Shown: one piece after another, positions 1-64,000 of the stretch
Layout of the letters: each line of letters opens with the position of its first letter
Numbering within the stretch: the stretch's first letter is position 1
Assembly: GCF_000219725.1 (NCBI RefSeq)
Contig: NC_015732.1
Coordinates: forward strand, 2,542,001 to 2,606,000
DNA length: 64,000 nucleotides
DNA from: Gracilinema caldarium DSM 7334
GTDB lineage: Bacteria > Spirochaetota > Spirochaetia > Treponematales > Breznakiellaceae
Direction: 5' to 3'
Translations under genes and position numbers: made by a program
Notes under the pieces: generated by a model
Databases searched by the model: none
What the model saw: the letters and a program-made list of their open reading frames with translations, nothing else
Told to the model about the DNA's origin: nothing

Positions 1-2
1 CA

Positions 3-53
3 GCCAAAGCAGCCAGGTTAATCGAGATTTTAATGGCTAAGGGTAATCCTTAG
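3..53 (+). CDS. Possible C-terminal tail of a gene entering from the left
   Basis: One frame is open from the window edge to a TAG stop at 51-53 and reads AKAARLIEILMAKGNP, an amphipathic helix-like tail. It could be the end of a plus-strand gene convergent with the DUF2200 gene. The stretch is far too short to identify, and the inverted repeat at 26-65 overlaps it, so it may be chance. Confidence 0.25.
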   Translation, partial: AKAARLIEILMAKGNP

Positions 54-65
54 CCATTAAAAATC
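26..65. terminator. Long hairpin at the 3' side of the DUF2200 gene
   Basis: The arms TTTAATGGCTAAGG and CCTTAGCCATTAAA pair perfectly around the loop GTAAT. It lies just past the stop of the minus-strand gene at 84. There is no clear T-run on either side, so it may be a weak bidirectional terminator or an mRNA-stabilising hairpin. Confidence 0.4.
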
Positions 66-83
66 TACAAGTCCGACAGGCTC

Positions 84-434
84 TTAAGTACGGAGAATTT
101 TCTCCATTGGCTTTCCTTTTGCCAGTTCATCAACCAACTTATCAAGACAGCGGACAATACGTACAATTTCATCTTGAATATCCTCGATACGTATACCACA
201 GATAAGTCCTGTAATAAGGCTAGCCTTGGGATTGATGCACGGGGCCTCTTTTACAAAGGTTTCCAGATTAATCTCTAAATCCGATTGCCGTTGTAGCTCT
301 TCACTCGTATACCCCGTAAGCCAGGAAATGACCCGATCCACTTCTTCTTTTGTCCTGCCTTTTCGGACAGCTTTTTGGATATAGAGCGGGTATACTGTTG
401 AAAAGCGCATTTTATATATTTTTTGTTGATCCAT
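84..434 (-). CDS. DUF2200 family protein
   Basis: The 116-residue product matches the DUF2200 pattern throughout. It has KIYKMRFSTVYPLY at the N-terminus, RTKEEVDRVISWLTGY in the first third, APCINPKASLITGLICG in the middle and LDKLVDELAKGKPMEKILR at the end. The family is cytosolic and of unknown function. The open frame extends 11 codons further upstream, but ATG 434 is preferred because AGGAG lies 7-8 bases before it and family members begin near this methionine. It stands alone between two hairpins. Identification is firm; function is not known. Confidence 0.85.
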   Translation of the reverse strand: MDQQKIYKMRFSTVYPLYIQKAVRKGRTKEEVDRVISWLTGYTSEELQRQSDLEINLETFVKEAPCINPKASLITGLICGIRIEDIQDEIVRIVRCLDKLVDELAKGKPMEKILRT

Positions 435-474
435 GGGGAACTCTCCTGATAATTTGACAGGATTCAAAGTGCCT

Positions 475-497
475 CAAAAAAATCGGTAAGATTTTTG
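475..497 (-). terminator. A/T-rich terminator after the glycosyltransferase-acyltransferase gene
   Basis: Read on the minus strand, CAAAAATC pairs with GATTTTT around TTACC, and the second arm ends in seven T residues. It lies about 30 bases beyond the stop of the gene at 527. The stem is all but one pair A/T, so its strength is doubtful. Confidence 0.35.
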
Positions 498-526
498 AAA
501 GCGCTTAATCAAATCTTTACAAAATC

Positions 527-2422
527 TCATTTTCCGTTACCCGCAAGCCTTTCCATCTCCTGTCGGGTCCGTTCCATCAGATCCGTTGTGGATTCCCGCT
601 GTAAAAGATGGGGGTCGGGATATTGGGGATTCCCGATACGCACATAAATGGTCTGGCCAAAGAGGAACCGCAGTAGGCCCCAGGACCGTTTCTTAAAACT
701 GATCCTGATCGGTACCACGGGCACCGAGGCTTCGACTGCAAGCTGAAAAGCCCCCCGCTTAAAGGGCCGCAGCTGTTCATCAAACTTAACCAGTTCTCCC
801 TCAGGGAATACATGGATAAAGCGCCTGTGCCGCAAGAGACGGGAGAGTTCGTAAAAAAAGATACGGCCTTCGGTCAGCGTCTCTGGAATCGGCACACTGC
901 CGAGGGCATTTACCAGAAAACCTGCAACCGGAAGCTTAAAATTGCTGGGCAGGGACGTAAAGACCGGTTTTTTCGGAAACGCTGCAAGGCCAACCATGGC
1001 TGAATCCAGGGTATGTACATGGTTGGCAACCAGGACTGCCCCGCTTTTCCGGCGTACCTTACGGAGGACCTTACGATTTTTAATTCGCACCCGCAGCACA
1101 AAGGTACAATAGAGCCACAGGAGAGGGATAGCGACAATATAATAGAAAACAATTGAAAAAAGCCTTGTGGGGATGCCCTTGTTTATCCGCCGTTTATACT
1201 CCCGTCCCGGGTTTTGCTTTTCCAGACGCCGGGTCTGTTCATCCTGCCGGGCCGCATCGAACATCTGCTCGGCCTTGCGTATTGAATAGTCCAGACGATA
1301 CACCTTCGCCCGCTCGGTATAGGCCGGCCCCATCCTATACCGTTCTTCCGGATGTTCTATCCAGTACTCAATTTTATGAGCCAGGTCCCGGCTGGAACCG
1401 GCTTTAAAGAGACTGCGTTCATCCAGGGCAAACTGGCCGGTGGCGCTTTTTTTACTGTTCGAAATCACCGGAACCTTACCGCAAGCGATTGCTTCGAGAC
1501 AGGCTATGGCTTCAATTTCCACATCTGCCGCATGCACATAGAGATCGCAGGAATGAATCAGATTAATGAGTTCCTCCTGCTGGTAAAATCCGAAGGTTAC
1601 CGGATTCGTGAGAGATTTCGCAAGCCACCGTAGATAGCCCTCTCGGGGGCCAGCACCGGCGAGATGTAGTTGAATACGATCTTCATATTTGGATAATTTT
1701 ATGGCTTTAATGAGCACATCCTGCCGTTTTTCCGGAGCAAAGCGACCCACCATGAGAATATGAAACAACCGGTTTCCTCCGGAATCTGTTGATGGGTGGA
1801 CCTCAGGTCCCTGAAAATTGGGAGCCGGGTATATAGCTCCCGGGAGATCTAAGCTCTGGGACACAGGACTGAAAGCGTAGCTGACTCCATTCGAAATTAC
1901 ATGGAGACGCCCCGTATAATGATGTTTAACCAGTTCCCGGGCAATAAAGGGAGAAGGACAGTGGATATGTTCAACCCTTCGGTAAAAGCTGAAACGAAAC
2001 CAGAAGTAGATAAAAAATGCTATCGGTGCGCCCCAGGGACCTAGCCCGGCCCCATAGGTGATGTTTTCCGGCTGAACATGAAAAGCGGCCGTAGCGGGGA
2101 TTCCCATTTTTTTTGCAAGCCCCAAACCCTTTCGTGCTACCTGCCAGGGCATGAAAAAATGAACCACATCAGCTCCGGTCAAGGCTTCCTGCATAACTTT
2201 TTTATCATATTTTGCAAATATCATGGACTGTTTTCGGGCTACCGGTGTTACGATGGGGATATAGCGCTCTGGAACCGAATACATGTCGGGGCCATGGACT
2301 CCCACACTTACCACCCGGACCTGGTGGCCCCGCATATTAAGGGCTTCGACAAAACGGAAGGCAGTCATGGTAGTTCCATTGGTCAGGATGCCGTAATTGT
2401 CGATCACAAAGACGATGACCAT
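527..2422 (-). CDS. Fusion of a GT4 glycosyltransferase and a PlsC-type acyltransferase
   Basis: This 631-residue protein joins two enzymes. Residues 1-395 are a GT-B fold family 4 glycosyltransferase, with VISNGVS near 175, a VGRFAPEKRQD donor-site entry near 225 and the E-x7-E motif at E302/E310. A hydrophobic segment at about 421-444 links to a 1-acyl-glycerol-3-phosphate acyltransferase domain with H468-x4-D473 and FPEGE at 539-543, the two catalytic blocks of that family. The arrangement suggests a membrane-bound enzyme that both glycosylates and acylates a lipid, for example in glycolipid synthesis; acceptor and sugar are unknown. AGGGA sits 7 bases before the ATG. Both active sites look intact. 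Confidence 0.87.
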   Translation of the reverse strand: MVIVFVIDNYGILTNGTTMTAFRFVEALNMRGHQVRVVSVGVHGPDMYSVPERYIPIVTPVARKQSMIFAKYDKKVMQEALTGADVVHFFMPWQVARKGLGLAKKMGIPATAAFHVQPENITYGAGLGPWGAPIAFFIYFWFRFSFYRRVEHIHCPSPFIARELVKHHYTGRLHVISNGVSYAFSPVSQSLDLPGAIYPAPNFQGPEVHPSTDSGGNRLFHILMVGRFAPEKRQDVLIKAIKLSKYEDRIQLHLAGAGPREGYLRWLAKSLTNPVTFGFYQQEELINLIHSCDLYVHAADVEIEAIACLEAIACGKVPVISNSKKSATGQFALDERSLFKAGSSRDLAHKIEYWIEHPEERYRMGPAYTERAKVYRLDYSIRKAEQMFDAARQDEQTRRLEKQNPGREYKRRINKGIPTRLFSIVFYYIVAIPLLWLYCTFVLRVRIKNRKVLRKVRRKSGAVLVANHVHTLDSAMVGLAAFPKKPVFTSLPSNFKLPVAGFLVNALGSVPIPETLTEGRIFFYELSRLLRHRRFIHVFPEGELVKFDEQLRPFKRGAFQLAVEASVPVVPIRISFKKRSWGLLRFLFGQTIYVRIGNPQYPDPHLLQRESTTDLMERTRQEMERLAGNGK

Positions 2423-2482
2423 AGATTTTTCCCTTGTATTATGTAAAATTGTAGTGATAATTTACTGATCGGTCGAGGGCCC

Positions 2483-3091
2483 GTGAGAGATAGAACAAAT
2501 CTAAAGAACATACAAGAGGCGTTTCAAAAACCTTTACCCGGCAGGGAAGCACATCTCAAAATGGCACCTCCCTGGCGAAGGGATGCCCTGCAGCCCGAAC
2601 AGCATTACCGGCCTTCGGCGGTTCTGCTATTGCTGTATCAGGCGGGGGATGCACTGTATTTTCCTCTTATTCTTCGAAGCAGTCAGTTGAACCACCATGC
2701 GAGCCAGATTGGGCTTCCCGGAGGCGCTCTGGAACCGGGAGAAAGTGCAGAACAGGCAGCCCTGCGGGAAACGGAGGAGGAACTGGGGATTTCTACCGCA
2801 AAGATTCAAATCCTGGGCTCATTAAGTCCCCTGGGTCTTGCCGTCAGCGGCTACACGATTTACCCTGTTGTCGGATACCATGAGGGGCCTCTTAACGTTC
2901 GGCCAAACCCAGCTGAGGTAGCCCGTTGTATTATGGTTTCTCTTGATGAACTACTCCATGATAAAACAATCATCACCCATACGTTGGAAGACGGCCGGAA
3001 TGTCCCGGCGTATCGCCTTGCAGGAGCAACAGTCTGGGGTGCTACTGCCATGATTCTGGCGGAATTGACCGAAATTTTGATGCAGGAATAA
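2483..3091 (+). CDS. NUDIX hydrolase, CoA-pyrophosphatase (NudL) type
   Basis: The 202-residue product carries a complete NUDIX box, G81-x5-E87-x7-R95-E96-T-x-E-E-x-G102-I, preceded by LILRSSQLNHHASQIGLPGG. That preceding segment matches the UPF0035/CoA-pyrophosphatase signature that separates NudL-like enzymes from other NUDIX proteins. The likely reaction is hydrolysis of CoA or acyl-CoA to 3',5'-ADP and phosphopantetheine; the exact substrate is inferred. The start used is GTG 2483 with GAGGG 4 bases upstream. The segment PLPGREAHLKMAP after it is also typical of the family, which supports this start over the internal ATG. Its 3' end overlaps the convergent kinase fragment by 50 bases. Confidence 0.85.
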   Translation: MRDRTNLKNIQEAFQKPLPGREAHLKMAPPWRRDALQPEQHYRPSAVLLLLYQAGDALYFPLILRSSQLNHHASQIGLPGGALEPGESAEQAALRETEEELGISTAKIQILGSLSPLGLAVSGYTIYPVVGYHEGPLNVRPNPAEVARCIMVSLDELLHDKTIITHTLEDGRNVPAYRLAGATVWGATAMILAELTEILMQE

Positions 3092-3616
3092 AGATATACA
3101 GTATTGTTTCCATATTATCAACCACAATTCTGCCATCTATTTGCTTTAAAAGTAGCTGAAATAATTCCATATTAAGTTCAAAATGAGGATACTCATTGTT
3201 TAAAACAGGAAATGAAATCTTATTTTTAGTACTATACAGTTTTATAGTAATTTTAATCTCATCATTTTGAATATTCTCAATAGATAATGATATTTTTTGC
3301 GGCTTATGCATTTCCATTACAAGATATAATTGAACAAAAAGCTCATGTATAAAAAGGGTAAGATGTTGAGAGTTTTGTATAGATACCGGTATAGGCTCAG
3401 CATGTTCGATTGTAATAATAGAGCGTTTTGTCTGAAAGTGAGTATTCTCTTCAAAATAAGACTGAAACCATTGTAATAAATCGATGAGATTTACCATCTC
3501 GACATACTGATCCATTTTATGAATATCATAAACGCTTATTAATGAGCGTATTTCAGAAATTAACATGTCAAATTGTTGAGCTGAATTATTACCAAGTTCA
3601 AACATCTGGTTATATA
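3042..3616 (-). pseudogene. 3' part of an IS-disrupted histidine-kinase-like gene
   Basis: This fragment reads from the left target duplication (NQMFELGNNSAQQF...) to a stop at 3042. It resembles the second half of a HisKA_2-type dimerisation domain followed by a GHKL ATPase-like fold ending in DGRIVVDNMETILYIFIP. The ATP-binding boxes are poor: the N-box region reads HELFVQLYLV, with Q where N is expected, and no DxGxG is visible. The missing 5' part lies beyond the IS at 5265-5406. Joining the two through one TATATA copy gives one open frame of 236 residues with no stop. Confidence 0.75.
3611..3616. repeat. Left copy of the IS target-site duplication (TATATA)
   Basis: TATATA here and at 5265-5270 directly flanks the inverted repeats of the insertion sequence. 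A shorter duplication (TATA or TA) with longer inverted repeats is also possible. Only the 6-bp reading restores the interrupted frame, so it is favoured. Confidence 0.65.
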
Positions 3617-3679
3617 GGGCTTCCTGAAAAACAAACAACTCTTTACAAAAGAAGCAAATACAGAGATAATCTCAATAAG

Positions 3680-3723
3680 AAGTGCACGGAAGAAAGGGGT
3701 AAGGCCTTAAAAAGCGTGCACTT
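3680..3723 (+). other. Hairpin in the IS leader
   Basis: AAGTGCACG at 3680-3688 and CGTGCACTT at 3715-3723 are perfect inverted copies 26 bases apart, ending 15 bases before the transposase ATG. Leader hairpins like this are known in IS elements to limit transposase translation from outside transcripts; that role is inferred here. Confidence 0.5.
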
Positions 3724-3738
3724 TACTATGGGGTAACG

Positions 3739-4227
3739 ATGTATAAGGAAAAGGAACAGGTACCTGAGTTTGAAGACTTTTATGTACCCTTCGGAGGACA
3801 TTTACGAGAAGATAATCGATGGGTACGATTAGCCGCAATTATTCCATGGGAAGAGATAGAAGCTGAATATAAAAAATGTTTTTCAAAACGAATTGGAAGA
3901 ACAGCCAAGACCGTACGGCTCGCCTTGGGATCATTATTGATAAAAGAGAAATTACAATTAACAGATGAAGAAACGGTAGAAACAATACGAGAGAACCATT
4001 ACCTGCAATATTTTTTAGGATATGAATCTTACAAAGATGAAAAACCCTTTGATCCAAGCATGATGGTTCATTTTCGAAAACGGCTTGGACCTGATGCAAT
4101 AGCAAAGATAAATGAGTTGATAGCGAAACGGTATCAAGAACAGGTAGAAGCAGAATCTGAAAAAAAACAGAACAAAAAAACCAAAAGGATGACCATGATC
4201 ATGGAAATCGAGGGCAACTCATTATAG
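3739..4227 (+). CDS. IS5-family transposase, N-terminal frame
   Basis: The 162-residue frame begins at ATG 3739 and contains the DUF772 region, with VRLALGSLLIKEKLQLTDEE and FDPSMMVHFRKRLGPDAI. It then runs into a lysine-rich linker. After residue 142 or so the natural protein continues in the -1 frame, and the last 20 codons here (ending MEIEGNSL) look non-native. A perfect slippery heptamer, A AAA AAA, lies in the zero frame at 4161-4167. The break may therefore be programmed -1 frameshifting, or a simple indel that has inactivated the element. Confidence 0.8.
   Translation: MYKEKEQVPEFEDFYVPFGGHLREDNRWVRLAAIIPWEEIEAEYKKCFSKRIGRTAKTVRLALGSLLIKEKLQLTDEETVETIRENHYLQYFLGYESYKDEKPFDPSMMVHFRKRLGPDAIAKINELIAKRYQEQVEAESEKKQNKKTKRMTMIMEIEGNSL
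4161..4167 (+). other. Slippery heptamer at the transposase frame change
   Basis: The zero-frame reading is ..GAA AAA AAA.., giving A AAA AAA at 4161-4167, an ideal -1 slip site. The frame entered after slipping reads through DDHDHGNRGQ directly into the conserved LIIDATCVPQDI. No clear downstream stimulatory structure was identified by eye. Confidence 0.45.
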
Positions 4228-4277
4228 ATGCCACGTGCGTCCCCCAGGATATCCGGCATCCCCATGATGTCACTTTA

Positions 4278-5201
4278 TTGGATGAAGCGCGAAGGAAAAC
4301 AGAAAAGATAATTGATACGTTATATGAAGCGAGTGAGCTCACCATAAAACCACGAACCTATAGAAAACAGGCCCGTATCAAATATCTCAATTTTATACGA
4401 GGGCGACGAAGAACAAAAAAAGAAATACGCAGAGCGATTCGGACCCAACTCCAATACATACGACGTAATTTACGGACTATCAATGAATTACAAAACAAGG
4501 TTCCCAGTACAACGTTGAGTGCAAAACAGCGACGTGATCTTATCGTGATACATGAGGTTTACCGGCAACAGGTACAGATGTATAAGGGAAAGACCCATTC
4601 GATATCGGGAAAAATCGTCAGTATCAGTCAACCCCATGTACGACCAATAGCCCGAGGTAAAGCAAAAGCGGCCTTTGAATTCGGAGCAAAACTATCAGCA
4701 TCGATGACCGAACACGGGATGATTTTTATAGATCGATTACAATGGGAACCCTATAACGAACAAGAAGATTTGCCAACACAAATAGAAAAATATAAGAGGC
4801 GATGTGGTCGATATCCGGAATCGGTGCATGCCGATAAAATATATCGGACACGAGCAAACCGAGCCTATTGTGAAGCTCGAGGAATACGATTGTCTGGACC
4901 ACCCTTAGGCAGACCGATTAAAGAAACATTAGAGAATAAAAAGATAGTACGACAGCTACGAAAGATTCAAAGACTTGACGAAGCCATTCGACAAGCGATT
5001 GAAGGTGGCTTTGGATATATGAAACGAAAGTTTGGTCTTGGTACAATCTATGAAAAATTACGCGAAACTAGTGAAACAGCAATCATGGTATGTGTATTGC
5101 TGACCAACTGTGAAAAGATCCTGAGGGATCTTTTTATGCGCTTTTTATTTTTACTTGGTTTTAAACCTCATAAATCATATTTGAAAGTTTTAGTATACTA
5201 A
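4278..5201 (+). CDS. IS5-family transposase, C-terminal catalytic frame
   Basis: This frame carries the DDE catalytic part. Upstream of the nominal TTG at 4278 the same frame is open back to the slip site and encodes LIIDATCVPQDIRHPHD, which holds the first catalytic Asp. Later landmarks are MIFIDRLQWEPYNE, a Tyr/Asp-containing VHADKIYRTRANRAY block typical of the second catalytic region, and RQAIEGGFGYMKRKFGLG, which holds the catalytic Glu. The frame has no start of its own with a ribosome site, so it is probably made only as a fusion with the upstream frame. Confidence 0.75.
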   Translation: MDEARRKTEKIIDTLYEASELTIKPRTYRKQARIKYLNFIRGRRRTKKEIRRAIRTQLQYIRRNLRTINELQNKVPSTTLSAKQRRDLIVIHEVYRQQVQMYKGKTHSISGKIVSISQPHVRPIARGKAKAAFEFGAKLSASMTEHGMIFIDRLQWEPYNEQEDLPTQIEKYKRRCGRYPESVHADKIYRTRANRAYCEARGIRLSGPPLGRPIKETLENKKIVRQLRKIQRLDEAIRQAIEGGFGYMKRKFGLGTIYEKLRETSETAIMVCVLLTNCEKILRDLFMRFLFLLGFKPHKSYLKVLVY

Positions 5202-5253
5202 ATTAAACCCATTTTAACGTAAAAAAGTTTTGAAATATCATTTTTAGACATTT

Positions 5254-5406
5254 TCAGTAGGCCCTATATAGATTTAACAAACTAAGAATTACCTGAATAT
5301 TATTTCGAACATAATGATTTACTTTTTTCTCAAACGATTCTGTCAGTTGGCTTAGAGAATATTCAGAGAGAGGGTTGTTATTGGAATTTATTTTTTTAGA
5401 TTTCAT
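5254..5406 (-). pseudogene. 5' part of the IS-disrupted histidine-kinase-like gene
   Basis: From ATG 5406 the frame encodes 50 residues before a TGA inside the IS end. The segment KKVNHYVRNNIQVILSLLNL matches the H-box of HisKA_2/HWE-type kinases (consensus IHHRVKNNLQVISSLLxL), including the phospho-accepting His. Native coding ends at the target duplication (5265-5270); the last few codons belong to the element. Fusion with 3610-3042 gives a 236-residue protein with no sensor or membrane domain. The upstream region has a strong promoter and a palindrome, so this gene was well expressed or tightly controlled before the insertion. Confidence 0.7.
5265..5270. repeat. Right copy of the IS target-site duplication (TATATA)
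   Basis: This is the second TATATA, directly after the right inverted repeat. See the left copy at 3611-3616. Confidence 0.65.
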
Positions 5407-5433
5407 TCGTAATACCTTTTCAGAATCGATAGC

Positions 5434-5452
5434 ATATCGCTATTAGCGATAT
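5434..5452. promoter_or_regulatory. 19-bp perfect palindrome, likely XRE operator
   Basis: ATATCGCTA-T-TAGCGATAT is a perfect inverted repeat. It covers the expected transcription start of the minus-strand promoter just upstream. A half-site, TAGCGATA, recurs at 6044-6051 after the xre gene. The adjacent XRE-family gene is the obvious candidate to bind it. Confidence 0.6.
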
Positions 5453-5458
5453 AAAAAC

Positions 5459-5487
5459 ATAGTATTAGCTCATTGTTTTAATGTCAA
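5459..5487 (-). promoter_or_regulatory. Promoter of the disrupted kinase-like gene
   Basis: On the minus strand TTGACA (5482-5487) and TACTAT (5459-5464) are separated by exactly 17 bases. The start would fall at the edge of the palindrome at 5434-5452, a typical repressor geometry. Confidence 0.7.
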
Positions 5488-5663
5488 GAAAAACAGACAA
5501 TTATTAAAGACTATTTTTTTATACAATTGTCATGCAATTTGCTATGCGGTTTGTTAAGTTACAGAAAATTGCACTTAAAATCAAAAGATGGAAGGCAAGG
5601 TTTTCTAAATATTTCTCTATTTTGAAAACCAATTAATAAGGCATTGATTAGTGGTACACAATT

Positions 5664-5999
5664 ATGATGGAAAATGAATTACTAAATTTACTCGGTCATA
5701 ACATTCGACAGACCCGTATCGAAAAAGGCCTTTCACAGTATGGTTTAGCATTAAAAACAGGAATGGCAGCCAATTCTATTAATGATATAGAGAATGGAAA
5801 ACGTTGGGTTTCAGCAAAATCATTATCTAGAATAGCAAATGCCTTAGAAGTTGAGCCTTATATTTTCCTCCTTCCAAAATCATTTCGAATTAATGATGGA
5901 ATTACTAGTATTAAATTATATGATGACGAAATGATTAAAGCTATCCAATCAGCTATAAAAGAAGTCAGAAAACGTTATAATATCGATTCCGATTCTTGA
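5664..5999 (+). CDS. XRE-family (Cro/CI-type) helix-turn-helix regulator
   Basis: The 111-residue protein has an N-terminal HTH_3 domain at about 10-65, with NIRQTRIEKGLSQYGLALKTG, an SINDIENGKR recognition helix and LSRIANALEVEPYIFLLP. The C-terminal 40 residues are unassigned. The start is either ATG 5664 or ATG 5667; neither has a good ribosome site. It diverges from the IS-broken kinase-like gene, and the 19-bp palindrome between them is the likely target. It is A/T-rich compared with the next gene downstream. Confidence 0.8.
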   Translation: MMENELLNLLGHNIRQTRIEKGLSQYGLALKTGMAANSINDIENGKRWVSAKSLSRIANALEVEPYIFLLPKSFRINDGITSIKLYDDEMIKAIQSAIKEVRKRYNIDSDS

Positions 6000-6093
6000 T
6001 ATTATAAAATAGTGAAAATTTTTCATATAATTTTCATTAAATAGCGATAAAAGCTTGATTTTTCTAATTTGTAAGCTGTATGATTTTTCAATC

Positions 6094-7779
6094 ATGAATA
6101 TGCAATCCTTCTTTTCAATTGGAAGATTAGTTCCCCGAACCTTCGAAATTGGGAAAGCATTTCCCTACTCCCGGGAAAGTTTTGCTAAAGATCTTGTATC
6201 TGGCTTTACAGTCGGTATTGTAGCCCTGCCGCTGGCCATGGCCTTTAGTATCGCCGCCGGCGCATCCCCTGCCCAGGGCTTATACACGGCAATCCTCGCA
6301 GGTTTCTTCATCAGTTTCCTCGGCGGAAGCCGCTACCAGATCGGCGGGCCTACCGGTGCCTTTGTGGTCATTATTTTCGGTGTCATTTCCCGACATGGGA
6401 TGGAGGGGCTCGTACTGGCGACGATCCTCGCAGGACTTATGCTGATTGCAATGGGACTTTCCGGCCTAGGCCGGCTCATCAAATTTATCCCCTATCCGGT
6501 AACCACGGGTTTTACAACCGGTATTGGGCTGCTCATTTTTTCCCAGCAGGTCAAAGATTTTCTTGGACTAAAAATAGAAAAGGTATCTCCCGAATTTTTT
6601 GAAAAATGGGCTCAGTATTTTGAGCATATGGGCACCTTTGACCCATTAACCCTCTTTGTAGGATTACTCACCATTACGATCATCATTCTGATCCGGCGCT
6701 TTTTCCCTCGAATTCCCGCGTCAGTAGTAGGAGTAGGCTTCACCACCCTGATATGTTTTATCTTTTCCCTGCCAGTAGAAACCATAGGATCCCGGTTTGG
6801 GGGCATTCCCTCAACATTACCCATTCCGACCCTGCCGGAATTTCATTGGAGTACAATGAAAGCCGTTTTCCCCGATGCAATCACCATCGCACTCCTTGCG
6901 GCAATCGAATCCCTGCTCTCCGCAGTTGTAGCCGATGGTATGACCGGAGACCGGCATAATGCCAACATGGAACTGGTGGCTCAGGGAGTAGGCAACATTG
7001 CCAGTGCCCTCTTTGGGGGTATCCCTGCAACAGGAGCCATTGCCCGGACAGCAACAAATATCAAATCCGGAGCTCAAAGTTCTGTGGCTGGTATGGTACA
7101 TGCCGTAACCCTGCTCCTCTTTATGCTGTTTTTGGCACCGGTGGCTTCGGTGATACCCCTGGCAAGCCTTTCGGCGGTCCTTATGGTGGTAGCATGGGAT
7201 ATGAGCGAACTGCACCGCTTTGTCAGAATTATCAAAAAGTCGCCCCGCAGCGACATGCTGGTGCTCCTCACGACCTTTGTATTAACCGTCGTGATTGACC
7301 TGACCGTTGCGGTAGAGGTTGGTGTTGTCCTTGCGGCATTCCTTTTTCTGAGGCGAATGGTAGAAACCGCAGAGATTAAACCCGGGACTCCTGGTGTGGG
7401 CGCAGAAATCGTCTATGGCAGCTCTCCAGCGCAGCCCCATGAACAGCCAAAGCATCCCAAGGATGTAGAAATATACGAAATTACCGGCCCCTTCTTCTTT
7501 GGGGTAGCGGACCTCCTGCAGGACACCCTCATGACCTTAGAGAAAAAACCCCGGGCGTTTATTCTACGGCTTCCCCAGGTGCCAGCGGTCGACTCCACCG
7601 GTATTGCAGCCCTGGAGTCCTTCCTGAGTTATTGTAAAAAGCACGGGATTCAGCTCTATCTTTCCGAGGTTCGTGAGCAACCCATGAAAGCCCTGGAACG
7701 ATCCGGTTTTATCGAAGCCCTGGGATCCCAGTATATCGTATCCAGCCCTGAACAAGTCCTGGAAATGCTCAGCAAGTAA
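6094..7779 (+). CDS. SulP family anion transporter with STAS domain
   Basis: The 561-residue product (from ATG 6094) has about 10-12 hydrophobic segments. It carries the SulP signature early, with GFTVGIVALPLAMAFSIAAG, and then the conserved QIGGPTGAFVVII and TGFTTGIGLLIF blocks. A cytoplasmic STAS domain fills the last 110 residues (VEIYEITGPFFFGVADLL...VPAVDSTGIAALESF). The family moves sulfate, bicarbonate or other anions, usually with H+ or Na+; the substrate here is not evident. The frame is open to TTG 6055, but the extra residues do not resemble the family. No strong ribosome site is seen at either start. Confidence 0.9.
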   Translation: MNMQSFFSIGRLVPRTFEIGKAFPYSRESFAKDLVSGFTVGIVALPLAMAFSIAAGASPAQGLYTAILAGFFISFLGGSRYQIGGPTGAFVVIIFGVISRHGMEGLVLATILAGLMLIAMGLSGLGRLIKFIPYPVTTGFTTGIGLLIFSQQVKDFLGLKIEKVSPEFFEKWAQYFEHMGTFDPLTLFVGLLTITIIILIRRFFPRIPASVVGVGFTTLICFIFSLPVETIGSRFGGIPSTLPIPTLPEFHWSTMKAVFPDAITIALLAAIESLLSAVVADGMTGDRHNANMELVAQGVGNIASALFGGIPATGAIARTATNIKSGAQSSVAGMVHAVTLLLFMLFLAPVASVIPLASLSAVLMVVAWDMSELHRFVRIIKKSPRSDMLVLLTTFVLTVVIDLTVAVEVGVVLAAFLFLRRMVETAEIKPGTPGVGAEIVYGSSPAQPHEQPKHPKDVEIYEITGPFFFGVADLLQDTLMTLEKKPRAFILRLPQVPAVDSTGIAALESFLSYCKKHGIQLYLSEVREQPMKALERSGFIEALGSQYIVSSPEQVLEMLSK

Positions 7780-7789
7780 CAGCATTGTA

Positions 7790-7814
7790 CCCCTGGGGGA
7801 ATGTCCCCTAGGGG
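7790..7814. terminator. GC-rich hairpin between convergent genes
   Basis: CCCCT pairs with AGGGG and GGGGA pairs with TCCCC around ATG, forming a two-part stem between the ends of the SulP gene and the minus-strand PIN gene. It is probably a bidirectional terminator, although the T-run is short. Confidence 0.5.
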
Positions 7815-7827
7815 GCAAAAAGCTCAT

Positions 7828-8253
7828 CTATATAAAAAACGGGAATTTCATTAATTTTTTTTTCCAGGAATCATCGTTGGTTATAATGCAGTCAGCCCCA
7901 TAAGAGAGAGCAGTAGCAACTTGAATTGCATCGGGCGTTTTAAGATTATAAGCACAACGAATTCGAGCTGTTTCTTCTGCACATTGAACGGTAAAGGGTA
8001 GTAATGAAAGATGTTTAGAAAAGGTAAAATATGCCCGATATTTTTCCATCAATCTGGTATCCCCTGTCTTTAAGGGTTTTGTAATTATTTCCATATAGGT
8101 GATAAGACTCGTTACAATTTGTTGCTTTCCCCTTTCTACTTGTCTGAATAACATCTCGAGGGGATCGGCATAGACAGGATGATCCTCAAAAAAATATATA
8201 AATGGGGCTGTATCCATAAAAATAATGGAATATGAATCTAAGTTTATTGCCAT
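7828..8253 (-). CDS. PIN-domain toxin (VapC-like)
   Basis: The 141-residue protein shows the PIN ribonuclease acidic centre: D14 in FMDTAPFIYFFE, E55 in TYMEII, D108 in LKTPDAIQVATA and the D127/D128 pair in ITNDDSW. Such toxins cleave RNA when released from their antitoxin. Its start overlaps the upstream antitoxin gene by 10 bases, the usual antitoxin-first layout. All expected catalytic residues are present, so it is probably functional. Confidence 0.85.
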   Translation of the reverse strand: MAINLDSYSIIFMDTAPFIYFFEDHPVYADPLEMLFRQVERGKQQIVTSLITYMEIITKPLKTGDTRLMEKYRAYFTFSKHLSLLPFTVQCAEETARIRCAYNLKTPDAIQVATALSYGADCIITNDDSWKKKLMKFPFFI

Positions 8254-8498
8254 TCATCACGCTCGGCTTTGATATATTCAGTTGTTTTATCATGTTGCCA
8301 GATACTTTTACCAAGTCCGCGGGCTTGAGAGAAAAGCAGTTCCCCCCTATTATCTGAATCATCCGGACTAGTAGTACATTTTACTAGTTTGGCAACCATC
8401 TTCCCTGATCGCTCAATGGTGATTTCCTCATTATTCAATAGAACGCGGGAAAGAAGTTCTCCAAATTTCATGCGGGCTTCCATGGCTGTGACCTTCAT
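8244..8498 (-). CDS. Phd/YefM-family antitoxin
   Basis: The 84-residue product begins MKVTAMEARMKFGELLSRV and continues with ITIERSGKMVAKLVK, the Phd/YefM DNA-binding fold. A charged C-terminal tail follows that would bind the toxin. GGAAGG lies 5 bases before ATG 8498. It is the first gene of a two-gene operon with the PIN toxin. The promoter region holds several ATCATAA-type repeats, as expected for autoregulation. Confidence 0.85.
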   Translation of the reverse strand: MKVTAMEARMKFGELLSRVLLNNEEITIERSGKMVAKLVKCTTSPDDSDNRGELLFSQARGLGKSIWQHDKTTEYIKAERDEWQ

Positions 8499-8522
8499 AC
8501 GCCTTCCATCATAATCATAATA

Positions 8523-8551
8523 ATTATACTAATCATAACAATCTGAGTCAA
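8523..8551 (-). promoter_or_regulatory. Promoter of the PIN/Phd operon
   Basis: TTGACT (8546-8551) and a perfect TATAAT (8523-8528) are 17 bases apart on the minus strand. ATCATAA-type repeats at about 8508-8540 overlap the -10 region and are likely antitoxin operators. Confidence 0.7.
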
Positions 8552-8615
8552 CAAATAGCCCCCTCCTGCCCATTCATATAGACGTACAAATTGCAGGCGG
8601 GCTATACATAACCCT

Positions 8616-10298
8616 ATGTCTAAAACAATACAAAAACAAACCAGCCTGCGCCGGGCCCTCCATTATGTGCAGGATTCCCGCCGGCTCTTTGCCTTAGGTC
8701 TTTTTGCCATCATCGTACTCACCGCAGGGAACCTGGCGGGTCCCCTCATCCTCCGGTCCATTATTGATGAGGCAATACCCAAGGGAGACCTGTGGGGGCT
8801 CATGTTCCGGGCCGCACTTTATCTTATGATACTTCTTTTTATGGGAATCTTAAGCTATGTGGGCATGATCACCATTGCCCGGATGGGACTCGAAGTCGTG
8901 AGCCGCATCAAGTATGATGTATTTTCTCACCTCCTTACCCTTCCTGTATCCTATTTCGATGCCCACCCTGTGGGGGAGCTCATCTCCCGCACTGAAAACG
9001 ACTGCGAACGGGTGCGGGAACTCTTTTCACAGATTGCGGTTACCATCATCGTCAATAGCCTCTTTTTTCTTGGCATGCTGGCGGTCTGTCTGTACCTGGA
9101 ACCCAAGGTAACCCTCTATCTTGCCATAGCAACACCGGTAGTTCTCATGCTGGTAATCCTGGTTTTTGACAAACTCAGATATTTTTATGACCTGCACCGC
9201 CAGTACCAGGCACAAATTCTTGCCCACATTACAGAGTTTATCCAGGGCTGGGATATATTGCGGGTTTTTAACCGGAAAGACTGGGCAATCAGCAGGGTTG
9301 ATGAATGCTCACGACAGCGGCGGGACGTGGATGTAAAAACCAGCATGCTCCAGTATGGGATTATGGGTGCCCTGAACTTTTCACTGGGCCCCCTTTTTAT
9401 GGTCCTGATTATCATCTTTTTTGTTCCCCAGGTCGTACAGGGAGCCCTGACCATGGGAACCCTCCTGGTGTTTTTTGAATACAGCCGCCGTATCTTTGAG
9501 CCCATCTTGGCCATCGCGGAAAACATCCGGGGTATTCATCAAGCCCGGGTCTCGCTGGACAGGATCTTTACCATTCTCGACCTGGAACCGGAAATTACGA
9601 TACCCCATCAAAGAACGGAAGGGCCAATTACCTTTGAGCATGAAATCGAATCCCGCCATGTATGGTTTGCCTACAAAGGGGAAGACTGGGTGCTCAAGGA
9701 TGTATCCTTTACAGTACACCGGGGAGAATCCCTGGCAGTAGTGGGAGCCTCCGGTTCAGGAAAGAGCACCACCATAGGACTGCTCTGCGGCTTTTACCGG
9801 CCCCAGCGAGGAGAAATATTGATTGATGGGCAGAACCTGGCAACTTTGGATCTGTCCCGATGGCGGCGGAACATAGGCCTTGTTCTGCAGGACGTGTATC
9901 TCTTTCCCGGTTCTGTGCTGGAAAATATACGGTTCTATGATGATGCTAGGGGAGGCAACATTTCTGCCGGTGAAAAGCAGCTGCTTTCCTTTGCCCGGGC
10001 CCTTGCCTTTAACCCGCAACTCGTTATTCTCGACGAAGCAACCGCCAGTGTAGATATCCAGACCGAACGGAAAATTCATGAAAGCATGAAGGTCCTCTTT
10101 GCAGGGAGAACCGCAGTCGTGGTTGCACACCGGCTTTCATCAATCTAAAATGCAGACTGTATTCTCTTCTTTAAGGATGGTCAGATTGCCCAACGGGGAC
10201 GGCATGAAGAACTTCTGGCCCACTTCCCGCCCTACGCAGAACTGGTCCGGCTCCAGTTCCCGAACCTTGATGTGCTTAACGGAGGAGACCGCCCATGA
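8616..10298 (+). pseudogene. ABC exporter half-transporter, first of a pair, inactivated
   Basis: The frame encodes a type-I ABC exporter: about six membrane segments in residues 1-300, then an ATPase with Walker A GASGSGKST (377-385), Walker B VILDEATASVD and the H-loop. Two lesions are visible. Roughly 35-40 residues normally lying between the VLENIRFYDDA region and the signature (here NISAGEKQ) are missing without a frame change. An in-frame TAA at 10146-10148 falls where family members usually have Gln (CAA to TAA) in RLSSIQNAD. The same frame then continues for about 50 family-like residues (NADCILFFKDGQIAQRG...) to the TGA at 10296-10298, overlapping the next gene. It was once half of a heterodimeric exporter. 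Confidence 0.85.
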
Positions 10299-11679
10299 CC
10301 TCTCAAACCGGTAGAGCCCATACTCATGACGCCCTGCGACACCTCCGCTGGATCTGGCATATCTGGCGGGAACGGAAAGCCCTCATAGGGCTCCTCTTTT
10401 TTTTAACACTCCTCTCCAGCCTCGTCGCGGTCAGCTACCCCTACCTGACGAAACTGCTTATCGATATGCTCCAGCAGCTCATCGAATCCCAGCCAAGTTT
10501 GACCCAGGTACAAAAAGAGACCTGGAGAATTGCGGGGCTTTTTATCGTTGTCGGGCTTACCGGACTAATGGCTTCCCTCTTTCCGGGAATCCGCGGGGCG
10601 GTGAATGTCATTTTCGAGCATCTCATCAGGATGAAGTACTTTAATATCGTTCTGCAAAAGGATTACTGATTTTTCGCCAGCTTCCGTTCAGGGGACATTG
10701 TAACCCGGCTCACCGATGACATCTACGATTTCCCCAAACTCGGCTGGTTCCTCTGTTCGGGCATTTTCCGGGCGGTAGAATCAATCAGCAAGGTCATATT
10801 CTGCCTGGCCGCTATGTTCCTCATTAACGGCAAACTGACCCTGCTTTACCTCATATCGCTCCCCTTCACCATTTTGGTGTTTTATTTGGTATAGGACCGG
10901 ATCTACGATACCTTTCGGCGCAATCAGGACGCCATTTCAGAGATCAATTCCCAATGTGTTTTTAGTATCCCGGCCGGGGAACACCAGCTTTGTCAGACCT
11001 GAGTTTTTCAGTACAGCGGGGTGAGCGGCTTGCCATTCTGGGATCGGTTAGGTCCGGGAAATCGACCCTGCTAAAATTGATGGCAGGACTCCTCCCTTCA
11101 GAAAAAGGTTCTATCTATATTAACGGGAAACCCCTCTCCAGCTATGCACCGTAGACACTATCAACCCTTATTGCCTATGTGCCCCAGGAAGCCCTGCTCT
11201 TTTCAGGGACCATCAGGGAAAATGTAGCCTTTGGAAGCCCCGGCATAGGTGCTGAGATCTCCCAGGAAGCCTTTGAAGAGGCGATTGCCATCGCTCAGAT
11301 GAAACGGGAAATCGAAGCCTTCGCCCTCAAAGACCAGACCCTCCTGGGCCAGCGGGGTGTAAGCCTCTCCGGGGGTCAGAAACAACGGCTTGCCATCGCC
11401 AGTGCCCTGGCCCAAAAAGCCCAGATACTCCTTCTCGATGACATTACCGCCAGTCTCGATGCAGCCAATGAAGACTTCCTCTGGCAGGCTCTCACCGAAA
11501 GATACCATGATATGACCTGTCTTGTTGTCTCCCATCGCCTGTCTACCCTGCAATATGTTGATCGGATTCTCTTCCTTTCCCAGGGTCATATACATGCTCT
11601 CGGGCGTTATGATGAGCTCATTGACACAAACCCCGATTATCGGACCTTTATGCAGGAACACATGAAAGCTAAAATGTAG
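10295..11679 (+). pseudogene. ABC exporter half-transporter, second of a pair, inactivated
   Basis: The 5' part (from ATG 10295, overlapping the previous gene by 4 bases) encodes membrane segments and stops at TGA 10667-10669. The frame continues as FFASFRSGDIVTRLTDDIYD to a TAG at 10892-10894 and on to about 10970. A deletion with a frame change then joins it to an ATPase domain. That domain reads GERLAILGSVRSGKST, with Arg replacing the usual Gly in Walker A, has another TAG at 11152-11154, and then runs intact through SLSGGQKQRLAIASALAQ and ILLLDDITASLD to 11679. Both halves of the exporter are therefore dead. All point lesions that can be interpreted fit transitions. Confidence 0.85.
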
Positions 11680-11752
11680 TATACTATATAAAACAACGCT
11701 GAAAAATTGCCAGGGTTATAGGAATACAAGTGAAGAACTCAGGAGGTTCCAC

Positions 11753-12229
11753 ATGGCGCAGGGTATTATTGTCTATGTAACCAGGACAGGAAATTGCAGA
11801 AAACTTGCAGAACTGGCCGCAAAAGAAACCGGTTTTCCTGTTCATGAGGTCCAAGACCTGGTCAACCGAAAAGGTCTCTGGGGATGGCTGAAAGCAGGTT
11901 TTCAAGCCTCGACAGGGACTGCCTCGCCCATCAAAGAGGCGGAGCTTAACCTGGCAGAACCGGATACCATTATCCTCGTGTATCCCGTATGGGCTTCCTC
12001 GGTCTGCCCACCCATCCGCACCTGGCTTAGAAAGCATACAAAGGAAATTCAAAATAAAAAAATTGGCCTTATCACCAGCAATCTCGGCAGTCCCGGCGAA
12101 CGGGTCCGTGCATCCTTTGAGCGGGAGTTTTACCCCTTAAAAGCCTTTACGGTTATTCAGGAACGGGAAACTGAAACAGAGCGCCTTCAAAAAGTTCGGA
12201 TCTTTATAGAGAACCTGCTTAAAAACTAA
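11753..12229 (+). CDS. Flavodoxin-like protein
   Basis: The 158-residue product begins IIVYVTRTGNCRKLAELAA, a flavodoxin-type FMN phosphate loop (T-x-T/R-G-N-x-x-K/R). It continues with IILVYPVWASSVCPPIRTWL and IGLITSNLGSPGERV, the other FMN contact strands. It is probably a cytosolic FMN protein acting as an electron carrier or small reductase. AGGAGG lies 5-6 bases before the ATG. It is followed 12 bases later by an aldo/keto reductase, with which it likely forms an operon and perhaps shares redox work. Confidence 0.8.
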   Translation: MAQGIIVYVTRTGNCRKLAELAAKETGFPVHEVQDLVNRKGLWGWLKAGFQASTGTASPIKEAELNLAEPDTIILVYPVWASSVCPPIRTWLRKHTKEIQNKKIGLITSNLGSPGERVRASFEREFYPLKAFTVIQERETETERLQKVRIFIENLLKN

Positions 12230-12241
12230 AGAAGGCATCTA

Positions 12242-13114
12242 ATGAAAAGGCAAACTCAATTACCCCGACGCATATATAAGGGAAAAGATGAACTGTCAAT
12301 CATCGGGTTTGGCGGTATTGTGGTCTGTTCGGTTTCCCAGAAAGAGGCGGATCATTATGTGGCAGAGGCAATGGACCTGGGAATTAATTATTTTGATGTA
12401 GCCCCAAGCTATTTTGATGGTGAAGCTGAAATAAAGCTTGGCAATGCCCTTAAACCCTGGCGTAAGGAAGTATTCCTGGCCTGTAAAACCACCCGGCGGG
12501 ATGCAGCAGGGGCCAGAGCAGAACTAGAAACCTCGCTTAAGCGGGCTCATACAGACCATTTTGACCTCTACCAATTTCATGCGCTTACCACTATGGGCGA
12601 GGTATCCAAAATACTTGGCCCCAGCGGTGCGGCAGAAACCTTCATCAAGGCGAAGGAAGCGGGCTTGGTCCGCTATCTGGGTTTTTCTGCCCACTCAGTA
12701 GAGGCAGCGCTAACCCTTCTGGATCAATTCCCCATCGATTCGGTGCTGTTCCCCCTCAATATGGTGAGCATAAAGCAGGGGAACTTTGGGCTTCAAATAC
12801 TGGAAAAAGCCAAAGAAAAGGGTGCGGCCCGGCTTGCATTAAAAGCGCTTGCTTATACACCCTGGCAGGAAGGTGAGCCCCATACCTACAGTAAAGCCTG
12901 GTATAAGCCGATTGAAGATCCGGACCTGCAGGATAAGGCATTACGTTATACCCTGAGTCTCGATATCACCGCTGCCATTCCTCCAGGCCACTATGAGCTG
13001 TACAGGAGAGCCGTAGATATTGCGAGCCACTTCAAACCCCTCACCCAGGAGGAGCAAAACACCCTGGATCAGGCCATTTCTGGCCTTACCCCTCTTTTCC
13101 CGCTCAAGGAGTAA
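12242..13114 (+). CDS. Aldo/keto reductase
   Basis: The 290-residue protein has the AKR catalytic tetrad: D52 and Y57 in NYFDVAPSYFDGEAEIKLG, K82 in FLACKTTRRD, and H113 in FDLYQFHAL. The TIM-barrel framework is complete (GLVRYLGFSAHS, ARLALKALAYTP). It would use NADPH to reduce a carbonyl; the substrate cannot be read from sequence. There is no C-terminal ferredoxin-like Cys cluster, unlike some anaerobe AKRs. It follows the flavodoxin-like gene closely. Confidence 0.88.
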   Translation: MKRQTQLPRRIYKGKDELSIIGFGGIVVCSVSQKEADHYVAEAMDLGINYFDVAPSYFDGEAEIKLGNALKPWRKEVFLACKTTRRDAAGARAELETSLKRAHTDHFDLYQFHALTTMGEVSKILGPSGAAETFIKAKEAGLVRYLGFSAHSVEAALTLLDQFPIDSVLFPLNMVSIKQGNFGLQILEKAKEKGAARLALKALAYTPWQEGEPHTYSKAWYKPIEDPDLQDKALRYTLSLDITAAIPPGHYELYRRAVDIASHFKPLTQEEQNTLDQAISGLTPLFPLKE

Positions 13115-13228
13115 TCAGGATCGAAGAGCCTGTCTATCTACAATCAGGGCAAGAACTGCGGTATTGAAAGCTCCCTGCAGGAATACTGCCAGTATAAGCG
13201 ATATAAAAGCAGGGCAAACCAGGAAATC

Positions 13229-13478
13229 CTACGTTTTTTTTCTACGCTTACCCAGAACCGCATAAAAGAGTAATACCAGGTGGATGAACCAGAAGGCGAG
13301 ATATAGACTCAGCCGGTACCCTTTTGGGACCATCCCTGAATGTGAGCATCAGCCTGGGATGCTCCAGCGGGTAATCATACCAATTCAAGAAACAAGAAGC
13401 CGAAAAGAAGCACCAATCATAAAAAAGAGCAACACAAAACCGGTGATAAACAAGTAGGTAAAAACAGCAGACACAAAT
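13229..13478 (-). pseudogene. Remnant of a small membrane-protein gene
   Basis: This stretch of the 364-base gap between genes is not random on the minus strand. One frame reads TYLFITGFVLLFFMIGASF, a second reads NWYDYPLEHPRLMLTFRDG, and the first resumes as GYRLSLYLAFWFIHLVLLF ending GKRRKKT. Together they suggest a membrane-loop-membrane protein broken by two frameshifts. No family is recognised. It lies directly after the lipoprotein gene and may have been its operon partner. The remaining 115 bases (13115-13228) show nothing clear. Confidence 0.4.
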
Positions 13479-14261
13479 TTAGTTCTGATAGATCCGCCAG
13501 AGTATGCTTCCCTCATAGGTAAAAGGCTTAAGTTCTACCCATGGTATAAAAACACTAACAGGTTCAGGTTGTACCGAAGCATAACTGTGAGGAAATTTAA
13601 AGGTGTATATAAAATAAATTCCATTATCCGCCACATGCAGGTTAAAAAGATCATCCGGGCCATAGGGTAATGGAATACCTAATTCGGTTAATACTGGTTC
13701 CACCTCCGGATGCTGCTGATATACAGCCTTGAGCTGTTTTTCCACCGACGGAATTATACGATCGCTTACGAACCTGGCCATGGCAAGATCATCTTCAAAC
13801 ATCGATTCCGGACCATGGGGTATCCCATTCTCAAGTTCTACCAGCACCATTGAAGTAGAAGTATTTTGATATGCTCCCATGGTATCAATAGTCCACTGCA
13901 CCTGGAGAAAGCTCCTCGTAAAATAGACAATTTCGCCCCGAGCTTTGATAAATGGCACTAAGCCATCCTGAAAATCCTTGGTAAGTTCATCCACCGTTCT
14001 TCCAAGCACAGATTCAGGCCCTATATGATAATTAATACGTTCAAGTATATTTTTATTTTGTGGGCCCCTATACACCGGGTATTCCAGGAATGCCTTTTGT
14101 ACCGGATAATCCGTAGCCCGAATGACAAAGTCGTGCCGCATCATGATAATCGGTTCCTGCGTTTGTTCTTTTTTCGTAGTACAGGATACTAAGGGTATAC
14201 AAAATGATATCAGCATAATAAGATAATTGAGAAAACAATAATTTCGTTTAAATATTGGCAT
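13479..14261 (-). CDS. Lipoprotein with a DUF3298-like domain
   Basis: From ATG 14261 the 260-residue product has a basic start, a hydrophobic core and the lipobox LVSC with C27, so it is likely anchored in the envelope facing the periplasm. The body resembles DUF4163/DUF3298 (RsiV-like) proteins: paired beta-rich segments such as VYFTRSFLQVQWTIDTMG, then FMEDDLA-like and PYGPDDLFNLHVADNGIYFIY, and a final FIPWVELKPF. Function is unknown. GGAGA lies 9 bases before the chosen ATG; the frame is open 10 codons further. Confidence 0.7.
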   Translation of the reverse strand: MPIFKRNYCFLNYLIMLISFCIPLVSCTTKKEQTQEPIIMMRHDFVIRATDYPVQKAFLEYPVYRGPQNKNILERINYHIGPESVLGRTVDELTKDFQDGLVPFIKARGEIVYFTRSFLQVQWTIDTMGAYQNTSTSMVLVELENGIPHGPESMFEDDLAMARFVSDRIIPSVEKQLKAVYQQHPEVEPVLTELGIPLPYGPDDLFNLHVADNGIYFIYTFKFPHSYASVQPEPVSVFIPWVELKPFTYEGSILWRIYQN

Positions 14262-14420
14262 AGCTAACATTCTCCACGTGGTTATGTACATTATAACAAA
14301 TTAACTTGAAACATTTTATAAGAATTCTATTAAATATACTATGTTTTTCAAAGTACTTTGTGATACTATGTATTTATGACAGCAATGACAGACCAAGTGT
14401 GTAATATGTGGAGGTTTTCC

Positions 14421-15023
14421 ATGAACTCTGATATTGCTCCAGATGCAGAAGCACAGTTATCCCTCATTACCCAAATGATGAAAGAATCAAGAGAAACCAT
14501 ATTCCATCTTGGGTTTCCTTCTATAGTGTGGGGCGTTACCATCAGCATAGGAACGCTGATAAGCTATATTTTTTCTGCAAACGCTTGGTATACAGCCATA
14601 GCTCCCCTTTGGGGTATACTTTTTATTTTTGCAAGCCTCCTCAACATAAGTTATTTCCGTAGATGGGGCTTTAGAGAGAGAAAATCGACTTTAATTAGCC
14701 GCCTTTTTAAGGATCTTTGGATCTTTATGCTCATAACAACCCTTTTGTTGTGGCTGAGCGGTCTACTCTTGCATAAAAATCTATCCTTTTCTTTCATGTT
14801 TTGTTTCATTTGCATTGTAGTAAGTGGGGGATATTGGTTAAGTGCCACGTTATCTGGTTTATTCCTTGTTCGTTGCCTGAGTATAGCTTGGCTCATTGGC
14901 AGCTTCACGGTCCTCTTTGTACCTGAAGTGTGGACTCCAGCCATCATGGGACTCTGGGCTTTTTTATTCGAAGCAGTTCCAGGTTTATACCTTTATGTCA
15001 GAGAAAGAAAAGAATCCCTTTAA
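14421..15023 (+). CDS. Membrane protein with about five helices
   Basis: The 200-residue product (ATG 14421, GGAGG 6 bases upstream) starts with a short soluble helix (MNSDIAPDAEAQLSLITQMM). It then has about five to six hydrophobic segments (IVWGVTISIGTLISYIF, TAIAPLWGILFIFASLL, IFMLITTLLLWLSGLLL and others). No enzyme motif is visible. Its end overlaps the winged-helix regulator gene by 29 bases, and the set 14421-15878 looks like one operon. Membrane proteins paired with such regulators are common and mostly uncharacterised. Confidence 0.75.
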   Translation: MNSDIAPDAEAQLSLITQMMKESRETIFHLGFPSIVWGVTISIGTLISYIFSANAWYTAIAPLWGILFIFASLLNISYFRRWGFRERKSTLISRLFKDLWIFMLITTLLLWLSGLLLHKNLSFSFMFCFICIVVSGGYWLSATLSGLFLVRCLSIAWLIGSFTVLFVPEVWTPAIMGLWAFLFEAVPGLYLYVRERKESL

Positions 15024-15327
15024 CTACGAACATATTGATGAACTGCTCTCATCCCGTATCCGGCTTTCAGTGATTGCTCTGCTGGCAGGCTGTGATGAAG
15101 CTGAATTTACCTATATTCGAGACCAGGTTAATACATCAGATGGAAATTTGGCGGTCCATCTGAGAAAACTGGAAGACGCTGGTTATGTAAGCTACGAAAA
15201 GCGTTTTTTAGGCCGAAAACCAGCCACTTTTTACCGTATCACACCCACAGGGCAGACAGCCCTGCTTGAATACAGCCGTCATCTGGCTGAATTACTATCA
15301 ACCTTACCCAAAGGAGGTACACCATGA
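14995..15327 (+). CDS. Winged-helix transcriptional regulator
   Basis: The 110-residue product reads SSRIRLSVIALLAGCDEAEFTYIRDQ, then VNTSDGNLAVHLRKLEDAGYVSYEK and KPATFYRITPTGQTALLEY. This is the compact winged-helix type annotated as HTH_34 or ArsR/MarR-like. It overlaps the membrane protein upstream by 29 bases and the exported protein downstream by 4 bases (ATGA), so translation is probably coupled. It likely regulates its own operon, an inference from position. ATG 14995 is preferred over the longer open frame because homology starts there. Confidence 0.85.
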   Translation: MSEKEKNPFNYEHIDELLSSRIRLSVIALLAGCDEAEFTYIRDQVNTSDGNLAVHLRKLEDAGYVSYEKRFLGRKPATFYRITPTGQTALLEYSRHLAELLSTLPKGGTP

Positions 15328-15878
15328 AGGGTACAACCAACACACAAAGGGCTTTGGTATACTTTACCATTCTGGCTCTATGTATTACAAGCCAGATCTT
15401 TGCAAATCCGGAAACAGTACAGAACTACTGTACCGGAAATGTATCACTTGGCTTTTCTGTTCAGGAATGGGAAGATGATTTAGGAATGGGTTTAGGCCTT
15501 ACAAGCCCCTGGTTTCTCTATGAAAAAGCTGCCATACGAGTAAGCGGTAACGTACTCTTTAAAACAGATAACCAATGGAAACCCTATTATGCAATCCGTA
15601 CTGGCCTGATTGGCGGGAGTTTTATGCAAAGTGCCGATATACGCCTTTATGGAGAAGGAGGTTTTCTCTTCCTGTTCCCCGACACATCCTTTGATAGTGC
15701 AAGTTTTAGGCTTGGTGGCTATGGGCATTTTGGTTTTGAATTTTTTCTCAGCACCACACCCGGTTCAGGCAGCTATTTTATAGAAGTGGGTTCCAATGCT
15801 ATTGATGCAAAGAGCCTAGCAGGGAACCATTACCTTAACGGCTTTGCAACCACCTGCGGTTTCCGGTTTTACCCCTAA
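15324..15878 (+). CDS. Exported protein, possible small outer-membrane barrel
   Basis: The 184-residue product has a signal peptide (hydrophobic YFTILALCITSQIFA, cleavage near residue 27). The mature part is rich in Gly and aromatics with alternating hydrophobic strands, ending in CGFRFYP, a pattern seen in small beta-barrel outer-membrane proteins. There is no close family by eye. AAAGGAGG is 6 bases before the ATG, and the start overlaps the regulator stop. It likely shares a transcript with the membrane protein and regulator. Confidence 0.65.
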   Translation: MKGTTNTQRALVYFTILALCITSQIFANPETVQNYCTGNVSLGFSVQEWEDDLGMGLGLTSPWFLYEKAAIRVSGNVLFKTDNQWKPYYAIRTGLIGGSFMQSADIRLYGEGGFLFLFPDTSFDSASFRLGGYGHFGFEFFLSTTPGSGSYFIEVGSNAIDAKSLAGNHYLNGFATTCGFRFYP

Positions 15879-15935
15879 GCACAGGGGCCGCCCGGCCGGG
15901 GGCTCTTTGGTACAACTGGTGCAGTTTCTGGCAAT

Positions 15936-15967
15936 AAAAAAGGCGATCGTTATTTAACGACCGCCTT
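15936..15967 (-). terminator. Rho-independent terminator of tRNA-Asn
   Basis: On the minus strand AAGGCG and TCGTTA pair with TAACGA and CGCCTT, with one mismatch and a two-base loop, followed directly by a run of T. It sits 6 bases after the tRNA end. Confidence 0.8.
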
Positions 15968-15973
15968 GCTTAA

Positions 15974-16046
15974 CTCCCCCGCCCGGGCTCGAACCAGGGA
16001 CCCAGTGGTTAACAGCCACTTGCTCTGCCGACTGAGCTACAGGGGA
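15974..16046 (-). tRNA. tRNA-Asn (GTT)
   Basis: The 73-nt gene folds as a cloverleaf. The acceptor TCCCCTG pairs with CGGGGGA, the D arm starts TAGCTCAG, the anticodon stem-loop has GTT in CTGTTAAC, and the T arm contains GGTTCGAGCC. The discriminator is G, as usual for Asn. The CCA end is not encoded. It has its own promoter and terminator. Confidence 0.95.
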
Positions 16047-16064
16047 ATGTACCGTACGTTTGGC

Positions 16065-16093
16065 ACTATACCGAAAACGATTTTTTTTGTCAA
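16065..16093 (-). promoter_or_regulatory. Promoter of tRNA-Asn
   Basis: TTGACA (16088-16093) and TATAGT (16065-16070) are separated by 17 bases on the minus strand, about 20 bases upstream of the tRNA 5' end. Confidence 0.8.
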
Positions 16094-16152
16094 GAGGAAT
16101 AAAAAACCGAACTATAAAATCATGCTATACTATCTGGCGAGGAATCCAATTC

Positions 16153-16473
16153 ATGTATGTTTTAACAACCTTTGTGCCCCACGAATATACCGAAAGCCTC
16201 TTACAGGCTCTCTTTGATGTGGGAGCTGGAGACTATGGTATGTACGACCATTGTGCCTTTGTCTGTAGAGGAGAAGGCCGTTTCCGCCCCAAAGCGGAAG
16301 CCCAGCCTTTTATCGGAACCACCGAACAGGACCAGCGGGTTATAGAGGACCGGATTGAACTTATCGTAAGGGACGAACTCATCGACGCGGTACTGGTAGC
16401 TCTCCACCAGACACACCCCTATGAAACACCGGCCATATATCTCTATAAAATGGATGAACGGGCACTCAGATGA
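16153..16473 (+). CDS. NIF3/CutA-like small protein
   Basis: The 106-residue product reads YVLTTFVPHEYTESLLQALFDVGAG, then GDYGMYDHCAFVCRGEGRF and ALHQTHPYETPAIYLY. This matches the stand-alone domain annotated as the NIF3 N-terminal (YqfO insertion) or CutA1-like ferredoxin fold; HPYETPA is its hallmark. The family is structural and may bind metal. Its stop overlaps the histidine kinase start by 4 bases (ATGA), so the two are translationally coupled. A role tied to the sensor is possible but unproven. Confidence 0.85.
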   Translation: MYVLTTFVPHEYTESLLQALFDVGAGDYGMYDHCAFVCRGEGRFRPKAEAQPFIGTTEQDQRVIEDRIELIVRDELIDAVLVALHQTHPYETPAIYLYKMDERALR

Positions 16474-17756
16474 GCAAAATGGCTTTCCAGTATTTTACAC
16501 AGAGACTTACTAAAATTGTTCATACCCTTCATGTCAGCAATAGATTACGTATCAGTTTAGGCTTTTTTACTTTTTTTACATACTTCCTTGCAATACAATT
16601 CTATCAACAGTTTTATGAGCACCATTTACCTCAGAACATCTTTATACAAATACATATTGTGTTTTATATACTATTGTTCGTGGCACCGATCATGTTTGTG
16701 ACCATAAAACCTGTAAGTTATACCGCCATAATCTGCAATTTCATGGGAATTTTGTTCATCACATCAGCATTAGGGGCTGATATGACGATTGTATTATCCC
16801 TATGCATCCCTTTCTTCTCTGCAATTATAATTCAACTAGACATTTTAATTAGCATCTTAGCATTTGGCACTACTTATTTGTGTATCCTTTTATCATTAGG
16901 GCCTCATAAATCCTGGGGAAATGCGGTTACAACTATGGAAAATTCTATGCGATACTTATTTGGATCCCTTGCGGCTTCCTTTGGTATACTTGGGATACTC
17001 ATCAAAGCAAAAAATAGCAAAATTGAAGAACTTCAAGAAAAAGTCGAACGGCTTGATACTGCCTATCAAAAAGTAGCGGATGCAAATTTAGATTTTCAAA
17101 CCTATGCTCTCTTTGCCCGTGAAGAAGCGATGGAGAAAGAGCGTCGTCGTTTAGCAGGGGAACTGCATGATATCATCGGATATTCACTAACTAATGTAAT
17201 CATGCTCATTCAAGCGGCCCAGCTTGGTAAAGGAGATAGTGAGCAGGTCCATGCTATCTTAGAAAAGGCACGGATTCATGCTGATGAAAGTCTGCGTGAA
17301 GCCCGGCAAGCTCTGGCCATGCTGCGGACAGAACCTATCGATCGCCCCCGAGGGGCTAATCTCTTTTTAAAGCTAACGAAGACGTTTCAGGAAGTTACCG
17401 GTATTTCTATTACCATAGACTTTGCAAATATACCTGCTTTTTTACCCACAGAATCTGAAAAGATTATCTACCGATTAATTCAGGAAGGGCTCACCAATGC
17501 ATTCAGGCATGGAAAAGCGAATGCGGTATTCATCAATTTTTGGTTTTCTGATGGGAATGTAACGGTTAGAATTCGTGATAATGGTATCGGTGTTACAACT
17601 ATACAGGAACGGCCTGGCATTGGACTTGCAGGGCTCAGAGAACAGGTTGAACAACGGGGTGGTAATTTTAAGGCAGGACCAGTGATTGGTGGTTTTTTAT
17701 TAGAAGCAACAATTCCCTTACAGGGGTTTGTACAGGAATCAAATAATGAAAGATAA
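16470..17756 (+). CDS. Sensor histidine kinase, NarL-partner type (HisKA_3)
   Basis: The 428-residue protein has about six hydrophobic segments in residues 25-178, a coiled-coil linker, and a HisKA_3 domain with phospho-acceptor H233 in RRRLAGELHDIIGYSL. Its GHKL ATPase carries EGLTNAFRHG, IRDNGIGV and GIGLAGLREQVEQRGG. There is no extracytoplasmic sensor, so the membrane block itself probably senses the signal. It is sandwiched by overlaps: 4 bases with the NIF3-like gene and 11 with its response regulator. The three genes form one operon. Confidence 0.92.
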   Translation: MSKMAFQYFTQRLTKIVHTLHVSNRLRISLGFFTFFTYFLAIQFYQQFYEHHLPQNIFIQIHIVFYILLFVAPIMFVTIKPVSYTAIICNFMGILFITSALGADMTIVLSLCIPFFSAIIIQLDILISILAFGTTYLCILLSLGPHKSWGNAVTTMENSMRYLFGSLAASFGILGILIKAKNSKIEELQEKVERLDTAYQKVADANLDFQTYALFAREEAMEKERRRLAGELHDIIGYSLTNVIMLIQAAQLGKGDSEQVHAILEKARIHADESLREARQALAMLRTEPIDRPRGANLFLKLTKTFQEVTGISITIDFANIPAFLPTESEKIIYRLIQEGLTNAFRHGKANAVFINFWFSDGNVTVRIRDNGIGVTTIQERPGIGLAGLREQVEQRGGNFKAGPVIGGFLLEATIPLQGFVQESNNER

Positions 17757-18420
17757 ACCCATACGTATCCTTTTAGCGGATGATCAATATCTCTTTTTAG
17801 AAAGCTTAAAACTAGTACTTGAAAGTTTAGCAGAAGATTTACAGGTGGCTGGAACAGTATGTAACGGCGAGGAAGCGCTCGAATTTTTAGAAAAACAACC
17901 TGTCGATGTTGTATTATTGGATGTTCGTATGCCAATTATGGATGGGGTTCAGACTGCTGGTGAAATTCATAAACGTTGGCCTCACATAGCTGTTATTATG
18001 CTAACAACCTTTGAGGATGATGAGTATGTTGCAGAGGCGCTTCAACGGGGGGCCCAAGGATACCTCTTAAAAAACATAGCACCCCATATGCTTGTTTCGG
18101 CTATTCGGGCTGTTCGCGATGGATCTATCCTTATAGCTCCCGATCTAGCGGGCCATCTTGCCATGGCATTAGCAGGTAATAGAAATCCAGCTACAGGGGC
18201 ACAACTGCCTGATTGGTACTATAATCTAACCCCCCGGGATAAAACCATCATCACGTTAATACTTAAAGGAATGACTAATAAAGAAATAGCTTCAACAATC
18301 CATTTAGGCGAACAAACCGTAAGGAATTACATCTCTGCCCTGTATGATAAACTGCATGTCTCCGATCGACGTGAAGCTATCAATATATTGCGTTCTATCG
18401 ATCCCTGCTGGTTTATCTAA
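17746..18420 (+). CDS. NarL/LuxR-family response regulator
   Basis: The 224-residue protein has a receiver domain (LLADDQ near 10-14, phospho-acceptor D59 in VVLLDVRMPIMDG, K at YLLKNIAP). It ends in a LuxR-type HTH (LTPRDKTIITLILKGMTNKEIA, TVRNYISALYDKLHVSDRREAI). ATG 17746 with AGGA 8 bases upstream is preferred to the TTG at 17728. It is partner of the kinase just upstream. Its position 140 bases before a sugar ABC transporter makes those genes plausible targets. Confidence 0.92.
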   Translation: MKDKPIRILLADDQYLFLESLKLVLESLAEDLQVAGTVCNGEEALEFLEKQPVDVVLLDVRMPIMDGVQTAGEIHKRWPHIAVIMLTTFEDDEYVAEALQRGAQGYLLKNIAPHMLVSAIRAVRDGSILIAPDLAGHLAMALAGNRNPATGAQLPDWYYNLTPRDKTIITLILKGMTNKEIASTIHLGEQTVRNYISALYDKLHVSDRREAINILRSIDPCWFI

Positions 18421-18561
18421 CATCATTATTGCTGGATGACAAAAAAAGTACAAAATCAATTACATTCATAACTATGCATATTCCAACAAGTGACTTGATA
18501 ATGAACATGCGATCATCGGTTAATATCAACAGATCGCAATTCGATAGAAAAGGAGTAGCCT

Positions 18562-19842
18562 ATGAAAAAGCGTTTGGTAATTGTTGCTTCACTTGCACTA
18601 CTTGCAAGCGGAATGCAAGTATTTGCCGGTGGAGGATCTGATGCAGCGGGGAGCGGTGCTAAAGAGCCGGTAAAATTGGTCATGGGATCCTGGCGAGCAG
18701 ACGATGTGGAACAAATGAAGGGACTTTTGGCGGAATATACAAAAACCCACCCGAATGTAATCATTGAATTTAAACCAACCAATCCACCTGACTACAATGC
18801 CACCCTGAGGCTTCAGCTTACCAGTGGAACCGGACCAGACCTCATGTATGCACGATCCTATGCAACAGGAATACAACTGTTTAATGATGGGTACTTCGCA
18901 GACGTTTCGAATATTCCTGGCTTAAAAGAGAATTTTACCGAGGGGGCCCGTTCACCCTGGATGACACCCGATGGAAAATCCTTTGCAATTCCTTTTGTCG
19001 CAGTATCCCATGGAGTCTATTACAACAAGGATATTTTCAAAAAACTCGGACTTACGGTTCCTGAAACATGGGAAGATTTTTTAAAGGTCTGTGAAAAAAT
19101 CAAATCAGCAGGTATTACCCCAATTGCAAATAGTTTGGGTGATGAATGGGATATCGCTGAAGTCGTTTTTATGAGTATTGCCCCCAACTTTATTGGCGGA
19201 CGTGAAGGACGGCTCGCCTATGAAAGTGGCAAACGTCCCTGGAATGATGCAAATATGGTAGCCACCTTCCAGGCTATGAAAGATCTGGTACCCTATTTGC
19301 CTGCTGGGTTTGAAGCCCTGACTTACAACGATTCAAATGCCCTGTTTGCGACCGGCAAAGCAGCTATGTATTTTGATGGATCCTGGTCATTGGGAACCTT
19401 CTCTGGGGTACCCTTCCAGTGGGGCGTTTTTGCTCCACCCCCGCCAAAGGGTAAGGCTCCACAAATCTGTTTCCATGCAGATGCAGGTATTACCATGAAC
19501 ACGAAAACTAAGTATCCTAAAGAAGCTGGGGAATTCCTTGCTTGGATTGCATCCAAAGAAGGAGCTACCGTCGCAGCTAAATACCTGCCTACAGGATTCT
19601 ACCCCATGATTAATACACCGATTACCATCGCCGATCCCCATGCTAATGAAATGCTTGCACTCAACAAGGGTCGAGGGCTTGATGTTCGGCTTGCCTGGCC
19701 GCGGCTCATGGAAGGTGAACCCTCGGGATACAATCTTATTATGTATGGTTCTATTCAGGTAATGAAAGGAATAAAGACACCTCAACAAGCCGCAGACGAT
19801 ATGGCCGCGGGTCTTGCAAAATGGTTTAAACCAACTAAATAG
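18562..19842 (+). CDS. CUT1 sugar ABC transporter, solute-binding protein
   Basis: The 426-residue product has a signal peptide (LVIVASLALLASGMQVFA) and the family-1 extracellular solute-binding fold: MGSWRADDVEQMKGLLAEYTK, TSGTGPDLMYARSYATGIQL, GVYYNKDIFKKLGLTVPETWEDF and AMYFDGSWSLGTF. There is no lipobox Cys, so it is probably soluble in the periplasm. Aggag lies 7 bases before the ATG. It heads an operon with two permeases; no ATPase gene is present, so a shared MsmK/UgpC-type ATPase elsewhere would be needed. Sugar specificity is unknown. Confidence 0.9.
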   Translation: MKKRLVIVASLALLASGMQVFAGGGSDAAGSGAKEPVKLVMGSWRADDVEQMKGLLAEYTKTHPNVIIEFKPTNPPDYNATLRLQLTSGTGPDLMYARSYATGIQLFNDGYFADVSNIPGLKENFTEGARSPWMTPDGKSFAIPFVAVSHGVYYNKDIFKKLGLTVPETWEDFLKVCEKIKSAGITPIANSLGDEWDIAEVVFMSIAPNFIGGREGRLAYESGKRPWNDANMVATFQAMKDLVPYLPAGFEALTYNDSNALFATGKAAMYFDGSWSLGTFSGVPFQWGVFAPPPPKGKAPQICFHADAGITMNTKTKYPKEAGEFLAWIASKEGATVAAKYLPTGFYPMINTPITIADPHANEMLALNKGRGLDVRLAWPRLMEGEPSGYNLIMYGSIQVMKGIKTPQQAADDMAAGLAKWFKPTK

Positions 19843-19854
19843 CAATTGCAAAAT

Positions 19855-19878
19855 CCCCCTGGCAACATATCCAGGGGG
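19855..19878 (+). other. Intercistronic hairpin after the binding-protein gene
   Basis: CCCCCTGG and CCAGGGGG form a perfect 8-bp stem around CAACATAT with no T-run. Such hairpins after binding-protein genes usually protect the upstream mRNA and reduce read-through, giving more binding protein than permease. Confidence 0.6.
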
Positions 19879-19910
19879 TACCGAATCAAAGCATTGATAG
19901 GAGCATATAG

Positions 19911-20843
19911 ATGATACAACAACGAACCAATACTGCTTTTCGATGGATCATATATCTTATTCCTGCCTTAGTTATCTATACAACCTTTATGGCCTTTCCA
20001 CTCTTTGATTCGGTACGACTTTCGTTTTTCAGATCAGGGTCATATTTATCCAGAGATTTTGTAGGTTTCGATAACTATCTTCGCTTATTGCTAGATAAAG
20101 AAAACGCCCTTCGATTCTGGAGTGCCTTTGGAAATACCTGGTATTTTTTCTTTATTCATATGGCGGTGCAAAACATTTTAGGGATACTTTTTGCTGTTTT
20201 ACTCATGGAAAAAGGATTAAAAGGGGCTGGAATATACCGCACTATCATTTTTATTCCAGCAACCCTGGCAGTATTGGTAACCGGTTATTTATGGAAGCTT
20301 ATTTTAAACCCCCAATGGGGCGCATTAACCATATTTCTCAAAATAATTGGTATGGAACATTTGTCCCGGCCATGGCTCGGGGAAACAAGGTATGCGCTCA
20401 CAACCGTATCCCTCGTTTCAGCCTGGCAATGGGTTGGCATGCCAACTATGATGTTCCTTGCAGGGTTGCAGAATATCAGCGATGATATGTACGAAGCGGC
20501 TGATATCGCTGGAGCCAGTAAACTGCAAACCTTTTGGTATATTACACTTCCCTTATTAAAACCTGTCATTGGTATAGTAACCATACTTACTTTTGTAGGT
20601 AATTTTAATGCATTTGACGTCGTCTTTGCCATGGAAAATGTAAACGGAGCACCGCTCTATTCAACAGACATTATGGGAACCCTTTTTTACCGGGTCGGTA
20701 TTGCAGGACAACATCCTGTAAGCATTCCCGATCCAGGGATGGGATCCGCAATTGCTACGACAACTTTTATAATGCTTGCCATAGGTTCTGCTCTCGTATT
20801 AAAAACTACCAGTGATTCCTCTGAAAAGAAGGTACTACGATGA
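19911..20843 (+). CDS. CUT1 sugar ABC transporter permease (MalF-like)
   Basis: The 310-residue protein has six membrane segments and begins with a cytoplasmic tail and YLIPALVIYTTFMAFPLFDSV, typical of MalF/UgpA-type subunits. The EAA loop that docks the ATPase reads YEAADIAGASKLQTFWYITL. It shares a 4-base overlap with the next permease. With the binding protein upstream it forms an importer in the inner membrane. Confidence 0.92.
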   Translation: MIQQRTNTAFRWIIYLIPALVIYTTFMAFPLFDSVRLSFFRSGSYLSRDFVGFDNYLRLLLDKENALRFWSAFGNTWYFFFIHMAVQNILGILFAVLLMEKGLKGAGIYRTIIFIPATLAVLVTGYLWKLILNPQWGALTIFLKIIGMEHLSRPWLGETRYALTTVSLVSAWQWVGMPTMMFLAGLQNISDDMYEAADIAGASKLQTFWYITLPLLKPVIGIVTILTFVGNFNAFDVVFAMENVNGAPLYSTDIMGTLFYRVGIAGQHPVSIPDPGMGSAIATTTFIMLAIGSALVLKTTSDSSEKKVLR

Positions 20844-21664
20844 ACAAGAAAACGATGCATCCCTTTGCACATGGGATATTATCAATATGGACCCTCATGG
20901 TTCTCTTTCCACTCTGGACGATGATAGTAAATTCTTTTAAATACAAATATGATATTTATCGCGATCCTTTTGGTTTACCTAAGGCCTGGAATTTCCAAAG
21001 TTATCTTTCGGTACTTCATGACAGTGATTTTGTTCTCTTCTTTAAAAACAGCCTTTTTGTCACGATTGGTTCAATTCTTGCGGTGTTAATATTCGGTTCT
21101 CTCGCAGCCTATGCCCTGGCGAACTGGAAAACAAGAGCAAGTCGGTGGATCTACGCCTTCTTTATTGCCGGAATGATGTTGCCTATTAAAATTGGATCTA
21201 TACGATTGTTACAGATGATTAAAGCACTGGGACTTATAAATACTATTTACAGTCTATTTCCCGTTTATATTGCCATGGGGCTTCCCATCGCTGTGTTTGT
21301 TCTAACGGAATTTATCCGTGAAATTCCCTTTGAACTTACTGAAGCAGCGGTAATTGATGGGGCTGGCAGATTCAGGATCTTTAGATCAATTATTATCCAT
21401 CTTCTGCGGCCTGCTCTGGCGACAGTAGCTATTTTTAATCTTGTTCCCTTTTGGAATGATCTCTGGTTTCCACTTATTTTTATCAACAATGATAAACACA
21501 AGACATTGCTCTTAGGTGTAACACGCCTTTTTGGACAATATCAAACTGACTGGTCTAAAATCCTGGCAGTTCTTACGCTGGCTGCTGTTCCGGTAGTTCT
21601 GTTGTACCTTTCTATGTCCAAACAGTTTATTAAAGGCCTCACCGCCGGCGCAGTTAAAGGATAG
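20840..21664 (+). CDS. CUT1 sugar ABC transporter permease (MalG-like)
   Basis: The 274-residue protein has six membrane segments, starting LSIWTLMVLFPLWTMIVNSFK, with the EAA loop ELTEAAVIDGAGRFRIFRSI and a terminal GLTAGAVKG tail typical of MalG/UgpE-type subunits. It overlaps the MalF-like gene by 4 bases and closes the operon. No ATP-binding gene follows. Confidence 0.92.
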   Translation: MNKKTMHPFAHGILSIWTLMVLFPLWTMIVNSFKYKYDIYRDPFGLPKAWNFQSYLSVLHDSDFVLFFKNSLFVTIGSILAVLIFGSLAAYALANWKTRASRWIYAFFIAGMMLPIKIGSIRLLQMIKALGLINTIYSLFPVYIAMGLPIAVFVLTEFIREIPFELTEAAVIDGAGRFRIFRSIIIHLLRPALATVAIFNLVPFWNDLWFPLIFINNDKHKTLLLGVTRLFGQYQTDWSKILAVLTLAAVPVVLLYLSMSKQFIKGLTAGAVKG

Positions 21665-21737
21665 TGGGTTAAAGGATTGCATACCAAGGAATAGCCGGCC
21701 GAGCGCCAGCCCTAAAAAGGTAAATATTTATCGACTG

Positions 21738-21766
21738 TTGCAATAGGCGCCTCTTTCTGCTATGCT
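21738..21766 (+). promoter_or_regulatory. Promoter before the DRTGG gene
   Basis: TTGCAA (21738-21743) and TATGCT (21761-21766) are 17 bases apart, about 18 bases before the ATG at 21785. Confidence 0.6.
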
Positions 21767-21784
21767 CCTTACAGGAGCAAACCG

Positions 21785-22141
21785 ATGACAGTCAGAGAGG
21801 CCGTGAAGATCCTTGAGGGCGAGTTTTTCTGTGGGGAAGAATGGGCAGATACGGAAGTCCATTCGGCCTGCGGGGCGGACCTCATGAGCGATGTGATGGC
21901 CTTCGTAAAGGAACAGGTGCTTCTGCTCACCGGCCTCGTAAACCCCCAGGTGATACGGACAGCAGAACTCATGGATATTAAAGTGATTGTCTTTGTTCGG
22001 GGTAAGCGCCCTACCCAGGATATGATTGACATGACCCGGGATGCACAGATTATCCTCGCTGGAACAAAATGCCCCATGTATATCGCCTGTGGCAAACTCT
22101 ATGAGGCGGGCCTCCGTTCCGGCGGCACCCGGAAAATCTGA
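21785..22141 (+). CDS. DRTGG-domain protein
   Basis: The 118-residue product consists of a single DRTGG-type domain: MTVREAVKILEGEFFCGEEW, SACGADLMSDVMAFVKEQ, LLLTGLVNPQVIRTAELMDI, DAQIILAGTKCPMYIACGKL. Such domains appear alone or in front of phosphotransacetylase and CBS proteins and are thought to sense ligands; the role here is unknown. ACAGGAG is 7 bases upstream. It is followed 15 bases later by the folate cyclo-ligase gene. Confidence 0.75.
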   Translation: MTVREAVKILEGEFFCGEEWADTEVHSACGADLMSDVMAFVKEQVLLLTGLVNPQVIRTAELMDIKVIVFVRGKRPTQDMIDMTRDAQIILAGTKCPMYIACGKLYEAGLRSGGTRKI

Positions 22142-22156
22142 TTACAGGATGCAGCC

Positions 22157-22840
22157 ATGGGACCCGTGCAAGGGGACAAGCCCGACAAATCCACTCTGGC
22201 TGATCTGAAACAAGAACTCCGAACAATCGTTAAAAGCCGACTAAAAACCCTATCCCCGGATAATCTTCACCGGGCAGGCTTTGCGGCGGCAGAACGGCTT
22301 AAAACTCATCCCCGCTGGCAACAAGCCCGGCTGGTACTGCTCTATGCTTCCATGAGTGGCGAAATAGACACGGAGCCCCTCTTTCACCTCGCAAAAACCA
22401 GCGGAAAAACCATCTTTTACCCCCGTGTAGAGGGCGATGAGATAGGCTTCTATCAGGTTAATGAACTGCTGGACCTCGAGAGCCAGGGCCCCTGGCATAT
22501 TCTCGAGCCCCGGCCAGGCCTTACGAGTCTTTTCGATTGGATCCACACAATCTGCAACACCGTTGAGCAAGCACAGACACCTGTCCCAATCCTGGGAATT
22601 ATTCCGGGCCTGGCCTTTGACAGGCAGGGTGGCCGCCTCGGCAGAGGGAAAGGCTACTATGACCGATTCCTTTCATCAATAGAAAAGATCGACTTCCCCT
22701 ACCCTCTACAACTCTACACCATCGGCCTCTCCATTCCCGAACAGGTTGTAGACCAGGTCCCCCGGAGCCCCTATGATATCAGGGTTCATGAGGTGATGGT
22801 AATTGAAAGAGGACTTACCGGGGACTTGCCCCGGGCCTAA
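22157..22840 (+). CDS. 5-formyltetrahydrofolate cyclo-ligase
   Basis: The 227-residue protein converts 5-formyl-THF to 5,10-methenyl-THF using ATP. It shows the family pattern: SRLKTLSPDNLHRAGFAAAERL near the start, VLLYASMSGEIDTEPL, FYPRVEGDEIGFYQV, and the signature GIIPGLAFDRQGGRLGRGKGYYDRFL. The start ATG 22157 follows the DRTGG gene by 15 bases. The enzyme salvages folate and is cytosolic. Confidence 0.92.
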   Translation: MGPVQGDKPDKSTLADLKQELRTIVKSRLKTLSPDNLHRAGFAAAERLKTHPRWQQARLVLLYASMSGEIDTEPLFHLAKTSGKTIFYPRVEGDEIGFYQVNELLDLESQGPWHILEPRPGLTSLFDWIHTICNTVEQAQTPVPILGIIPGLAFDRQGGRLGRGKGYYDRFLSSIEKIDFPYPLQLYTIGLSIPEQVVDQVPRSPYDIRVHEVMVIERGLTGDLPRA

Positions 22841-22872
22841 AGATTCTTTACTTTTATACAAGAGGTACATAT

Positions 22873-23472
22873 ATGGCACGGATAAAGAGCGCCCTTGAAC
22901 TTGCATTGGAACGAACCGAATCGGTAAAAAGCGACAAAGAAAGCATTGAACTCTATGAATTAAAACGGGAAGGGAAAAAACTGGCCGGAACCTTTCTCGA
23001 AAACCCCGATGAAAAACAACTGGAAGACAGCTTAAAAAAATATCCTAAGGACAAACAGGAAGCCCTTCGTCAGGGGATGTTCGATGTACTGGTCTCCCAG
23101 ATTCGTCTGCCCGCTCATCAGGAAGACATTACTAAACAGGAAGCGGTGGGCAAAGCAATTCAGCTCCTGGTGAATGACCGCCGTTTCGGTCAGCTCTATA
23201 GCCAATTGGTGCAGGCCTTTGAACGGTATCTTTCTGAGGTAGACCAGTTTGATCAGGCAATCCGCAGGCAGTATGCACCGAAGCTCCGCCAAAAAGAAGA
23301 AGAATTGGCCCGGCGTTTAGGCCGTGCGGTCCAGCTTGACCCCTTCCAGGACCCGGAATTTGTTAATTTTTATAACCAGAATATGAATGCCCTGAAAGCC
23401 CGTTACGAACAGGCCATTGAACAGGTCCGCCAGCAGGCAACCATGTTGTTCGAGGGTACGAAAAAATCCTAA
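22873..23472 (+). CDS. Conserved charged, helical protein of unknown function
   Basis: The 199-residue product is nearly all helical and highly charged, with heptad-like segments (SIELYELKREGKKLAGTFL, ALKARYEQAIEQVRQQATML). It has no signal peptide or membrane segment. It resembles small proteins of unknown function found in treponemes, an impression without a search. AAGAGGT lies before the ATG. It may be co-transcribed with the folate gene 32 bases upstream. Confidence 0.6.
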   Translation: MARIKSALELALERTESVKSDKESIELYELKREGKKLAGTFLENPDEKQLEDSLKKYPKDKQEALRQGMFDVLVSQIRLPAHQEDITKQEAVGKAIQLLVNDRRFGQLYSQLVQAFERYLSEVDQFDQAIRRQYAPKLRQKEEELARRLGRAVQLDPFQDPEFVNFYNQNMNALKARYEQAIEQVRQQATMLFEGTKKS

Positions 23473-23477
23473 TCGCT

Positions 23478-23512
23478 TGATATATAGTACTATTGCATAG
23501 TACTATATATCA
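23478..23512. promoter_or_regulatory. Perfect 16-bp-arm palindrome before the YefM/RelE-type pair
   Basis: TGATATATAGTACTAT (23478-23493) and ATAGTACTATATATCA (23497-23512) are exact inverted copies around TGC, 12 bases before the antitoxin ATG. It is most likely the antitoxin/toxin complex operator, overlapping an A/T-rich promoter. A structural role in RNA is possible too. Confidence 0.7.
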
Positions 23513-23524
23513 GAGAGGTAGGAT

Positions 23525-23788
23525 ATGATTACTACAATTTCAGCAAATGACCTTAAAGTAAAGGGCATTACTGCTATAGATGAACTGGTTGCAAATAATA
23601 CTGACGGAGTGGTAGTTACAGTAAGGGGAAAAGAGAAATATGTCATTCTTCCTATAGATGAGTATAACCATCTTCGTGAATATGAGCTTGAAATGGCAAT
23701 TCAGGAAGCTAAAAACGATATAAGCAATGGAAAATTCCATAATGACGGAATAGCCAAACACCTAGAACGCGTAAGCTCTGATGTATAA
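23525..23788 (+). CDS. Phd/YefM-family antitoxin
   Basis: The 87-residue protein reads ITTISANDLKVKGITAIDEL, then VVVTVRGKEKYVILPIDEYN, the Phd/YefM N-terminal DNA-binding fold. An acidic, helical tail (EYELEMAIQEAKNDISNG) follows for toxin binding. It overlaps the downstream toxin gene by 8 bases. The long palindrome upstream is its probable operator. GAGAGGTAGG precedes the ATG. Confidence 0.85.
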   Translation: MITTISANDLKVKGITAIDELVANNTDGVVVTVRGKEKYVILPIDEYNHLREYELEMAIQEAKNDISNGKFHNDGIAKHLERVSSDV

Positions 23789-24062
23789 TCTTATTTTCCC
23801 CTTTTCTTATGAAGAAAAGGCAAAAAAGTTTTTAAAAAAACACCCCGAATTACAAAAGCAATATGCTAAAGTGCTAGAGCTTATTGAAATTAACCCATAT
23901 CATCCATCATTACGGCTTCATAAATTCAAAACAGCCAATTTCGAAGGGTATTCAGTTGCAATAAATATTTCTTATAGAATAGCCATAGACTTTCTCGTTA
24001 CAGAACATGAAATTGTATTCATCAATATAGGAGATCATAAAGAAATATATGGCAAAAAATGA
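23781..24062 (+). CDS. RelE/ParE-superfamily toxin
   Basis: The 93-residue product has the short RelE/YoeB-like fold: SYEEKAKKFLKKHPELQKQYAKVL, then HPSLRLHKFKTANFEGYSVAI, YRIAIDFL and IVFINIGDHKEIYGKK. The GDHKEIY ending is typical of this branch. Such toxins cleave mRNA at the ribosome. It is encoded directly after and overlapping its antitoxin. Confidence 0.87.
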   Translation: MYNLIFPFSYEEKAKKFLKKHPELQKQYAKVLELIEINPYHPSLRLHKFKTANFEGYSVAINISYRIAIDFLVTEHEIVFINIGDHKEIYGKK

Positions 24063-24090
24063 TAAATAAATAAACACACCTATTAAGTAA

Positions 24091-24121
24091 ATCTTCCCCC
24101 CTCCTATGACGGGGGGAAGAT
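24091..24121. terminator. Bidirectional terminator between the toxin gene and tpx
   Basis: ATCTTCCCCCC and GGGGGGAAGAT are perfect 11-bp arms around a 9-base loop between two convergent genes. A T-rich stretch follows on the minus-strand side. Confidence 0.65.
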
Positions 24122-24130
24122 GGTGAAGCG

Positions 24131-24643
24131 TTATTTTAAGAGCCCTTTAACCGCTTCCAGAGCTTTCCCGTAATCGGGCTCCTGCCCAATTTCAGGGACC
24201 TGTTCGGTATAACGCACCGTATTGGAACCATCGAGGACTACCACAGCCCGACTGAGTATACCTGCCAGGGGACCATCGAGGATTTCCACCCCATAATCCT
24301 TTCCAAAGGACTTATCCCGCATCTGTGAAAGGGTTATAATATTCTTTACCCCCTCGGTCTTGCAGAACCGGCTTGCGGCAAAGGGGAGGTCGCAGGAAAT
24401 ATTCAGAATCACCACATTAGGTAGCTGGGCAACTTCGGCATCAAACTTTTTGGCTGAAAGGGCACAGACTGAGGTGTCCAGACTGGGCACTATGTTCAGA
24501 ATCTTTATCTTCTGACCATAATCAGCCAGGCGGCGGTCGGTTAGACTTTCATCAACCAAACGAAAATCTGGTGCCTTGGTACCAACTTCCGGCAGATTGC
24601 CTACCGTAGCAATTGGATTACCTTTTAACGTAATTCGAGCCAT
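24131..24643 (-). CDS. tpx: Thiol peroxidase (Tpx, atypical 2-Cys peroxiredoxin)
   Basis: The 170-residue enzyme reduces peroxides with thioredoxin. The peroxidatic Cys lies in SLDTSVCALSAKKFD and the resolving Cys in SCDLPFAASRFC, with the usual VGTKAPDFRL start and Tpx-type ending (VVVLDGSNTVRYTEQVPEIGQEPDY). ATG 24643 is preferred because AGGAGG lies 5 bases before it, although the frame is open 17 codons further. It acts in the cytoplasm and is a standard oxygen defence of anaerobes. Confidence 0.93.
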   Translation of the reverse strand: MARITLKGNPIATVGNLPEVGTKAPDFRLVDESLTDRRLADYGQKIKILNIVPSLDTSVCALSAKKFDAEVAQLPNVVILNISCDLPFAASRFCKTEGVKNIITLSQMRDKSFGKDYGVEILDGPLAGILSRAVVVLDGSNTVRYTEQVPEIGQEPDYGKALEAVKGLLK

Positions 24644-24740
24644 AGAGTCCTCCTTGATAGGCGCTTTCAAAACTGAAGGTTCTAGAAGCGTCATTTATTA
24701 CTATAAAAGTAATAATCATCACGAGCAAATGCAAGTAAAA

Positions 24741-24769
24741 TTGATTGATGAACCCTTGCCAGATATACT
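24741..24769 (+). promoter_or_regulatory. Promoter of the radical-SAM gene
   Basis: TTGATT (24741-24746) and TATACT (24764-24769) are 17 bases apart, 21 bases before the ATG at 24791. Confidence 0.65.
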
Positions 24770-24790
24770 GTACAGGTGTATAGTGTTTTT

Positions 24791-26122
24791 ATGGAATTGG
24801 CAGAAAAACTGAGGCTTCTTGCGGCCGGTGCAAAATACGATGCTTCCTGTGCCACCTCTGGTAGTGACCACGGTTCCTGGACCGATGCAGGAACCGGGGA
24901 AAAGAGCCTTAAGGCCCGGTCTGGACCTATCCCTGTTATCGGTGCTACAGCCCCTGCCGGGGTCTGCCACAGCTGGACCGAGGACGGCCGCTGTGTATCC
25001 CTCCTTAAGGTGCTCTATTCCAACGTATGCCGGTTCGACTGCGCCTACTGTGTAAACCGCTCTTCGGCGGATATTCAGCGGACCAGCTTTACTGTCGATG
25101 AACTGGTAAAGCTTACCATAGAGTTTTACAAACGGAACTATATAGAGGGACTCTTCCTTTCCAGCGGCATTTTCTCCGACAGCGATGTGGTCATGGAAAA
25201 ATTAATCGAGGTGGCCCGCCGGCTGAGAACCGAAGCGGGCTTTGGGGGGTATATTCACCTAAAAATTATTCCCGGTACCGGGCCCCGACAGCTTGCCGAA
25301 GCAGGCCGCTGGGCAGACCGGCTCAGCGCCAACATAGAACTACCAACTGAAAAAAGTTTACAGTACCTGGCGCCCCAGAAAAGCGGTAAGCTCATTATGG
25401 GTGCCATGGAAGAAGTGGCAATCCTGGAACAGGAAAGGACGGCAGCACCCAAAGGATGCTCGGACAGCGGCAGTTTCGGCAGCGGCGGGGGTGGCAAGTT
25501 CACCTTTGCGCCGGCGGGCCAAAGCACCCAGCTTATTGTGGGAGCAACACCTGAGAATGATCATCAAATTTTAAACCTTTCCAGTGCCTTGTATCGACGT
25601 TTTGGACTGCGTCGAGTCTACTATTCTGCATTCATACCCGTTGGGACACCTGGCCGGGGCGGCATGGCAGATCCCCGGCTACCGAACATACCCGGGCCGC
25701 CCCTGGTACGGGAACATCGGCTGTACCAGGCTGACTGGCTCCTCCGGTTCTACAAATTCCGTTCCGATGAGATCCTTAGTCCTCAAAGCCCCTTTCTGGA
25801 TCCCCATCTGGACCCAAAAACAGCCTGGGCCTTACAGCATCGGGAACTGTTCCCTATCGATGTTCAGCAGGCTGACTATGAGATGCTCCTCAGGGTTCCT
25901 GGGATCGGGGTTAAATCGGCACGGCGCATCCTTGAGCAGCGGAGAAGCAAGATGCTTACGGCGGAATTACTCCAGCGCCTGGGGGTTACCATGAAACGGG
26001 CCCGCTATTTTATCAGCCTGCCTGGTTTAACTGGGGAAACAGAAAAAGATACGGCCTATATCAGGCGTATCTTATCTGATGCGGACGGTGCAGGACTGCA
26101 GCTGCCCCTTTTTGAGTTTTAA
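24791..26122 (+). CDS. Radical SAM protein of the UDG-linked DNA modification/repair family
   Basis: The 443-residue protein has the radical-SAM cluster C80-x3-C84-x2-C87 in NVCRFDCAYCVNRS and the downstream FLSSGIF and NIELPTEKSLQYLAPQKSG motifs. A C-terminal helix-hairpin-helix (LLRVPGIGVKSARRILEQRR) should bind DNA. This layout matches the family annotated as putative DNA modification/repair radical SAM protein linked to uracil-DNA glycosylase. A low-complexity Gly/Ser stretch (about residues 216-238) is unusual. It overlaps the DUF4130 partner gene by one base. The exact reaction is unknown. Confidence 0.9.
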   Translation: MELAEKLRLLAAGAKYDASCATSGSDHGSWTDAGTGEKSLKARSGPIPVIGATAPAGVCHSWTEDGRCVSLLKVLYSNVCRFDCAYCVNRSSADIQRTSFTVDELVKLTIEFYKRNYIEGLFLSSGIFSDSDVVMEKLIEVARRLRTEAGFGGYIHLKIIPGTGPRQLAEAGRWADRLSANIELPTEKSLQYLAPQKSGKLIMGAMEEVAILEQERTAAPKGCSDSGSFGSGGGGKFTFAPAGQSTQLIVGATPENDHQILNLSSALYRRFGLRRVYYSAFIPVGTPGRGGMADPRLPNIPGPPLVREHRLYQADWLLRFYKFRSDEILSPQSPFLDPHLDPKTAWALQHRELFPIDVQQADYEMLLRVPGIGVKSARRILEQRRSKMLTAELLQRLGVTMKRARYFISLPGLTGETEKDTAYIRRILSDADGAGLQLPLFEF

Positions 26123-27024
26123 TGGGCTGGGAGGCTAGGAGGCTAGTAAGCATAATTCCTCCAGCCCCTTTGGTACATGCCATAACTTTAATAGTACAGA
26201 ACGGTGATGAGGATACTGGTATGGAGAAGTTCTACGATGGAACACCGGAAGGTTTATTTGCACTCCTTCAGGAAGCCCTGGAAAGCGGAATCATTCCTGA
26301 ACAGATCCGCCGCTGTCAACAACAACACCAAGAAGACCCTAGGCTGCCCTCTCTGTTTACTGAAGAAGAACTGGGTCTGCCTGCAATGCTAGGGGGACCG
26401 GAACAGGAACTAAAAGCTCTGGCTGCCATGGCCCAACTGCGATCATGTTCTGAAACAGCCTTTCAGGATTGCCTTCAGGCATTTATGAGTGATGCCCCCA
26501 TAGAACCCGATATAATTCGTTATGCAGTAAGGATCCTAAAGGCTCCTAACCACACTGCTGCAGAAAAGCGTAGAACTGACCGTTCTTTCAGGCCCTGCGA
26601 GATAGTTCTGAATGCTTCTCAAAGATACCTTCGAGAATTGGATCGGCTCCTGGGACTCTTACGCTTTAAGCCTACCAACGAAGGGTATCTGGTAGCCCGC
26701 TGTGAACCGGAAACCTATGCTCTGCCGGGTCTGGCAATCCCCCTAAAACGGCGCTTCGGTACTACCGCCTGGGCTGTCCAAGATGAAAAACGGAATCTGG
26801 TACTCGCCTGTGATGGGATTGGCGAACCGGAACTTGCGTCCTACGATCCGGGGGAACCACCCTTTTCACCACCTGAGGGTCTCGTACCGGACGAATATGA
26901 AGCCCTCTGGCAGGAGTATTATCACACCATCAATATAGAATCACGTAAAAATCCTGAATTAAGGAAACGACTTATACCTCTGAGATATTGGAAATATTTG
27001 CCGGAACTGCAAGTTCAGCACTGA
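26122..27024 (+). CDS. DUF4130 putative DNA-metabolism partner of the radical-SAM protein
   Basis: The 300-residue protein starts its conserved part at KFYDGTPEGLFALLQEALES and ends with NIESRKNPELRKRLIPLRYWKYLPE, the hallmarks of the SAM-linked DUF4130 family. Many relatives carry a uracil-DNA glycosylase domain at the C-terminus; here the protein stops right after RYWKYLPE. The ATG overlaps the radical-SAM stop (TAATG), which implies coupled translation of a two-protein system. The first 30 residues are not family-like, so the true start may be slightly downstream. Confidence 0.85.
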   Translation: MGWEARRLVSIIPPAPLVHAITLIVQNGDEDTGMEKFYDGTPEGLFALLQEALESGIIPEQIRRCQQQHQEDPRLPSLFTEEELGLPAMLGGPEQELKALAAMAQLRSCSETAFQDCLQAFMSDAPIEPDIIRYAVRILKAPNHTAAEKRRTDRSFRPCEIVLNASQRYLRELDRLLGLLRFKPTNEGYLVARCEPETYALPGLAIPLKRRFGTTAWAVQDEKRNLVLACDGIGEPELASYDPGEPPFSPPEGLVPDEYEALWQEYYHTINIESRKNPELRKRLIPLRYWKYLPELQVQH

Positions 27025-27083
27025 AAAATGCAAACCTGCCTACTAGGAGGGAAGAAACGATTCTGGTAAAGTAATTATTGTTT

Positions 27084-27470
27084 ATGAAGATAGAAATTTA
27101 TACACTCTGTGATTTTGCCCAGGAAAACAACGGGAAGCTTACCATTGTGGGAACCTTCGATACCATTGTAGCCAAGGGTTTTCCTATGAATCACCAGTCA
27201 TTCTCTTTGGCGGTACGGCTCCGTTTTGACCTTTGGGAACTGGGGACCCACAGTTTTCGTATCGAAGCCCGGGATATCGACGGGAACAGTTATGTACAAC
27301 CGGTAGAAGGAAGCCTCACTATCCGGGATGTGGGAAATGCCTCTTCCGTAGTGCATTTGCTCTATGCCTTTTCAGATCTCAAATGCAAGATGCCCACGGT
27401 CATCAATTTTATACTGTATATAGATGACAAAGAAATTACCTCTACCCCCCTGTATATTAAGCGGATCTAA
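27084..27470 (+). CDS. Small conserved beta-rich protein (DUF6941-like)
   Basis: The 128-residue product reads KIEIYTLCDFAQENNGKLTIVGTFDTI, then a beta-sandwich pattern (SLAVRLRFDLWELGTHSFRIEARD) and FILYIDDKEITSTPLYIKRI. It matches a widespread family of cytosolic proteins of unknown function, often numbered DUF6941. AGGAGGG sits some 30 bases upstream, too far to use, so the start (ATG 27084) rests on homology. It stands alone. Confidence 0.7.
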   Translation: MKIEIYTLCDFAQENNGKLTIVGTFDTIVAKGFPMNHQSFSLAVRLRFDLWELGTHSFRIEARDIDGNSYVQPVEGSLTIRDVGNASSVVHLLYAFSDLKCKMPTVINFILYIDDKEITSTPLYIKRI

Positions 27471-27511
27471 GCAAACCACCATTGCGCCCTTTGCAACTTT
27501 CCCTTTTAGCA

Positions 27512-28918
27512 TTACACCAGTTCAAAGCCCCTGAGGCTGATACTACCGCTGCCTCTATAGGTGAAATACAGGGCCTGTATGCCGTCTGGAATTTTTATGG
27601 TACTGCGGGATGCTTCCCATACATTGGAACTGACAATCGGAAGTTCTGCAAGGACAGGTCCATCCCAGGTGGTTCTTACTTCAAAAACACCATGGGCATA
27701 GCCCCGGGTAAACACAATAATTTCCTTTATATCGGAAAATTGGAAATATTTAAAACCCGCAGTAGCGCTAGTTCTCATGTTGCCGATATAACCGGGGACT
27801 TCTGTACCATCAGCACCATCCTGCATAATCTTGGGAAACTGCCCTCCATCATTAACATAGACCGATTCTTCATCGGTAAAGAGATTGCATGCAATATATG
27901 CCGGATAATAGCCCTTCCCTATCAGGGGTCCACCATTGAGACCGCAGGAAGTAATCTCGACCTGAGGAATTGTCCCATCGGGTAAAATCGTAATTTTCTC
28001 GGCACAACCCTGCCGGCTGAACCAGGTCCCGTTGGTATGACGATGATAAAAGATGTACCAATCCTTGCCAACCTGGACCATCCCGCCGTGGTTATTTGCC
28101 CCATAGGCCATCGGCTTTTCAGCGGGTTTATAACTGGCAATGTGCATATCGCTATTGCTGACGATGACCCCCCCATACATAAAACCACCCGTAGGAGAAC
28201 TGCTTGTGGCATAGCAAAGTTCATGCATTACTATGGAAGAATATACAAAATAATAGGTATTACCCATTTTACGGATCGATGAAGCTTCAAAAAACTCATG
28301 GCCTTCATAGCCAGAACCTTTACTATACTCACAACCAGGAACAACAATAACCGGTTCTTCTTCAATGGTGCACATATCAGGGCCCAAGACGGTTACCATG
28401 GCACCTTTACGGCTTGCATCTCCTCGGGGACAGAATCCGGTATACATGTAGGTTTTTTCATATTCTGTTAATACCCCAGGATCAAACTGGGGCTGATCAC
28501 CGGGTCTCTCTCCCAACCTGTTACCCTGCTTATCCTGTACATATCCATAGAATTCATATGTACCTGCAGGGGAATCGCAGACCGCAACAGATACCACCGA
28601 GACTTTGTCCAACACATAATACAGGTAAAATCGGCCATCGGGACCCATGGTTACATCAGGGGCATAGAGACACATCTTTCCGTCCCTATTCATCGGATCA
28701 TCGGTTTTTTTATAAATAACACCCTCATACCGCCAATCAGACAGATCATGTATCGGAGCAGACCAACAGACATAGTCTCCCAAGCAGAAGACCCATCCGT
28801 TATAGAGGTCATGGGATCCATACACATAGAGTCGGTCACCAAAAATATGGGGTTCTCCATCGGGGATATACTCCCAGGATGGTAAATAAGGGTTAAAAAC
28901 CTGAGTTTTTTTCATCAT
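27512..28918 (-). CDS. Glycoside hydrolase family 43
   Basis: The 468-residue enzyme has the GH43 five-bladed propeller residues: catalytic base D20 in YIPDGEPHIF, pKa modulator D88 in LYAPDVTMGPDGRFYLYY and acid E211 in HEFFEASSIRK. The last 120 residues form a beta-sandwich like the accessory module of GH43 xylosidases and arabinofuranosidases. There is no signal peptide, so it acts in the cytoplasm on imported oligosaccharides from xylan or arabinan; the exact linkage is inferred. Its start overlaps the esterase gene upstream by 26 bases. Confidence 0.9.
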   Translation of the reverse strand: MMKKTQVFNPYLPSWEYIPDGEPHIFGDRLYVYGSHDLYNGWVFCLGDYVCWSAPIHDLSDWRYEGVIYKKTDDPMNRDGKMCLYAPDVTMGPDGRFYLYYVLDKVSVVSVAVCDSPAGTYEFYGYVQDKQGNRLGERPGDQPQFDPGVLTEYEKTYMYTGFCPRGDASRKGAMVTVLGPDMCTIEEEPVIVVPGCEYSKGSGYEGHEFFEASSIRKMGNTYYFVYSSIVMHELCYATSSSPTGGFMYGGVIVSNSDMHIASYKPAEKPMAYGANNHGGMVQVGKDWYIFYHRHTNGTWFSRQGCAEKITILPDGTIPQVEITSCGLNGGPLIGKGYYPAYIACNLFTDEESVYVNDGGQFPKIMQDGADGTEVPGYIGNMRTSATAGFKYFQFSDIKEIIVFTRGYAHGVFEVRTTWDGPVLAELPIVSSNVWEASRSTIKIPDGIQALYFTYRGSGSISLRGFELV

Positions 28919-30455
28919 TGTTCCCTTCTTCGTTTAAGATTTGATGTGCAAGCTTATCTATAAGCAATTTTGTAAACTCCGATTCTGGCTGTAAAACCAG
29001 TTTCGGTCCCGCAGATTCAAAGAGCAACTGGTATGGTAAAGCATTACCATAGGGCTTCCATTCAGGAAGGGGAACTCCATCATGATCAAGACCGTTTGGA
29101 TCTCCGGTCTTTACAAAGTTAGTCCAGTAATTGCACATTTTTCGTGCAAGGTCATAATGATAGCCCTTAAAGGGTCTCCAGCATTTTGCCAGGGTTTCGA
29201 AGAAAAACCAGAGTTCCGATGAATGAAATGCTCCTGGATTATCCCAGCCAGGGATATCGGGCATAAATTGGTAATAGTAACAGGGTTCTGTACCACCCTG
29301 AGCTTGATTTTTGAGAAGAACACTTTTCGTGGTATATTCAATGGTATTAATGGGTGCATATCCAATATCAGGGTGATGCATCCACGCCTCGGGGCATCGG
29401 AGAAACCGTTCCGCTTTATCACCGAACAAAGTATTAACCTGCATTCTGTAGGCTTCTTCAGTTGCAGCAGTTATGCCGCTCATAAACTCGTTTAAGGTAT
29501 TTCCAGTGAGTAACGGTACATGGGCATGGCTACCTGTCATATACAGATATAAGGGGTTTCCATAGCAGGTCTTGTTATCATAAACAGTCATCATCCTGGG
29601 ATGGGTTTTTACAAATTCATTATATTTTCTGAGAAGGTATTTCACATCCAACTGTCGTGCTTCCGAAAGGGTGCGTACACCGAGGAACGAGAAAAAAGCC
29701 ACCCCCTGGGCTTCTGCATCTTTTAGTGAAGGAGGGGGACCAAAAAAACTATGGGGATAGGGGCTTGTGATCATGCCGCTCTGTACAATGGCCTTCTGGA
29801 ACAGCCCGAAGTTTGAAGGATTGGTAAGATGAACCATGACGCTCATCCCGCCAGCAGACTGTCCTGCAATCGTGATATTCCCGGGATCTCCACCAAAATG
29901 ACTGATATTCCTGATCACCCAAAGTAGTCCTGCTCTCTGATCAAGATGTCCAAAATTCGTGGGGCTTTCTTCCTGTTCCGCGGTTAATTCTGGATGGGCT
30001 AAAAAACCAAACAGGTTCAGCCGGTAATTCACGGTAACAACAACAATGCCCCGGCGGGCAAGGCGCTCTCCATCAAACTCCATTTCCGCTGTATAGCCCC
30101 ACTGGAAAGCTCCTCCAAAAAACCATACAACGACGGGGAGTTTATCATCAGGATGCTGTGCACCGGTCCATATGTTCAGGTATAAACAATCTTCACTCAT
30201 GGGGATATGGGGATCTACATGCCACTCCCGACAATATATGTCTGTACCCAAGCCTGGAGTATCCTGTATTGAAATGGATGCATATTCATAGGCATTGTAT
30301 ATCCCATCCCAATGAGTACAGAGTTGTGGAGCCCGCCATCGGTTGTTCCCAACTGGAGGGGCGGCAAAGGGAATGCCTTTAAAAACAGTGATACGGGGAT
30401 CTGCAGCTGGAAAACCCCTTATCAGACCATTTTCAGTTTTTGCGATACGTATCAT
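28893..30455 (-). CDS. Type-B carboxylesterase
   Basis: The 520-residue alpha/beta hydrolase has nucleophile S200 in ITIAGQSAGGMSVM, the EDCLYLNIW signature at 88-96, an oxyanion-hole stretch VVWFFGGAFQWG, an acidic residue in GNTLNEFMSG and the catalytic His in GAFHSSELWFF. No signal peptide is seen. Paired with GH43, it may remove acetyl or feruloyl groups from hemicellulose oligomers, an inference from context. A TATAAT lies only about 9 bases before the ATG and no ribosome site is visible, so the mRNA may be nearly leaderless. Confidence 0.9.
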   Translation of the reverse strand: MIRIAKTENGLIRGFPAADPRITVFKGIPFAAPPVGNNRWRAPQLCTHWDGIYNAYEYASISIQDTPGLGTDIYCREWHVDPHIPMSEDCLYLNIWTGAQHPDDKLPVVVWFFGGAFQWGYTAEMEFDGERLARRGIVVVTVNYRLNLFGFLAHPELTAEQEESPTNFGHLDQRAGLLWVIRNISHFGGDPGNITIAGQSAGGMSVMVHLTNPSNFGLFQKAIVQSGMITSPYPHSFFGPPPSLKDAEAQGVAFFSFLGVRTLSEARQLDVKYLLRKYNEFVKTHPRMMTVYDNKTCYGNPLYLYMTGSHAHVPLLTGNTLNEFMSGITAATEEAYRMQVNTLFGDKAERFLRCPEAWMHHPDIGYAPINTIEYTTKSVLLKNQAQGGTEPCYYYQFMPDIPGWDNPGAFHSSELWFFFETLAKCWRPFKGYHYDLARKMCNYWTNFVKTGDPNGLDHDGVPLPEWKPYGNALPYQLLFESAGPKLVLQPESEFTKLLIDKLAHQILNEEGNNDEKNSGF

Positions 30456-30464
30456 AATATATGA

Positions 30465-30494
30465 ATTATATCTCTGTTTCTACAGAAAGAACAA
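30465..30494 (-). promoter_or_regulatory. Promoter close to the esterase start
   Basis: TATAAT (30465-30470) with TTGTTC (30489-30494) at an 18-base spacing. The -10 box ends about 9 bases before the ATG. A short inverted repeat, TCTGT-N4-ACAGA, lies between the boxes and could be a regulator site. Confidence 0.5.
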
Positions 30495-30501
30495 TAGTAA
30501 A

Positions 30502-31191
30502 TCAAGTATCTATAACAACAGATCGCTTTTTTCTTTGTAGAAAAAAGTCATACAAAGAAAACGCAATAAGTAACATAGAGAGACTAAAGAAAAAATCTTC
30601 CAGAGGAATGGTTCCAATACGAATGCCTAAATTCCGGCTATCGTCATAAAGAACTATTGGCAAACCCGTTAAGAATCCGTTGGTGATAAAAAAAGGAATA
30701 TAGGTTAATGCGAGGGCAAGCCAAAAATTGGTGGATGTAAGATTAGATGGGGTAAGAAATCGAACCGCCAGGATGGCAATCGCTACAGCAATAAAAACCA
30801 CACCGGTGTAGGTTTTATTCATCAATATAAAACCCAGGATGATAAAAATTGCCGCTACAAGATACCAGAACAGGAGGGGGATTGGAACAATCCGATCAGA
30901 AATATATGCCCGGACACAGGCCAATATAAACATACAGGCATAGGGCACACAGATGAAAAAAAGCCATTCCCCTAAGGGGAGCCCCAAAACATTCCAGGTT
31001 CCTGCATAACCCGGATTAAATGACCAGACCCCGATGGACGTTTTCCAGACATCCCAGGCACCAAAAACAAACAGGATTCCCAGAATGGCCGAGAAAACCG
31101 CAGGCCATGATTTATAAAAGCCTACTTTTCGATTAAAGGACAACGTCAAGGGAAAGGCTAGTACTAACAAGTCCAACAATACATATAACAT
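30502..31191 (-). CDS. Lycopene-cyclase-domain (CarR-type) membrane protein
   Basis: The 229-residue protein has about seven membrane helices in two repeats of the CrtYc/CrtYd-type carotenoid cyclase fold. The first repeat shows WSFNPGYAGTWNVLGLPLGE followed by WLFFICVPYACMFI; the second shows IVLYDDSRNLGIRIGTIPLE followed by DFFFSLSMLL. The PLE(E/D)-(W/F)xFF motif is diagnostic. In carotenoid makers it cyclises lycopene ends; no other carotenoid gene is in the window, so the substrate here is uncertain. AAGGAG lies 5 bases before ATG 31191. It sits 11 bases after the thioredoxin/CcdA gene in the same operon. Confidence 0.85.
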   Translation of the reverse strand: MLYVLLDLLVLAFPLTLSFNRKVGFYKSWPAVFSAILGILFVFGAWDVWKTSIGVWSFNPGYAGTWNVLGLPLGEWLFFICVPYACMFILACVRAYISDRIVPIPLLFWYLVAAIFIILGFILMNKTYTGVVFIAVAIAILAVRFLTPSNLTSTNFWLALALTYIPFFITNGFLTGLPIVLYDDSRNLGIRIGTIPLEDFFFSLSMLLIAFSLYDFFLQRKKRSVVIDT

Positions 31192-31202
31192 AGTTGCTCC
31201 TT

Positions 31203-32459
31203 CTACAACCACACCACCATTCCCATCACTCCAAAAAGCACCGCCGTACTAAGCCGTACGACACAAAGGTGCTTCCCATACCAGCCCCTGATTTTTTCAT
31301 GCTGTAGTCCAACAAAGACTAATATAAATACTACAACAAGAGGTATAATAAATCCAACATTATACAGCATAAGCAGAAACATACTCCAATGACTCAGGGA
31401 GGACTGGTTCATATAGACCAAAGTTGGCAGATATACCTGACCAGTGCAGGCAAGCTCAATGACTGAAACAAGAAAGCCCGTAAGGGCTGCCCCAAGCGCC
31501 ATGAGGGGCAGAACCGAAAAGGACCGAATAACCCTATGAGAAAGCTGTTTCAGCCCCTGTGGCATCTGCAAGATCGACTCACGTGCCCTGCCCTGCCGGG
31601 CAAGCTGCGCATCCCGAAGATTGAGTACCACCAGGACTGCTGCGACCAGAGAAACTGCACCCTTCACATAATAGGTCGCTCGGCCTGCAGAAAGCAGAGA
31701 CCGTAAGGCCTGTAACAAACCAAGTCCCATAAGAAAATACGCAAAGAACACCGCACCGATGAAGGAACAACCGACGATCATCAGGGCCCGTTTTTCCTGC
31801 CGCCTGAGGGCAATAAAACTCAGGAAGAAGAGCAGGGTGGAAAAGGCACAGGGGTTTATTCCATCGAGAAGACCTGCGGCAAGGATGGTGAGAAGAGTCC
31901 CGAAGGCCGCAGCGGTCCCCGGTGCGGGAACAGAACCCGGTGCGGATTCCCCGCTGGCTGCAGGCACCGCAGACTTTGTCTCAGCGGCTAACGAAACTGC
32001 GGGGCTTCCGCCGGATACGGGCACCGTGAGCCGAGCCTTACCGGTATCACGGATTGCCGCCAGTTCCAGGGGCACATTCTGTTCAATTTCGGTCGAACCC
32101 CGGTACACATTGTTACCGATAAACAGAACGGGGAACACAGTAAACGGCAGACCCCGCTCGGCCAGCAGGTCTACACAGCGTTTATAACCCTCAGGCGACA
32201 GGATGTCGTAGGTTTCAAGATCCAGATGTACCCCCGATGTTGCCTCATACTTCTGTTTCTGGCTGTATAAAAAGAGGTCGCAGTGCTTGCATCCTGTTTC
32301 GGTAAAATACACCCCCTGAATTCGCCGCTCTGGAGATGGAATCGACCTGGTTTCCCCAGACTGCCCATCCCCGGCCATACCCGCCTCGGCCCAGAGGGGG
32401 TTCATCAATATAAAGAGAAGGAATAAGAAGTTCAGGTTGATGAACGCAGGGGGCCTCAT
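31203..32459 (-). CDS. Thioredoxin-like and CcdA/DsbD-like membrane fusion
   Basis: The 418-residue protein has a signal sequence, a periplasmic thioredoxin/glutaredoxin-like domain with C-x2-C in ETGCKHCDLF, an Ala/Pro/Gly linker (about 150-190), and six membrane helices with the CcdA-type Cys pair (GLLDGINPCAFSTLLFF and VIELACTGQVYLPTL). It likely moves reducing equivalents across the membrane to thiols in the envelope. ATG 32459 overlaps the acetyltransferase stop (ATGA), with GGGAG 8 bases upstream. It is followed by the lycopene-cyclase-domain gene. Confidence 0.87.
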   Translation of the reverse strand: MRPPAFINLNFLFLLFILMNPLWAEAGMAGDGQSGETRSIPSPERRIQGVYFTETGCKHCDLFLYSQKQKYEATSGVHLDLETYDILSPEGYKRCVDLLAERGLPFTVFPVLFIGNNVYRGSTEIEQNVPLELAAIRDTGKARLTVPVSGGSPAVSLAAETKSAVPAASGESAPGSVPAPGTAAAFGTLLTILAAGLLDGINPCAFSTLLFFLSFIALRRQEKRALMIVGCSFIGAVFFAYFLMGLGLLQALRSLLSAGRATYYVKGAVSLVAAVLVVLNLRDAQLARQGRARESILQMPQGLKQLSHRVIRSFSVLPLMALGAALTGFLVSVIELACTGQVYLPTLVYMNQSSLSHWSMFLLMLYNVGFIIPLVVVFILVFVGLQHEKIRGWYGKHLCVVRLSTAVLFGVMGMVVWL

Positions 32460-32944
32460 AACCTTAGCTCCCAATAGCCCACATTAAGCCAGGTGCCGAA
32501 TTTGTACCCGACCTCGGTAAACTCCCCCACCTTGCGAAAACCGAAGCGCTCATGGAGGGCCTGACTTGTAGGATTCGGCAGGGCGATCCCGGCGATAACG
32601 AGGTGGAGCCCCTGTTCCCGCAGTTCCGCCAGCAGCCTGTTATACAGGGCCGAACCGACGCCTCTTCCGCAGGCATCCCGGCTCACATAGACCGTCGATT
32701 CTACCGTATAGCGATAGGCTGACCGGCCCTTCCATTTCCCTGCATAGGCAAAACCCAGAACCTGATCAAAGTCTTCATAGACCAGCCAGGGATACTGGGC
32801 GGTAATATCATCGATCCGACGGGCCATTTCCCGACCCGAGACAGGTTCTTCCTCAAAGGTTACGGTGGTGTTTTGCACATAGTAGTCGTAAAGCCGGGCT
32901 ATAGCCTCTGCATCCCGGTGCGTTACGGTACGAATGATTGCCAT
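32456..32944 (-). CDS. GNAT acetyltransferase, phosphinothricin-type
   Basis: The 162-residue enzyme reads IRTVTHRDAEAIARLYDYYVQNTTVTFEEEPVS, then STVYVSRDACGRGVGSALYN with the acetyl-CoA loop R/Q-x-x-G-x-G/A, and LPNPTSQALHERFGFRKVGEF, diagnostic of the Pat/Bar/MddA branch. That branch acetylates small amines such as methionine derivatives or phosphinothricin; the natural substrate is unknown. It is first in the three-gene minus-strand cluster ending at 30502. Confidence 0.9.
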   Translation of the reverse strand: MAIIRTVTHRDAEAIARLYDYYVQNTTVTFEEEPVSGREMARRIDDITAQYPWLVYEDFDQVLGFAYAGKWKGRSAYRYTVESTVYVSRDACGRGVGSALYNRLLAELREQGLHLVIAGIALPNPTSQALHERFGFRKVGEFTEVGYKFGTWLNVGYWELRL

Positions 32945-33026
32945 GGGAAAAGTATAACAGATTTGATAGACATTTTATATAATCTGATGATCCGAATACC
33001 AATCGGTGAATAGAAATACTATGTAC

Positions 33027-33446
33027 CTATGGTCGTATCACCATTCCCAATTCTGCGACGTAGTGTACCAGGGATTTCCAGCCTTCTTCGGCTATCGAGC
33101 GCAGAACTGCCATATCCATTTGTTGATATTCATGTATGGCAACATTTCTGAAGCCGACCATAGCAACCATTGCCTTCGCAGTTTCTTTGGAAAGTATTTG
33201 AGATTTTTCCAGAATTCTAAAAGCATCAGCACTGGTCTGAGGTATTCCAAGGTGAGATACAGAACAAATATGAATTGCCAAATCTATAGCAGCCTGACAC
33301 GCCCGTTCTATGTTCAAAGTAAGGGCATCGATATGGGTGAACTTGGTTAATGTCGGGTCCTGTTGAAATTCTTCCAAAGCCCGGCGTATGGAGCGCTCAA
33401 TGATGGCAGCTTTATTCAGCATTACATCATCAACGTTGATAAGCAT
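33027..33446 (-). CDS. hepT: HepT-like ribonuclease toxin (DUF86)
   Basis: The 139-residue helical protein carries the HEPN active motif R-x4-H-x-Y in FRNVAIHEYQQ. The remainder follows HepT: ERSIRRALEEFQQ, ERACQAAIDLAIHICS, GIPQTSADAFRILEK. HepT toxins cleave tRNA or mRNA and are silenced when the partner MntA adds AMP to the Tyr of this motif. It overlaps the mntA-like gene by 17 bases and follows it, the standard order. Confidence 0.88.
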   Translation of the reverse strand: MLINVDDVMLNKAAIIERSIRRALEEFQQDPTLTKFTHIDALTLNIERACQAAIDLAIHICSVSHLGIPQTSADAFRILEKSQILSKETAKAMVAMVGFRNVAIHEYQQMDMAVLRSIAEEGWKSLVHYVAELGMVIRP

Positions 33447-33825
33447 GAACTAATTCCTTTCGTTCTTCGGTAAACCAGAGATACATGCTGATGAGGCTTG
33501 TTTCCATAAGATCTACATAAAAGGGATCTTTGGTAAAGAGACGATAACCTGCACCAAGGACTTGCCGTGCGTAGACCAGGTTAGCGGAGGACAGGAGCCC
33601 CACATCAACCTGCCGACCTACCTCATAGGAAATATGCCCCCCAATCGCTGCTAGGTCCAAACTATGCAAAGCTATACCCTGAAATGGTAATACAGCCACA
33701 TCGATATCGCTGTCTGGCCTCATTCGCCCCTGGATACTGCTACCCAGCAGATAGGCTGCAGCGATCCGGACATCCTGCTCAAGCAGGAAGCGTATCTGGT
33801 CTATGACCTTTTGTGAAAGCTTCAT
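33430..33825 (-). CDS. mntA: MntA-like minimal nucleotidyltransferase antitoxin
   Basis: The 131-residue protein has the nucleotidyltransferase motif G-S-x10-D-x-D in YLLGSSIQGRMRPDSDIDVAV, with the third acidic residue in EVGRQVDVGLL. In known pairs it AMPylates HepT to neutralise it. ATG 33825 is preferred over the TTG 12 codons upstream because the family begins here, although no ribosome site is obvious. The overlap with hepT supports coupled expression. Confidence 0.87.
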   Translation of the reverse strand: MKLSQKVIDQIRFLLEQDVRIAAAYLLGSSIQGRMRPDSDIDVAVLPFQGIALHSLDLAAIGGHISYEVGRQVDVGLLSSANLVYARQVLGAGYRLFTKDPFYVDLMETSLISMYLWFTEERKELVHAYQR

Positions 33826-33954
33826 AGGATTCAGTATAAAAGGTGGACTGAACAATCGCAAGCGGCTCGACCTGGGAGCCTGCCGGCTTGAGGCAGTGTA
33901 TCAGCTCCACCTAAAAGAGCCAGAGCCGCTTGAACCGGTGCTGGAACCTGCGCA

Positions 33955-33975
33955 GGGCCCCAAAGCATGGGGCCC
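33955..33975. repeat. GC-rich hairpin in the gap between MntA and the next gene
   Basis: GGGCCCCA and TGGGGCCC are perfect arms around AAGCA. A further GGGGCCCC copy occurs near 34007-34014. The 197-base gap 33826-34022 is GC-rich and holds no convincing gene; the hairpin could end the minus-strand gene at 34023. Confidence 0.35.
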
Positions 33976-34022
33976 CACAAGTGTCCAGATGGGGCAAGAC
34001 CGGTAGGGGCCCCGACGGCGAC

Positions 34023-34394
34023 CTACTGCTTTAGATAGGCCCAGAATGAAGGAGATGTTTCATTACCCAAAATAAGGTATTTATTGTTGAGGATAGAGAT
34101 TTTATAAGCACCATTGTTTTCTTGCATATCAGTTACAGTCATGGTCCCGTTGGAATAGGTGTAGGTACCTGAGTCTGTGCTAGTAGGATCGTTGTAAGTC
34201 CCTGTGTTGGATTCATATCTTTTATAAATGACAGTGCCATTAGCATTAAAAATGTATTCAGTTTTGTAATAGGTTTGCATATAGGTATTGGACTCCCATT
34301 TTTTCCTCATCGACTCATGAACCCAGGTTCCCACCAGGCCCGACACGGACCCTTGGGCAGTGAAAAACTCCCCAATATACAGCTGGTTTCCCAC
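34023..34394 (-). CDS. Small lipocalin-like protein, N-terminus probably damaged
   Basis: The 123-residue frame reads GLVGTWVHESMRKKWESNTY, YKTEYIFNANGTVIYKRYE, GTYTYSNGTMTVTDMQENNG and YKISILNNKYLIL, the beta-strand pattern of lipocalin-like domains in secreted proteins. Such proteins normally have a signal peptide, but the only start here is a GTG inside the strand region. An ATG-AAA-AAA start occurs upstream near 34477 in another frame. The gene may have lost its signal peptide by frameshift. No family assignment is certain. Confidence 0.5.
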   Translation of the reverse strand: MGNQLYIGEFFTAQGSVSGLVGTWVHESMRKKWESNTYMQTYYKTEYIFNANGTVIYKRYESNTGTYNDPTSTDSGTYTYSNGTMTVTDMQENNGAYKISILNNKYLILGNETSPSFWAYLKQ

Positions 34395-34493
34395 GATAAG
34401 GGCGGGCTTCTTTTCTGTAGTTGGGTGCTCGTTCGTGAAACAGGTTTTTGCACCGATATGGCCGCGCTTTTTTCATAGACCTCTCATCATATA

Positions 34494-34522
34494 TTGACAA
34501 AAACAACTACAAAAGTTTACTT
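34494..34522 (+). promoter_or_regulatory. Promoter upstream of the fluoride riboswitch
   Basis: TTGACA at 34494-34499 is followed 16-18 bases later by a weak -10 (TTTACT or TACTTT around 34516-34523). Transcription would start near 34530, just before the aptamer. Confidence 0.55.
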
Positions 34523-34540
34523 TGTGTTTACAAGGTATGA

Positions 34541-34614
34541 GGTGATGGAGTTCACCAACGAGCGCATTCGCTCTGAACCGCCTTCCTGGCCGATAACTCC
34601 TATGAAGGAGTTAT
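34541..34614 (+). ncRNA. Fluoride riboswitch (crcB motif) with SD-sequestering hairpin
   Basis: The aptamer matches the crcB class. GGTGATGGAGTTCACC (34541-34556) is followed by a variable hairpin GAGCG/CGCTC (34560-34573), AACCGCC (34576-34582) with its GCC/GGC stem, and GATAACTCCTAT (34592-34603). The two key pairings are present: GGTGA with TCACC, and the long-range GGAGTT (34547-34552) with AACTCC (34595-34600). The expression platform is explicit: ATAACTCCT (34593-34601) can instead pair perfectly with AGGAGTTAT (34606-34614), which contains the Shine-Dalgarno site 7 bases before the MFS start. Fluoride binding should free that site, an ON switch at translation. Confidence 0.85.
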
Positions 34615-34617
34615 GCT

Positions 34618-35826
34618 ATGGCCAAAGCAAAGAATCCTGATGACAAAAAGCTTTCTTCCTCCCTTTCGGCGGCTTATCTATTTATTGTCCTTTTTGGCGT
34701 GGTGAGCCTTTTCTCTGACATGACCCATGAAGGAGCGCGCAGCATCACGGGGCCTTTTCTGTCGAGCCTGGGGCTTTCTGCAGCTGCGGTTGCGACAATT
34801 GCCGGCTTCGGTGAGTTTGTCGGATATGCATTGCGTTTTGCTTCTGGCTATTTGAGCGATAAGACAAAGCGCTATTGGCTCGTAACCGGCGTCGGATACA
34901 CAGTCAATTTGCTTTCGGTGCCGCTCCTTGCGCTTGCAGGCAGCTGGCAGATTGCCGCACTGCTCATGATTCTGGAACGAGCCGGGCGGGCTATACGGAA
35001 CCCTGCACGAGATGGAATGTTGTCCCATGCAACGTCGGAAACCGGACATGGTAAAGGCTTCGGCTTACATGAAGCGCTGGATCAAATCGGTGCCACAACA
35101 GGTCCTCTTATTATTACCGTCGTACTGGCTGCTGGAGGTACGATGCAGCATGCCTTTTCCTTTTTGCTCATCCCTGCACTCACCGCTTTGATCATCCTCA
35201 TGGCAACCCGAATTCGTTATCCTCATCCTCAAGCCCTCGAAACTGCCCAAAAAGAAAATCTCAGAGGGGCTCACTTTCCGAAGGCATTCTGGTTCTATCT
35301 TATTGCGGCATCTTTGGTAGCAGTAGGATTTGTCGATTATACCCTCCTTGCCTATCATTTTCAGAAAGGCGACCTGATGAAACCATCGACCATAGCAATT
35401 TACTATGGGATTGCAATGGGCACTGATGCTGTGTTTGCGCTTATTTTTGGATCCCTCTATGACAAGATTGGGATCAGAGCCTTGGTCATATCGACAGCAC
35501 TGTCATTATTTTTTCCCGTTTTTGGATTTCAACACAATGGAACGCTTGCGCTTATCGGTGTTATGCTCTGGGGAGTAGGAATGGGTGCACAGGAATCAAT
35601 CATGCGTGCGGCGATTGCGCATTTTGCATCAAAAGACAAGAGGGCCACCGCGTACGGATTTTTCAATATGGTATATGGGTTTTCGTGGTTCGCAGGCAGT
35701 GCGCTTTTCGGTGTACTGTATGATATCTCGATCCCATGGGCTATAGTGTTTTCGGTAGTCATGCAGGCAATTTCGATACCTTTCTTTTTCATAAGCGCTA
35801 GAGCGGGAGCAAGCAAAGCGGTTTGA
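34618..35826 (+). CDS. MFS transporter under fluoride riboswitch control
   Basis: The 402-residue protein has about 12 membrane helices and MFS landmarks: FGVVSLFSDMTHEGARSITG in helix 1, GYLSDKTKRYW as the loop 2-3 A-motif variant, RAGRAIRNPARDGMLSHAT in loop 4-5 and a GSLYDKIGIR repeat in the second half. It belongs to the drug/metabolite exporter-like MFS branch. The ATG lies directly after the riboswitch hairpin. Fluoride control suggests that it exports fluoride or helps cells under fluoride stress; that function is inferred from the RNA, not from the protein sequence. Confidence 0.88.
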   Translation: MAKAKNPDDKKLSSSLSAAYLFIVLFGVVSLFSDMTHEGARSITGPFLSSLGLSAAAVATIAGFGEFVGYALRFASGYLSDKTKRYWLVTGVGYTVNLLSVPLLALAGSWQIAALLMILERAGRAIRNPARDGMLSHATSETGHGKGFGLHEALDQIGATTGPLIITVVLAAGGTMQHAFSFLLIPALTALIILMATRIRYPHPQALETAQKENLRGAHFPKAFWFYLIAASLVAVGFVDYTLLAYHFQKGDLMKPSTIAIYYGIAMGTDAVFALIFGSLYDKIGIRALVISTALSLFFPVFGFQHNGTLALIGVMLWGVGMGAQESIMRAAIAHFASKDKRATAYGFFNMVYGFSWFAGSALFGVLYDISIPWAIVFSVVMQAISIPFFFISARAGASKAV

Positions 35827-35907
35827 GCTGAATTGCAATCCTGCCACCAACGCTTCGGAAAGCCTGGGTAAAACCATGGAAGCGCCCAGAATTTCACTGG
35901 AGATGTT

Positions 35908-36945
35908 TTAAAGTACAGCAAAAGCCAGGAAGCAAAGGGAGAGAACCAGTATTGTTACAGCTGTATTCCAGTACAGTAACCGAAGGGCCCTTGCTATATC
36001 CGATGTATCAGGAGCTTTCCCTTCAGGATGTATCCAGGGTTTATCCACTAAACCTTCAGGATACCAGGTGGGGCCTCCAAGCTTTAGATTGAGCACCCCC
36101 GCATAGGCTGCCTCGGGATGGCCCGAATTGGGGCTTTCATGGGCCTTACGATAGGTGATAAAAATGTTCCATGCCTCCAGAATAGAACCTCCCACAAAGG
36201 AAGCACAAAGACACGCCGCCAGAGCAGAGAAACGGGCTGGAATAAAATTAGCTACATCGTCTGATCGGGCGGCCCACCAGCCAAAATAGCGGTACCGATC
36301 ATTTTTATGACCAAAGATTGAGTCCATTGTGTTAATTGCCCGGTACAGCAGGGCCGCCCAGGGGCCCAAAAGAACGGCATACAAGAGCGGACTTGCGATA
36401 CTGTCCACAGAGCTCTCAGCCACACTTTCTATACAAGCCCGGGCGACTCCCTCTGAATCGAGCTTTTCAGGATCCCGCCCAACCAGCAGGGACACCGCTT
36501 TTCGGCCATGATGGGGTTGTGTCCCTCCCTTGTTTTCGAGGACATCCCGTTCTAAAGCAAGGGTTACTTCCCGGGCGTGTTGAACCAGGTCCTTGATGGC
36601 AAAGGAAGCCCAAATAATAAGACTGTCCCAGATGAAAACTGGCATAAACCCACATTTTAATAATAATCTATGTCCTGCCAGGGGAATACAAGCAGCCGGG
36701 ATGGTAACGATAAACCAGGAAAGCATACCAGCTAGCCTCAGCCTGAGGATAGGAAGAGCTTTTTCCCTCGTCCCATTGGATACCCTAGAAGACTCACAGC
36801 CTAAAAGCCGCCGGGACCAGGTTTCTGCTTTGCATGCTAAATTCCCTAAAAGCCGCACCGGATGGAGAGCAAAAACCGGATCCCCAATAAGGAAGTCCAG
36901 TCCTAAGGCGGCAAAAATGGCAAACAGCGATTCATACTTGTTCAT
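35908..36945 (-). CDS. cbiB: Adenosylcobinamide-phosphate synthase (CbiB/CobD)
   Basis: The 345-residue membrane protein shows the family pattern: LGLDFLIGDPVFALHPVRLLG at the start, then ARACIESVAESSVDSIASPLLYAVLLGP, INTMDSIFGHKNDRYRYFGWWAARSDDVANFIPARFSAL, and GHPEAAYAGVLNLKLGGPTWY. It joins aminopropanol phosphate to cobyric acid in the B12 pathway. Its ATG overlaps the stop of the cobQ remnant (ATGA), a relic of translational coupling. Confidence 0.93.
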   Translation of the reverse strand: MNKYESLFAIFAALGLDFLIGDPVFALHPVRLLGNLACKAETWSRRLLGCESSRVSNGTREKALPILRLRLAGMLSWFIVTIPAACIPLAGHRLLLKCGFMPVFIWDSLIIWASFAIKDLVQHAREVTLALERDVLENKGGTQPHHGRKAVSLLVGRDPEKLDSEGVARACIESVAESSVDSIASPLLYAVLLGPWAALLYRAINTMDSIFGHKNDRYRYFGWWAARSDDVANFIPARFSALAACLCASFVGGSILEAWNIFITYRKAHESPNSGHPEAAYAGVLNLKLGGPTWYPEGLVDKPWIHPEGKAPDTSDIARALRLLYWNTAVTILVLSLCFLAFAVL

Positions 36946-37154
36946 GATAACCCCAGATGTTGTAACAGTACATCAATCTGGCAATGCTGTTCCACCAATG
37001 CCGCCAGTTTCTGAATTTCCCGATCTGTCCTGGGAGCCTCTGTAGGGAGTGCTGGGGACTAAGGCCTTTTCGTCTTCTCAGCATATTGATAAACTTGATT
37101 CGGAATTGATCATTATCAAAAATACCATATACATAGGTTCCCATCAGGTTCAGG
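36942..37154 (-). pseudogene. cobQ: C-terminal remnant of cobyric acid synthase (CobQ)
   Basis: In the gap between the two cob genes the minus strand encodes LMGTYVYGIFDNDQFRIKF and MLRRRKGLSP, the C-terminal CobQ motif (normally xWGTYLHGxFDND). After a frame change near 37040 it continues as PTEAPRTDREIQKLAALVEQ and IDVLLQHLGLS, ending in a TGA that overlaps the cbiB start. About 85 % of cobQ is missing. The decarboxylase gene upstream runs past its natural end into the junction, so one deletion removed its stop and most of cobQ. Confidence 0.75.
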
Positions 37155-38327
37155 TCATTCCAGGTCTTTATGGGTGGTAGCATGATACATAGATGAATGA
37201 GCTCCAACAAAATCGAGAAGTATCTTAAGCATTTGATCATTTTCAGAAAAATTCTTTAAGCCCAACCGTGACCAGGAAGACCCAAGACCGGGGAAATTAC
37301 TACAGTCCCGGAGCGCAAGCCCCCGGCGGAGACAATAATCACGTAAAAACGCTCCTGCCTGTTCTGCACCATCCCTTGGCCGCAGGAGAAAAAAATTTCC
37401 TTTGCTGGGGCATAGGTCATACCATGATGATAGGGCTCCCATAATACGGGACCGCTCCGTTGCAACATACTGTTTAGTTCTCTGGATGAAATCGAGAATT
37501 GAGGCATCGCTAAAGACTCGGCGTGAAAAAGCTTCTGCCAGGGAGTTCAGGGGCCAGTTTGGCAATTCTTTTCGGAGCTGGTACCCCAGTTCTTTTGAAA
37601 GGATCCCATATCCAATCCGAAGCCCCGGTACAGCAAACAATTTTGTCAGAGATCGGAGCACTATAATATTTTGAGGAACCATTTCCCTGTTCAGTAAAGA
37701 AGTTTCCAGGGTAAAATCGATGAACGATTCGTCGATAACAAAATAAATCTTCGGTTTTTTCCTTGCAAAGGCTACAACACCATCCGGATAATCTTGCGGG
37801 AGTTCCCCATCAGGATTATTCGGAGCTCCAAACCACATCGTATCTGGCTCATCATCCAATCTTTCATCAAACTTACAGAAAAACCTATCCCAATTTTGTT
37901 CAGTCTGTACAGCAAAACCCGCCAATTCTAGTGCTTCCTGATAACTCCCATAGGAAGGGATCCGAATCAGAGCTCTGCCACCGGTTATTTTTTTAAGCAT
38001 CCTGGGTAAGGCAAAAATAAGATCATCTGCCCCATTACCAAACACTACATCCATATTAGAATTACATTGGTGGTATTGTATTACTAGGGCAGATAGCTCC
38101 CCATATGAAGGATCAGGATATTCTACTAGTCTTTCATAGGATTGAAACAGTACTTCTTTAAGAAAATCCGGGGGACCTAAGGGATTAAGGTTGACACTGG
38201 CATCAATAAAAGCCGCATCAGCTCCGGTCCAACCAAGACTGCGGGCTCTTTGTAGTAACAATGAACGATTACCCCCATGATATCCATGAGAATGAGTGAA
38301 TTCAGTTTGATGGATCATATAAACCAT
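37155..38327 (-). CDS. Threonine-phosphate decarboxylase-like PLP enzyme (CobD family)
   Basis: The 390-residue aminotransferase-fold protein has the PLP Lys in VLRSLTKLFAVPGLRIGYG, ASVNLNPLGPP at the N-terminus, WFGAPNNPDGELP and YFVIDESFIDF. In B12 synthesis it makes aminopropanol phosphate for CbiB. The fold is shared with histidinol-phosphate aminotransferases, but the cob neighbourhood and HGGN start favour CobD. The last ~15 residues (AHSSMYHATTHKDLE) follow the natural end and come from the deletion junction with cobQ; activity is probably kept. Confidence 0.87.
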   Translation of the reverse strand: MVYMIHQTEFTHSHGYHGGNRSLLLQRARSLGWTGADAAFIDASVNLNPLGPPDFLKEVLFQSYERLVEYPDPSYGELSALVIQYHQCNSNMDVVFGNGADDLIFALPRMLKKITGGRALIRIPSYGSYQEALELAGFAVQTEQNWDRFFCKFDERLDDEPDTMWFGAPNNPDGELPQDYPDGVVAFARKKPKIYFVIDESFIDFTLETSLLNREMVPQNIIVLRSLTKLFAVPGLRIGYGILSKELGYQLRKELPNWPLNSLAEAFSRRVFSDASILDFIQRTKQYVATERSRIMGALSSWYDLCPSKGNFFLLRPRDGAEQAGAFLRDYCLRRGLALRDCSNFPGLGSSWSRLGLKNFSENDQMLKILLDFVGAHSSMYHATTHKDLE

Positions 38328-38387
38328 GATAGCAGAAAGAACGATCGAAATGCAGACCCGGTACCCCCGTCTTTTTGTGCTTCATGA

Positions 38388-38416
38388 TTGATACAAGCGG
38401 TAAGCTTCTGTATGAT
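38388..38416 (+). promoter_or_regulatory. Promoter of aroC
   Basis: TTGATA (38388-38393) and TATGAT (38411-38416) are 17 bases apart, 39 bases before the ATG. Confidence 0.65.
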
Positions 38417-38455
38417 GCAGTTATCATAGTATGGTCATCAGGCTGGAGGGTCATT

Positions 38456-39511
38456 ATGGCAGGGAGCAGTTTTGGACACCTTTTCAGAATTACCACCTTT
38501 GGAGAATCCCACGGCGGAGCGGTGGGGGTTGTAATCGACGGGGTCACACCGGGGCTGGAACTCAGCGAAGCGGATATCCAAAAAGAGCTGGACCGCCGGA
38601 AGGGCGGACAAAACTTTATCACTACCCCACGGCAGGAAGCCGATGAGGTACACATCATGTCCGGTGTCTTTGAAGGCCGGACCACCGGCACTCCCATCCT
38701 GCTCATCCTGTACAACAAGGATGCCCGGCCCGCAGCCTACGATGACATAAAGGATAAATTCCGGCCGGGCCACGCGGATTTTACCTATCTTAAAAAATAT
38801 GGGATCCGGGATTACCGCGGGTCCGGCCGGGCGTCGGGCCGGGAGACCGCCGGCCGGGTTGCCGCCGGCGCGGTGGCAAAGAAACTGCTGGCCCGCAGGG
38901 GGGTCCAGATTGTAGCCTATACGATCCGGGCTGCGGGCATTCCCTGCACCACCTTTGACGAATCGGTGATCGAGCAGAACCCCCTGCGGGCCTGCGACCT
39001 CACCGCAGCGGCGGCCATGGAAGCGCGGCTCAGGCAGCTACAGGAAGAACAGGACAGCGCCGGCGGCATCGTGGAGTGCCGGGTCCGGGGGCTTCCGGCG
39101 GGGCTTGGAGAACCGGTCTTTGACAAACTCGACGCGGAGCTGGCCCATGCTATGCTTTCCCTGGGGGCCGTCAAGGGTATCGAATTCGGTGCGGGCTTTG
39201 CTGCAGTGGACATGAAGGGCAGTGAACACAATGACTGGATGAACAGTAACGGCTTTATCACTAACAACGCTGGAGGCATTATCGGAGGCATCAGTACCGG
39301 GGCAGAACTGATCTTCCGCATCGCCGTAAAGCCCGTCTCCAGCATCGCAAAACCCCAGAGGACCATCAACCTGAAGGGAGAAGAAACAGAAATCCGCACC
39401 GAGGGCCGCCACGACACCTGCATACTCCCCCGGATTGTCCCGGTGGTAGAAGCCATGACCGCCCTTGTGCTGGAGGACCACTTTAAACGCCAGGCCGCCC
39501 TCATGGCATAG
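38456..39511 (+). CDS. aroC: Chorismate synthase
   Basis: The 351-residue enzyme turns EPSP into chorismate using reduced FMN. It begins MAGSSFGHLFRITTFGESHG and carries the family blocks RPGHADFTYLKKYGIRDYRG followed by SGRASGRETAGRVAAGAVAK, and the terminal RHDTCILPRIVPVVEAM. ATG 38456 has GGAGGG about 7 bases upstream; the frame is open further but without homology. The region is GC-richer than its neighbours. Confidence 0.96.
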   Translation: MAGSSFGHLFRITTFGESHGGAVGVVIDGVTPGLELSEADIQKELDRRKGGQNFITTPRQEADEVHIMSGVFEGRTTGTPILLILYNKDARPAAYDDIKDKFRPGHADFTYLKKYGIRDYRGSGRASGRETAGRVAAGAVAKKLLARRGVQIVAYTIRAAGIPCTTFDESVIEQNPLRACDLTAAAAMEARLRQLQEEQDSAGGIVECRVRGLPAGLGEPVFDKLDAELAHAMLSLGAVKGIEFGAGFAAVDMKGSEHNDWMNSNGFITNNAGGIIGGISTGAELIFRIAVKPVSSIAKPQRTINLKGEETEIRTEGRHDTCILPRIVPVVEAMTALVLEDHFKRQAALMA

Positions 39512-39532
39512 GACACAGATGCTCCCAAAAGG

Positions 39533-39676
39533 TTAGTACGTATCTTTTCGGTCTTCTATATCAATGATAAATACCACAACTGGTTGTTTCAGAAACCGTA
39601 TAAAAAAGTCTATAGTCACCGATCTGATAGCGGTACACTTCTTTATATTTGGCCCAAAATAGGGATTTGCTCCTAG
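39533..39676 (-). pseudogene. Remnant of a RelE-type toxin gene
   Basis: On the minus strand, three frame-shifted pieces line up with one RelE toxin. The first is GANPYFGPNIKK, the second YRYQIGDYRLFYTVSE and the third QPVVVFIIDIEDRKDTY followed by a stop at 39533. The order and spacing match the family (G-x-PYFGxxxKKL ... YRIGDYRLxY ... DIxxRKDxY). Two frameshifts and the missing N-terminus make it dead. It fills most of the 204-base gap between aroC and the MoxR gene. Confidence 0.65.
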
Positions 39677-39715
39677 TATAGGATACAATTTATATAATTA
39701 TGGTATACTGTTCCC

Positions 39716-40672
39716 ATGGAACGAACAATACAGCAATGGGCCGATGCCATCACGAGTTCGGTGGAAACGGTCTTTTACGGCAAACGCCGGGTAATTCGGA
39801 AACTGCTTTGCGCGATCCTTAGCCGGGGTCATGTACTTCTGGAAGATGTGCCCGGAACGGGGAAGACGATCCTTGCCCGGGCTCTGGCGAACAGTCTGGG
39901 TACCCAGTTCAAACGGCTCCAGTGTACGCCGGACCTTCTGCCAGCGGATGTGCTGGGGGTTACCATATGGTCAGCGGAACAGCAAAAGTTCCTCTTCCGA
40001 CAGGGACCGATTATGACCAACATGCTTCTGGTGGATGAAATTAACCGGGCTACTCCCCGAACCCAGGCGGCCCTTCTCGAAGCCATGGCGGAGCGGCAAA
40101 TTTCTATTGATGGCAGGCGGCTCCAACTGCCGGACCCCTTTTTTCTTGTAGCTACCGAAAATCCCGTGGAGTTTGAAGGAACCTTTCCCCTGCCGGAAGC
40201 CCAGAAGGACCGGTTTCTCCTGTCCCTCTCCATCGGCTACCCCGATACAGCGGCCGAAGCGGTCATGCTGGAAAGCCAGCGCCAGATTACCCACCCGGTA
40301 GAAGCCCTCAAATCCCTCACAGGACCTGAAGAAATTGTGGCTCTGCAGGAGTCGGTAACCCGCATCCATGTGGACAGCAGCCTGCGGGACTATATGCTGG
40401 CTCTCACAGTCGCAAGCCGGAACCATCCTTCGGTACGGCTTGGGGTCTCTCCACGGGGGAGCCTTGCCTTATACCGGGCAAGTCAGGCATGGGCAGCCAT
40501 GGAAGGCCGCTCCTATGTGATACCGGAAGATATTAAGGGCCTTGTGGCAGATGTATTCCGGAAACGGCTTATATTGCACCCCGAATCGATCATCAAAAAT
40601 ATCAGTGTGGAACGGATTATCGAGTCGATTATCGATAGTGTCCCCGTGCCGGTCTTTAAGGAAGGGGTATGA
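39716..40672 (+). CDS. MoxR-family AAA+ ATPase (first island)
   Basis: The 318-residue ATPase has Walker A in LLEDVPGTGKTILAR, Walker B and sensor region LLVDEINRATPRTQAALLEAMAE, ATENPVEFEGTFPLPEAQKDRF, and a C-terminal lid with LGVSPRGSLALYRASQAWAAM. MoxR proteins act as chaperones that activate partners carrying VWA or DUF58 domains. TATACT lies 6 bases before the ATG and no ribosome site is seen, so the transcript may be leaderless. It heads a three-gene operon with 4- and 8-base overlaps. Confidence 0.93.
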   Translation: MERTIQQWADAITSSVETVFYGKRRVIRKLLCAILSRGHVLLEDVPGTGKTILARALANSLGTQFKRLQCTPDLLPADVLGVTIWSAEQQKFLFRQGPIMTNMLLVDEINRATPRTQAALLEAMAERQISIDGRRLQLPDPFFLVATENPVEFEGTFPLPEAQKDRFLLSLSIGYPDTAAEAVMLESQRQITHPVEALKSLTGPEEIVALQESVTRIHVDSSLRDYMLALTVASRNHPSVRLGVSPRGSLALYRASQAWAAMEGRSYVIPEDIKGLVADVFRKRLILHPESIIKNISVERIIESIIDSVPVPVFKEGV

Positions 40673-41817
40673 AAGGCCGAAAGAGGCTGATTCAGAGTAT
40701 TTTTTTACTTGCGGTGTTTCTCTTTGCCCCGGTGGCGGGGCTGCGATTCGTTGCCCTGTTCTGGTTTTTACTGCTCTGTATCAATCTGTTCTATCTTAGG
40801 TATATGGGGAGGCACATCCAGATACGACGGAAGGACCCGGTGATCAGAACCTACAAAAACCAAAGCACCGGCATAGAACTGGAGGTCATCAACACTGGTT
40901 ATCTTCCTCTTTTCAATGCAATCATTTCTGATACAACGGGCTCCCTGGACCCTACGAGCCTCTGCCGCATGCGGCTCGATATGCGAAAACGGAGCCGCAG
41001 AACCATTTCCTATACCCTGCGCCCCAATGAACGAGGCCTGTGGACGCTAGGACCGGTGAAACTGATAATTCGGGATCTCTTTGGCTGGGAAGAGCGCAGT
41101 TTTGAACAACCTGATAGGACCACGGTTATCGTGTACCCTGAAGTCTTTCCCCTGCCCTACCAGGCCTACGACGGCTATCCCCTGGGAACCATCAAAACAA
41201 AACATATCCTCCATGAGGATCCAAGCCGCTACCGGGCTCTGCGGGAATATCAGCAAGGGGATGAGTTGCGGCGCATCAACTGGAAGGCCAGCGCCCATGC
41301 GGGGATGCTGATTTCCAATGTGTTTGAGTCCAGTGTTGATGTACCCCTCCTGGTGCTCCTCAATTTATCGGCCCCTGCATTTCCCCTGAAAAGCCAGTAT
41401 ATGTATGCCGAGCGGTGTATTGAATACGCAGCTTCCCTCATCAGCTCCGCATCCCTTGTAGACCAGAGTGTGGGCTGTATCAGTACCGGTATTCTCCCAG
41501 AGGACGGCCAGCCCCTCCACATCGAAAGCGGCCGGGAACACCGGCTTGTCATCCTGGACAGCCTCGCCCGGATTACCCTATCGGAAGAGACCAGCTACCA
41601 TATCTTTACCGAAGCCCTTAAGCGGCTCCCCTACCGGTCCCGGGTATGCTATGTGGGCCCGGTGCTAGCGGATACTTTGCTGGAATTACTGCTTTTAACC
41701 CGTCTTAAGGGCGGTGATTTTATCGTGTACTGTATTGTACCGAAAAAGGAGGAACTGGAAAGGCTCCACGAAAAGAGTATACCAGTACGAGAAATGGAGA
41801 CCGAAAGCCATGGCTGA
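40669..41817 (+). CDS. DUF58 protein (first island)
   Basis: The 382-residue protein has two N-terminal membrane helices and the DUF58 core RYRALREYQQGDELRRINWKASAH followed by VFESSVDVPLLVLLNL, a VWA-like fold. It overlaps the MoxR gene by 4 bases (ATGA). MoxR-DUF58 pairs are thought to work in envelope or oxidative-stress quality control; the exact role is not known. Confidence 0.9.
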   Translation: MKGRKRLIQSIFLLAVFLFAPVAGLRFVALFWFLLLCINLFYLRYMGRHIQIRRKDPVIRTYKNQSTGIELEVINTGYLPLFNAIISDTTGSLDPTSLCRMRLDMRKRSRRTISYTLRPNERGLWTLGPVKLIIRDLFGWEERSFEQPDRTTVIVYPEVFPLPYQAYDGYPLGTIKTKHILHEDPSRYRALREYQQGDELRRINWKASAHAGMLISNVFESSVDVPLLVLLNLSAPAFPLKSQYMYAERCIEYAASLISSASLVDQSVGCISTGILPEDGQPLHIESGREHRLVILDSLARITLSEETSYHIFTEALKRLPYRSRVCYVGPVLADTLLELLLLTRLKGGDFIVYCIVPKKEELERLHEKSIPVREMETESHG

Positions 41818-43390
41818 ACAGGAACGGTTTACTGAATTTGTCCATCCCCTCATAGCGGTGAGTATCCCCGCCTGTTTTCTTTTTACCCAGGTTGGATTTT
41901 TTTCCCGCTGGATCCCCTCCTGGCCCGTACAGCCTCTTGTAGCGCTGCTTCTGGCAGTTGTTGTTGGTATCCTTACGGTTCTGCTGGGGAATCTCTTCCA
42001 CAAGGAGCGTCTTGGCTTTGCGGCCCGGCTCCGGGAACTTATTATTGTAACGCTGGTTCTCTACCTGGCCGCTTCCCTGGTATCCCTGCTTGGTCCCGGA
42101 ACAAGGGCAGGAAGCCCCATCATCAGTAGCGGCTCCGCAAGCGGAGCTGACAGTCCGGCGGCCTCCCCTTTGCTTTGGTTCCCTGCCTTGCTCAGGCCTT
42201 CCCTGCTCAACATAACTGTCACCAGCCTGGGTCTCCTGCAATGGATCTTTTCTGTGCTTATTCAGGGGGCCCTTCGGGATCGGGAGCTTTTACTGGCAGA
42301 AATTGAAAGCGCCCAGGGTCTGGAATTACAGTACCGTCTGAGGGATACGGGGACCCTCGCAGAGGATACGCTCTGGGGGTTCAGAAAGATTCTGACCATG
42401 GGCCGCATCCTTGTATCCATCATAGTAGTCGAAACCGCCCTTCATGGGTTCCTCTACCCGGAACAGGGCCTCATATCCCAGATCTTTGTTCTTCCCCTGC
42501 TGTTCCTCTATCCCCTGATGACCGGTCTTATAGGCCGTTACAAACGGGAACAGTACGATGCCGGCGCAGGTATAGCCCCCGATAAGGACAGCCGAAGCCA
42601 TCAGGTCCGCACCATTGTCATGCTGCTCCTGGGTACCTTTATCCTGGCCTTCCTTGGAGCAGGGACTTCATCCTTACTCCCCATTCAATGGATACTCGCC
42701 TTTTTTGCCTGGTTATCCGGTCTCATGCCGAAACGGCCCCCCTTGCCTCCCCAGGTCCCGGAACCGATGCCCCAGATGCCCGATATGGAAGCCCTGAAGC
42801 GGGATCTAGAAGCCCTGGAACCGGCTGCTGGTAGTTCCCCTGATTTGACCTTTCTGTGGCTCATCCTCGGGATTTTCAGTGCCGTGGTAGCGGGGCTTTT
42901 TATACTTTTCTTTCTGGTTTCGCCCCTGAAATCCCGCTATTTCTGGGAGAAGGTACGGAAGATTTTTTCGCCCCGCCATATTTTGCAGGGACTTCGTAGA
43001 TTGCTTTCATATTTTAAGCCCCAGAAAGCAGCTCCGATAGAGGGACTGGATCTGGATCCAGATAATCTGAAACAGGTGCGGGACCAATTGGAACGGCTCA
43101 CTGCAGAAAAAAAGGACCGGCGAAAACAGGCCCAGCTCGGCAAAATGGTAGACCGGTACATCCGCTTTCTCCGCTGGGGAGAATCCATGAAGGTCCCCTG
43201 CAGGCCCTCTATGGCCCCCGGTGAATATGCAGAGACCTTAAGTCCCCGTTTCCCTGAACTAGCAGAACCGATTCACTGTATTTCGACCATCTTTGAAGCC
43301 GCCCTTTACGGGGACACCCTTATTACCCGGGAACAATGGAACCAGTTCAATACAGCCATCGAAAGAGTCATACACAGTACAAAAAACTAG
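41810..43390 (+). CDS. Multi-helix membrane protein of the MoxR-DUF58 operon, DUF4129-like end
   Basis: The 526-residue protein has about seven membrane segments in residues 10-330, a proline-rich loop (PPLPPQVPEPMPQMPDMEAL), one more helix near 350-375, and a soluble C-terminal part (RRKQAQLGKMVDRYIRFLRWGE, then PGEYAETLSPRFPELAEPI). The ending resembles the DUF4129 domain found after transglutaminase-like proteins in such operons. No transglutaminase domain is present in this copy. ATG 41810 overlaps the DUF58 stop by 8 bases. Confidence 0.75.
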   Translation: MAEQERFTEFVHPLIAVSIPACFLFTQVGFFSRWIPSWPVQPLVALLLAVVVGILTVLLGNLFHKERLGFAARLRELIIVTLVLYLAASLVSLLGPGTRAGSPIISSGSASGADSPAASPLLWFPALLRPSLLNITVTSLGLLQWIFSVLIQGALRDRELLLAEIESAQGLELQYRLRDTGTLAEDTLWGFRKILTMGRILVSIIVVETALHGFLYPEQGLISQIFVLPLLFLYPLMTGLIGRYKREQYDAGAGIAPDKDSRSHQVRTIVMLLLGTFILAFLGAGTSSLLPIQWILAFFAWLSGLMPKRPPLPPQVPEPMPQMPDMEALKRDLEALEPAAGSSPDLTFLWLILGIFSAVVAGLFILFFLVSPLKSRYFWEKVRKIFSPRHILQGLRRLLSYFKPQKAAPIEGLDLDPDNLKQVRDQLERLTAEKKDRRKQAQLGKMVDRYIRFLRWGESMKVPCRPSMAPGEYAETLSPRFPELAEPIHCISTIFEAALYGDTLITREQWNQFNTAIERVIHSTKN

Positions 43391-43487
43391 ATCAGCTTGT
43401 ATACATACAGGGCTTTTTTCTTTCAGCTCAACATATCAACAGGTGCCTCTAAACACTCGGTTAGATTTAAAAGGCGCCTCGACATTC

Positions 43488-43518
43488 TTGACATTATTGC
43501 ACAATATTGAAATATTAT
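43488..43518 (+). promoter_or_regulatory. Promoter region of the TauE-like gene
   Basis: TTGACA at 43488-43493 faces A/T-rich -10 candidates (AATATT or TATTAT, 17-19 bases away). The motif AATATTATATA is repeated directly at about 43512 and 43528, a possible regulator site. Confidence 0.45.
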
Positions 43519-43550
43519 ATATAAACAATATTATATACAAAGGAGTTTTT

Positions 43551-44333
43551 ATGTTTTCTATAACCATACCAATATTACTGAAGGGTTTCCTTGCAGCCTT
43601 GATTGTCGGTTTTGTTACAGCTTCTATCCGTTCCTGGGTAGACCGGGTCTTTCTGGTGATCATGCTTACCGGCATTGTAGGCCTGCCTATTGTGCAGGTT
43701 ATCCAGATCAACTTAATGGTTGTTGCACTGGCCGCATTGCTGGCTCTTTTCCGCCAAAGAAAACACCTGCATGGGGCGGTTCCTCCCGGCTCTCACGAAT
43801 GGCTGCTTATCACCATACCTGCGGTTATAGGTGGTATTACAGGCAGGGCTCTGGCATTTCAGACAAAGCCAATTTTATTACTTGGACTGCTTGGCATCTA
43901 TGCCATCCTGGTGGGTTTGCGCATTTTTATCATTAAACCCCTTTCTGAAAAGGAAACAAAAGCCCATCCTGCATGGTTTATTCCGGTGAGTCTTGGAAGC
44001 GGGTTCCTCACAGGACTCTTATCCGCTGGAGGGAAACCCTTTGCGGTTCCGCTCTATAACAATGCCATGGGGCATCATCCTCAAAAAGCCTATGCCCTGG
44101 CGACTGTGGCCGTAGTAGCCGCCTCTTGGACCGCCCTGGGAACCCAACTGGTATTAAACCTCCCCACATGGCCTCAGCTGATTATGGCATTGTATGAATT
44201 TATTCTTGTGACCCTGGTAGCTCTTATAGTTCAGAAATTCTGGAACGAAAAGCTTGCCAAGGTAGTGAACTTTGCTATAGCCCCCATCCTACTCCTGGTT
44301 GGGATACGATTTCTGCTTACTGCAATACGGTAA
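43551..44333 (+). CDS. TauE/SafE-family membrane exporter
   Basis: The 260-residue protein has about eight membrane helices in two repeats. The second repeat shows GSGFLTGLLSAGGKPFAVPL, matching the TauE pattern G-x3-G-x2-G-x-G-G-x3-V-P with a Lys in place of one Gly. The family exports sulfite, sulfoacetate and similar anions; the substrate is unknown. AAAGGAG lies 5-6 bases before ATG 43551. It stands between two MoxR-DUF58 islands but has its own promoter. Confidence 0.83.
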   Translation: MFSITIPILLKGFLAALIVGFVTASIRSWVDRVFLVIMLTGIVGLPIVQVIQINLMVVALAALLALFRQRKHLHGAVPPGSHEWLLITIPAVIGGITGRALAFQTKPILLLGLLGIYAILVGLRIFIIKPLSEKETKAHPAWFIPVSLGSGFLTGLLSAGGKPFAVPLYNNAMGHHPQKAYALATVAVVAASWTALGTQLVLNLPTWPQLIMALYEFILVTLVALIVQKFWNEKLAKVVNFAIAPILLLVGIRFLLTAIR

Positions 44334-44340
44334 AGCTTTA

Positions 44341-46344
44341 TCAATGTTTACGTGAGCTCAGATTGGGACCAAAGTGATATTCCAGATGTTCCTGGACTAA
44401 TTGTTCCAGATCCCGTACTTTTTGCCCCTCGGATACCGAAAGCACCCGCTGCTGCCATTGGAGCCAGCCAGTCAATTCGGGTCCGGGGATGCCCCGCCGT
44501 TTTGCCTGCAGAACACGGCGTCTAAGGCGTGTCCGGACATATCTCCGACGATCTCCCCTGCAATATATCTGATACAGAACTAGCAGAATCAGTACAGTGA
44601 CAGGAACGATAAGAACGATCTGCCAGAATCGGTCCGTGTCTGCAAAAGAGCGATTGGCAACAGCCCCAGTAGTAACGGCAGGCTCAGCAGGGCGTGAAGG
44701 AGCAAGAGCCGCGGGTATACGATACGGAGAGGGTTCGATCAGAGAACTACCCGGGGTAGGATCGAATCGTAACCACACACCACCGATATAGATTTCAGCC
44801 CAGGCATGGGCATCGGTGCCTCGAATCAAGTCCCGCCCTCGCCCATCCAGTTGCACCCGAAACCCTTCCACAATCCGGGCGGGGATACCAAGCTGTCTCA
44901 GGAGAACCACAAAGGCACTGGCAAAATGGAGACAATAACCCTGTTTTTCTTCAAAGAGAAACCGTTCCAGGGCTAATGATCGGGGTCCTCCCTGAACCTT
45001 TTTTGAATAACCATATTGTTTCTTGAGATACATCTCCACAGCTTTGGCAACAGCCAGTATGGTTGTCGTATCTATAGTTCCGGGTCGCCATTCCTTGGCG
45101 AGCCTGGCGATACAGCCGCTGGGATCAGGACCGGGATTGAGATACCACACCGGATCCCCACCTTGTATACCCAGTTCGATAGCGGTCTCAGGATAGGTTT
45201 CAGTCTTTGAGAGGGCGACCTCTACCAGAGTTCCCTGTTCGATGGGACTGTCAAATCGGATACCACTTTGCAATGTAGCAATCGTAATCGATAGCAGGGG
45301 TGTTTTTGGGGAAGCAGCTTGTACCATAAAGCGGGAAGCATTTGAAGGCAGGGGAAACCGATCATAGTATTCGCCCACAAAACGGAGCCGGAGAACCGGC
45401 AGAGGCTCCGTAAGGGCGGCTCCGTTCATCAACCTGGGATCTTGTATATAGGTATCCTCTGCCCAGCCATCAGCGGTACGGAGCTGATAGGTTGCGGATG
45501 CAAGATAGATCACCTGGTCCGGTGGGCCTTCGATTTCGAACATAGGTGCTGATGTAAGGTCCAGTCGGTTGGAAAAACGGCTCACACCAACATCGAAGCC
45601 ATATCCTGGTACATCCATAAGGAGCGGCAGGGTGGGAGCAAGCTGAAGTGCCAGAGGCGTTACATCGATTCCGGGGAGACTGATATCCGTACCCTGGGTT
45701 TCGAAGATCGGCACCAGAGGGGCTAGACAAAGTACGACGATACCAAAGGGAAAACAGACCGAGCCTGCAAGGGATAGCAGATGTCTGATTGTTTTAAGAC
45801 GAAAGCGCTGTATATTCATCACTATGAAAAGCACTATCCCCATGCCCAGGGCGCCAACAAACCCTGTGGTTTGACTGAATAGGATTGCCCAGGTAAGGAG
45901 GCTTACCATCATGAGTGTAATGGTTCCTGCGATGAAACCATAATAGAGTATCAGCATGGAGGAGACAACTGTCATAAAGCCATACACCAGGGAGGCGAAA
46001 TAGGAAAAGAAGCCCCTGCCGCGTCCTTGCCGGACCATGAGAAACCATACTTCAGCCAGGGATCGTCTGCTTACATTAAGTAGTACCATGATGAGAAGGA
46101 GTCCAAGCCCCAGCCAGAGGAAGCTCGTTATTTTGATAAACCTCTTGGCGGCGTTTTGAGTTTTCATCAGTACTGCTAGACCTATACTGACTGAAGCCCA
46201 AACCAGGGGGATCCAGAGGGGGCCTGTAGCATGGAGGAAGTAAGCCAGCAGGATCGGGGGACCCAGAGCGGGCAGAAGCAGCACAATCCAGAGTAAGAGC
46301 GATCGCAGTAAGAACGATCGCAGCCAGGGCTTATTCAAGGGCAT
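44341..46344 (-). CDS. Transglutaminase-like membrane protein (TgpA type), second MoxR island
   Basis: The 667-residue protein has about seven N-terminal helices, a large extracytoplasmic transglutaminase-like domain and one C-terminal helix followed by a DUF4129-like tail. The catalytic triad is visible: Cys in KQGYCLHFASAFVVLLRQLG, His in GTDAHAWAEIYIGG and Asp in LRFDPTPGS. It is third in a MoxR-DUF58-TGase operon. ATG 46344 has AAGGA 7 bases upstream; another ATG at 46359 is possible and would overlap DUF58 by 29 bases. Confidence 0.87.
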   Translation of the reverse strand: MPLNKPWLRSFLLRSLLLWIVLLLPALGPPILLAYFLHATGPLWIPLVWASVSIGLAVLMKTQNAAKRFIKITSFLWLGLGLLLIMVLLNVSRRSLAEVWFLMVRQGRGRGFFSYFASLVYGFMTVVSSMLILYYGFIAGTITLMMVSLLTWAILFSQTTGFVGALGMGIVLFIVMNIQRFRLKTIRHLLSLAGSVCFPFGIVVLCLAPLVPIFETQGTDISLPGIDVTPLALQLAPTLPLLMDVPGYGFDVGVSRFSNRLDLTSAPMFEIEGPPDQVIYLASATYQLRTADGWAEDTYIQDPRLMNGAALTEPLPVLRLRFVGEYYDRFPLPSNASRFMVQAASPKTPLLSITIATLQSGIRFDSPIEQGTLVEVALSKTETYPETAIELGIQGGDPVWYLNPGPDPSGCIARLAKEWRPGTIDTTTILAVAKAVEMYLKKQYGYSKKVQGGPRSLALERFLFEEKQGYCLHFASAFVVLLRQLGIPARIVEGFRVQLDGRGRDLIRGTDAHAWAEIYIGGVWLRFDPTPGSSLIEPSPYRIPAALAPSRPAEPAVTTGAVANRSFADTDRFWQIVLIVPVTVLILLVLYQIYCRGDRRRYVRTRLRRRVLQAKRRGIPGPELTGWLQWQQRVLSVSEGQKVRDLEQLVQEHLEYHFGPNLSSRKH

Positions 46345-47557
46345 GGGTAATTCCTTCATTTCCCTGCCGGGTATCGAGTACTTTACAGGGAACCTGGGAT
46401 TGGTTCAAAGGCAGTTGTTCCAACAAATCCATAGTTTTTTTACGAACCATCTCTACGAGAGAGGGTTCAGGAACGATGATAAGAAGTATTCCATAACCTT
46501 TGAGGAGCCGGTGCTCCAGTACTGCATATAGATCAGGGCCGGTTGCACTGGCAAATTCAAATGGGGTCTGTAAGGTTACCAGTAAGGTCGCAGACTCTCC
46601 ATCCCATGCGGCTTGAGGAAACCGGCTGTCATTAAAGAGTATACTGGTAGATTGGTAATAGAGCGCTTCAAATGAAGCGAGGTCAGTGATGGTATAGGAT
46701 TCAAATTCACTGCTGCAAAAGAAATCGGTAGGAATTCCCTGTTCTGCCATATACCGGAGTACCGAAAACACAAGGCTCACTGCCATATCTTCTGCTATAA
46801 GGCGTTCCTCCTCCTTGTGAATATGTGGTGGAGGCCTCGCATCAAGGACGACGCGGAGTGCTGGGGCAGTAGCTTTTGCTGTCCGATAGGCACAGGGTAT
46901 ACCTGTTGCTGCAAATCGCTTCCAGGCGATTTGCCGTGCCCCTTCTCCATGGTGTAAGGGATAAACCGATTCGAAAACCCCCACATCTTCCTGACCTCCA
47001 CCGGTACGTAGTCCAGTTTCACCGCTTCCCATAAAAATGGACTCTAACGCCTGAGAGAGGGGTATGATTTCAGGATACACATAGAATATTCTTGGTTCTA
47101 CGGTGTAAGCGAACTGAAACAAACCCAGACTATCTTTAAAGATAAACCGTTCTACTCCTACCGCGTAGATTCCCCGGTAGGCACAGCAGAACGTGGTGGA
47201 CCAGGTTGTGTTCGTTTTTCCCCATAAAAATACCGGTTCTTCACTGGCACCGGCAAGACCGGGACCCTGAAAGGTAAACTGACAGATAATACCGCAGGTG
47301 GGCAGTATTCCTTCGTAATGGAGGGCAAAGGTATACTGAATTGCTTCGCCCCGTACAGGATGGTCCGTCGAAAACTCTTGATGGAACCCGAACTTCAGGT
47401 AACTGTACCAGACCTGAATCAGAGAAACCGATACCAGAACAAGGGGAAAGAGCACCATAACCCGGGAAAACGGGCCTGCCAGTCCCGGCAAGCTGTTGGA
47501 AAGTGCTATAGAAAAGAGTAAAACTGCAATTCCCAGGGGAGAAATGCGAATGCCCAT
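46331..47557 (-). CDS. DUF58 protein (second island)
   Basis: The 408-residue protein has two N-terminal helices (SPLGIAVLLFSIALSNSLPG, VMVLFPLVLVSVSLIQVW) and the DUF58 core with GVFESVYPLHHGEGARQIAWKRFAATG. It is diverged from the first-island copy. It starts 8 bases after the MoxR stop and overlaps the transglutaminase gene, so the three are co-expressed. No ribosome site is obvious at its ATG. Confidence 0.87.
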   Translation of the reverse strand: MGIRISPLGIAVLLFSIALSNSLPGLAGPFSRVMVLFPLVLVSVSLIQVWYSYLKFGFHQEFSTDHPVRGEAIQYTFALHYEGILPTCGIICQFTFQGPGLAGASEEPVFLWGKTNTTWSTTFCCAYRGIYAVGVERFIFKDSLGLFQFAYTVEPRIFYVYPEIIPLSQALESIFMGSGETGLRTGGGQEDVGVFESVYPLHHGEGARQIAWKRFAATGIPCAYRTAKATAPALRVVLDARPPPHIHKEEERLIAEDMAVSLVFSVLRYMAEQGIPTDFFCSSEFESYTITDLASFEALYYQSTSILFNDSRFPQAAWDGESATLLVTLQTPFEFASATGPDLYAVLEHRLLKGYGILLIIVPEPSLVEMVRKKTMDLLEQLPLNQSQVPCKVLDTRQGNEGITHALE

Positions 47558-47565
47558 AGGTTTTG

Positions 47566-48519
47566 TTATAATCCGGTAGGTTTTCGTATCCTGGAAACCA
47601 GTTCCGATACAATTGCAGATGCCTGTTTGCCCGCCATCCGGCTCTGGGAAGCCAGCACAATACGGTGGGCCAAGGTTGGTCTGGCCAGGGCTTCCACATC
47701 CTCAGGGATGACAAAGGTCCTCCCCTCGTACAGAGCCCGCACCTTGGCAGCCTGCTGGAGGTAAATCCCCGCACGGGGGCTTGCCCCGAGTTTTATCTCT
47801 GCTGCAGTACGGGTCGAACGTACTATCTCCATAATATAGGTCCTGATCGAATTACTGATATGGACAGACCGAACCCGTGTTCTCATAGCTGTTACTGTTT
47901 CAGGGTTTGCTACCGTTTCAACTATCCCCAGGGGTTTTGCTGTCTCATTCCGTTCCAGAATGAGCTGTTCGTGGTCAATGGAAGGATAACCGATAGAAAA
48001 ACTCAAGCCAAAGCGATCTAGTTCCGCTTCAGGAAGCGGAAAAGTCCCGACAAAATTTTGGGGATTCTGGGTTGCGATCATAAAAAAGGGGTCCGGCAAC
48101 GGCATCGTCCTTCCATCAATACTGATGGAACCCTCCTGCATTGCCTCAAGAAAGGCTGATTGGGTCCGGGGGGATGCCCGGTTGAGCTCATCGGCCAGAA
48201 CAAAATGAGCGATAATTGGGCCCCCCTTGAATACAAATTTCTGTTGGTTACTGTCCCATACCGAAAGACCCAAAACATCGGCAGGCAATAAATCCGGCGT
48301 ACACTGTATGCGGGAAAAAGTCAGCCCCGCAGCCCTTGCCAGTGACAGGGCAAGGGTTGTTTTTCCGAGACCGGGAATATCTTCGATAAGTACATGCAGT
48401 GCGCCAAAGAGACCGAAGAGAGCCAGCCGCACCACGGAGGCGTCGCCTACAAAGGCAGAAAGGACCGCATCCTCAATATCATGCATGATAGCGGTAGCCT
48501 GGGCTTGTTCAATATTCAT
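47566..48519 (-). CDS. MoxR-family AAA+ ATPase (second island)
   Basis: The 317-residue ATPase has Walker A IEDIPGLGKTTLALSLAR, the Walker B block FVLADELNRASPRTQSAFLEAMQE, ATQNPQNFVGTFPLPEAELDRF and LGASPRAGIYLQQAAKVRALYEGR. It resembles the first-island MoxR along its length but is clearly distinct. The start is ATG 48519 or ATG 48537; neither has a strong ribosome site. It lies 49 bases after the sugar permease operon on the same strand. Confidence 0.92.
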   Translation of the reverse strand: MNIEQAQATAIMHDIEDAVLSAFVGDASVVRLALFGLFGALHVLIEDIPGLGKTTLALSLARAAGLTFSRIQCTPDLLPADVLGLSVWDSNQQKFVFKGGPIIAHFVLADELNRASPRTQSAFLEAMQEGSISIDGRTMPLPDPFFMIATQNPQNFVGTFPLPEAELDRFGLSFSIGYPSIDHEQLILERNETAKPLGIVETVANPETVTAMRTRVRSVHISNSIRTYIMEIVRSTRTAAEIKLGASPRAGIYLQQAAKVRALYEGRTFVIPEDVEALARPTLAHRIVLASQSRMAGKQASAIVSELVSRIRKPTGL

Positions 48520-48568
48520 AGAACTATTGTAAACCATTACCAGGCTTTTGTATCTGGGGCCTCATACA

Positions 48569-49621
48569 TTAATGCCGCAAAATGGCCAGTTTAAACTTAC
48601 CACTACTCCTGAGCCATACTACCGCACTTTGCATGACAATAAATATATACAGCAAAAATCCGCTCAATATGGCCTGATAGTTGGAGTTAACCCCGGCAGC
48701 ACGGATTAACTCATTGATAGTAAGCAGCGTTAATGCTCCAACAGGGGAGCCCAGCAGATTCCCTACCCCACCGGTCAGCATCGTTCCACCGATAATAGAT
48801 GCAGCGATGGCTTTCATTTCAAAACCCGCAGCATTGCCCACATTTCCAGCCCCGGTAGTCATAAGATACACAAAGCCTGCGATTCCCGAAAGCAAACCAC
48901 TGATAAGATAGGATATGAATTTGGTCTTTTTCACATTGATACCAAGCATGAGCGCACTTTGGCTGTTCCCTCCGACAGCATAGAGATTACGGCCTAACCG
49001 GGACCAATTCATCATAATCACAAGAATTACAATGAGCACAAATACAACCACCGCGCCGATTTTAATCTGAAGCGGCATAAAATTACCGAGCCTATTGTGA
49101 TTCCCCAAAAAGGGAATCACAATATTATAATCCCTGAGTGCTACAAAGGGTTCATAGGTAACATTGATGGGATCCTTATGAATGGTAGTTAAAAGGCCAT
49201 TTGCTAAGAACATGCCTGCCAGAGTAATGATAAAGGGCTGAATCTCAAGATAGGCTATAATAAAGCCCTGAAGCAATCCAAAACCAAGCCCGATAGCTAG
49301 TGCAAGCAGCATTGCAGAACCGACTGTTCCTGTTTTCGATTCAAGTAACACTGCACAGCCCATAGTAACCAGGCCGGTGACGGCTCCGACAGAAATATCT
49401 ATACCTCCACCAATCATGACAATACTCATACCAAGGGTTAATATGATGAGGGGAGCATTGAGACTAAAGAGGTCAAAAAAGGTCTGAAACTGCAGAAAAC
49501 TGCCCGGGAACCGGAGGATGGCAAATCCATACATCACAATAAATATGATTGTTGCAATTATAAAGAGGAGATTCGAATTTGAAATTGCTTCCTTAGTTTT
49601 TTTCTTATTTTGTGATTGCAT
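48569..49621 (-). CDS. Sugar ABC transporter permease, CUT2 type (YjfF-like)
   Basis: The 350-residue protein has about eight to ten membrane helices and the CUT2 signature IVMIGGGIDISVGAVTGLVTM plus GGTMLTGGVGNLLGSPVGAL. It is the last gene of a binding protein-ATPase-permease-permease operon in the order of ytfQ-ytfR-ytfT-yjfF, which imports galactofuranose. GGAGG precedes the ATG by 6 bases, and the start overlaps the previous permease by 17 bases. Confidence 0.9.
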   Translation of the reverse strand: MQSQNKKKTKEAISNSNLLFIIATIIFIVMYGFAILRFPGSFLQFQTFFDLFSLNAPLIILTLGMSIVMIGGGIDISVGAVTGLVTMGCAVLLESKTGTVGSAMLLALAIGLGFGLLQGFIIAYLEIQPFIITLAGMFLANGLLTTIHKDPINVTYEPFVALRDYNIVIPFLGNHNRLGNFMPLQIKIGAVVVFVLIVILVIMMNWSRLGRNLYAVGGNSQSALMLGINVKKTKFISYLISGLLSGIAGFVYLMTTGAGNVGNAAGFEMKAIAASIIGGTMLTGGVGNLLGSPVGALTLLTINELIRAAGVNSNYQAILSGFLLYIFIVMQSAVVWLRSSGKFKLAILRH

Positions 49622-50678
49622 CCGATACCTCCTTCGTAATTTCCGGACTTATCCTGGTCCGTCTGACCACTTTGCTGACATAGGCTCTGACCACAGGGGA
49701 GGCGATAATCATGAGGATGATAATAAAAACCGCCTTAAAAGCCTTTATCGTTTCGGTACCAATTTCCAGTCTCAGCAGGGTTCTGTTCAGTACTTCTATG
49801 GTATAAGCACCGATTATTGATCCAGCAATGCTGAAGGTTCCACCCGACAGGGCATTCCCACCAATGGCTACTGCAAGGATGGCATCCATCTCAATAAATT
49901 TGAGAAGATTAACACTGTCATGCCGACCTGCTTTCGATACAGCGATAAAACCAGCAACGGCGGTGCAAACACCAAGAATCATATAATTAGTAAACTTTAT
50001 CAGTATCGGATTAATACCATTTAGCCGGGCAACTCCCTCATTAATTCCCACAGCCTCCGTATAGAGTTTCAGATTGGTTGTTTTCAGGATAACTGCAATA
50101 ATAATGATGAAGAGGACTGTTAAGAGTATTGGTGTCTGTATAGGAATGCCAGGAATAACACCACCGATCCGGCTTATCAATTCATTTGCAAGAACGGGCG
50201 ACAATTTGCCATCAATCAGAAAAGCTATGGACCTGCCTGCAGTAAACAGAATGAGGGTTGCAACCATAGGTTGAACCTTAAAAATAGCAACCAGAGAGCC
50301 GTTAAAGGCACCAATGAGAATTCCCACCAAACAACTAGCAAGGAAACCTGTGAGGATCGTGAACCAGGTAATCGGTCCGGAATTACCGGCATTCAGTACA
50401 ACCTGAACAAATACCGCAGAGGTAATCGCACCGGAGACCCCAACACTGATATCCTGCCCCCGGGATGCAGCGGTAACCAGGGTCATACCAATTGAGATAA
50501 TGACAAGTTCTGCGGCACCAAACAGAATATTGGGAATATTACCATACAAGGCACCATTAATCAGGGTAATCGAAAAGTAATCGGCCCCCTTAATGAGATT
50601 AATGACGATGAGGATCAGTAAAACTGATAGTGGAAGGAGCAGGTGTGTTCCATGACCTTTCGTTTTAAGCATGCTCAT
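49605..50678 (-). CDS. Sugar ABC transporter permease, CUT2 type (YtfT-like)
   Basis: The 357-residue protein is a second CUT2 permease, with MTLVTAASRGQDISVGVSGAI, LIGAFNGSLVAIFKVQPMVATLIL and AVAIGGNALSGGTFSIAGSIIGA. Two different permeases in one operon suggest a heterodimeric channel, as in the galactofuranose system. ATG 50678 has AGGAGG 5 bases upstream and overlaps the ATPase stop by 14 bases. Confidence 0.9.
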   Translation of the reverse strand: MSMLKTKGHGTHLLLPLSVLLILIVINLIKGADYFSITLINGALYGNIPNILFGAAELVIISIGMTLVTAASRGQDISVGVSGAITSAVFVQVVLNAGNSGPITWFTILTGFLASCLVGILIGAFNGSLVAIFKVQPMVATLILFTAGRSIAFLIDGKLSPVLANELISRIGGVIPGIPIQTPILLTVLFIIIIAVILKTTNLKLYTEAVGINEGVARLNGINPILIKFTNYMILGVCTAVAGFIAVSKAGRHDSVNLLKFIEMDAILAVAIGGNALSGGTFSIAGSIIGAYTIEVLNRTLLRLEIGTETIKAFKAVFIIILMIIASPVVRAYVSKVVRRTRISPEITKEVSDAITK

Positions 50679-52176
50679 ACCCACCTCCTGCTATGACATG
50701 CATGACATCGGCCTGGGTTACATTGGTACCGGTCAGTTCTCCAACAATTTGACGATCTCTCATGACAATGAGTCGTGAACAGGTTCTGAGCATTTCTTCT
50801 ATTTCTGATGATATAAAGGTCACACTGACCCCCTCTTCAGCCAGTTGCAATACAAGTTTCTGAATCTCCACTTTCGTTCCTACATCGATACCCCGGGTAG
50901 GTTCATCAAGAATAAGATACTGGGGATGAGTAAGGAGCCATCGTGCAAGTATCACCTTTTGCTGATTTCCGCCTGAAAGGGATTTTATCGGCGTATTGGG
51001 TGAAGGCGTTTTAATTGAAAGCTTTTTAATAAATTCCCGGGTAAATGTTTCGGCCTGTTTTTTCGATAGCGGTTTAAAGAAACCTTTGAGTACCTGAAAG
51101 GCCAGAATAAGATTATCCCGAACCGAAAGGTCTGCAAGAATGCCTTCACCCTTTCTATCTTCCGGCAGATAGCCTATTCCCAGTTTCATTGCATGTATAG
51201 GTTCTTTTATATTTACCTGTTTACCATTCATCATGGTTTCGCCGCCGGTTACTTTATCTGCGGCATAAATTGCCCGAACACTCTCACTTCGTCCTGAACC
51301 AAGCAAACCGGCAAAACCATTCACTTCACCTTTCCATATTTTAAAGTCAAAGGGTTGTATATCAGAAACACTCCTGAGGCTTTTGGCTTCAAAGACTGGT
51401 GCATCCTGCTCATGTTTCATTATTCTTGGTTTTTCCATGTGTTCGACATCATCCAGAGCCTTACCCATCATTTTGGAAACAAGCTCCAACTGGGAAAGGG
51501 AAGAGGCTTCATATTCACCGATCAAGTTTCCATTACGCAATACGGTAATCCGATCACTAATTTCATAGACCTGATCAAGGAAATGGGTGATAAAAATAAT
51601 ACCTACCCCTCTCGATTTAAGTTCTCTCATCAACTTAAAAAGCTTGATCACCTCATCTTCATCAAGCGAAGAGGTTGGTTCATCGAGAATGAGAATCTTA
51701 CAATCCATATCAACAGCCCGGGCAATCGCAATCATTTGCTGAACCGCAATGGAACAGCTCGATAGCTCCTGGGTTGGCCGGGCAGGAATTTCGAGAGAGT
51801 TAAGCAGGTGAGCCGCTTGTTCATTCATACGTTTCCAATTAACTAAGGATGAATGCCCACGGCCAATAAACATATTTTCAGCGACGCTAAGATTTGGACA
51901 GAGACTGATTTCCTGATAGACCGTTCCAATGCCGCTATTTTGCGCTTCTTCAGGGGAACGAAAGTGCACAGACTCCCCTTCTACAAACATACTTCCAGCG
52001 TCTTTTTCATAGACGCCAGTTATAATTTTAACCAGTGTAGATTTTCCTGCCCCATTCTCGCCCATAAGAGCATGTACTTCACCCTTTCTAAGGGTAAAAT
52101 CTACATTTTGCAGAGCCATGACTCCTGGAAAGGATTTGCATATCCCCTTCATCTCGAGTATTTTTTCTGACTGCAC
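50665..52176 (-). CDS. Sugar ABC transporter ATPase, CUT2 type (YtfR/RbsA-like)
   Basis: The 503-residue protein holds two ATPase domains. The first has Walker A GENGAGKST and Walker B ILILDEPTSSLDEDE. The second has the usual degenerate P-loop (GFAGLLGSGRSESVRAIYA) but keeps LSGGNQQKVILARWLLTHPQ and LDEPTRGIDVG. This one-polypeptide, two-domain layout is typical of CUT2 sugar importers. Confidence 0.93.
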   Translation of the reverse strand: MQSEKILEMKGICKSFPGVMALQNVDFTLRKGEVHALMGENGAGKSTLVKIITGVYEKDAGSMFVEGESVHFRSPEEAQNSGIGTVYQEISLCPNLSVAENMFIGRGHSSLVNWKRMNEQAAHLLNSLEIPARPTQELSSCSIAVQQMIAIARAVDMDCKILILDEPTSSLDEDEVIKLFKLMRELKSRGVGIIFITHFLDQVYEISDRITVLRNGNLIGEYEASSLSQLELVSKMMGKALDDVEHMEKPRIMKHEQDAPVFEAKSLRSVSDIQPFDFKIWKGEVNGFAGLLGSGRSESVRAIYAADKVTGGETMMNGKQVNIKEPIHAMKLGIGYLPEDRKGEGILADLSVRDNLILAFQVLKGFFKPLSKKQAETFTREFIKKLSIKTPSPNTPIKSLSGGNQQKVILARWLLTHPQYLILDEPTRGIDVGTKVEIQKLVLQLAEEGVSVTFISSEIEEMLRTCSRLIVMRDRQIVGELTGTNVTQADVMHVIAGGGYEHA

Positions 52177-52215
52177 CTAGTTACCTCCTTTTCCTCTCCA
52201 GTTCAGATACATAAA

Positions 52216-52247
52216 GGGCTTGCAAAAGTGCTGTCTTTTGCAAGCCC
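52216..52247 (-). other. Strong hairpin between the binding-protein and ATPase genes
   Basis: GGGCTTGCAAAA and TTTTGCAAGCCC are perfect 12-bp arms around GTGCTGTC, 20 bases after the binding-protein stop. It likely acts as a partial terminator and mRNA 3'-end protector, giving excess binding protein. Confidence 0.75.
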
Positions 52248-52267
52248 AGAAACATGAGCGAACTACT

Positions 52268-53293
52268 TTATTTTGTTATTACACCTTTACCAGGATCAGC
52301 ATTAATACCATATTTTTGGATGATTTCGTCGGTAATGGTCTTGGTATCAACGGCCAGTTCTTTCTGATATACGATTCCCCTGGGGATTTCCTTCCCCGCT
52401 TCTAAATCCTTAATCCAGCTGGAAATTTGTGCAGCCTGGCGGGGATTGCACTGTACATCAAGATCCCAATAGCCAGCCTGAACATTCCGAAGGGCAAAAC
52501 GGTTAAAATCAAAACCAATAATTTTAACCTTACCATTCTTGCCATGGGAGATACCTGCTGCATCCAGAGCCTGTACAGCACCTTGAGCCATACCATCGTT
52601 CTGGGCATAGATAACGTTAAAATCTTTTCCAGCAGTAATAGCAGCTTCAACAACTTTTCGGGCTTCTTCGAGGCTCCAGCTATCTCCACCTGTACCATCG
52701 GCTACGATTTTTACCTTTCCTGCATCACGAGCCTTTAAGACTGCAGCACTGCGGCCTAACTCAGCAGCGGAACCTAACTGACCACGGATTAGTACGATAT
52801 TGTAGGTACCCAGGTTCTGACTTAAGAGCCAATTCATAGCAAGATCCCCTTCGTAGGCCATATCGGATACGAGAGCAGCAATATAATTCGAGGAATCAGT
52901 CTGGATAAGCCGGTCAAAGAGGAATACCTTTACACCTGCAGTTTTGGCAGCCTTTAAAACATTGTCCCAGCCCGATGCATTTGCCGCAGAGATCAACAGA
53001 TAATCAACACCGTCCCGAATGTATCCCTGTGCTGCTGCAATCTGTTCGCTGTTATCACCCGTATTGGTCTGTTTGGCATCGTAGCCATTTGCCTTGGAAA
53101 AGACTGTATTCATGTCTTCCACGTTAGCCTGCCGGTATCCTGATTCTTCTGGCGGAAGATTGACTATGCCAACCTTGATCAGTTTTGTCCCTGCTGAAGA
53201 ACCTTCCTGCTTTCCGCTTGCAAAGATCAATGCGGGAGCCAGAATGAGCAGGACCGACGCACAAAGAGCGCTGATGACAGATCTTCGTTTCAT
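52268..53293 (-). CDS. Sugar ABC transporter binding protein (YtfQ-like)
   Basis: The 341-residue protein has a signal peptide (SALCASVLLILAPALIFA) and the Peripla_BP_4 fold: GIVNLPPEESGYRQANVEDM, NSEQIAAAQGYIRDGVDYLLISAANASGW, KVFLFDRLIQTDSSNY, NDGMAQGAVQALDAAGI. It is the first gene of the CUT2 operon. ATG 53293 with AGAGGTGA upstream is preferred to the GTG three codons earlier. The ligand is likely a pentose or hexofuranose by homology. Confidence 0.92.
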   Translation of the reverse strand: MKRRSVISALCASVLLILAPALIFASGKQEGSSAGTKLIKVGIVNLPPEESGYRQANVEDMNTVFSKANGYDAKQTNTGDNSEQIAAAQGYIRDGVDYLLISAANASGWDNVLKAAKTAGVKVFLFDRLIQTDSSNYIAALVSDMAYEGDLAMNWLLSQNLGTYNIVLIRGQLGSAAELGRSAAVLKARDAGKVKIVADGTGGDSWSLEEARKVVEAAITAGKDFNVIYAQNDGMAQGAVQALDAAGISHGKNGKVKIIGFDFNRFALRNVQAGYWDLDVQCNPRQAAQISSWIKDLEAGKEIPRGIVYQKELAVDTKTITDEIIQKYGINADPGKGVITK

Positions 53294-53512
53294 CTCGTTC
53301 ACCTCTTTTCGTAAAATAGTGAGACCTACATCTCATCTATCATTAAAAGACACAAAAACAGAATAGGCTACCTACATCCTTTTGCAGTTATTACAATCTT
53401 TTTCGATCCCAATGAATTCAGACATAGAGAACTTTATTATTTTTTGAAAAAACTATGTTATTTTTAGATTCTTTCGATTTTGTCATTCACCACTGCATAT
53501 GAGAACCACAAT

Positions 53513-53541
53513 TTGACAATAGTAGGAACTCAATATATGAT
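53513..53541 (+). promoter_or_regulatory. Promoter of the binding protein-kinase-regulator cassette
   Basis: TTGACA (53513-53518) and TATGAT (53536-53541) are 17 bases apart, 53 bases before the lipoprotein ATG. The 301-base divergent region 53294-53594 also serves the opposite CUT2 operon, whose promoter is not clear. Confidence 0.7.
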
Positions 53542-53594
53542 AATTTGCCTGCGTTATCGTAAACATATTCAGATACACTAAAAGGGGGCAATAC

Positions 53595-54569
53595 ATGAAT
53601 AGGTTTATTCGTGGCATGCATGCCATCCTTTTTACAATGCTCCTCTTCAGTTGTAACCAAAGCCGTCATGTTGGAACTGAATCAAAACCTATTGTTCTGG
53701 GCTATTCCCAACTAGGGGATGAAAGCACCTGGCGAACCCAGAATAGCCGATCCATCATGGATGCCGCAAAACGGTCTGGCATTAAAATTATGTTCGATGA
53801 CGCGATGCAAAAGACAGAAAATCAGATAAAGGCAATCCGATCCTTCATTGCTTATAAGGTTGATGTTATCGCCTTTTCGCCCCTTGTAGAAACTGGATGG
53901 GACACCGTACTGGAAGAAGCTAAAACAGCGGGGATTCCGGTCATAATTGTCGACAGGATGATTAATACCACCGATGACAGTCTCTATACCTGTTCCATCG
54001 GCTCAGATTTTGATTTAGAGGGACGCCGTGCAGGGGAATTTCTTATCAAGAAATTCCACGACAGGCAGAGTCCAGTTAGAATTGTCGAAATAGGGGGGAC
54101 GGCAAATTCTACACCCGCCATCGGCCGTTATGAAGGTTTTCGGAGCATTATCTCATCGGATCCCAAATTCCAGGTAATCTTCAGCGAAGATGGAGACTTC
54201 ATGCGAAGCAAAGGTAAGGAAATTATGCAAAAGATTTACCAATTATATGATCCTAAAACGATTGATGTACTGTATTCCCATAATGATGATATGACCTTTG
54301 GCGCAATCGAAGTGATGGAAGATTATGGTATACGACCAGGAAAAGATATTGTCATAATATCAGTGGATGCGACACAACGTATTATAGACTATCTTAAGGC
54401 GGGTAAAGTTAATTGTGTTATTGAATGCAATCCCAACTCAGGGCCTCTGGTCATGCTCGTTGCTCATAAAATTGTTGCCGGTGAAAAAGTGGAAAAACAT
54501 ATGTTCATAGAAGAGAAAGTCTTTGATGAGTATACAGACTTTTCGACCATTGCAGACCGAGGATATTGA
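53595..54569 (+). CDS. Lipoprotein sugar-binding protein, probable sensor component
   Basis: The 324-residue protein has a lipobox (MLLFSC, Cys near 20) and a Peripla_BP_4 fold very like YtfQ: MQKTENQIKAIRSFIAYKVD, FSPLVETGWDTVLEEAKTAG, SHNDDMTFGAIEVMEDYG. It is encoded with a histidine kinase and AraC regulator instead of permeases, so it probably presents bound sugar to the kinase at the membrane. GGGGGC precedes the ATG. Its paralogue in the transport operon is transcribed away from it. Confidence 0.88.
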   Translation: MNRFIRGMHAILFTMLLFSCNQSRHVGTESKPIVLGYSQLGDESTWRTQNSRSIMDAAKRSGIKIMFDDAMQKTENQIKAIRSFIAYKVDVIAFSPLVETGWDTVLEEAKTAGIPVIIVDRMINTTDDSLYTCSIGSDFDLEGRRAGEFLIKKFHDRQSPVRIVEIGGTANSTPAIGRYEGFRSIISSDPKFQVIFSEDGDFMRSKGKEIMQKIYQLYDPKTIDVLYSHNDDMTFGAIEVMEDYGIRPGKDIVIISVDATQRIIDYLKAGKVNCVIECNPNSGPLVMLVAHKIVAGEKVEKHMFIEEKVFDEYTDFSTIADRGY

Positions 54570-54579
54570 GAACACCCTT

Positions 54580-56070
54580 ATGAATGCAGGAGAACATTCC
54601 AAAAAGCATCATATACTACGACGATTGCATACAAACAGCATTCGCAAAACCCTACGGGTAACCAATATTGTTATTATCATTGCAACGCTTGTACCATTCC
54701 TTATCAGTAATCTCTATTATAATATTATTTTAAATCAATATCAAAACATTATTAAGAATGTTTACAGCGCCAACAATCTGTCCAGCCATCTGCAGGATGA
54801 AATGTATACAACCATCTGGAATGTGGTATCAGGAAAAACCAAATTCGAGGATAATTCACAGTATCAATTGATGAATAACATCAGAGACCGCCTCAATGAA
54901 TTGGAAAAAAACGCTACCAGTGAAGATAACAGTTACCTGATCCGGGTAGCCCGGAATACACTCGACACAATAGAGGGATACATCAATAAGATAGGTGAAA
55001 ACATCATAGCGGGACAACCGGTACGGGAAAATGAGCGGCTCCTTGAAGAAATACGATCGGTCAGCGAACTCCTGTATGATGTGATTCAGAAATTCATTGC
55101 CGCAGAAATGGAAATTGCCCATATCCAAAATACCAAAATACAAAGGTCACTGGAACTTATGACGGTATTTCAGATGATACTGTTCACCTCAATTCTTGCT
55201 TTTCTTATTATAAATTATAAAAAGCTAAATCGAAGTATTAATATCCCCATTTACCGGTTAAAAACTATGGCATCTCAGATTGCCAAGGGAGATCTGTCTA
55301 TCCGGGTTGAGAAACCGGAAATCAGTGAACTGGATGATCTTACGGATAGTCTTAATACTATGGCGGAGAAATTGGGTATGCTCATTGCCCAGAATATACA
55401 AAAACAGCAGAATTTACAAAAGGCAGAAATGAAAGCGCTGCAAGCACAAATCACCCCTCATTTTATGTACAACACCCTCGATACAATCCTTGCGCTGGCA
55501 GAGGCGGGGCAAAACAAAGATGTCGTTACAACCACATTGGCCTTATCCAATTTTTTTAGGCTCTCATTAAACAAAGGCCGGGATTGGGTCTCTGTAGGAG
55601 AAGAAATATCCCACGTAGAAAGTTATCTTTCCATACAAAAAATGCGCTATGGGCCTATCCTTGATTATGAAATTGATATAGACAAGACCATGCTTAAAGA
55701 ACCGATGCTTAAAATTCTACTCCAGCCGCTCATCGAAAATGCAATTTATCATGGAATAAAAAAGACCCGCCGCCCAGGTTTAATCATAGTACATGGGAGT
55801 CTGCAGACAGATCATCTAATGTTTGTTATTGAAGATAATGGGTTGGGTATGGAAGAAAGCACATTAGAACATTTACGGCAAAATTTGTCACACTATGATG
55901 TTTCAAATCCTGAAAGTGGATTCGGTTTATATAATGTATATAAACGGATTCAATTGTATTACGGAACCAATGAAGGACTTTCCATAGAAAGTCAGTACAA
56001 TAAGGGCACCAGAGTAACCCTCCGGCTTCCCATCATTACTGATTCAAATAACATGCAAACGCCATTATAG
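54580..56070 (+). CDS. YesM/LytS-type sensor histidine kinase
   Basis: The 496-residue kinase has two membrane helices (NIVIIIATLVPFLISNLYY and MTVFQMILFTSILAFLII) around an extracytoplasmic helical domain of about 150 residues. A HAMP linker (SQIAKGDLSIRVEKPE), the His-kinase box QITPHFMYNTLDTILALAE, and a GHKL ATPase (QPLIENAIYHGIKK, IEDNGLGME, GFGLYNVYKRI) follow. ATG 54580 lies 10 bases after the lipoprotein stop; an upstream start inside that gene is possible. It likely senses the adjacent binding protein. Confidence 0.9.
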   Translation: MNAGEHSKKHHILRRLHTNSIRKTLRVTNIVIIIATLVPFLISNLYYNIILNQYQNIIKNVYSANNLSSHLQDEMYTTIWNVVSGKTKFEDNSQYQLMNNIRDRLNELEKNATSEDNSYLIRVARNTLDTIEGYINKIGENIIAGQPVRENERLLEEIRSVSELLYDVIQKFIAAEMEIAHIQNTKIQRSLELMTVFQMILFTSILAFLIINYKKLNRSINIPIYRLKTMASQIAKGDLSIRVEKPEISELDDLTDSLNTMAEKLGMLIAQNIQKQQNLQKAEMKALQAQITPHFMYNTLDTILALAEAGQNKDVVTTTLALSNFFRLSLNKGRDWVSVGEEISHVESYLSIQKMRYGPILDYEIDIDKTMLKEPMLKILLQPLIENAIYHGIKKTRRPGLIIVHGSLQTDHLMFVIEDNGLGMEESTLEHLRQNLSHYDVSNPESGFGLYNVYKRIQLYYGTNEGLSIESQYNKGTRVTLRLPIITDSNNMQTPL

Positions 56071-56085
56071 GCAGGAGAATATACT

Positions 56086-57711
56086 ATGCATACCCTATTC
56101 CTCGTTGAGGATGAGCCATTAATTCGTGAAAATATCCGCAATGCTATAGTAAACAGCAATGAACCTTATGTATGCATTGGTGAAGCAAGCGACGGAGAAC
56201 TCGCCCTCTCGATTATTCAGGATTTAAAGCCCGATATATTGCTTACGGATATCAAAATGCCATTTATGGACGGCATTACCCTTGCACGTCATGCAAAAGC
56301 AATCATACCCTGGATCAGAATTATTATTATCAGCGGCCATGATGAATTTGAGCTTGCCCAGCAAGCAATTCGTATTGGAGTAGATAACTATCTATTAAAA
56401 CCTGTAACTGAGCAGGATCTTTTTGAGGCTCTTCATAAAACCAGCGACTTAATTATACAACACAAAAAACAAAGCACCTCATACCTCAAAGACATCTCTG
56501 ATGAAGAAATGCTAAGAACAGCATTGATGAGTGCCTTTCTGGAACAGATATGTAGCGGCGAAATTTCGGTAGATGAAACTATCCTTCGTTCTAAAGAATT
56601 AGGGATAGATATAATCAGCAAACAATATGCGGTAATGATCATGCTTGCAGAAGGAAAAGGAGGATACCCAAGCCGCCAGATACTAGCATCTAAAATTAAA
56701 TTTCTTCTTACACAAAACCAGGACGTACTGTATTTCATGAGTGGGATAGATACAACCGTATTCATTATTAAAGGTTCTACAGAACAAGAAATTGTAGAAA
56801 AAGCCTACAATACAGCCCAGACCATTAAACATGAAATTGAAGATGATGGTTCGCTAATGACGACCATTAGTATTAGCAGTGTTATCAATCGAATCAGCGG
56901 TATCCGAGATGCTTACCACGAAGCCTGTCTGCTCTTAAAGACCTTTGGACAAACCAATAGGGGGAAAATATTCTGTACAGGAGATATCGAAAAGCTTGAT
57001 AGTACTAAGACATCGGTAATTAAAGATCTCTTTAATCTTAACCTTGAAAATAGAATCAAGTTTGCTGTTCCAGAGGATATTCCCGTCATAATCGAAGACT
57101 TTACGAAAAACCTCGATGCCAATGAATTACATAACTTTCTATATCGTTATTATATTCTAATGGACCTGATTAATATCGCCATACACATTATTCAAACCTT
57201 TAATCCAGATATGGATCCTAATAAAATTGCCAGCTATTTTGCCAATCTTGAGCAGGTATTCAAATCTGCCATCTCATTGGATGAATTTAAAGAACTCGCT
57301 ACACAAATTTGTTTAAAAACAATAGAACTTCGAAATGTCGGTAACAGCAGTCACCATGTAAAACTGGTACGACGGGCCTGCGAATATATCCAGAAACATT
57401 ACAACAGTCCTGACATTTCTTTGAATACCGTTGCCGCCCATGTCGGCTTGAGTCCAGCCCATTTCAGCACCATTTTTTCCCAGGAAATGGCAAAAACCTT
57501 TATTGAATACTTGACTGATATCCGTATAGAGAAAACTAAAGAATTACTTGCCACTACTGATGAGAAAATTATAAATATTGCGTTCAATGTTGGATACAAT
57601 GAACCAAATTACCTGAGCTATCTATTTAAGAAGCGGGAAGGCTTAACCCTGAAGGAATACCGGCTGCAAAAAAGACCTCTGGCAGCAAAGTTTCAATCTC
57701 CTGAATTGTAA
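56086..57711 (+). CDS. YesN-type response regulator with AraC DNA-binding domain
   Basis: The 541-residue protein has an N-terminal receiver (LVEDEPLIRENI, phospho-acceptor Asp in ILLTDIKMPFMDG, LKPVTEQDL). A central region of about 290 residues follows, then a C-terminal AraC double HTH (ISLNTVAAHVGLSPAHFSTIF, IINIAFNVGYNEPNYLSYLFKKREG). AGGAG lies 8 bases before the ATG. With the kinase and lipoprotein it forms a three-component switch; the divergent CUT2 operon is the obvious target. Confidence 0.93.
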   Translation: MHTLFLVEDEPLIRENIRNAIVNSNEPYVCIGEASDGELALSIIQDLKPDILLTDIKMPFMDGITLARHAKAIIPWIRIIIISGHDEFELAQQAIRIGVDNYLLKPVTEQDLFEALHKTSDLIIQHKKQSTSYLKDISDEEMLRTALMSAFLEQICSGEISVDETILRSKELGIDIISKQYAVMIMLAEGKGGYPSRQILASKIKFLLTQNQDVLYFMSGIDTTVFIIKGSTEQEIVEKAYNTAQTIKHEIEDDGSLMTTISISSVINRISGIRDAYHEACLLLKTFGQTNRGKIFCTGDIEKLDSTKTSVIKDLFNLNLENRIKFAVPEDIPVIIEDFTKNLDANELHNFLYRYYILMDLINIAIHIIQTFNPDMDPNKIASYFANLEQVFKSAISLDEFKELATQICLKTIELRNVGNSSHHVKLVRRACEYIQKHYNSPDISLNTVAAHVGLSPAHFSTIFSQEMAKTFIEYLTDIRIEKTKELLATTDEKIINIAFNVGYNEPNYLSYLFKKREGLTLKEYRLQKRPLAAKFQSPEL

Positions 57712-57817
57712 CATGCTGTCAGCATAATCCAGGTAATTTAAATTGCTGCTAGTTGCTGTTCCACACCGAGCCCCCCCAATAAATCTGCGGAACGATAGGT
57801 TTTCGAAGCCTGTATCC

Positions 57818-59536
57818 TTACCGATCCTGCTCCCGAATCTGAACCCGGCGGATTTTACCACTGATAGTCTTTGGCAGTTCCTTTACGAATTCGATAACTC
57901 TGGGGTATTTATAGGGAGCAGTGGTCTTTTTGACATGCTCCTGCAATTCCCGCTTTAATGCTTCGCTGGCTGTCCAGCCTGCCGCAAGGACAATGGTAGC
58001 CTTAACTGCCATACCCCGGTCCGGATCAGGCACACCGGTAACCGCACACTCAAGCACCGCCGGATGTTCCAGGAGGGCACTTTCTACCTCGAAGGGCCCG
58101 ATACGGTACCCTGAACTCTTGATAACATCGTCGGCCCGGCCTACAAACCAGAGATAGCCGTCTTCGTCTTTCCAGGCCATATCGCCGGTATAATACACAT
58201 CGTCGTGCCAAACCTTGGCGGTGAGTTCCGGATCCCGGTAGTATCCGGCAAACATTCCTGCGGGGCGGCGCCGGCCGGTACGGATGACAATTTGGCCCTC
58301 TTCACCTACTTCGCAGGATGTACCATCTTCTCTCACCAGGTCGAGGTCGTATCCAGGGGCGGCCTTACCCATGGAACCTGGTTTTGGCTGCATCCAGGGG
58401 AAGGTTCCTGCAACCAGGGTCAGTTCAGTCTGGCCGTAGCCCTCCATCAACTTAAGCCCTGTGGATGCTAAGAATTGATCGTACACCTCAGGATTCAGGG
58501 GTTCGCCGGCAACAGAACAGTGTTCCAGGGCGGAAAAATCGTATTTACTGAGGTCCTCTTTGATAAAAAAGCGATAGACCGTCGGGGGAGCGCAAAAACT
58601 GGTTACCCGATGGCGGCTAACGACTTCGAGCATGGCCGAGGGATCAAAGCGGTCGTAATCGTACACGAAGACGGCGCATTCGCAGATCCATTGGCCGTAA
58701 ATTTTACCCCAGGCGGCTTTGGCCCAACCGGTGTCTGCCACGGTTAGGTGCAGACCGCCCTTCTTGACCTGCTGCCAGTATTTCGCCGTGACAATGTGGC
58801 CCAGGGGATAGGTAAAATCGTGGCGTACCATCTTGGGCATACCGGTGGTTCCCGACGTAAAGTAGAGGAGCATGATGTCCCCATTGCTGGTGCTTTCATT
58901 TCCGGTGGGCCGCGTAAAGTGGGGCGAAGCGTTTGCTACAGCAAGATTAAAATCCTGCCATTCCAGGCGTCGGCCCTGGAATTCCACAGGCCGATTCTGG
59001 GCTGGGTTGATGGAAGCATCGGCATGGACAGAACGGACATAGGCACGGTAGCGAAGGGTCGGCGATGAGACCGCCGCTTCATCAACATGGGTCATAACTG
59101 CATCATCATCGACACAGATGATACCGACGATATCGGCGGCCTTGCAGCGGTAGACAATATCCTTCGTGGTTAATAGATGGGTAGCCGGAATCGCAACGGC
59201 TCCGAGCTTATGCAATGCAAGCAGGGTCGGCCAGAATTCATAACGCCGTTTAAGAATGAGCATAACCGGCTCCCCCTTGCGGATTCCCTCATGCCGAAGT
59301 ACGTTAGCGGTCCGGTCAGTGAGTTCTTTAAGCTGGCTGTAGGTGAATGAAGCCTCTGCACCCCGTTCATCGCACCATACGAGAGCAGGAGCATCCGGGG
59401 TACGGCGGGCTAATTCATCCATCACATCGTAGGCGAAATTAAAGTTTTCAGGAATCTGCAGGGCAAAATTGGCCACAAAATCTTCGTAGGAGGAAAATTC
59501 GGTTTTAGAAAGATATCGATCAAGCAAAGTATTCAT
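57818..59536 (-). CDS. AMP-forming acyl-CoA synthetase (acetyl/medium-chain type)
   Basis: The 572-residue enzyme has the adenylation P-loop [20 protein letters not shown], the YGQTELT motif, [23 protein letters not shown] and the C-terminal catalytic Lys in [16 protein letters not shown]. It makes an acyl-CoA from an acid, ATP and CoA. The length and [21 protein letters not shown] block fit the acetyl/medium-chain branch. It is last in a four-gene operon and directly follows an XRE-cupin regulator, a common pairing. Confidence 0.92.
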
Positions 59537-59548
59537 AACAACATCCTT

Positions 59549-60103
59549 TTATATGATAACAGCTAAAAATCTGACCCGTTTCCCGCCAAGGGCTTTCATA
59601 CCGTGAGGTTCGGAGGCATCGAAATACACCGAGTCACCCTGGCCCAATTCCACTTCATGACCGCCAATGGAAACAAGCATCCGGCCTTCCAGGACATAGT
59701 CGAATTCCTGACCGGGGTGGCTGTTTAATTCCAGCGGTTTCTGTTCCGATTCCGCTTCTATTTGCACGAGAAAGGGTTCAGCTTTACGATGCTGAAAGTT
59801 GTAAGCCAGGCTCCAGTATTTATAGGGACTACGGCGCTCGACCTCGGGCCCCTTTTCATGGCGGGTTACACAGTAGGTGTGGAGCCGCGGGGCCTGACCG
59901 GTGATGAGTTCGGTTAAGTCTACTGAAAAAAGGCTTGCAAGTTCATAAAGGGAACCTACAGGGATATCTGCAGTGCCGGATTCCCAGGCCTGGTAGGTTT
60001 TCACATCGACAGCAAGCTTTTTAGCCACAGATTCTGCGGATAAGCCATTAATGTCCCGTAATGCCCGGACCCGCTGGGCAATTTCCTGTATCTTTTCGTT
60101 CAT
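59549..60103 (-). CDS. XRE-cupin transcriptional regulator
   Basis: The 184-residue protein has an N-terminal HTH (IAQRVRALRDINGLSAESVAKKLAVDVKTYQAWE) and a C-terminal cupin (NSHPGQEFDYVLEGRMLVSIGGHEVELGQGDSVYFDASEPHGMKALG). Such regulators sense a small ligand in the cupin and often control a neighbouring CoA ligase, as here 12 bases downstream. AGGAG precedes the ATG. Confidence 0.9.
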   Translation of the reverse strand: MNEKIQEIAQRVRALRDINGLSAESVAKKLAVDVKTYQAWESGTADIPVGSLYELASLFSVDLTELITGQAPRLHTYCVTRHEKGPEVERRSPYKYWSLAYNFQHRKAEPFLVQIEAESEQKPLELNSHPGQEFDYVLEGRMLVSIGGHEVELGQGDSVYFDASEPHGMKALGGKRVRFLAVII

Positions 60104-60121
60104 AAACCATCACTCCTTGTT

Positions 60122-60793
60122 TCACTCAATTGTACCCCGAAGGGTTCGGGCTAGTTCCTTCCAGACAATTTTATCTGCTTCAGGCAGGGCTGCGAACTGG
60201 TCCTGTTTCCCATAGGCAGAGAGATCGATGAACCGGTTCACCCGTTCCAGCAGGGTTTTAAATTTCTGCTCCTGAAAATCCCGAAGCCAGGTGGGTAATT
60301 TTTTTCTTAGCCGTAGGAGCTGTTCATAGTGGGGCGCACAGAGGCCTTCTGATAGGGTAAACTTCCGCTGTAGTTCAGCTTCTTCCGGGCTTTTTCCAGT
60401 TGATTCGGCTAAAAAGGAAAGATATTCCTTTTCAATCCGTTCCTGTTCCACACAGATGGGGCACACGGCCTTGGGTTTCCAGGGCTTATTTTTCAGAAAT
60501 GCTTCGATCCGGTCTTCGAGGATATCCCGACCGAGAATGGCCACCGCAAGGCCATCCCGGAAATTGCTTAAGTTTTTAGAGTGTTCCCGGCAGAAACCTC
60601 CGGCAGCCCGGTGGGCTGCCCGGAAGGGCCGGTCAGAAATGTGTTCAAAGAGCATGTTGTCCAGATACCGCCAGGTCCGTTCGTTTACGATACGACAGAG
60701 GGGGCATCCTTCCTGTTCACAGGCCTTTTCCAGTTCAAAAAAGTTGATGTGTTTATCGATTGCCACAAGCACCTCCTGGGCAGATATATTCAC
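60122..60793 (-). CDS. Cys-rich DUF6062-like protein
   Basis: The 223-residue protein has paired metal-type motifs: C-x2-C in EGCPLCRIVNERTWRYLDNM, C-x2-H in GGFCREHSKNLS, C-x2-C in VCPICVEQERIEKEY, and C-x2-H in GLCAPHYEQLLRL. The spacing resembles the DUF6062 family and suggests two zinc sites in a helical protein. Function is unknown. It sits in a tight operon (gaps of 12 and 18 bases) between rpiA and the XRE-cupin gene. Confidence 0.8.
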   Translation of the reverse strand: MNISAQEVLVAIDKHINFFELEKACEQEGCPLCRIVNERTWRYLDNMLFEHISDRPFRAAHRAAGGFCREHSKNLSNFRDGLAVAILGRDILEDRIEAFLKNKPWKPKAVCPICVEQERIEKEYLSFLAESTGKSPEEAELQRKFTLSEGLCAPHYEQLLRLRKKLPTWLRDFQEQKFKTLLERVNRFIDLSAYGKQDQFAALPEADKIVWKELARTLRGTIE

Positions 60794-60805
60794 GTCCCGA
60801 CTGGT

Positions 60806-61507
60806 TTATTCCCGCTGTTCCACAGACCCATTGGCATGACCTATAAAAAGGCGGGGATGTTTCCGGGTAAAAAGGCCGTTTTCGACCACCCCGGGGATCT
60901 GGTTTATCCGGCTCTCCAGTTCTTCAGGGTCCATCGGCGCGGGGAAGCGTATATCGAGCAGGAGGTTTGCGTGTTCGGTGATGACCGGCCCTGCCTTCCT
61001 GACCGCTTCGCGGAGCTGAACCTCCGCACCAAGGGCTTCCAGGGCCCGCTCTACCGGCACGCGGGCTTCCGGAATGACCTCTACCGGTATGGAAAACTTA
61101 AGCCCCAGGTGTTCCACCACCTTGGTTTCATCAACCACGATCGCATAGGATTTAGATGCATAGGCGACAATTTTTTCGACCAGAAGAGCGCCGCCGCCGC
61201 CCTTAGTACACCTATTTTGAGGGTCTACTTCATCGGCACCATCTATGGTAAGATCAAGCTCTCCACCAATTTCTTTTGAGTTCAGGGTATAGAGTGGTAT
61301 ACCCCACTGTTCGCAGGCAATGACGGTCTGAAAGCTCGTCGGAACCGCCAGAATGTTTTGTAAGACTCCTTTTTGCATAAGTTCCCCGATATAATACACC
61401 GCTGGGATTGCAGTGGATCCTGTGCCAAGACCCAGTTTCATCCCACTTCGGACAAGACGGTCCACCGCAGCGCGGGCTACCAGTTGTTTTATTGCTTTCT
61501 GATCCAT
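60806..61507 (-). CDS. rpiA: Ribose-5-phosphate isomerase A
   Basis: The 233-residue enzyme interconverts ribose-5-P and ribulose-5-P. It has GMKLGLGTGSTAIPAVYYIGEL, LTIDGADEVDPQNRCTKGGGGALLVEKIVA, and FPAPMDPEELESRINQIPGVVENGLF, all family signatures including the catalytic DGADE and KGGGGA loops. ATG 61507 has GGAGG 6 bases upstream. It heads the four-gene operon ending with the acyl-CoA synthetase. Confidence 0.95.
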   Translation of the reverse strand: MDQKAIKQLVARAAVDRLVRSGMKLGLGTGSTAIPAVYYIGELMQKGVLQNILAVPTSFQTVIACEQWGIPLYTLNSKEIGGELDLTIDGADEVDPQNRCTKGGGGALLVEKIVAYASKSYAIVVDETKVVEHLGLKFSIPVEVIPEARVPVERALEALGAEVQLREAVRKAGPVITEHANLLLDIRFPAPMDPEELESRINQIPGVVENGLFTRKHPRLFIGHANGSVEQRE

Positions 61508-61553
61508 ACCGGAACCTCCACAAAGACTCGCTTTTTGCACTATACTGTACCTT

Positions 61554-62708
61554 GTGAATACATGCAACGATGAATTTTTACTAGAGTCCATTAGCTATTT
61601 TGATGTTCTGGAACAAATGCAGGATGGGATTTTTATCGTAGATAGGGATTTTACCATCCGCTACTGGAACCCCGCCGCAGAGCAGATCCTGGGCTATCCG
61701 GCCCGGGAAGTCTGCGGCTGGGCCTGTTCTACCCTGGGGCCTCTGTGCAAACGGGATGCCTCGGGAAACCCCCTCTGCGGGGAGGGCATCTGCCCCCTGG
61801 CATTATCAGTAAAGGGGGGCTATACCGGCCGCTACCCCAGTTATGTGTTTATGAGAACCGCCGATGGGCGGGAAGTTCCCCTATCGCTTTCTGTAAGCAC
61901 CTTAAAAAACAAAGAGGGCCAGGTGGTGGGCGGCATCGGCATGTTCCGGGATATGAGCGAAGAATACGGCCAGCTGAAACTGGTGAGCGAAATACAAAAA
62001 ACCATGGTTACCACCGAACCCTTCGCTGTGGGGCACCTACGGATCAGCACCCTCTTTCATCCCCTGGAAGTCACCGGCGGAGACTATGTGGAAGCCTTTA
62101 GAACAGACACAGGACTTTTGGTAGCTTCCAGCGCCGATGCGACCGGCCACGGGGTATCGGCGGCCCTTTTTGCAATGATTTATAAGACCCTGTTTCATGG
62201 AAGCCTTAAGAGCACCTATTCACCTGCAAAAATGCTGGAACTCATCAACCGGGACTTTATTCAAACTTCTACGGTGGAAGGGTATTACCTGACCGCATCG
62301 ATCATTGTGATGGATCCGAAAAAGCGGACCGGTTATTTTGCCAGTGCGGGGCACCCCATGGCGCTGATATTCAGGAGACGCCACGGGGTGCTGGTTCCAG
62401 AGCCGATTCGGGAGCGGTCCTTCATGATTGGCATGGTAGAAAATTGCAAATATCAGGAAATTCCCTTTAGCCTGGACCCGGGGGACATACTCTTCCTTGC
62501 TTCCGACGGAGTATATGAGGCAGAGGATGCGAATGGCATCCCCTTTGAAATTGAGGGGGTTACGGCCTTTTTCGCCGATTGGATCACCGAAGAGGAGCGC
62601 AACCTGGAGGACCTGTACCAGGTGCTGAAATCCCGAAATCCTTTAGGTCAGCTTGCGGACGATGTCAGTGCCCTCATGATTGAATCCGACAATATCGAAG
62701 GGCTTTAG
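61554..62708 (+). CDS. PAS-SpoIIE (PP2C-type) phosphatase
   Basis: The 384-residue protein has a PAS domain (QMQDGIFIVDRDFTIRYWNPAAEQILGY) with a Cys cluster (CGWACSTLGPLCKRDASGNP and CGEGICPL). It ends in a SpoIIE/RsbU phosphatase domain (VTGGDYVEAFRTDTGLLVASSADATGHGVSAALFAM, LFLASDGVYEAED). It would dephosphorylate an anti-sigma antagonist in a partner-switching pathway; no partner genes are nearby. The start is GTG 61554 with no ribosome site and TATACT at 61541-61546, so translation may be leaderless. Confidence 0.9.
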   Translation: MNTCNDEFLLESISYFDVLEQMQDGIFIVDRDFTIRYWNPAAEQILGYPAREVCGWACSTLGPLCKRDASGNPLCGEGICPLALSVKGGYTGRYPSYVFMRTADGREVPLSLSVSTLKNKEGQVVGGIGMFRDMSEEYGQLKLVSEIQKTMVTTEPFAVGHLRISTLFHPLEVTGGDYVEAFRTDTGLLVASSADATGHGVSAALFAMIYKTLFHGSLKSTYSPAKMLELINRDFIQTSTVEGYYLTASIIVMDPKKRTGYFASAGHPMALIFRRRHGVLVPEPIRERSFMIGMVENCKYQEIPFSLDPGDILFLASDGVYEAEDANGIPFEIEGVTAFFADWITEEERNLEDLYQVLKSRNPLGQLADDVSALMIESDNIEGL

Positions 62709-62715
62709 AGCACGG

Positions 62716-64000
62716 TTAGAGTGGGTATTCCTGACCCGTAAAGAGTGAAAACTGCAGTTTCGCCTGCCGCAGGAGCATGTCATAGCCATTCAGGGTTTTA
62801 CAGCCCGCCTTGGCGGCCCGTTTCAGCAGTTTCGTTTCCTCTGGTTTGTAAATCAGGTCCATGACCACTTCTTTACCCCTGAACTTATATAATTCTATGG
62901 GGTCTTCATCGATGTTTGGCTCCATCCCTACCGATGTGGTTTGGATGATGATATCCCGATAGTGATCGATAAGCTCGATGCCCCGGGCATCCAGGCCGGC
63001 CCATGCGAAATTAAGGGGTTCGGCAATTTCCTTTGCCCGAAGGGGAGTCCTGTTCAGAACGAGCGCCCGGCCTTTAAGACGGTGAATTTCAGAAGCTACC
63101 GCTTTAGCAACACCACCAGCACCAATTATGGTTACCCGTTTAAAAAGAAGATTTGGTTTCCCGATAAATTCTAAAAGGGAATCAGAAAATCCTTGGGCAT
63201 CGGTATTATAAGCAGCCCAACCCTGAGGGGCACGAACCAAGGTATTGCAGGAACCAATTCGATCTACCTCTGGCGAACGTTGGGAACAATAGGTCAACAC
63301 AGCTTCTTTGTGGGGAATGGTTACCGACAGTCCTTGAATATTGAGAGTCTCAGCAAGATTAAAAAAAGATGATAAATCTTGAACAGGAAATGGAATATAC
63401 ACTGCATTCATTTTTAATCTGCTGTAGCCCTCATTATGGATCTGTGGACTTGCTGTAGCTGAAAGAGGATATCCAATGATACCATAAACTTTTGTCTTAT
63501 GATTAAGTGAACGGAAGCGATAGGTATCTACCAGCGTCCTTGGATCTAGCTGTCCAGGACCAGCAACCTGGATCTCCGAATCAGATTCGATCTCAGCGAT
63601 GGGACTAGTAAAACTGAGGTGGGAGCCCAGTCGTTCAGCTAGAATTCTGGTACTTACTCCATGGGGACCCATGGCAATAAGAATTTTCTCCATATCTTTA
63701 GTTGAGTCAGCAACTTTAAAAAGGCGAGCCACATCATCATAATTGTGAGGCATTACTGCGACCTTAGCAATTTCATCACCGGTTCTGCGTAAACTGCGTA
63801 ATTTCTGTTCCAGGTTTTCATCAACCCCATGAAAATTATGATAGGATCGGATAATCTTAGTCCCAAAGGTTCTTGCAGCTTCTTCAAGACTGGGAACATC
63901 TAGATCTTCTTCAAGATCTACATAGGCAAAATTCCGGCGCTGGTCCGTATCAGCAAAGGCAAGACCAGCAGCCAAAAGAACAATTCGGGCACCTTCTCCT
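62716..64000 (-). CDS. Fused 3-dehydroquinate dehydratase / shikimate dehydrogenase (partial)
   Basis: The frame runs off the right edge, so the N-terminus is missing. The upstream part is a type-I dehydroquinase with the catalytic His in IIRSYHNF and the Schiff-base Lys in IAKVAVMPHNY. From about 160 residues in, a complete AroE follows: YGIIGYPLSATASPQIHNEG, LSVTIPHKEAVL, GSCNTLVRAPQGWAAYNTDAQGF, the NADP loop VTIIGAGGVAKAVASEIH and LNGYDMLLRQAKLQF. The fusion does steps 3 and 4 of the shikimate pathway. aroC is elsewhere in this window. Confidence 0.93.
   Translation of the reverse strand, partial: GEGARIVLLAAGLAFADTDQRRNFAYVDLEEDLDVPSLEEAARTFGTKIIRSYHNFHGVDENLEQKLRSLRRTGDEIAKVAVMPHNYDDVARLFKVADSTKDMEKILIAMGPHGVSTRILAERLGSHLSFTSPIAEIESDSEIQVAGPGQLDPRTLVDTYRFRSLNHKTKVYGIIGYPLSATASPQIHNEGYSRLKMNAVYIPFPVQDLSSFFNLAETLNIQGLSVTIPHKEAVLTYCSQRSPEVDRIGSCNTLVRAPQGWAAYNTDAQGFSDSLLEFIGKPNLLFKRVTIIGAGGVAKAVASEIHRLKGRALVLNRTPLRAKEIAEPLNFAWAGLDARGIELIDHYRDIIIQTTSVGMEPNIDEDPIELYKFRGKEVVMDLIYKPEETKLLKRAAKAGCKTLNGYDMLLRQAKLQFSLFTGQEYPL

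Follow-up and report, generated by a model that had tools for sequence, protein, structure and literature searches.

Known bacterial fluoride export rests on two types of protein, Fluc and CLC-F, and in crcB-motif aptamers fluoride is held by Mg2+. For the crcB motif class, an ON logic based on competition for the 3' pseudoknot strand has been proposed, and an association with mutS was recorded when the motif was discovered (PMC2864571). Established associates of fluoride riboswitches include enolase, pyrophosphatase, USP, CrcB and Na+/H+ antiporters (PMC11139923; PMC5533749). The window analysed here, a 64-kb stretch of DNA, carries such an aptamer directly ahead of a gene for an MFS transporter.

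The original prediction had recognised a crcB-motif riboswitch in front of this gene and proposed a search with the Rfam crcB covariance model. Scanning the whole window with cmscan returned a match to RF01734 (fluoride riboswitch) on the plus strand (45.8 bits, E 1.7e-9), clearing the gathering score of 34 bits. It was one of two Rfam matches in the 64 kb, the other being a tRNA, and was recovered at the same position by a genome-wide scan. The match is full length with no broken pairs, P1, P2, pseudoknot and tail all fit, and the predicted core elements (GGUG/CACC, AACCGCC and GGAGUU/AACUCC) were all present in the sequence and the cmscan alignment. The interval first given, 34541-34620, captured the right element, but it spans P1 to the MFS start codon, which forms its end, while the aptamer proper starts about 9 nt earlier and ends at 34609. 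The aptamer lies in the 5' UTR, its last nucleotide 9 nt ahead of the start codon. The features of the locus are as follows:

34023-34394, minus strand: lipocalin-like gene, upstream neighbour of the MFS gene (Pfam and ORF reading)
34494-34523, plus strand: possible promoter, TTGACA (34494-34499), 18 nt and a weak -10 TACTTT (34518-34523), read by eye with low confidence and under the threshold of the promoter scan
34532-34609, plus strand: fluoride riboswitch aptamer (RF01734)
34541-34556, plus strand: P1 hairpin, GGUG (34541-34544) with CACC (34553-34556), loop AUGGAGUU (cmscan alignment)
34547-34552, plus strand: pseudoknot strand 1, GGAGUU, inside the P1 loop (sequence)
34560-34573, plus strand: extra hairpin GAGCG-CAUU-CGCUC between P1 and AACCGCC (cmscan insert and folding)
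34576-34582, plus strand: AACCGCC core segment (sequence)
34580-34590, plus strand: P2 hairpin, GCC (34580-34582) with GGC (34588-34590), its 5' strand part of AACCGCC (cmscan alignment)
34588-34623, plus strand: predicted expression platform, a 14-bp interrupted hairpin of 34588-34601 with 34606-34614 and 34619-34623, masking the Shine-Dalgarno (SD) sequence and start codon (folding)
34595-34600, plus strand: pseudoknot strand 2, AACUCC, within CGAUAACUCCUA, alternative partner of the ribosome-binding site (sequence and folding)
34605-34610, plus strand: SD sequence AAGGAG, 7 nt ahead of the ATG at 34618 (sequence)
34618-35826, plus strand: MFS transporter gene, ATG start, 402 aa, fluoride-associated clade (Pfam MFS_1 9.3e-40, structural model and tree)
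35908-36945, minus strand: CobD/CbiB gene, downstream neighbour of the MFS gene (Pfam and ORF reading)

In these sequence features, the riboswitch is typical of the RF01734 class, with which it shares sequence, P1, P2, pseudoknot and tail above the cut-off. The extra hairpin between P1 and AACCGCC sets it apart from the usual form, and similar inserts are present in other leaders of the family.

The AACUCC strand has two exact and mutually exclusive partners, GGAGUU in the P1 loop and GGAGUU at 34607-34612, which overlaps the SD sequence. The platform hairpin alone was predicted at -17.1 kcal/mol, and the leader fold had a z of -2.9. In the free leader RNA, folding gave 98% pairing of the SD sequence and about 60% of the start codon. 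With the aptamer pairs forced, the start codon was 2-8% paired, and pairing of the SD sequence with downstream sequence ranged from 7% in the shortest folding window to 68-78% in longer ones, pseudoknot energies being approximate. This layout reads as a translational ON switch, a direction of switching that we infer from the leader. Without fluoride, AACUCC would pair with GGAGUU at the ribosome-binding site, helped by a GGCC/GGCC pairing, and the SD sequence and start codon would be masked. With fluoride, which the aptamer is expected to bind, AACUCC would pair with the P1-loop GGAGUU and lock the pseudoknot; P2 would take up GGC, the platform hairpin could not form, and the freed SD sequence would allow the MFS protein to be made.

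Transcription termination is common in the fluoride riboswitch class and occurs in the Anaerolineae leaders described below, but as the mode of control of the window copy it is very improbable. The platform hairpin (34588-34623) extends over the start codon, and neither the sequence nor a scan of the leader revealed a U-run after it; without a U-tract, it is not a terminator. As both flanking genes lie on the opposite strand, the MFS gene stands alone (monocistronic), which agrees with the earlier statement that it is the only downstream gene. The aptamer, its position and the competing pairings support the predicted control of this gene by a fluoride riboswitch, which is quite probably a translational ON switch of a one-gene mRNA for an MFS transporter of the fluoride stress response.

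In Pfam, the MFS protein matched MFS_1 and, weakly, ATG22, and nothing else; no homology to CrcB/Fluc (PF02537) or CLC-F (PF00654) was detected there. Its score against the Tet(A/B/C/D) efflux NCBIfam (45.5 bits) fell far under the cut-off of 475, and a PDB sequence search gave no match. An AlphaFold2 model built from a 44-sequence input showed an all-helical MFS fold (pLDDT 88.7, pTM 0.87). The matches listed by Foldseek and VIA were MFS-type transporters, the best of them (Z 38.3, rmsd 3.3, 378 aligned) being tied with many others; OxlT, MCT1, MCT8, VMAT, SV2A and others were nearly equal. Since so many solved MFS transporters match the model about equally well, assignment of a substrate from structure was dropped. 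Across the clade, the charged residues D34, E38, E66, E120, R121, R127, E152, D240 and E326 are invariant, and the clade-specific conserved residues include D240, Q325, S327, W357, S361, S379 and Q383.

The genomic surroundings of the protein family were inspected in 80 MFS relatives (47-58% identity, one genome per species) picked by protein similarity alone. Their record titles include Omnitrophota, Planctomycetota, Anaerolineales, Nitrospiraceae, Cyanobacteria, Spirochaetes, Thermodesulfobacterium, Methanoperedens, Methanobacteriaceae and others, archaea thus being included. Within about 3 kb of the MFS gene, 18 of the 80 loci held a total of 23 cut-off RF01734 matches (512 kb scanned), and about three quarters of the relatives had no cut-off riboswitch within that distance. 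Depending on the background rate, taken as 0.05 per Mb (44 cut-off matches in 296 Spirochaetota genomes, assumed to be ~3 Mb each) or 0.43 per Mb (8 matches in five Anaerolineae genomes), 0.03-0.22 matches would be expected in 512 kb, so that the excess is about 100-fold or more; related loci and tandem copies are non-independent, although no reasonable correction removes an excess of this size. Eleven loci have the riboswitch upstream, on the strand of the MFS gene and at the head of a run of genes including it; co-transcription is presumed from order and strand, and representative neighbours in these runs were confirmed by Pfam:

L033 and L069 (the latter Methanoperedens): riboswitch, then a prenyltransferase-repeat gene and MFS
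L044: riboswitch, then HEAT/zinc ribbon, prenyltransferase-like, CrcB, DUF190 and MFS
L058, L082 and L088: riboswitch, then Na+/H+ exchanger, USP and MFS
L062: riboswitch, then a phosphoglycerate-mutase-like His_Phos protein, followed by MFS and enolase
L056, L068, L077 and L080: the remaining riboswitch-headed runs with MFS

Over all 80 loci, the neighbours comprised USP (9), enolase (7), Na+/H+ exchanger (7), DUF190 (6), MutS-like (6) and CrcB (4) genes. These riboswitches and fluoride-associated genes around the MFS relatives support the proposed fluoride-stress transporter family, more strongly than the window locus does by itself, and on such genomic context the clade is likely to be one. 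Genes for prenyltransferase-repeat proteins, HEAT/zinc-ribbon proteins and DUF6062 also recur in several phyla beside fluoride riboswitches and MFS genes (L033, L043, L044, L056, L069, L077; L062, L068, L082), and these are uncharacterised candidates for fluoride-response genes.

Among Anaerolineae, a riboswitch and terminator directly precede the MFS gene in at least eight cases (L014, L027, L038, L057, L060, L167, L169 and L172). Three of them (L167, L169 and L172) have more ordinary fluoride aptamers with a like terminator logic, recognised by descriptor and by eye, as was a fluoride aptamer further upstream of the MFS gene in L165. The other five have aptamer-like leaders that fall below RF01734 detection, at the following positions:

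L014, 2832-2946: aptamer-like leader
L027, 2827-2940: aptamer-like leader
L038, 2690-2805: aptamer-like leader
L057, 2860-2975: aptamer-like leader
L060, 2876-2985: aptamer-like leader

Those of L014, L027, L038 and L057 read GATGAGGCTCGTC...CYGATAGCCTCTACC, then GGTAGAGGCTTTTTT, and L060 has a slightly different form. The GGTAGAGGCTTTTTT segment is a pseudoknot strand whose alternative is a perfect terminator. All five have an altered, longer junction and a perfect terminator, and four show a CAGGC...GCCTG-type pairing; they may represent a structurally divergent form of the fluoride riboswitch. These direct leaders make the riboswitch-to-MFS arrangement a recurrent one, the Anaerolineae copies having terminators and the window copy a predicted switch at the ribosome site.

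A tree built from 110 MFS sequences, with the window protein entered twice, placed the riboswitch-linked members and the window protein on one side. The sister MFS clade (n = 19), which includes a paralog from the source genome itself, had no nearby riboswitch (0 of 19); compared with 18 of 80 this gives a Fisher p of 0.02, which is supportive only, as the flanks are of unequal size and the members related. The paralog (G000:C1:2403518-2404711, L161; 44-46% identity) is located beside ABC-2-type transporter genes. Within the Spirochaetota sample, in which minus-strand loci were partly read in the wrong orientation, the source genome was the only one with a riboswitch directly before an MFS gene of this family. 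A single such arrangement in the phylum could mean that the aptamer is degenerate or transplanted and its link with the MFS gene accidental, but this is extremely improbable: the core elements and pairs are all intact in the RF01734 match, the platform competing for the SD sequence fits the MFS gene exactly, and the linkage recurs in other phyla.

The source genome, a single contig of 3,239,340 bp, carries another fluoride riboswitch outside the window, at a distance of 60 kb (G000:C1:2636695-2636774; L099:2196-2275). It heads a pair of MutS-domain-V (MutS-like) genes, and a similar layout was found in the same genus (L093). The genome also encodes one CrcB, the gene for which is without a riboswitch, and a single CLC, which carries GSGIP/GREGP and belongs to the ordinary chloride type. 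Inside the window, a HepT-like RNase and an MNT-type nucleotidyltransferase are encoded as a pair at 33027-33861 on the minus strand, likely a toxin-antitoxin module.

Under fluoride stress, the MFS protein probably draws on the proton gradient to remove a harmful substance from the cell. This may be fluoride or HF, or a metabolite that would accumulate once enolase and further Mg-phosphoryl enzymes are inhibited by fluoride. That the protein itself exports fluoride or HF, as a third type beside Fluc/CrcB and CLC-F, is somewhat unlikely. Direct control by fluoride with no further gene downstream would fit such a role, as would the clade-wide invariant charged residues and the lack of both CrcB and CLC in eight genomes with an MFS gene in riboswitch clusters (G640, G643, G644, G645, G647, G651, G343 and G374). 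However, the source genome retains crcB, some MFS gene clusters already hold CrcB, many genomes without known exporters are incomplete MAGs, and neither the sequence nor the generic MFS fold points to a substrate. Replacement of CrcB/CLC-F by the MFS protein was also considered and rejected: among 22 genomes in which MFS stands in a riboswitch context, 12 lacked CrcB (8 of these 12 also CLC), against 18 of 25 control Spirochaetota genomes with a riboswitch and outside the MFS hit list. Only 2 of these controls had a CLC-F signature, and only 8 had either CrcB or that signature. As control genomes lack CrcB just as often, missing exporters are no evidence for replacement; they are a general feature of riboswitch-bearing genomes or draft assemblies and not specific to MFS. 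Some riboswitches in the control genomes precede Na+/H+ exchanger-like genes.

We give just short of even weight to the reading that the MFS protein carries not fluoride itself but a metabolite or ion that fluoride disturbs (a glycolytic acid, a phosphate ester, an H+-coupled anion or a divalent cation). Its relatives neighbour damage-limitation genes (enolase, phosphoglycerate mutase, Na+/H+ antiporters and USP), and about half of the MFS genomes tested also have CrcB. The anion carriers OxlT and MCT1/MCT8 are among the tied best structural matches, but so are many unrelated MFS proteins, and rankings this close are uninformative on substrate. On present evidence, it is unlikely that the distinct MFS clade, which extends across bacteria and archaea, forms a third family of riboswitch-controlled fluoride exporters. 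The broader assignment to the fluoride stress response makes it probable that microbes rely on this family in coping with fluoride and that its part has been overlooked.

A literature search returned no paper tying the fluoride riboswitch or RF01734 to an MFS transporter or to this clade, the main gene list (Baker et al. 2012) being outside its reach; as far as the search goes, the cross-phylum link may be new. A further transporter family tied to a fluoride sensor across phyla could help to explain how some riboswitch-bearing genomes manage without detectable CrcB or CLC-F. It would also provide a testable function for an orphan MFS family and supply candidate gene clusters for engineering fluoride tolerance.

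Compared with the RF01734 class, the window leader has in common the proposed ON logic through a competing 3' pseudoknot strand (PMC2864571), and differs in that its platform would block access to the ribosome site and forms no terminator, and in that it controls an MFS gene alone. The riboswitch-linked Na+/H+ antiporters, enolase, PPase and USP of the E. cloacae FRM operon (PMC5533749) and a review (PMC11139923) belong to the fluoride response as secondary members, and these gene types adjoin MFS in other genomes; the searched text of the two papers does not mention MFS. BenE-I of Pseudomonas putida is, like the window protein, neither CrcB nor CLC; it is a transporter that contributes to fluoride tolerance, but one for benzoate and under a protein regulator, with no riboswitch link described in its abstract (PMC13104614). 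The CrcB/Fluc and CLC-F exporters and the window MFS protein are all membrane transport proteins whose gene comes first, or stands alone, after a fluoride riboswitch; they differ in that the MFS fold is unrelated to either, and in that CrcB/Fluc and CLC-F are exporters whereas the window protein is a predicted transporter.
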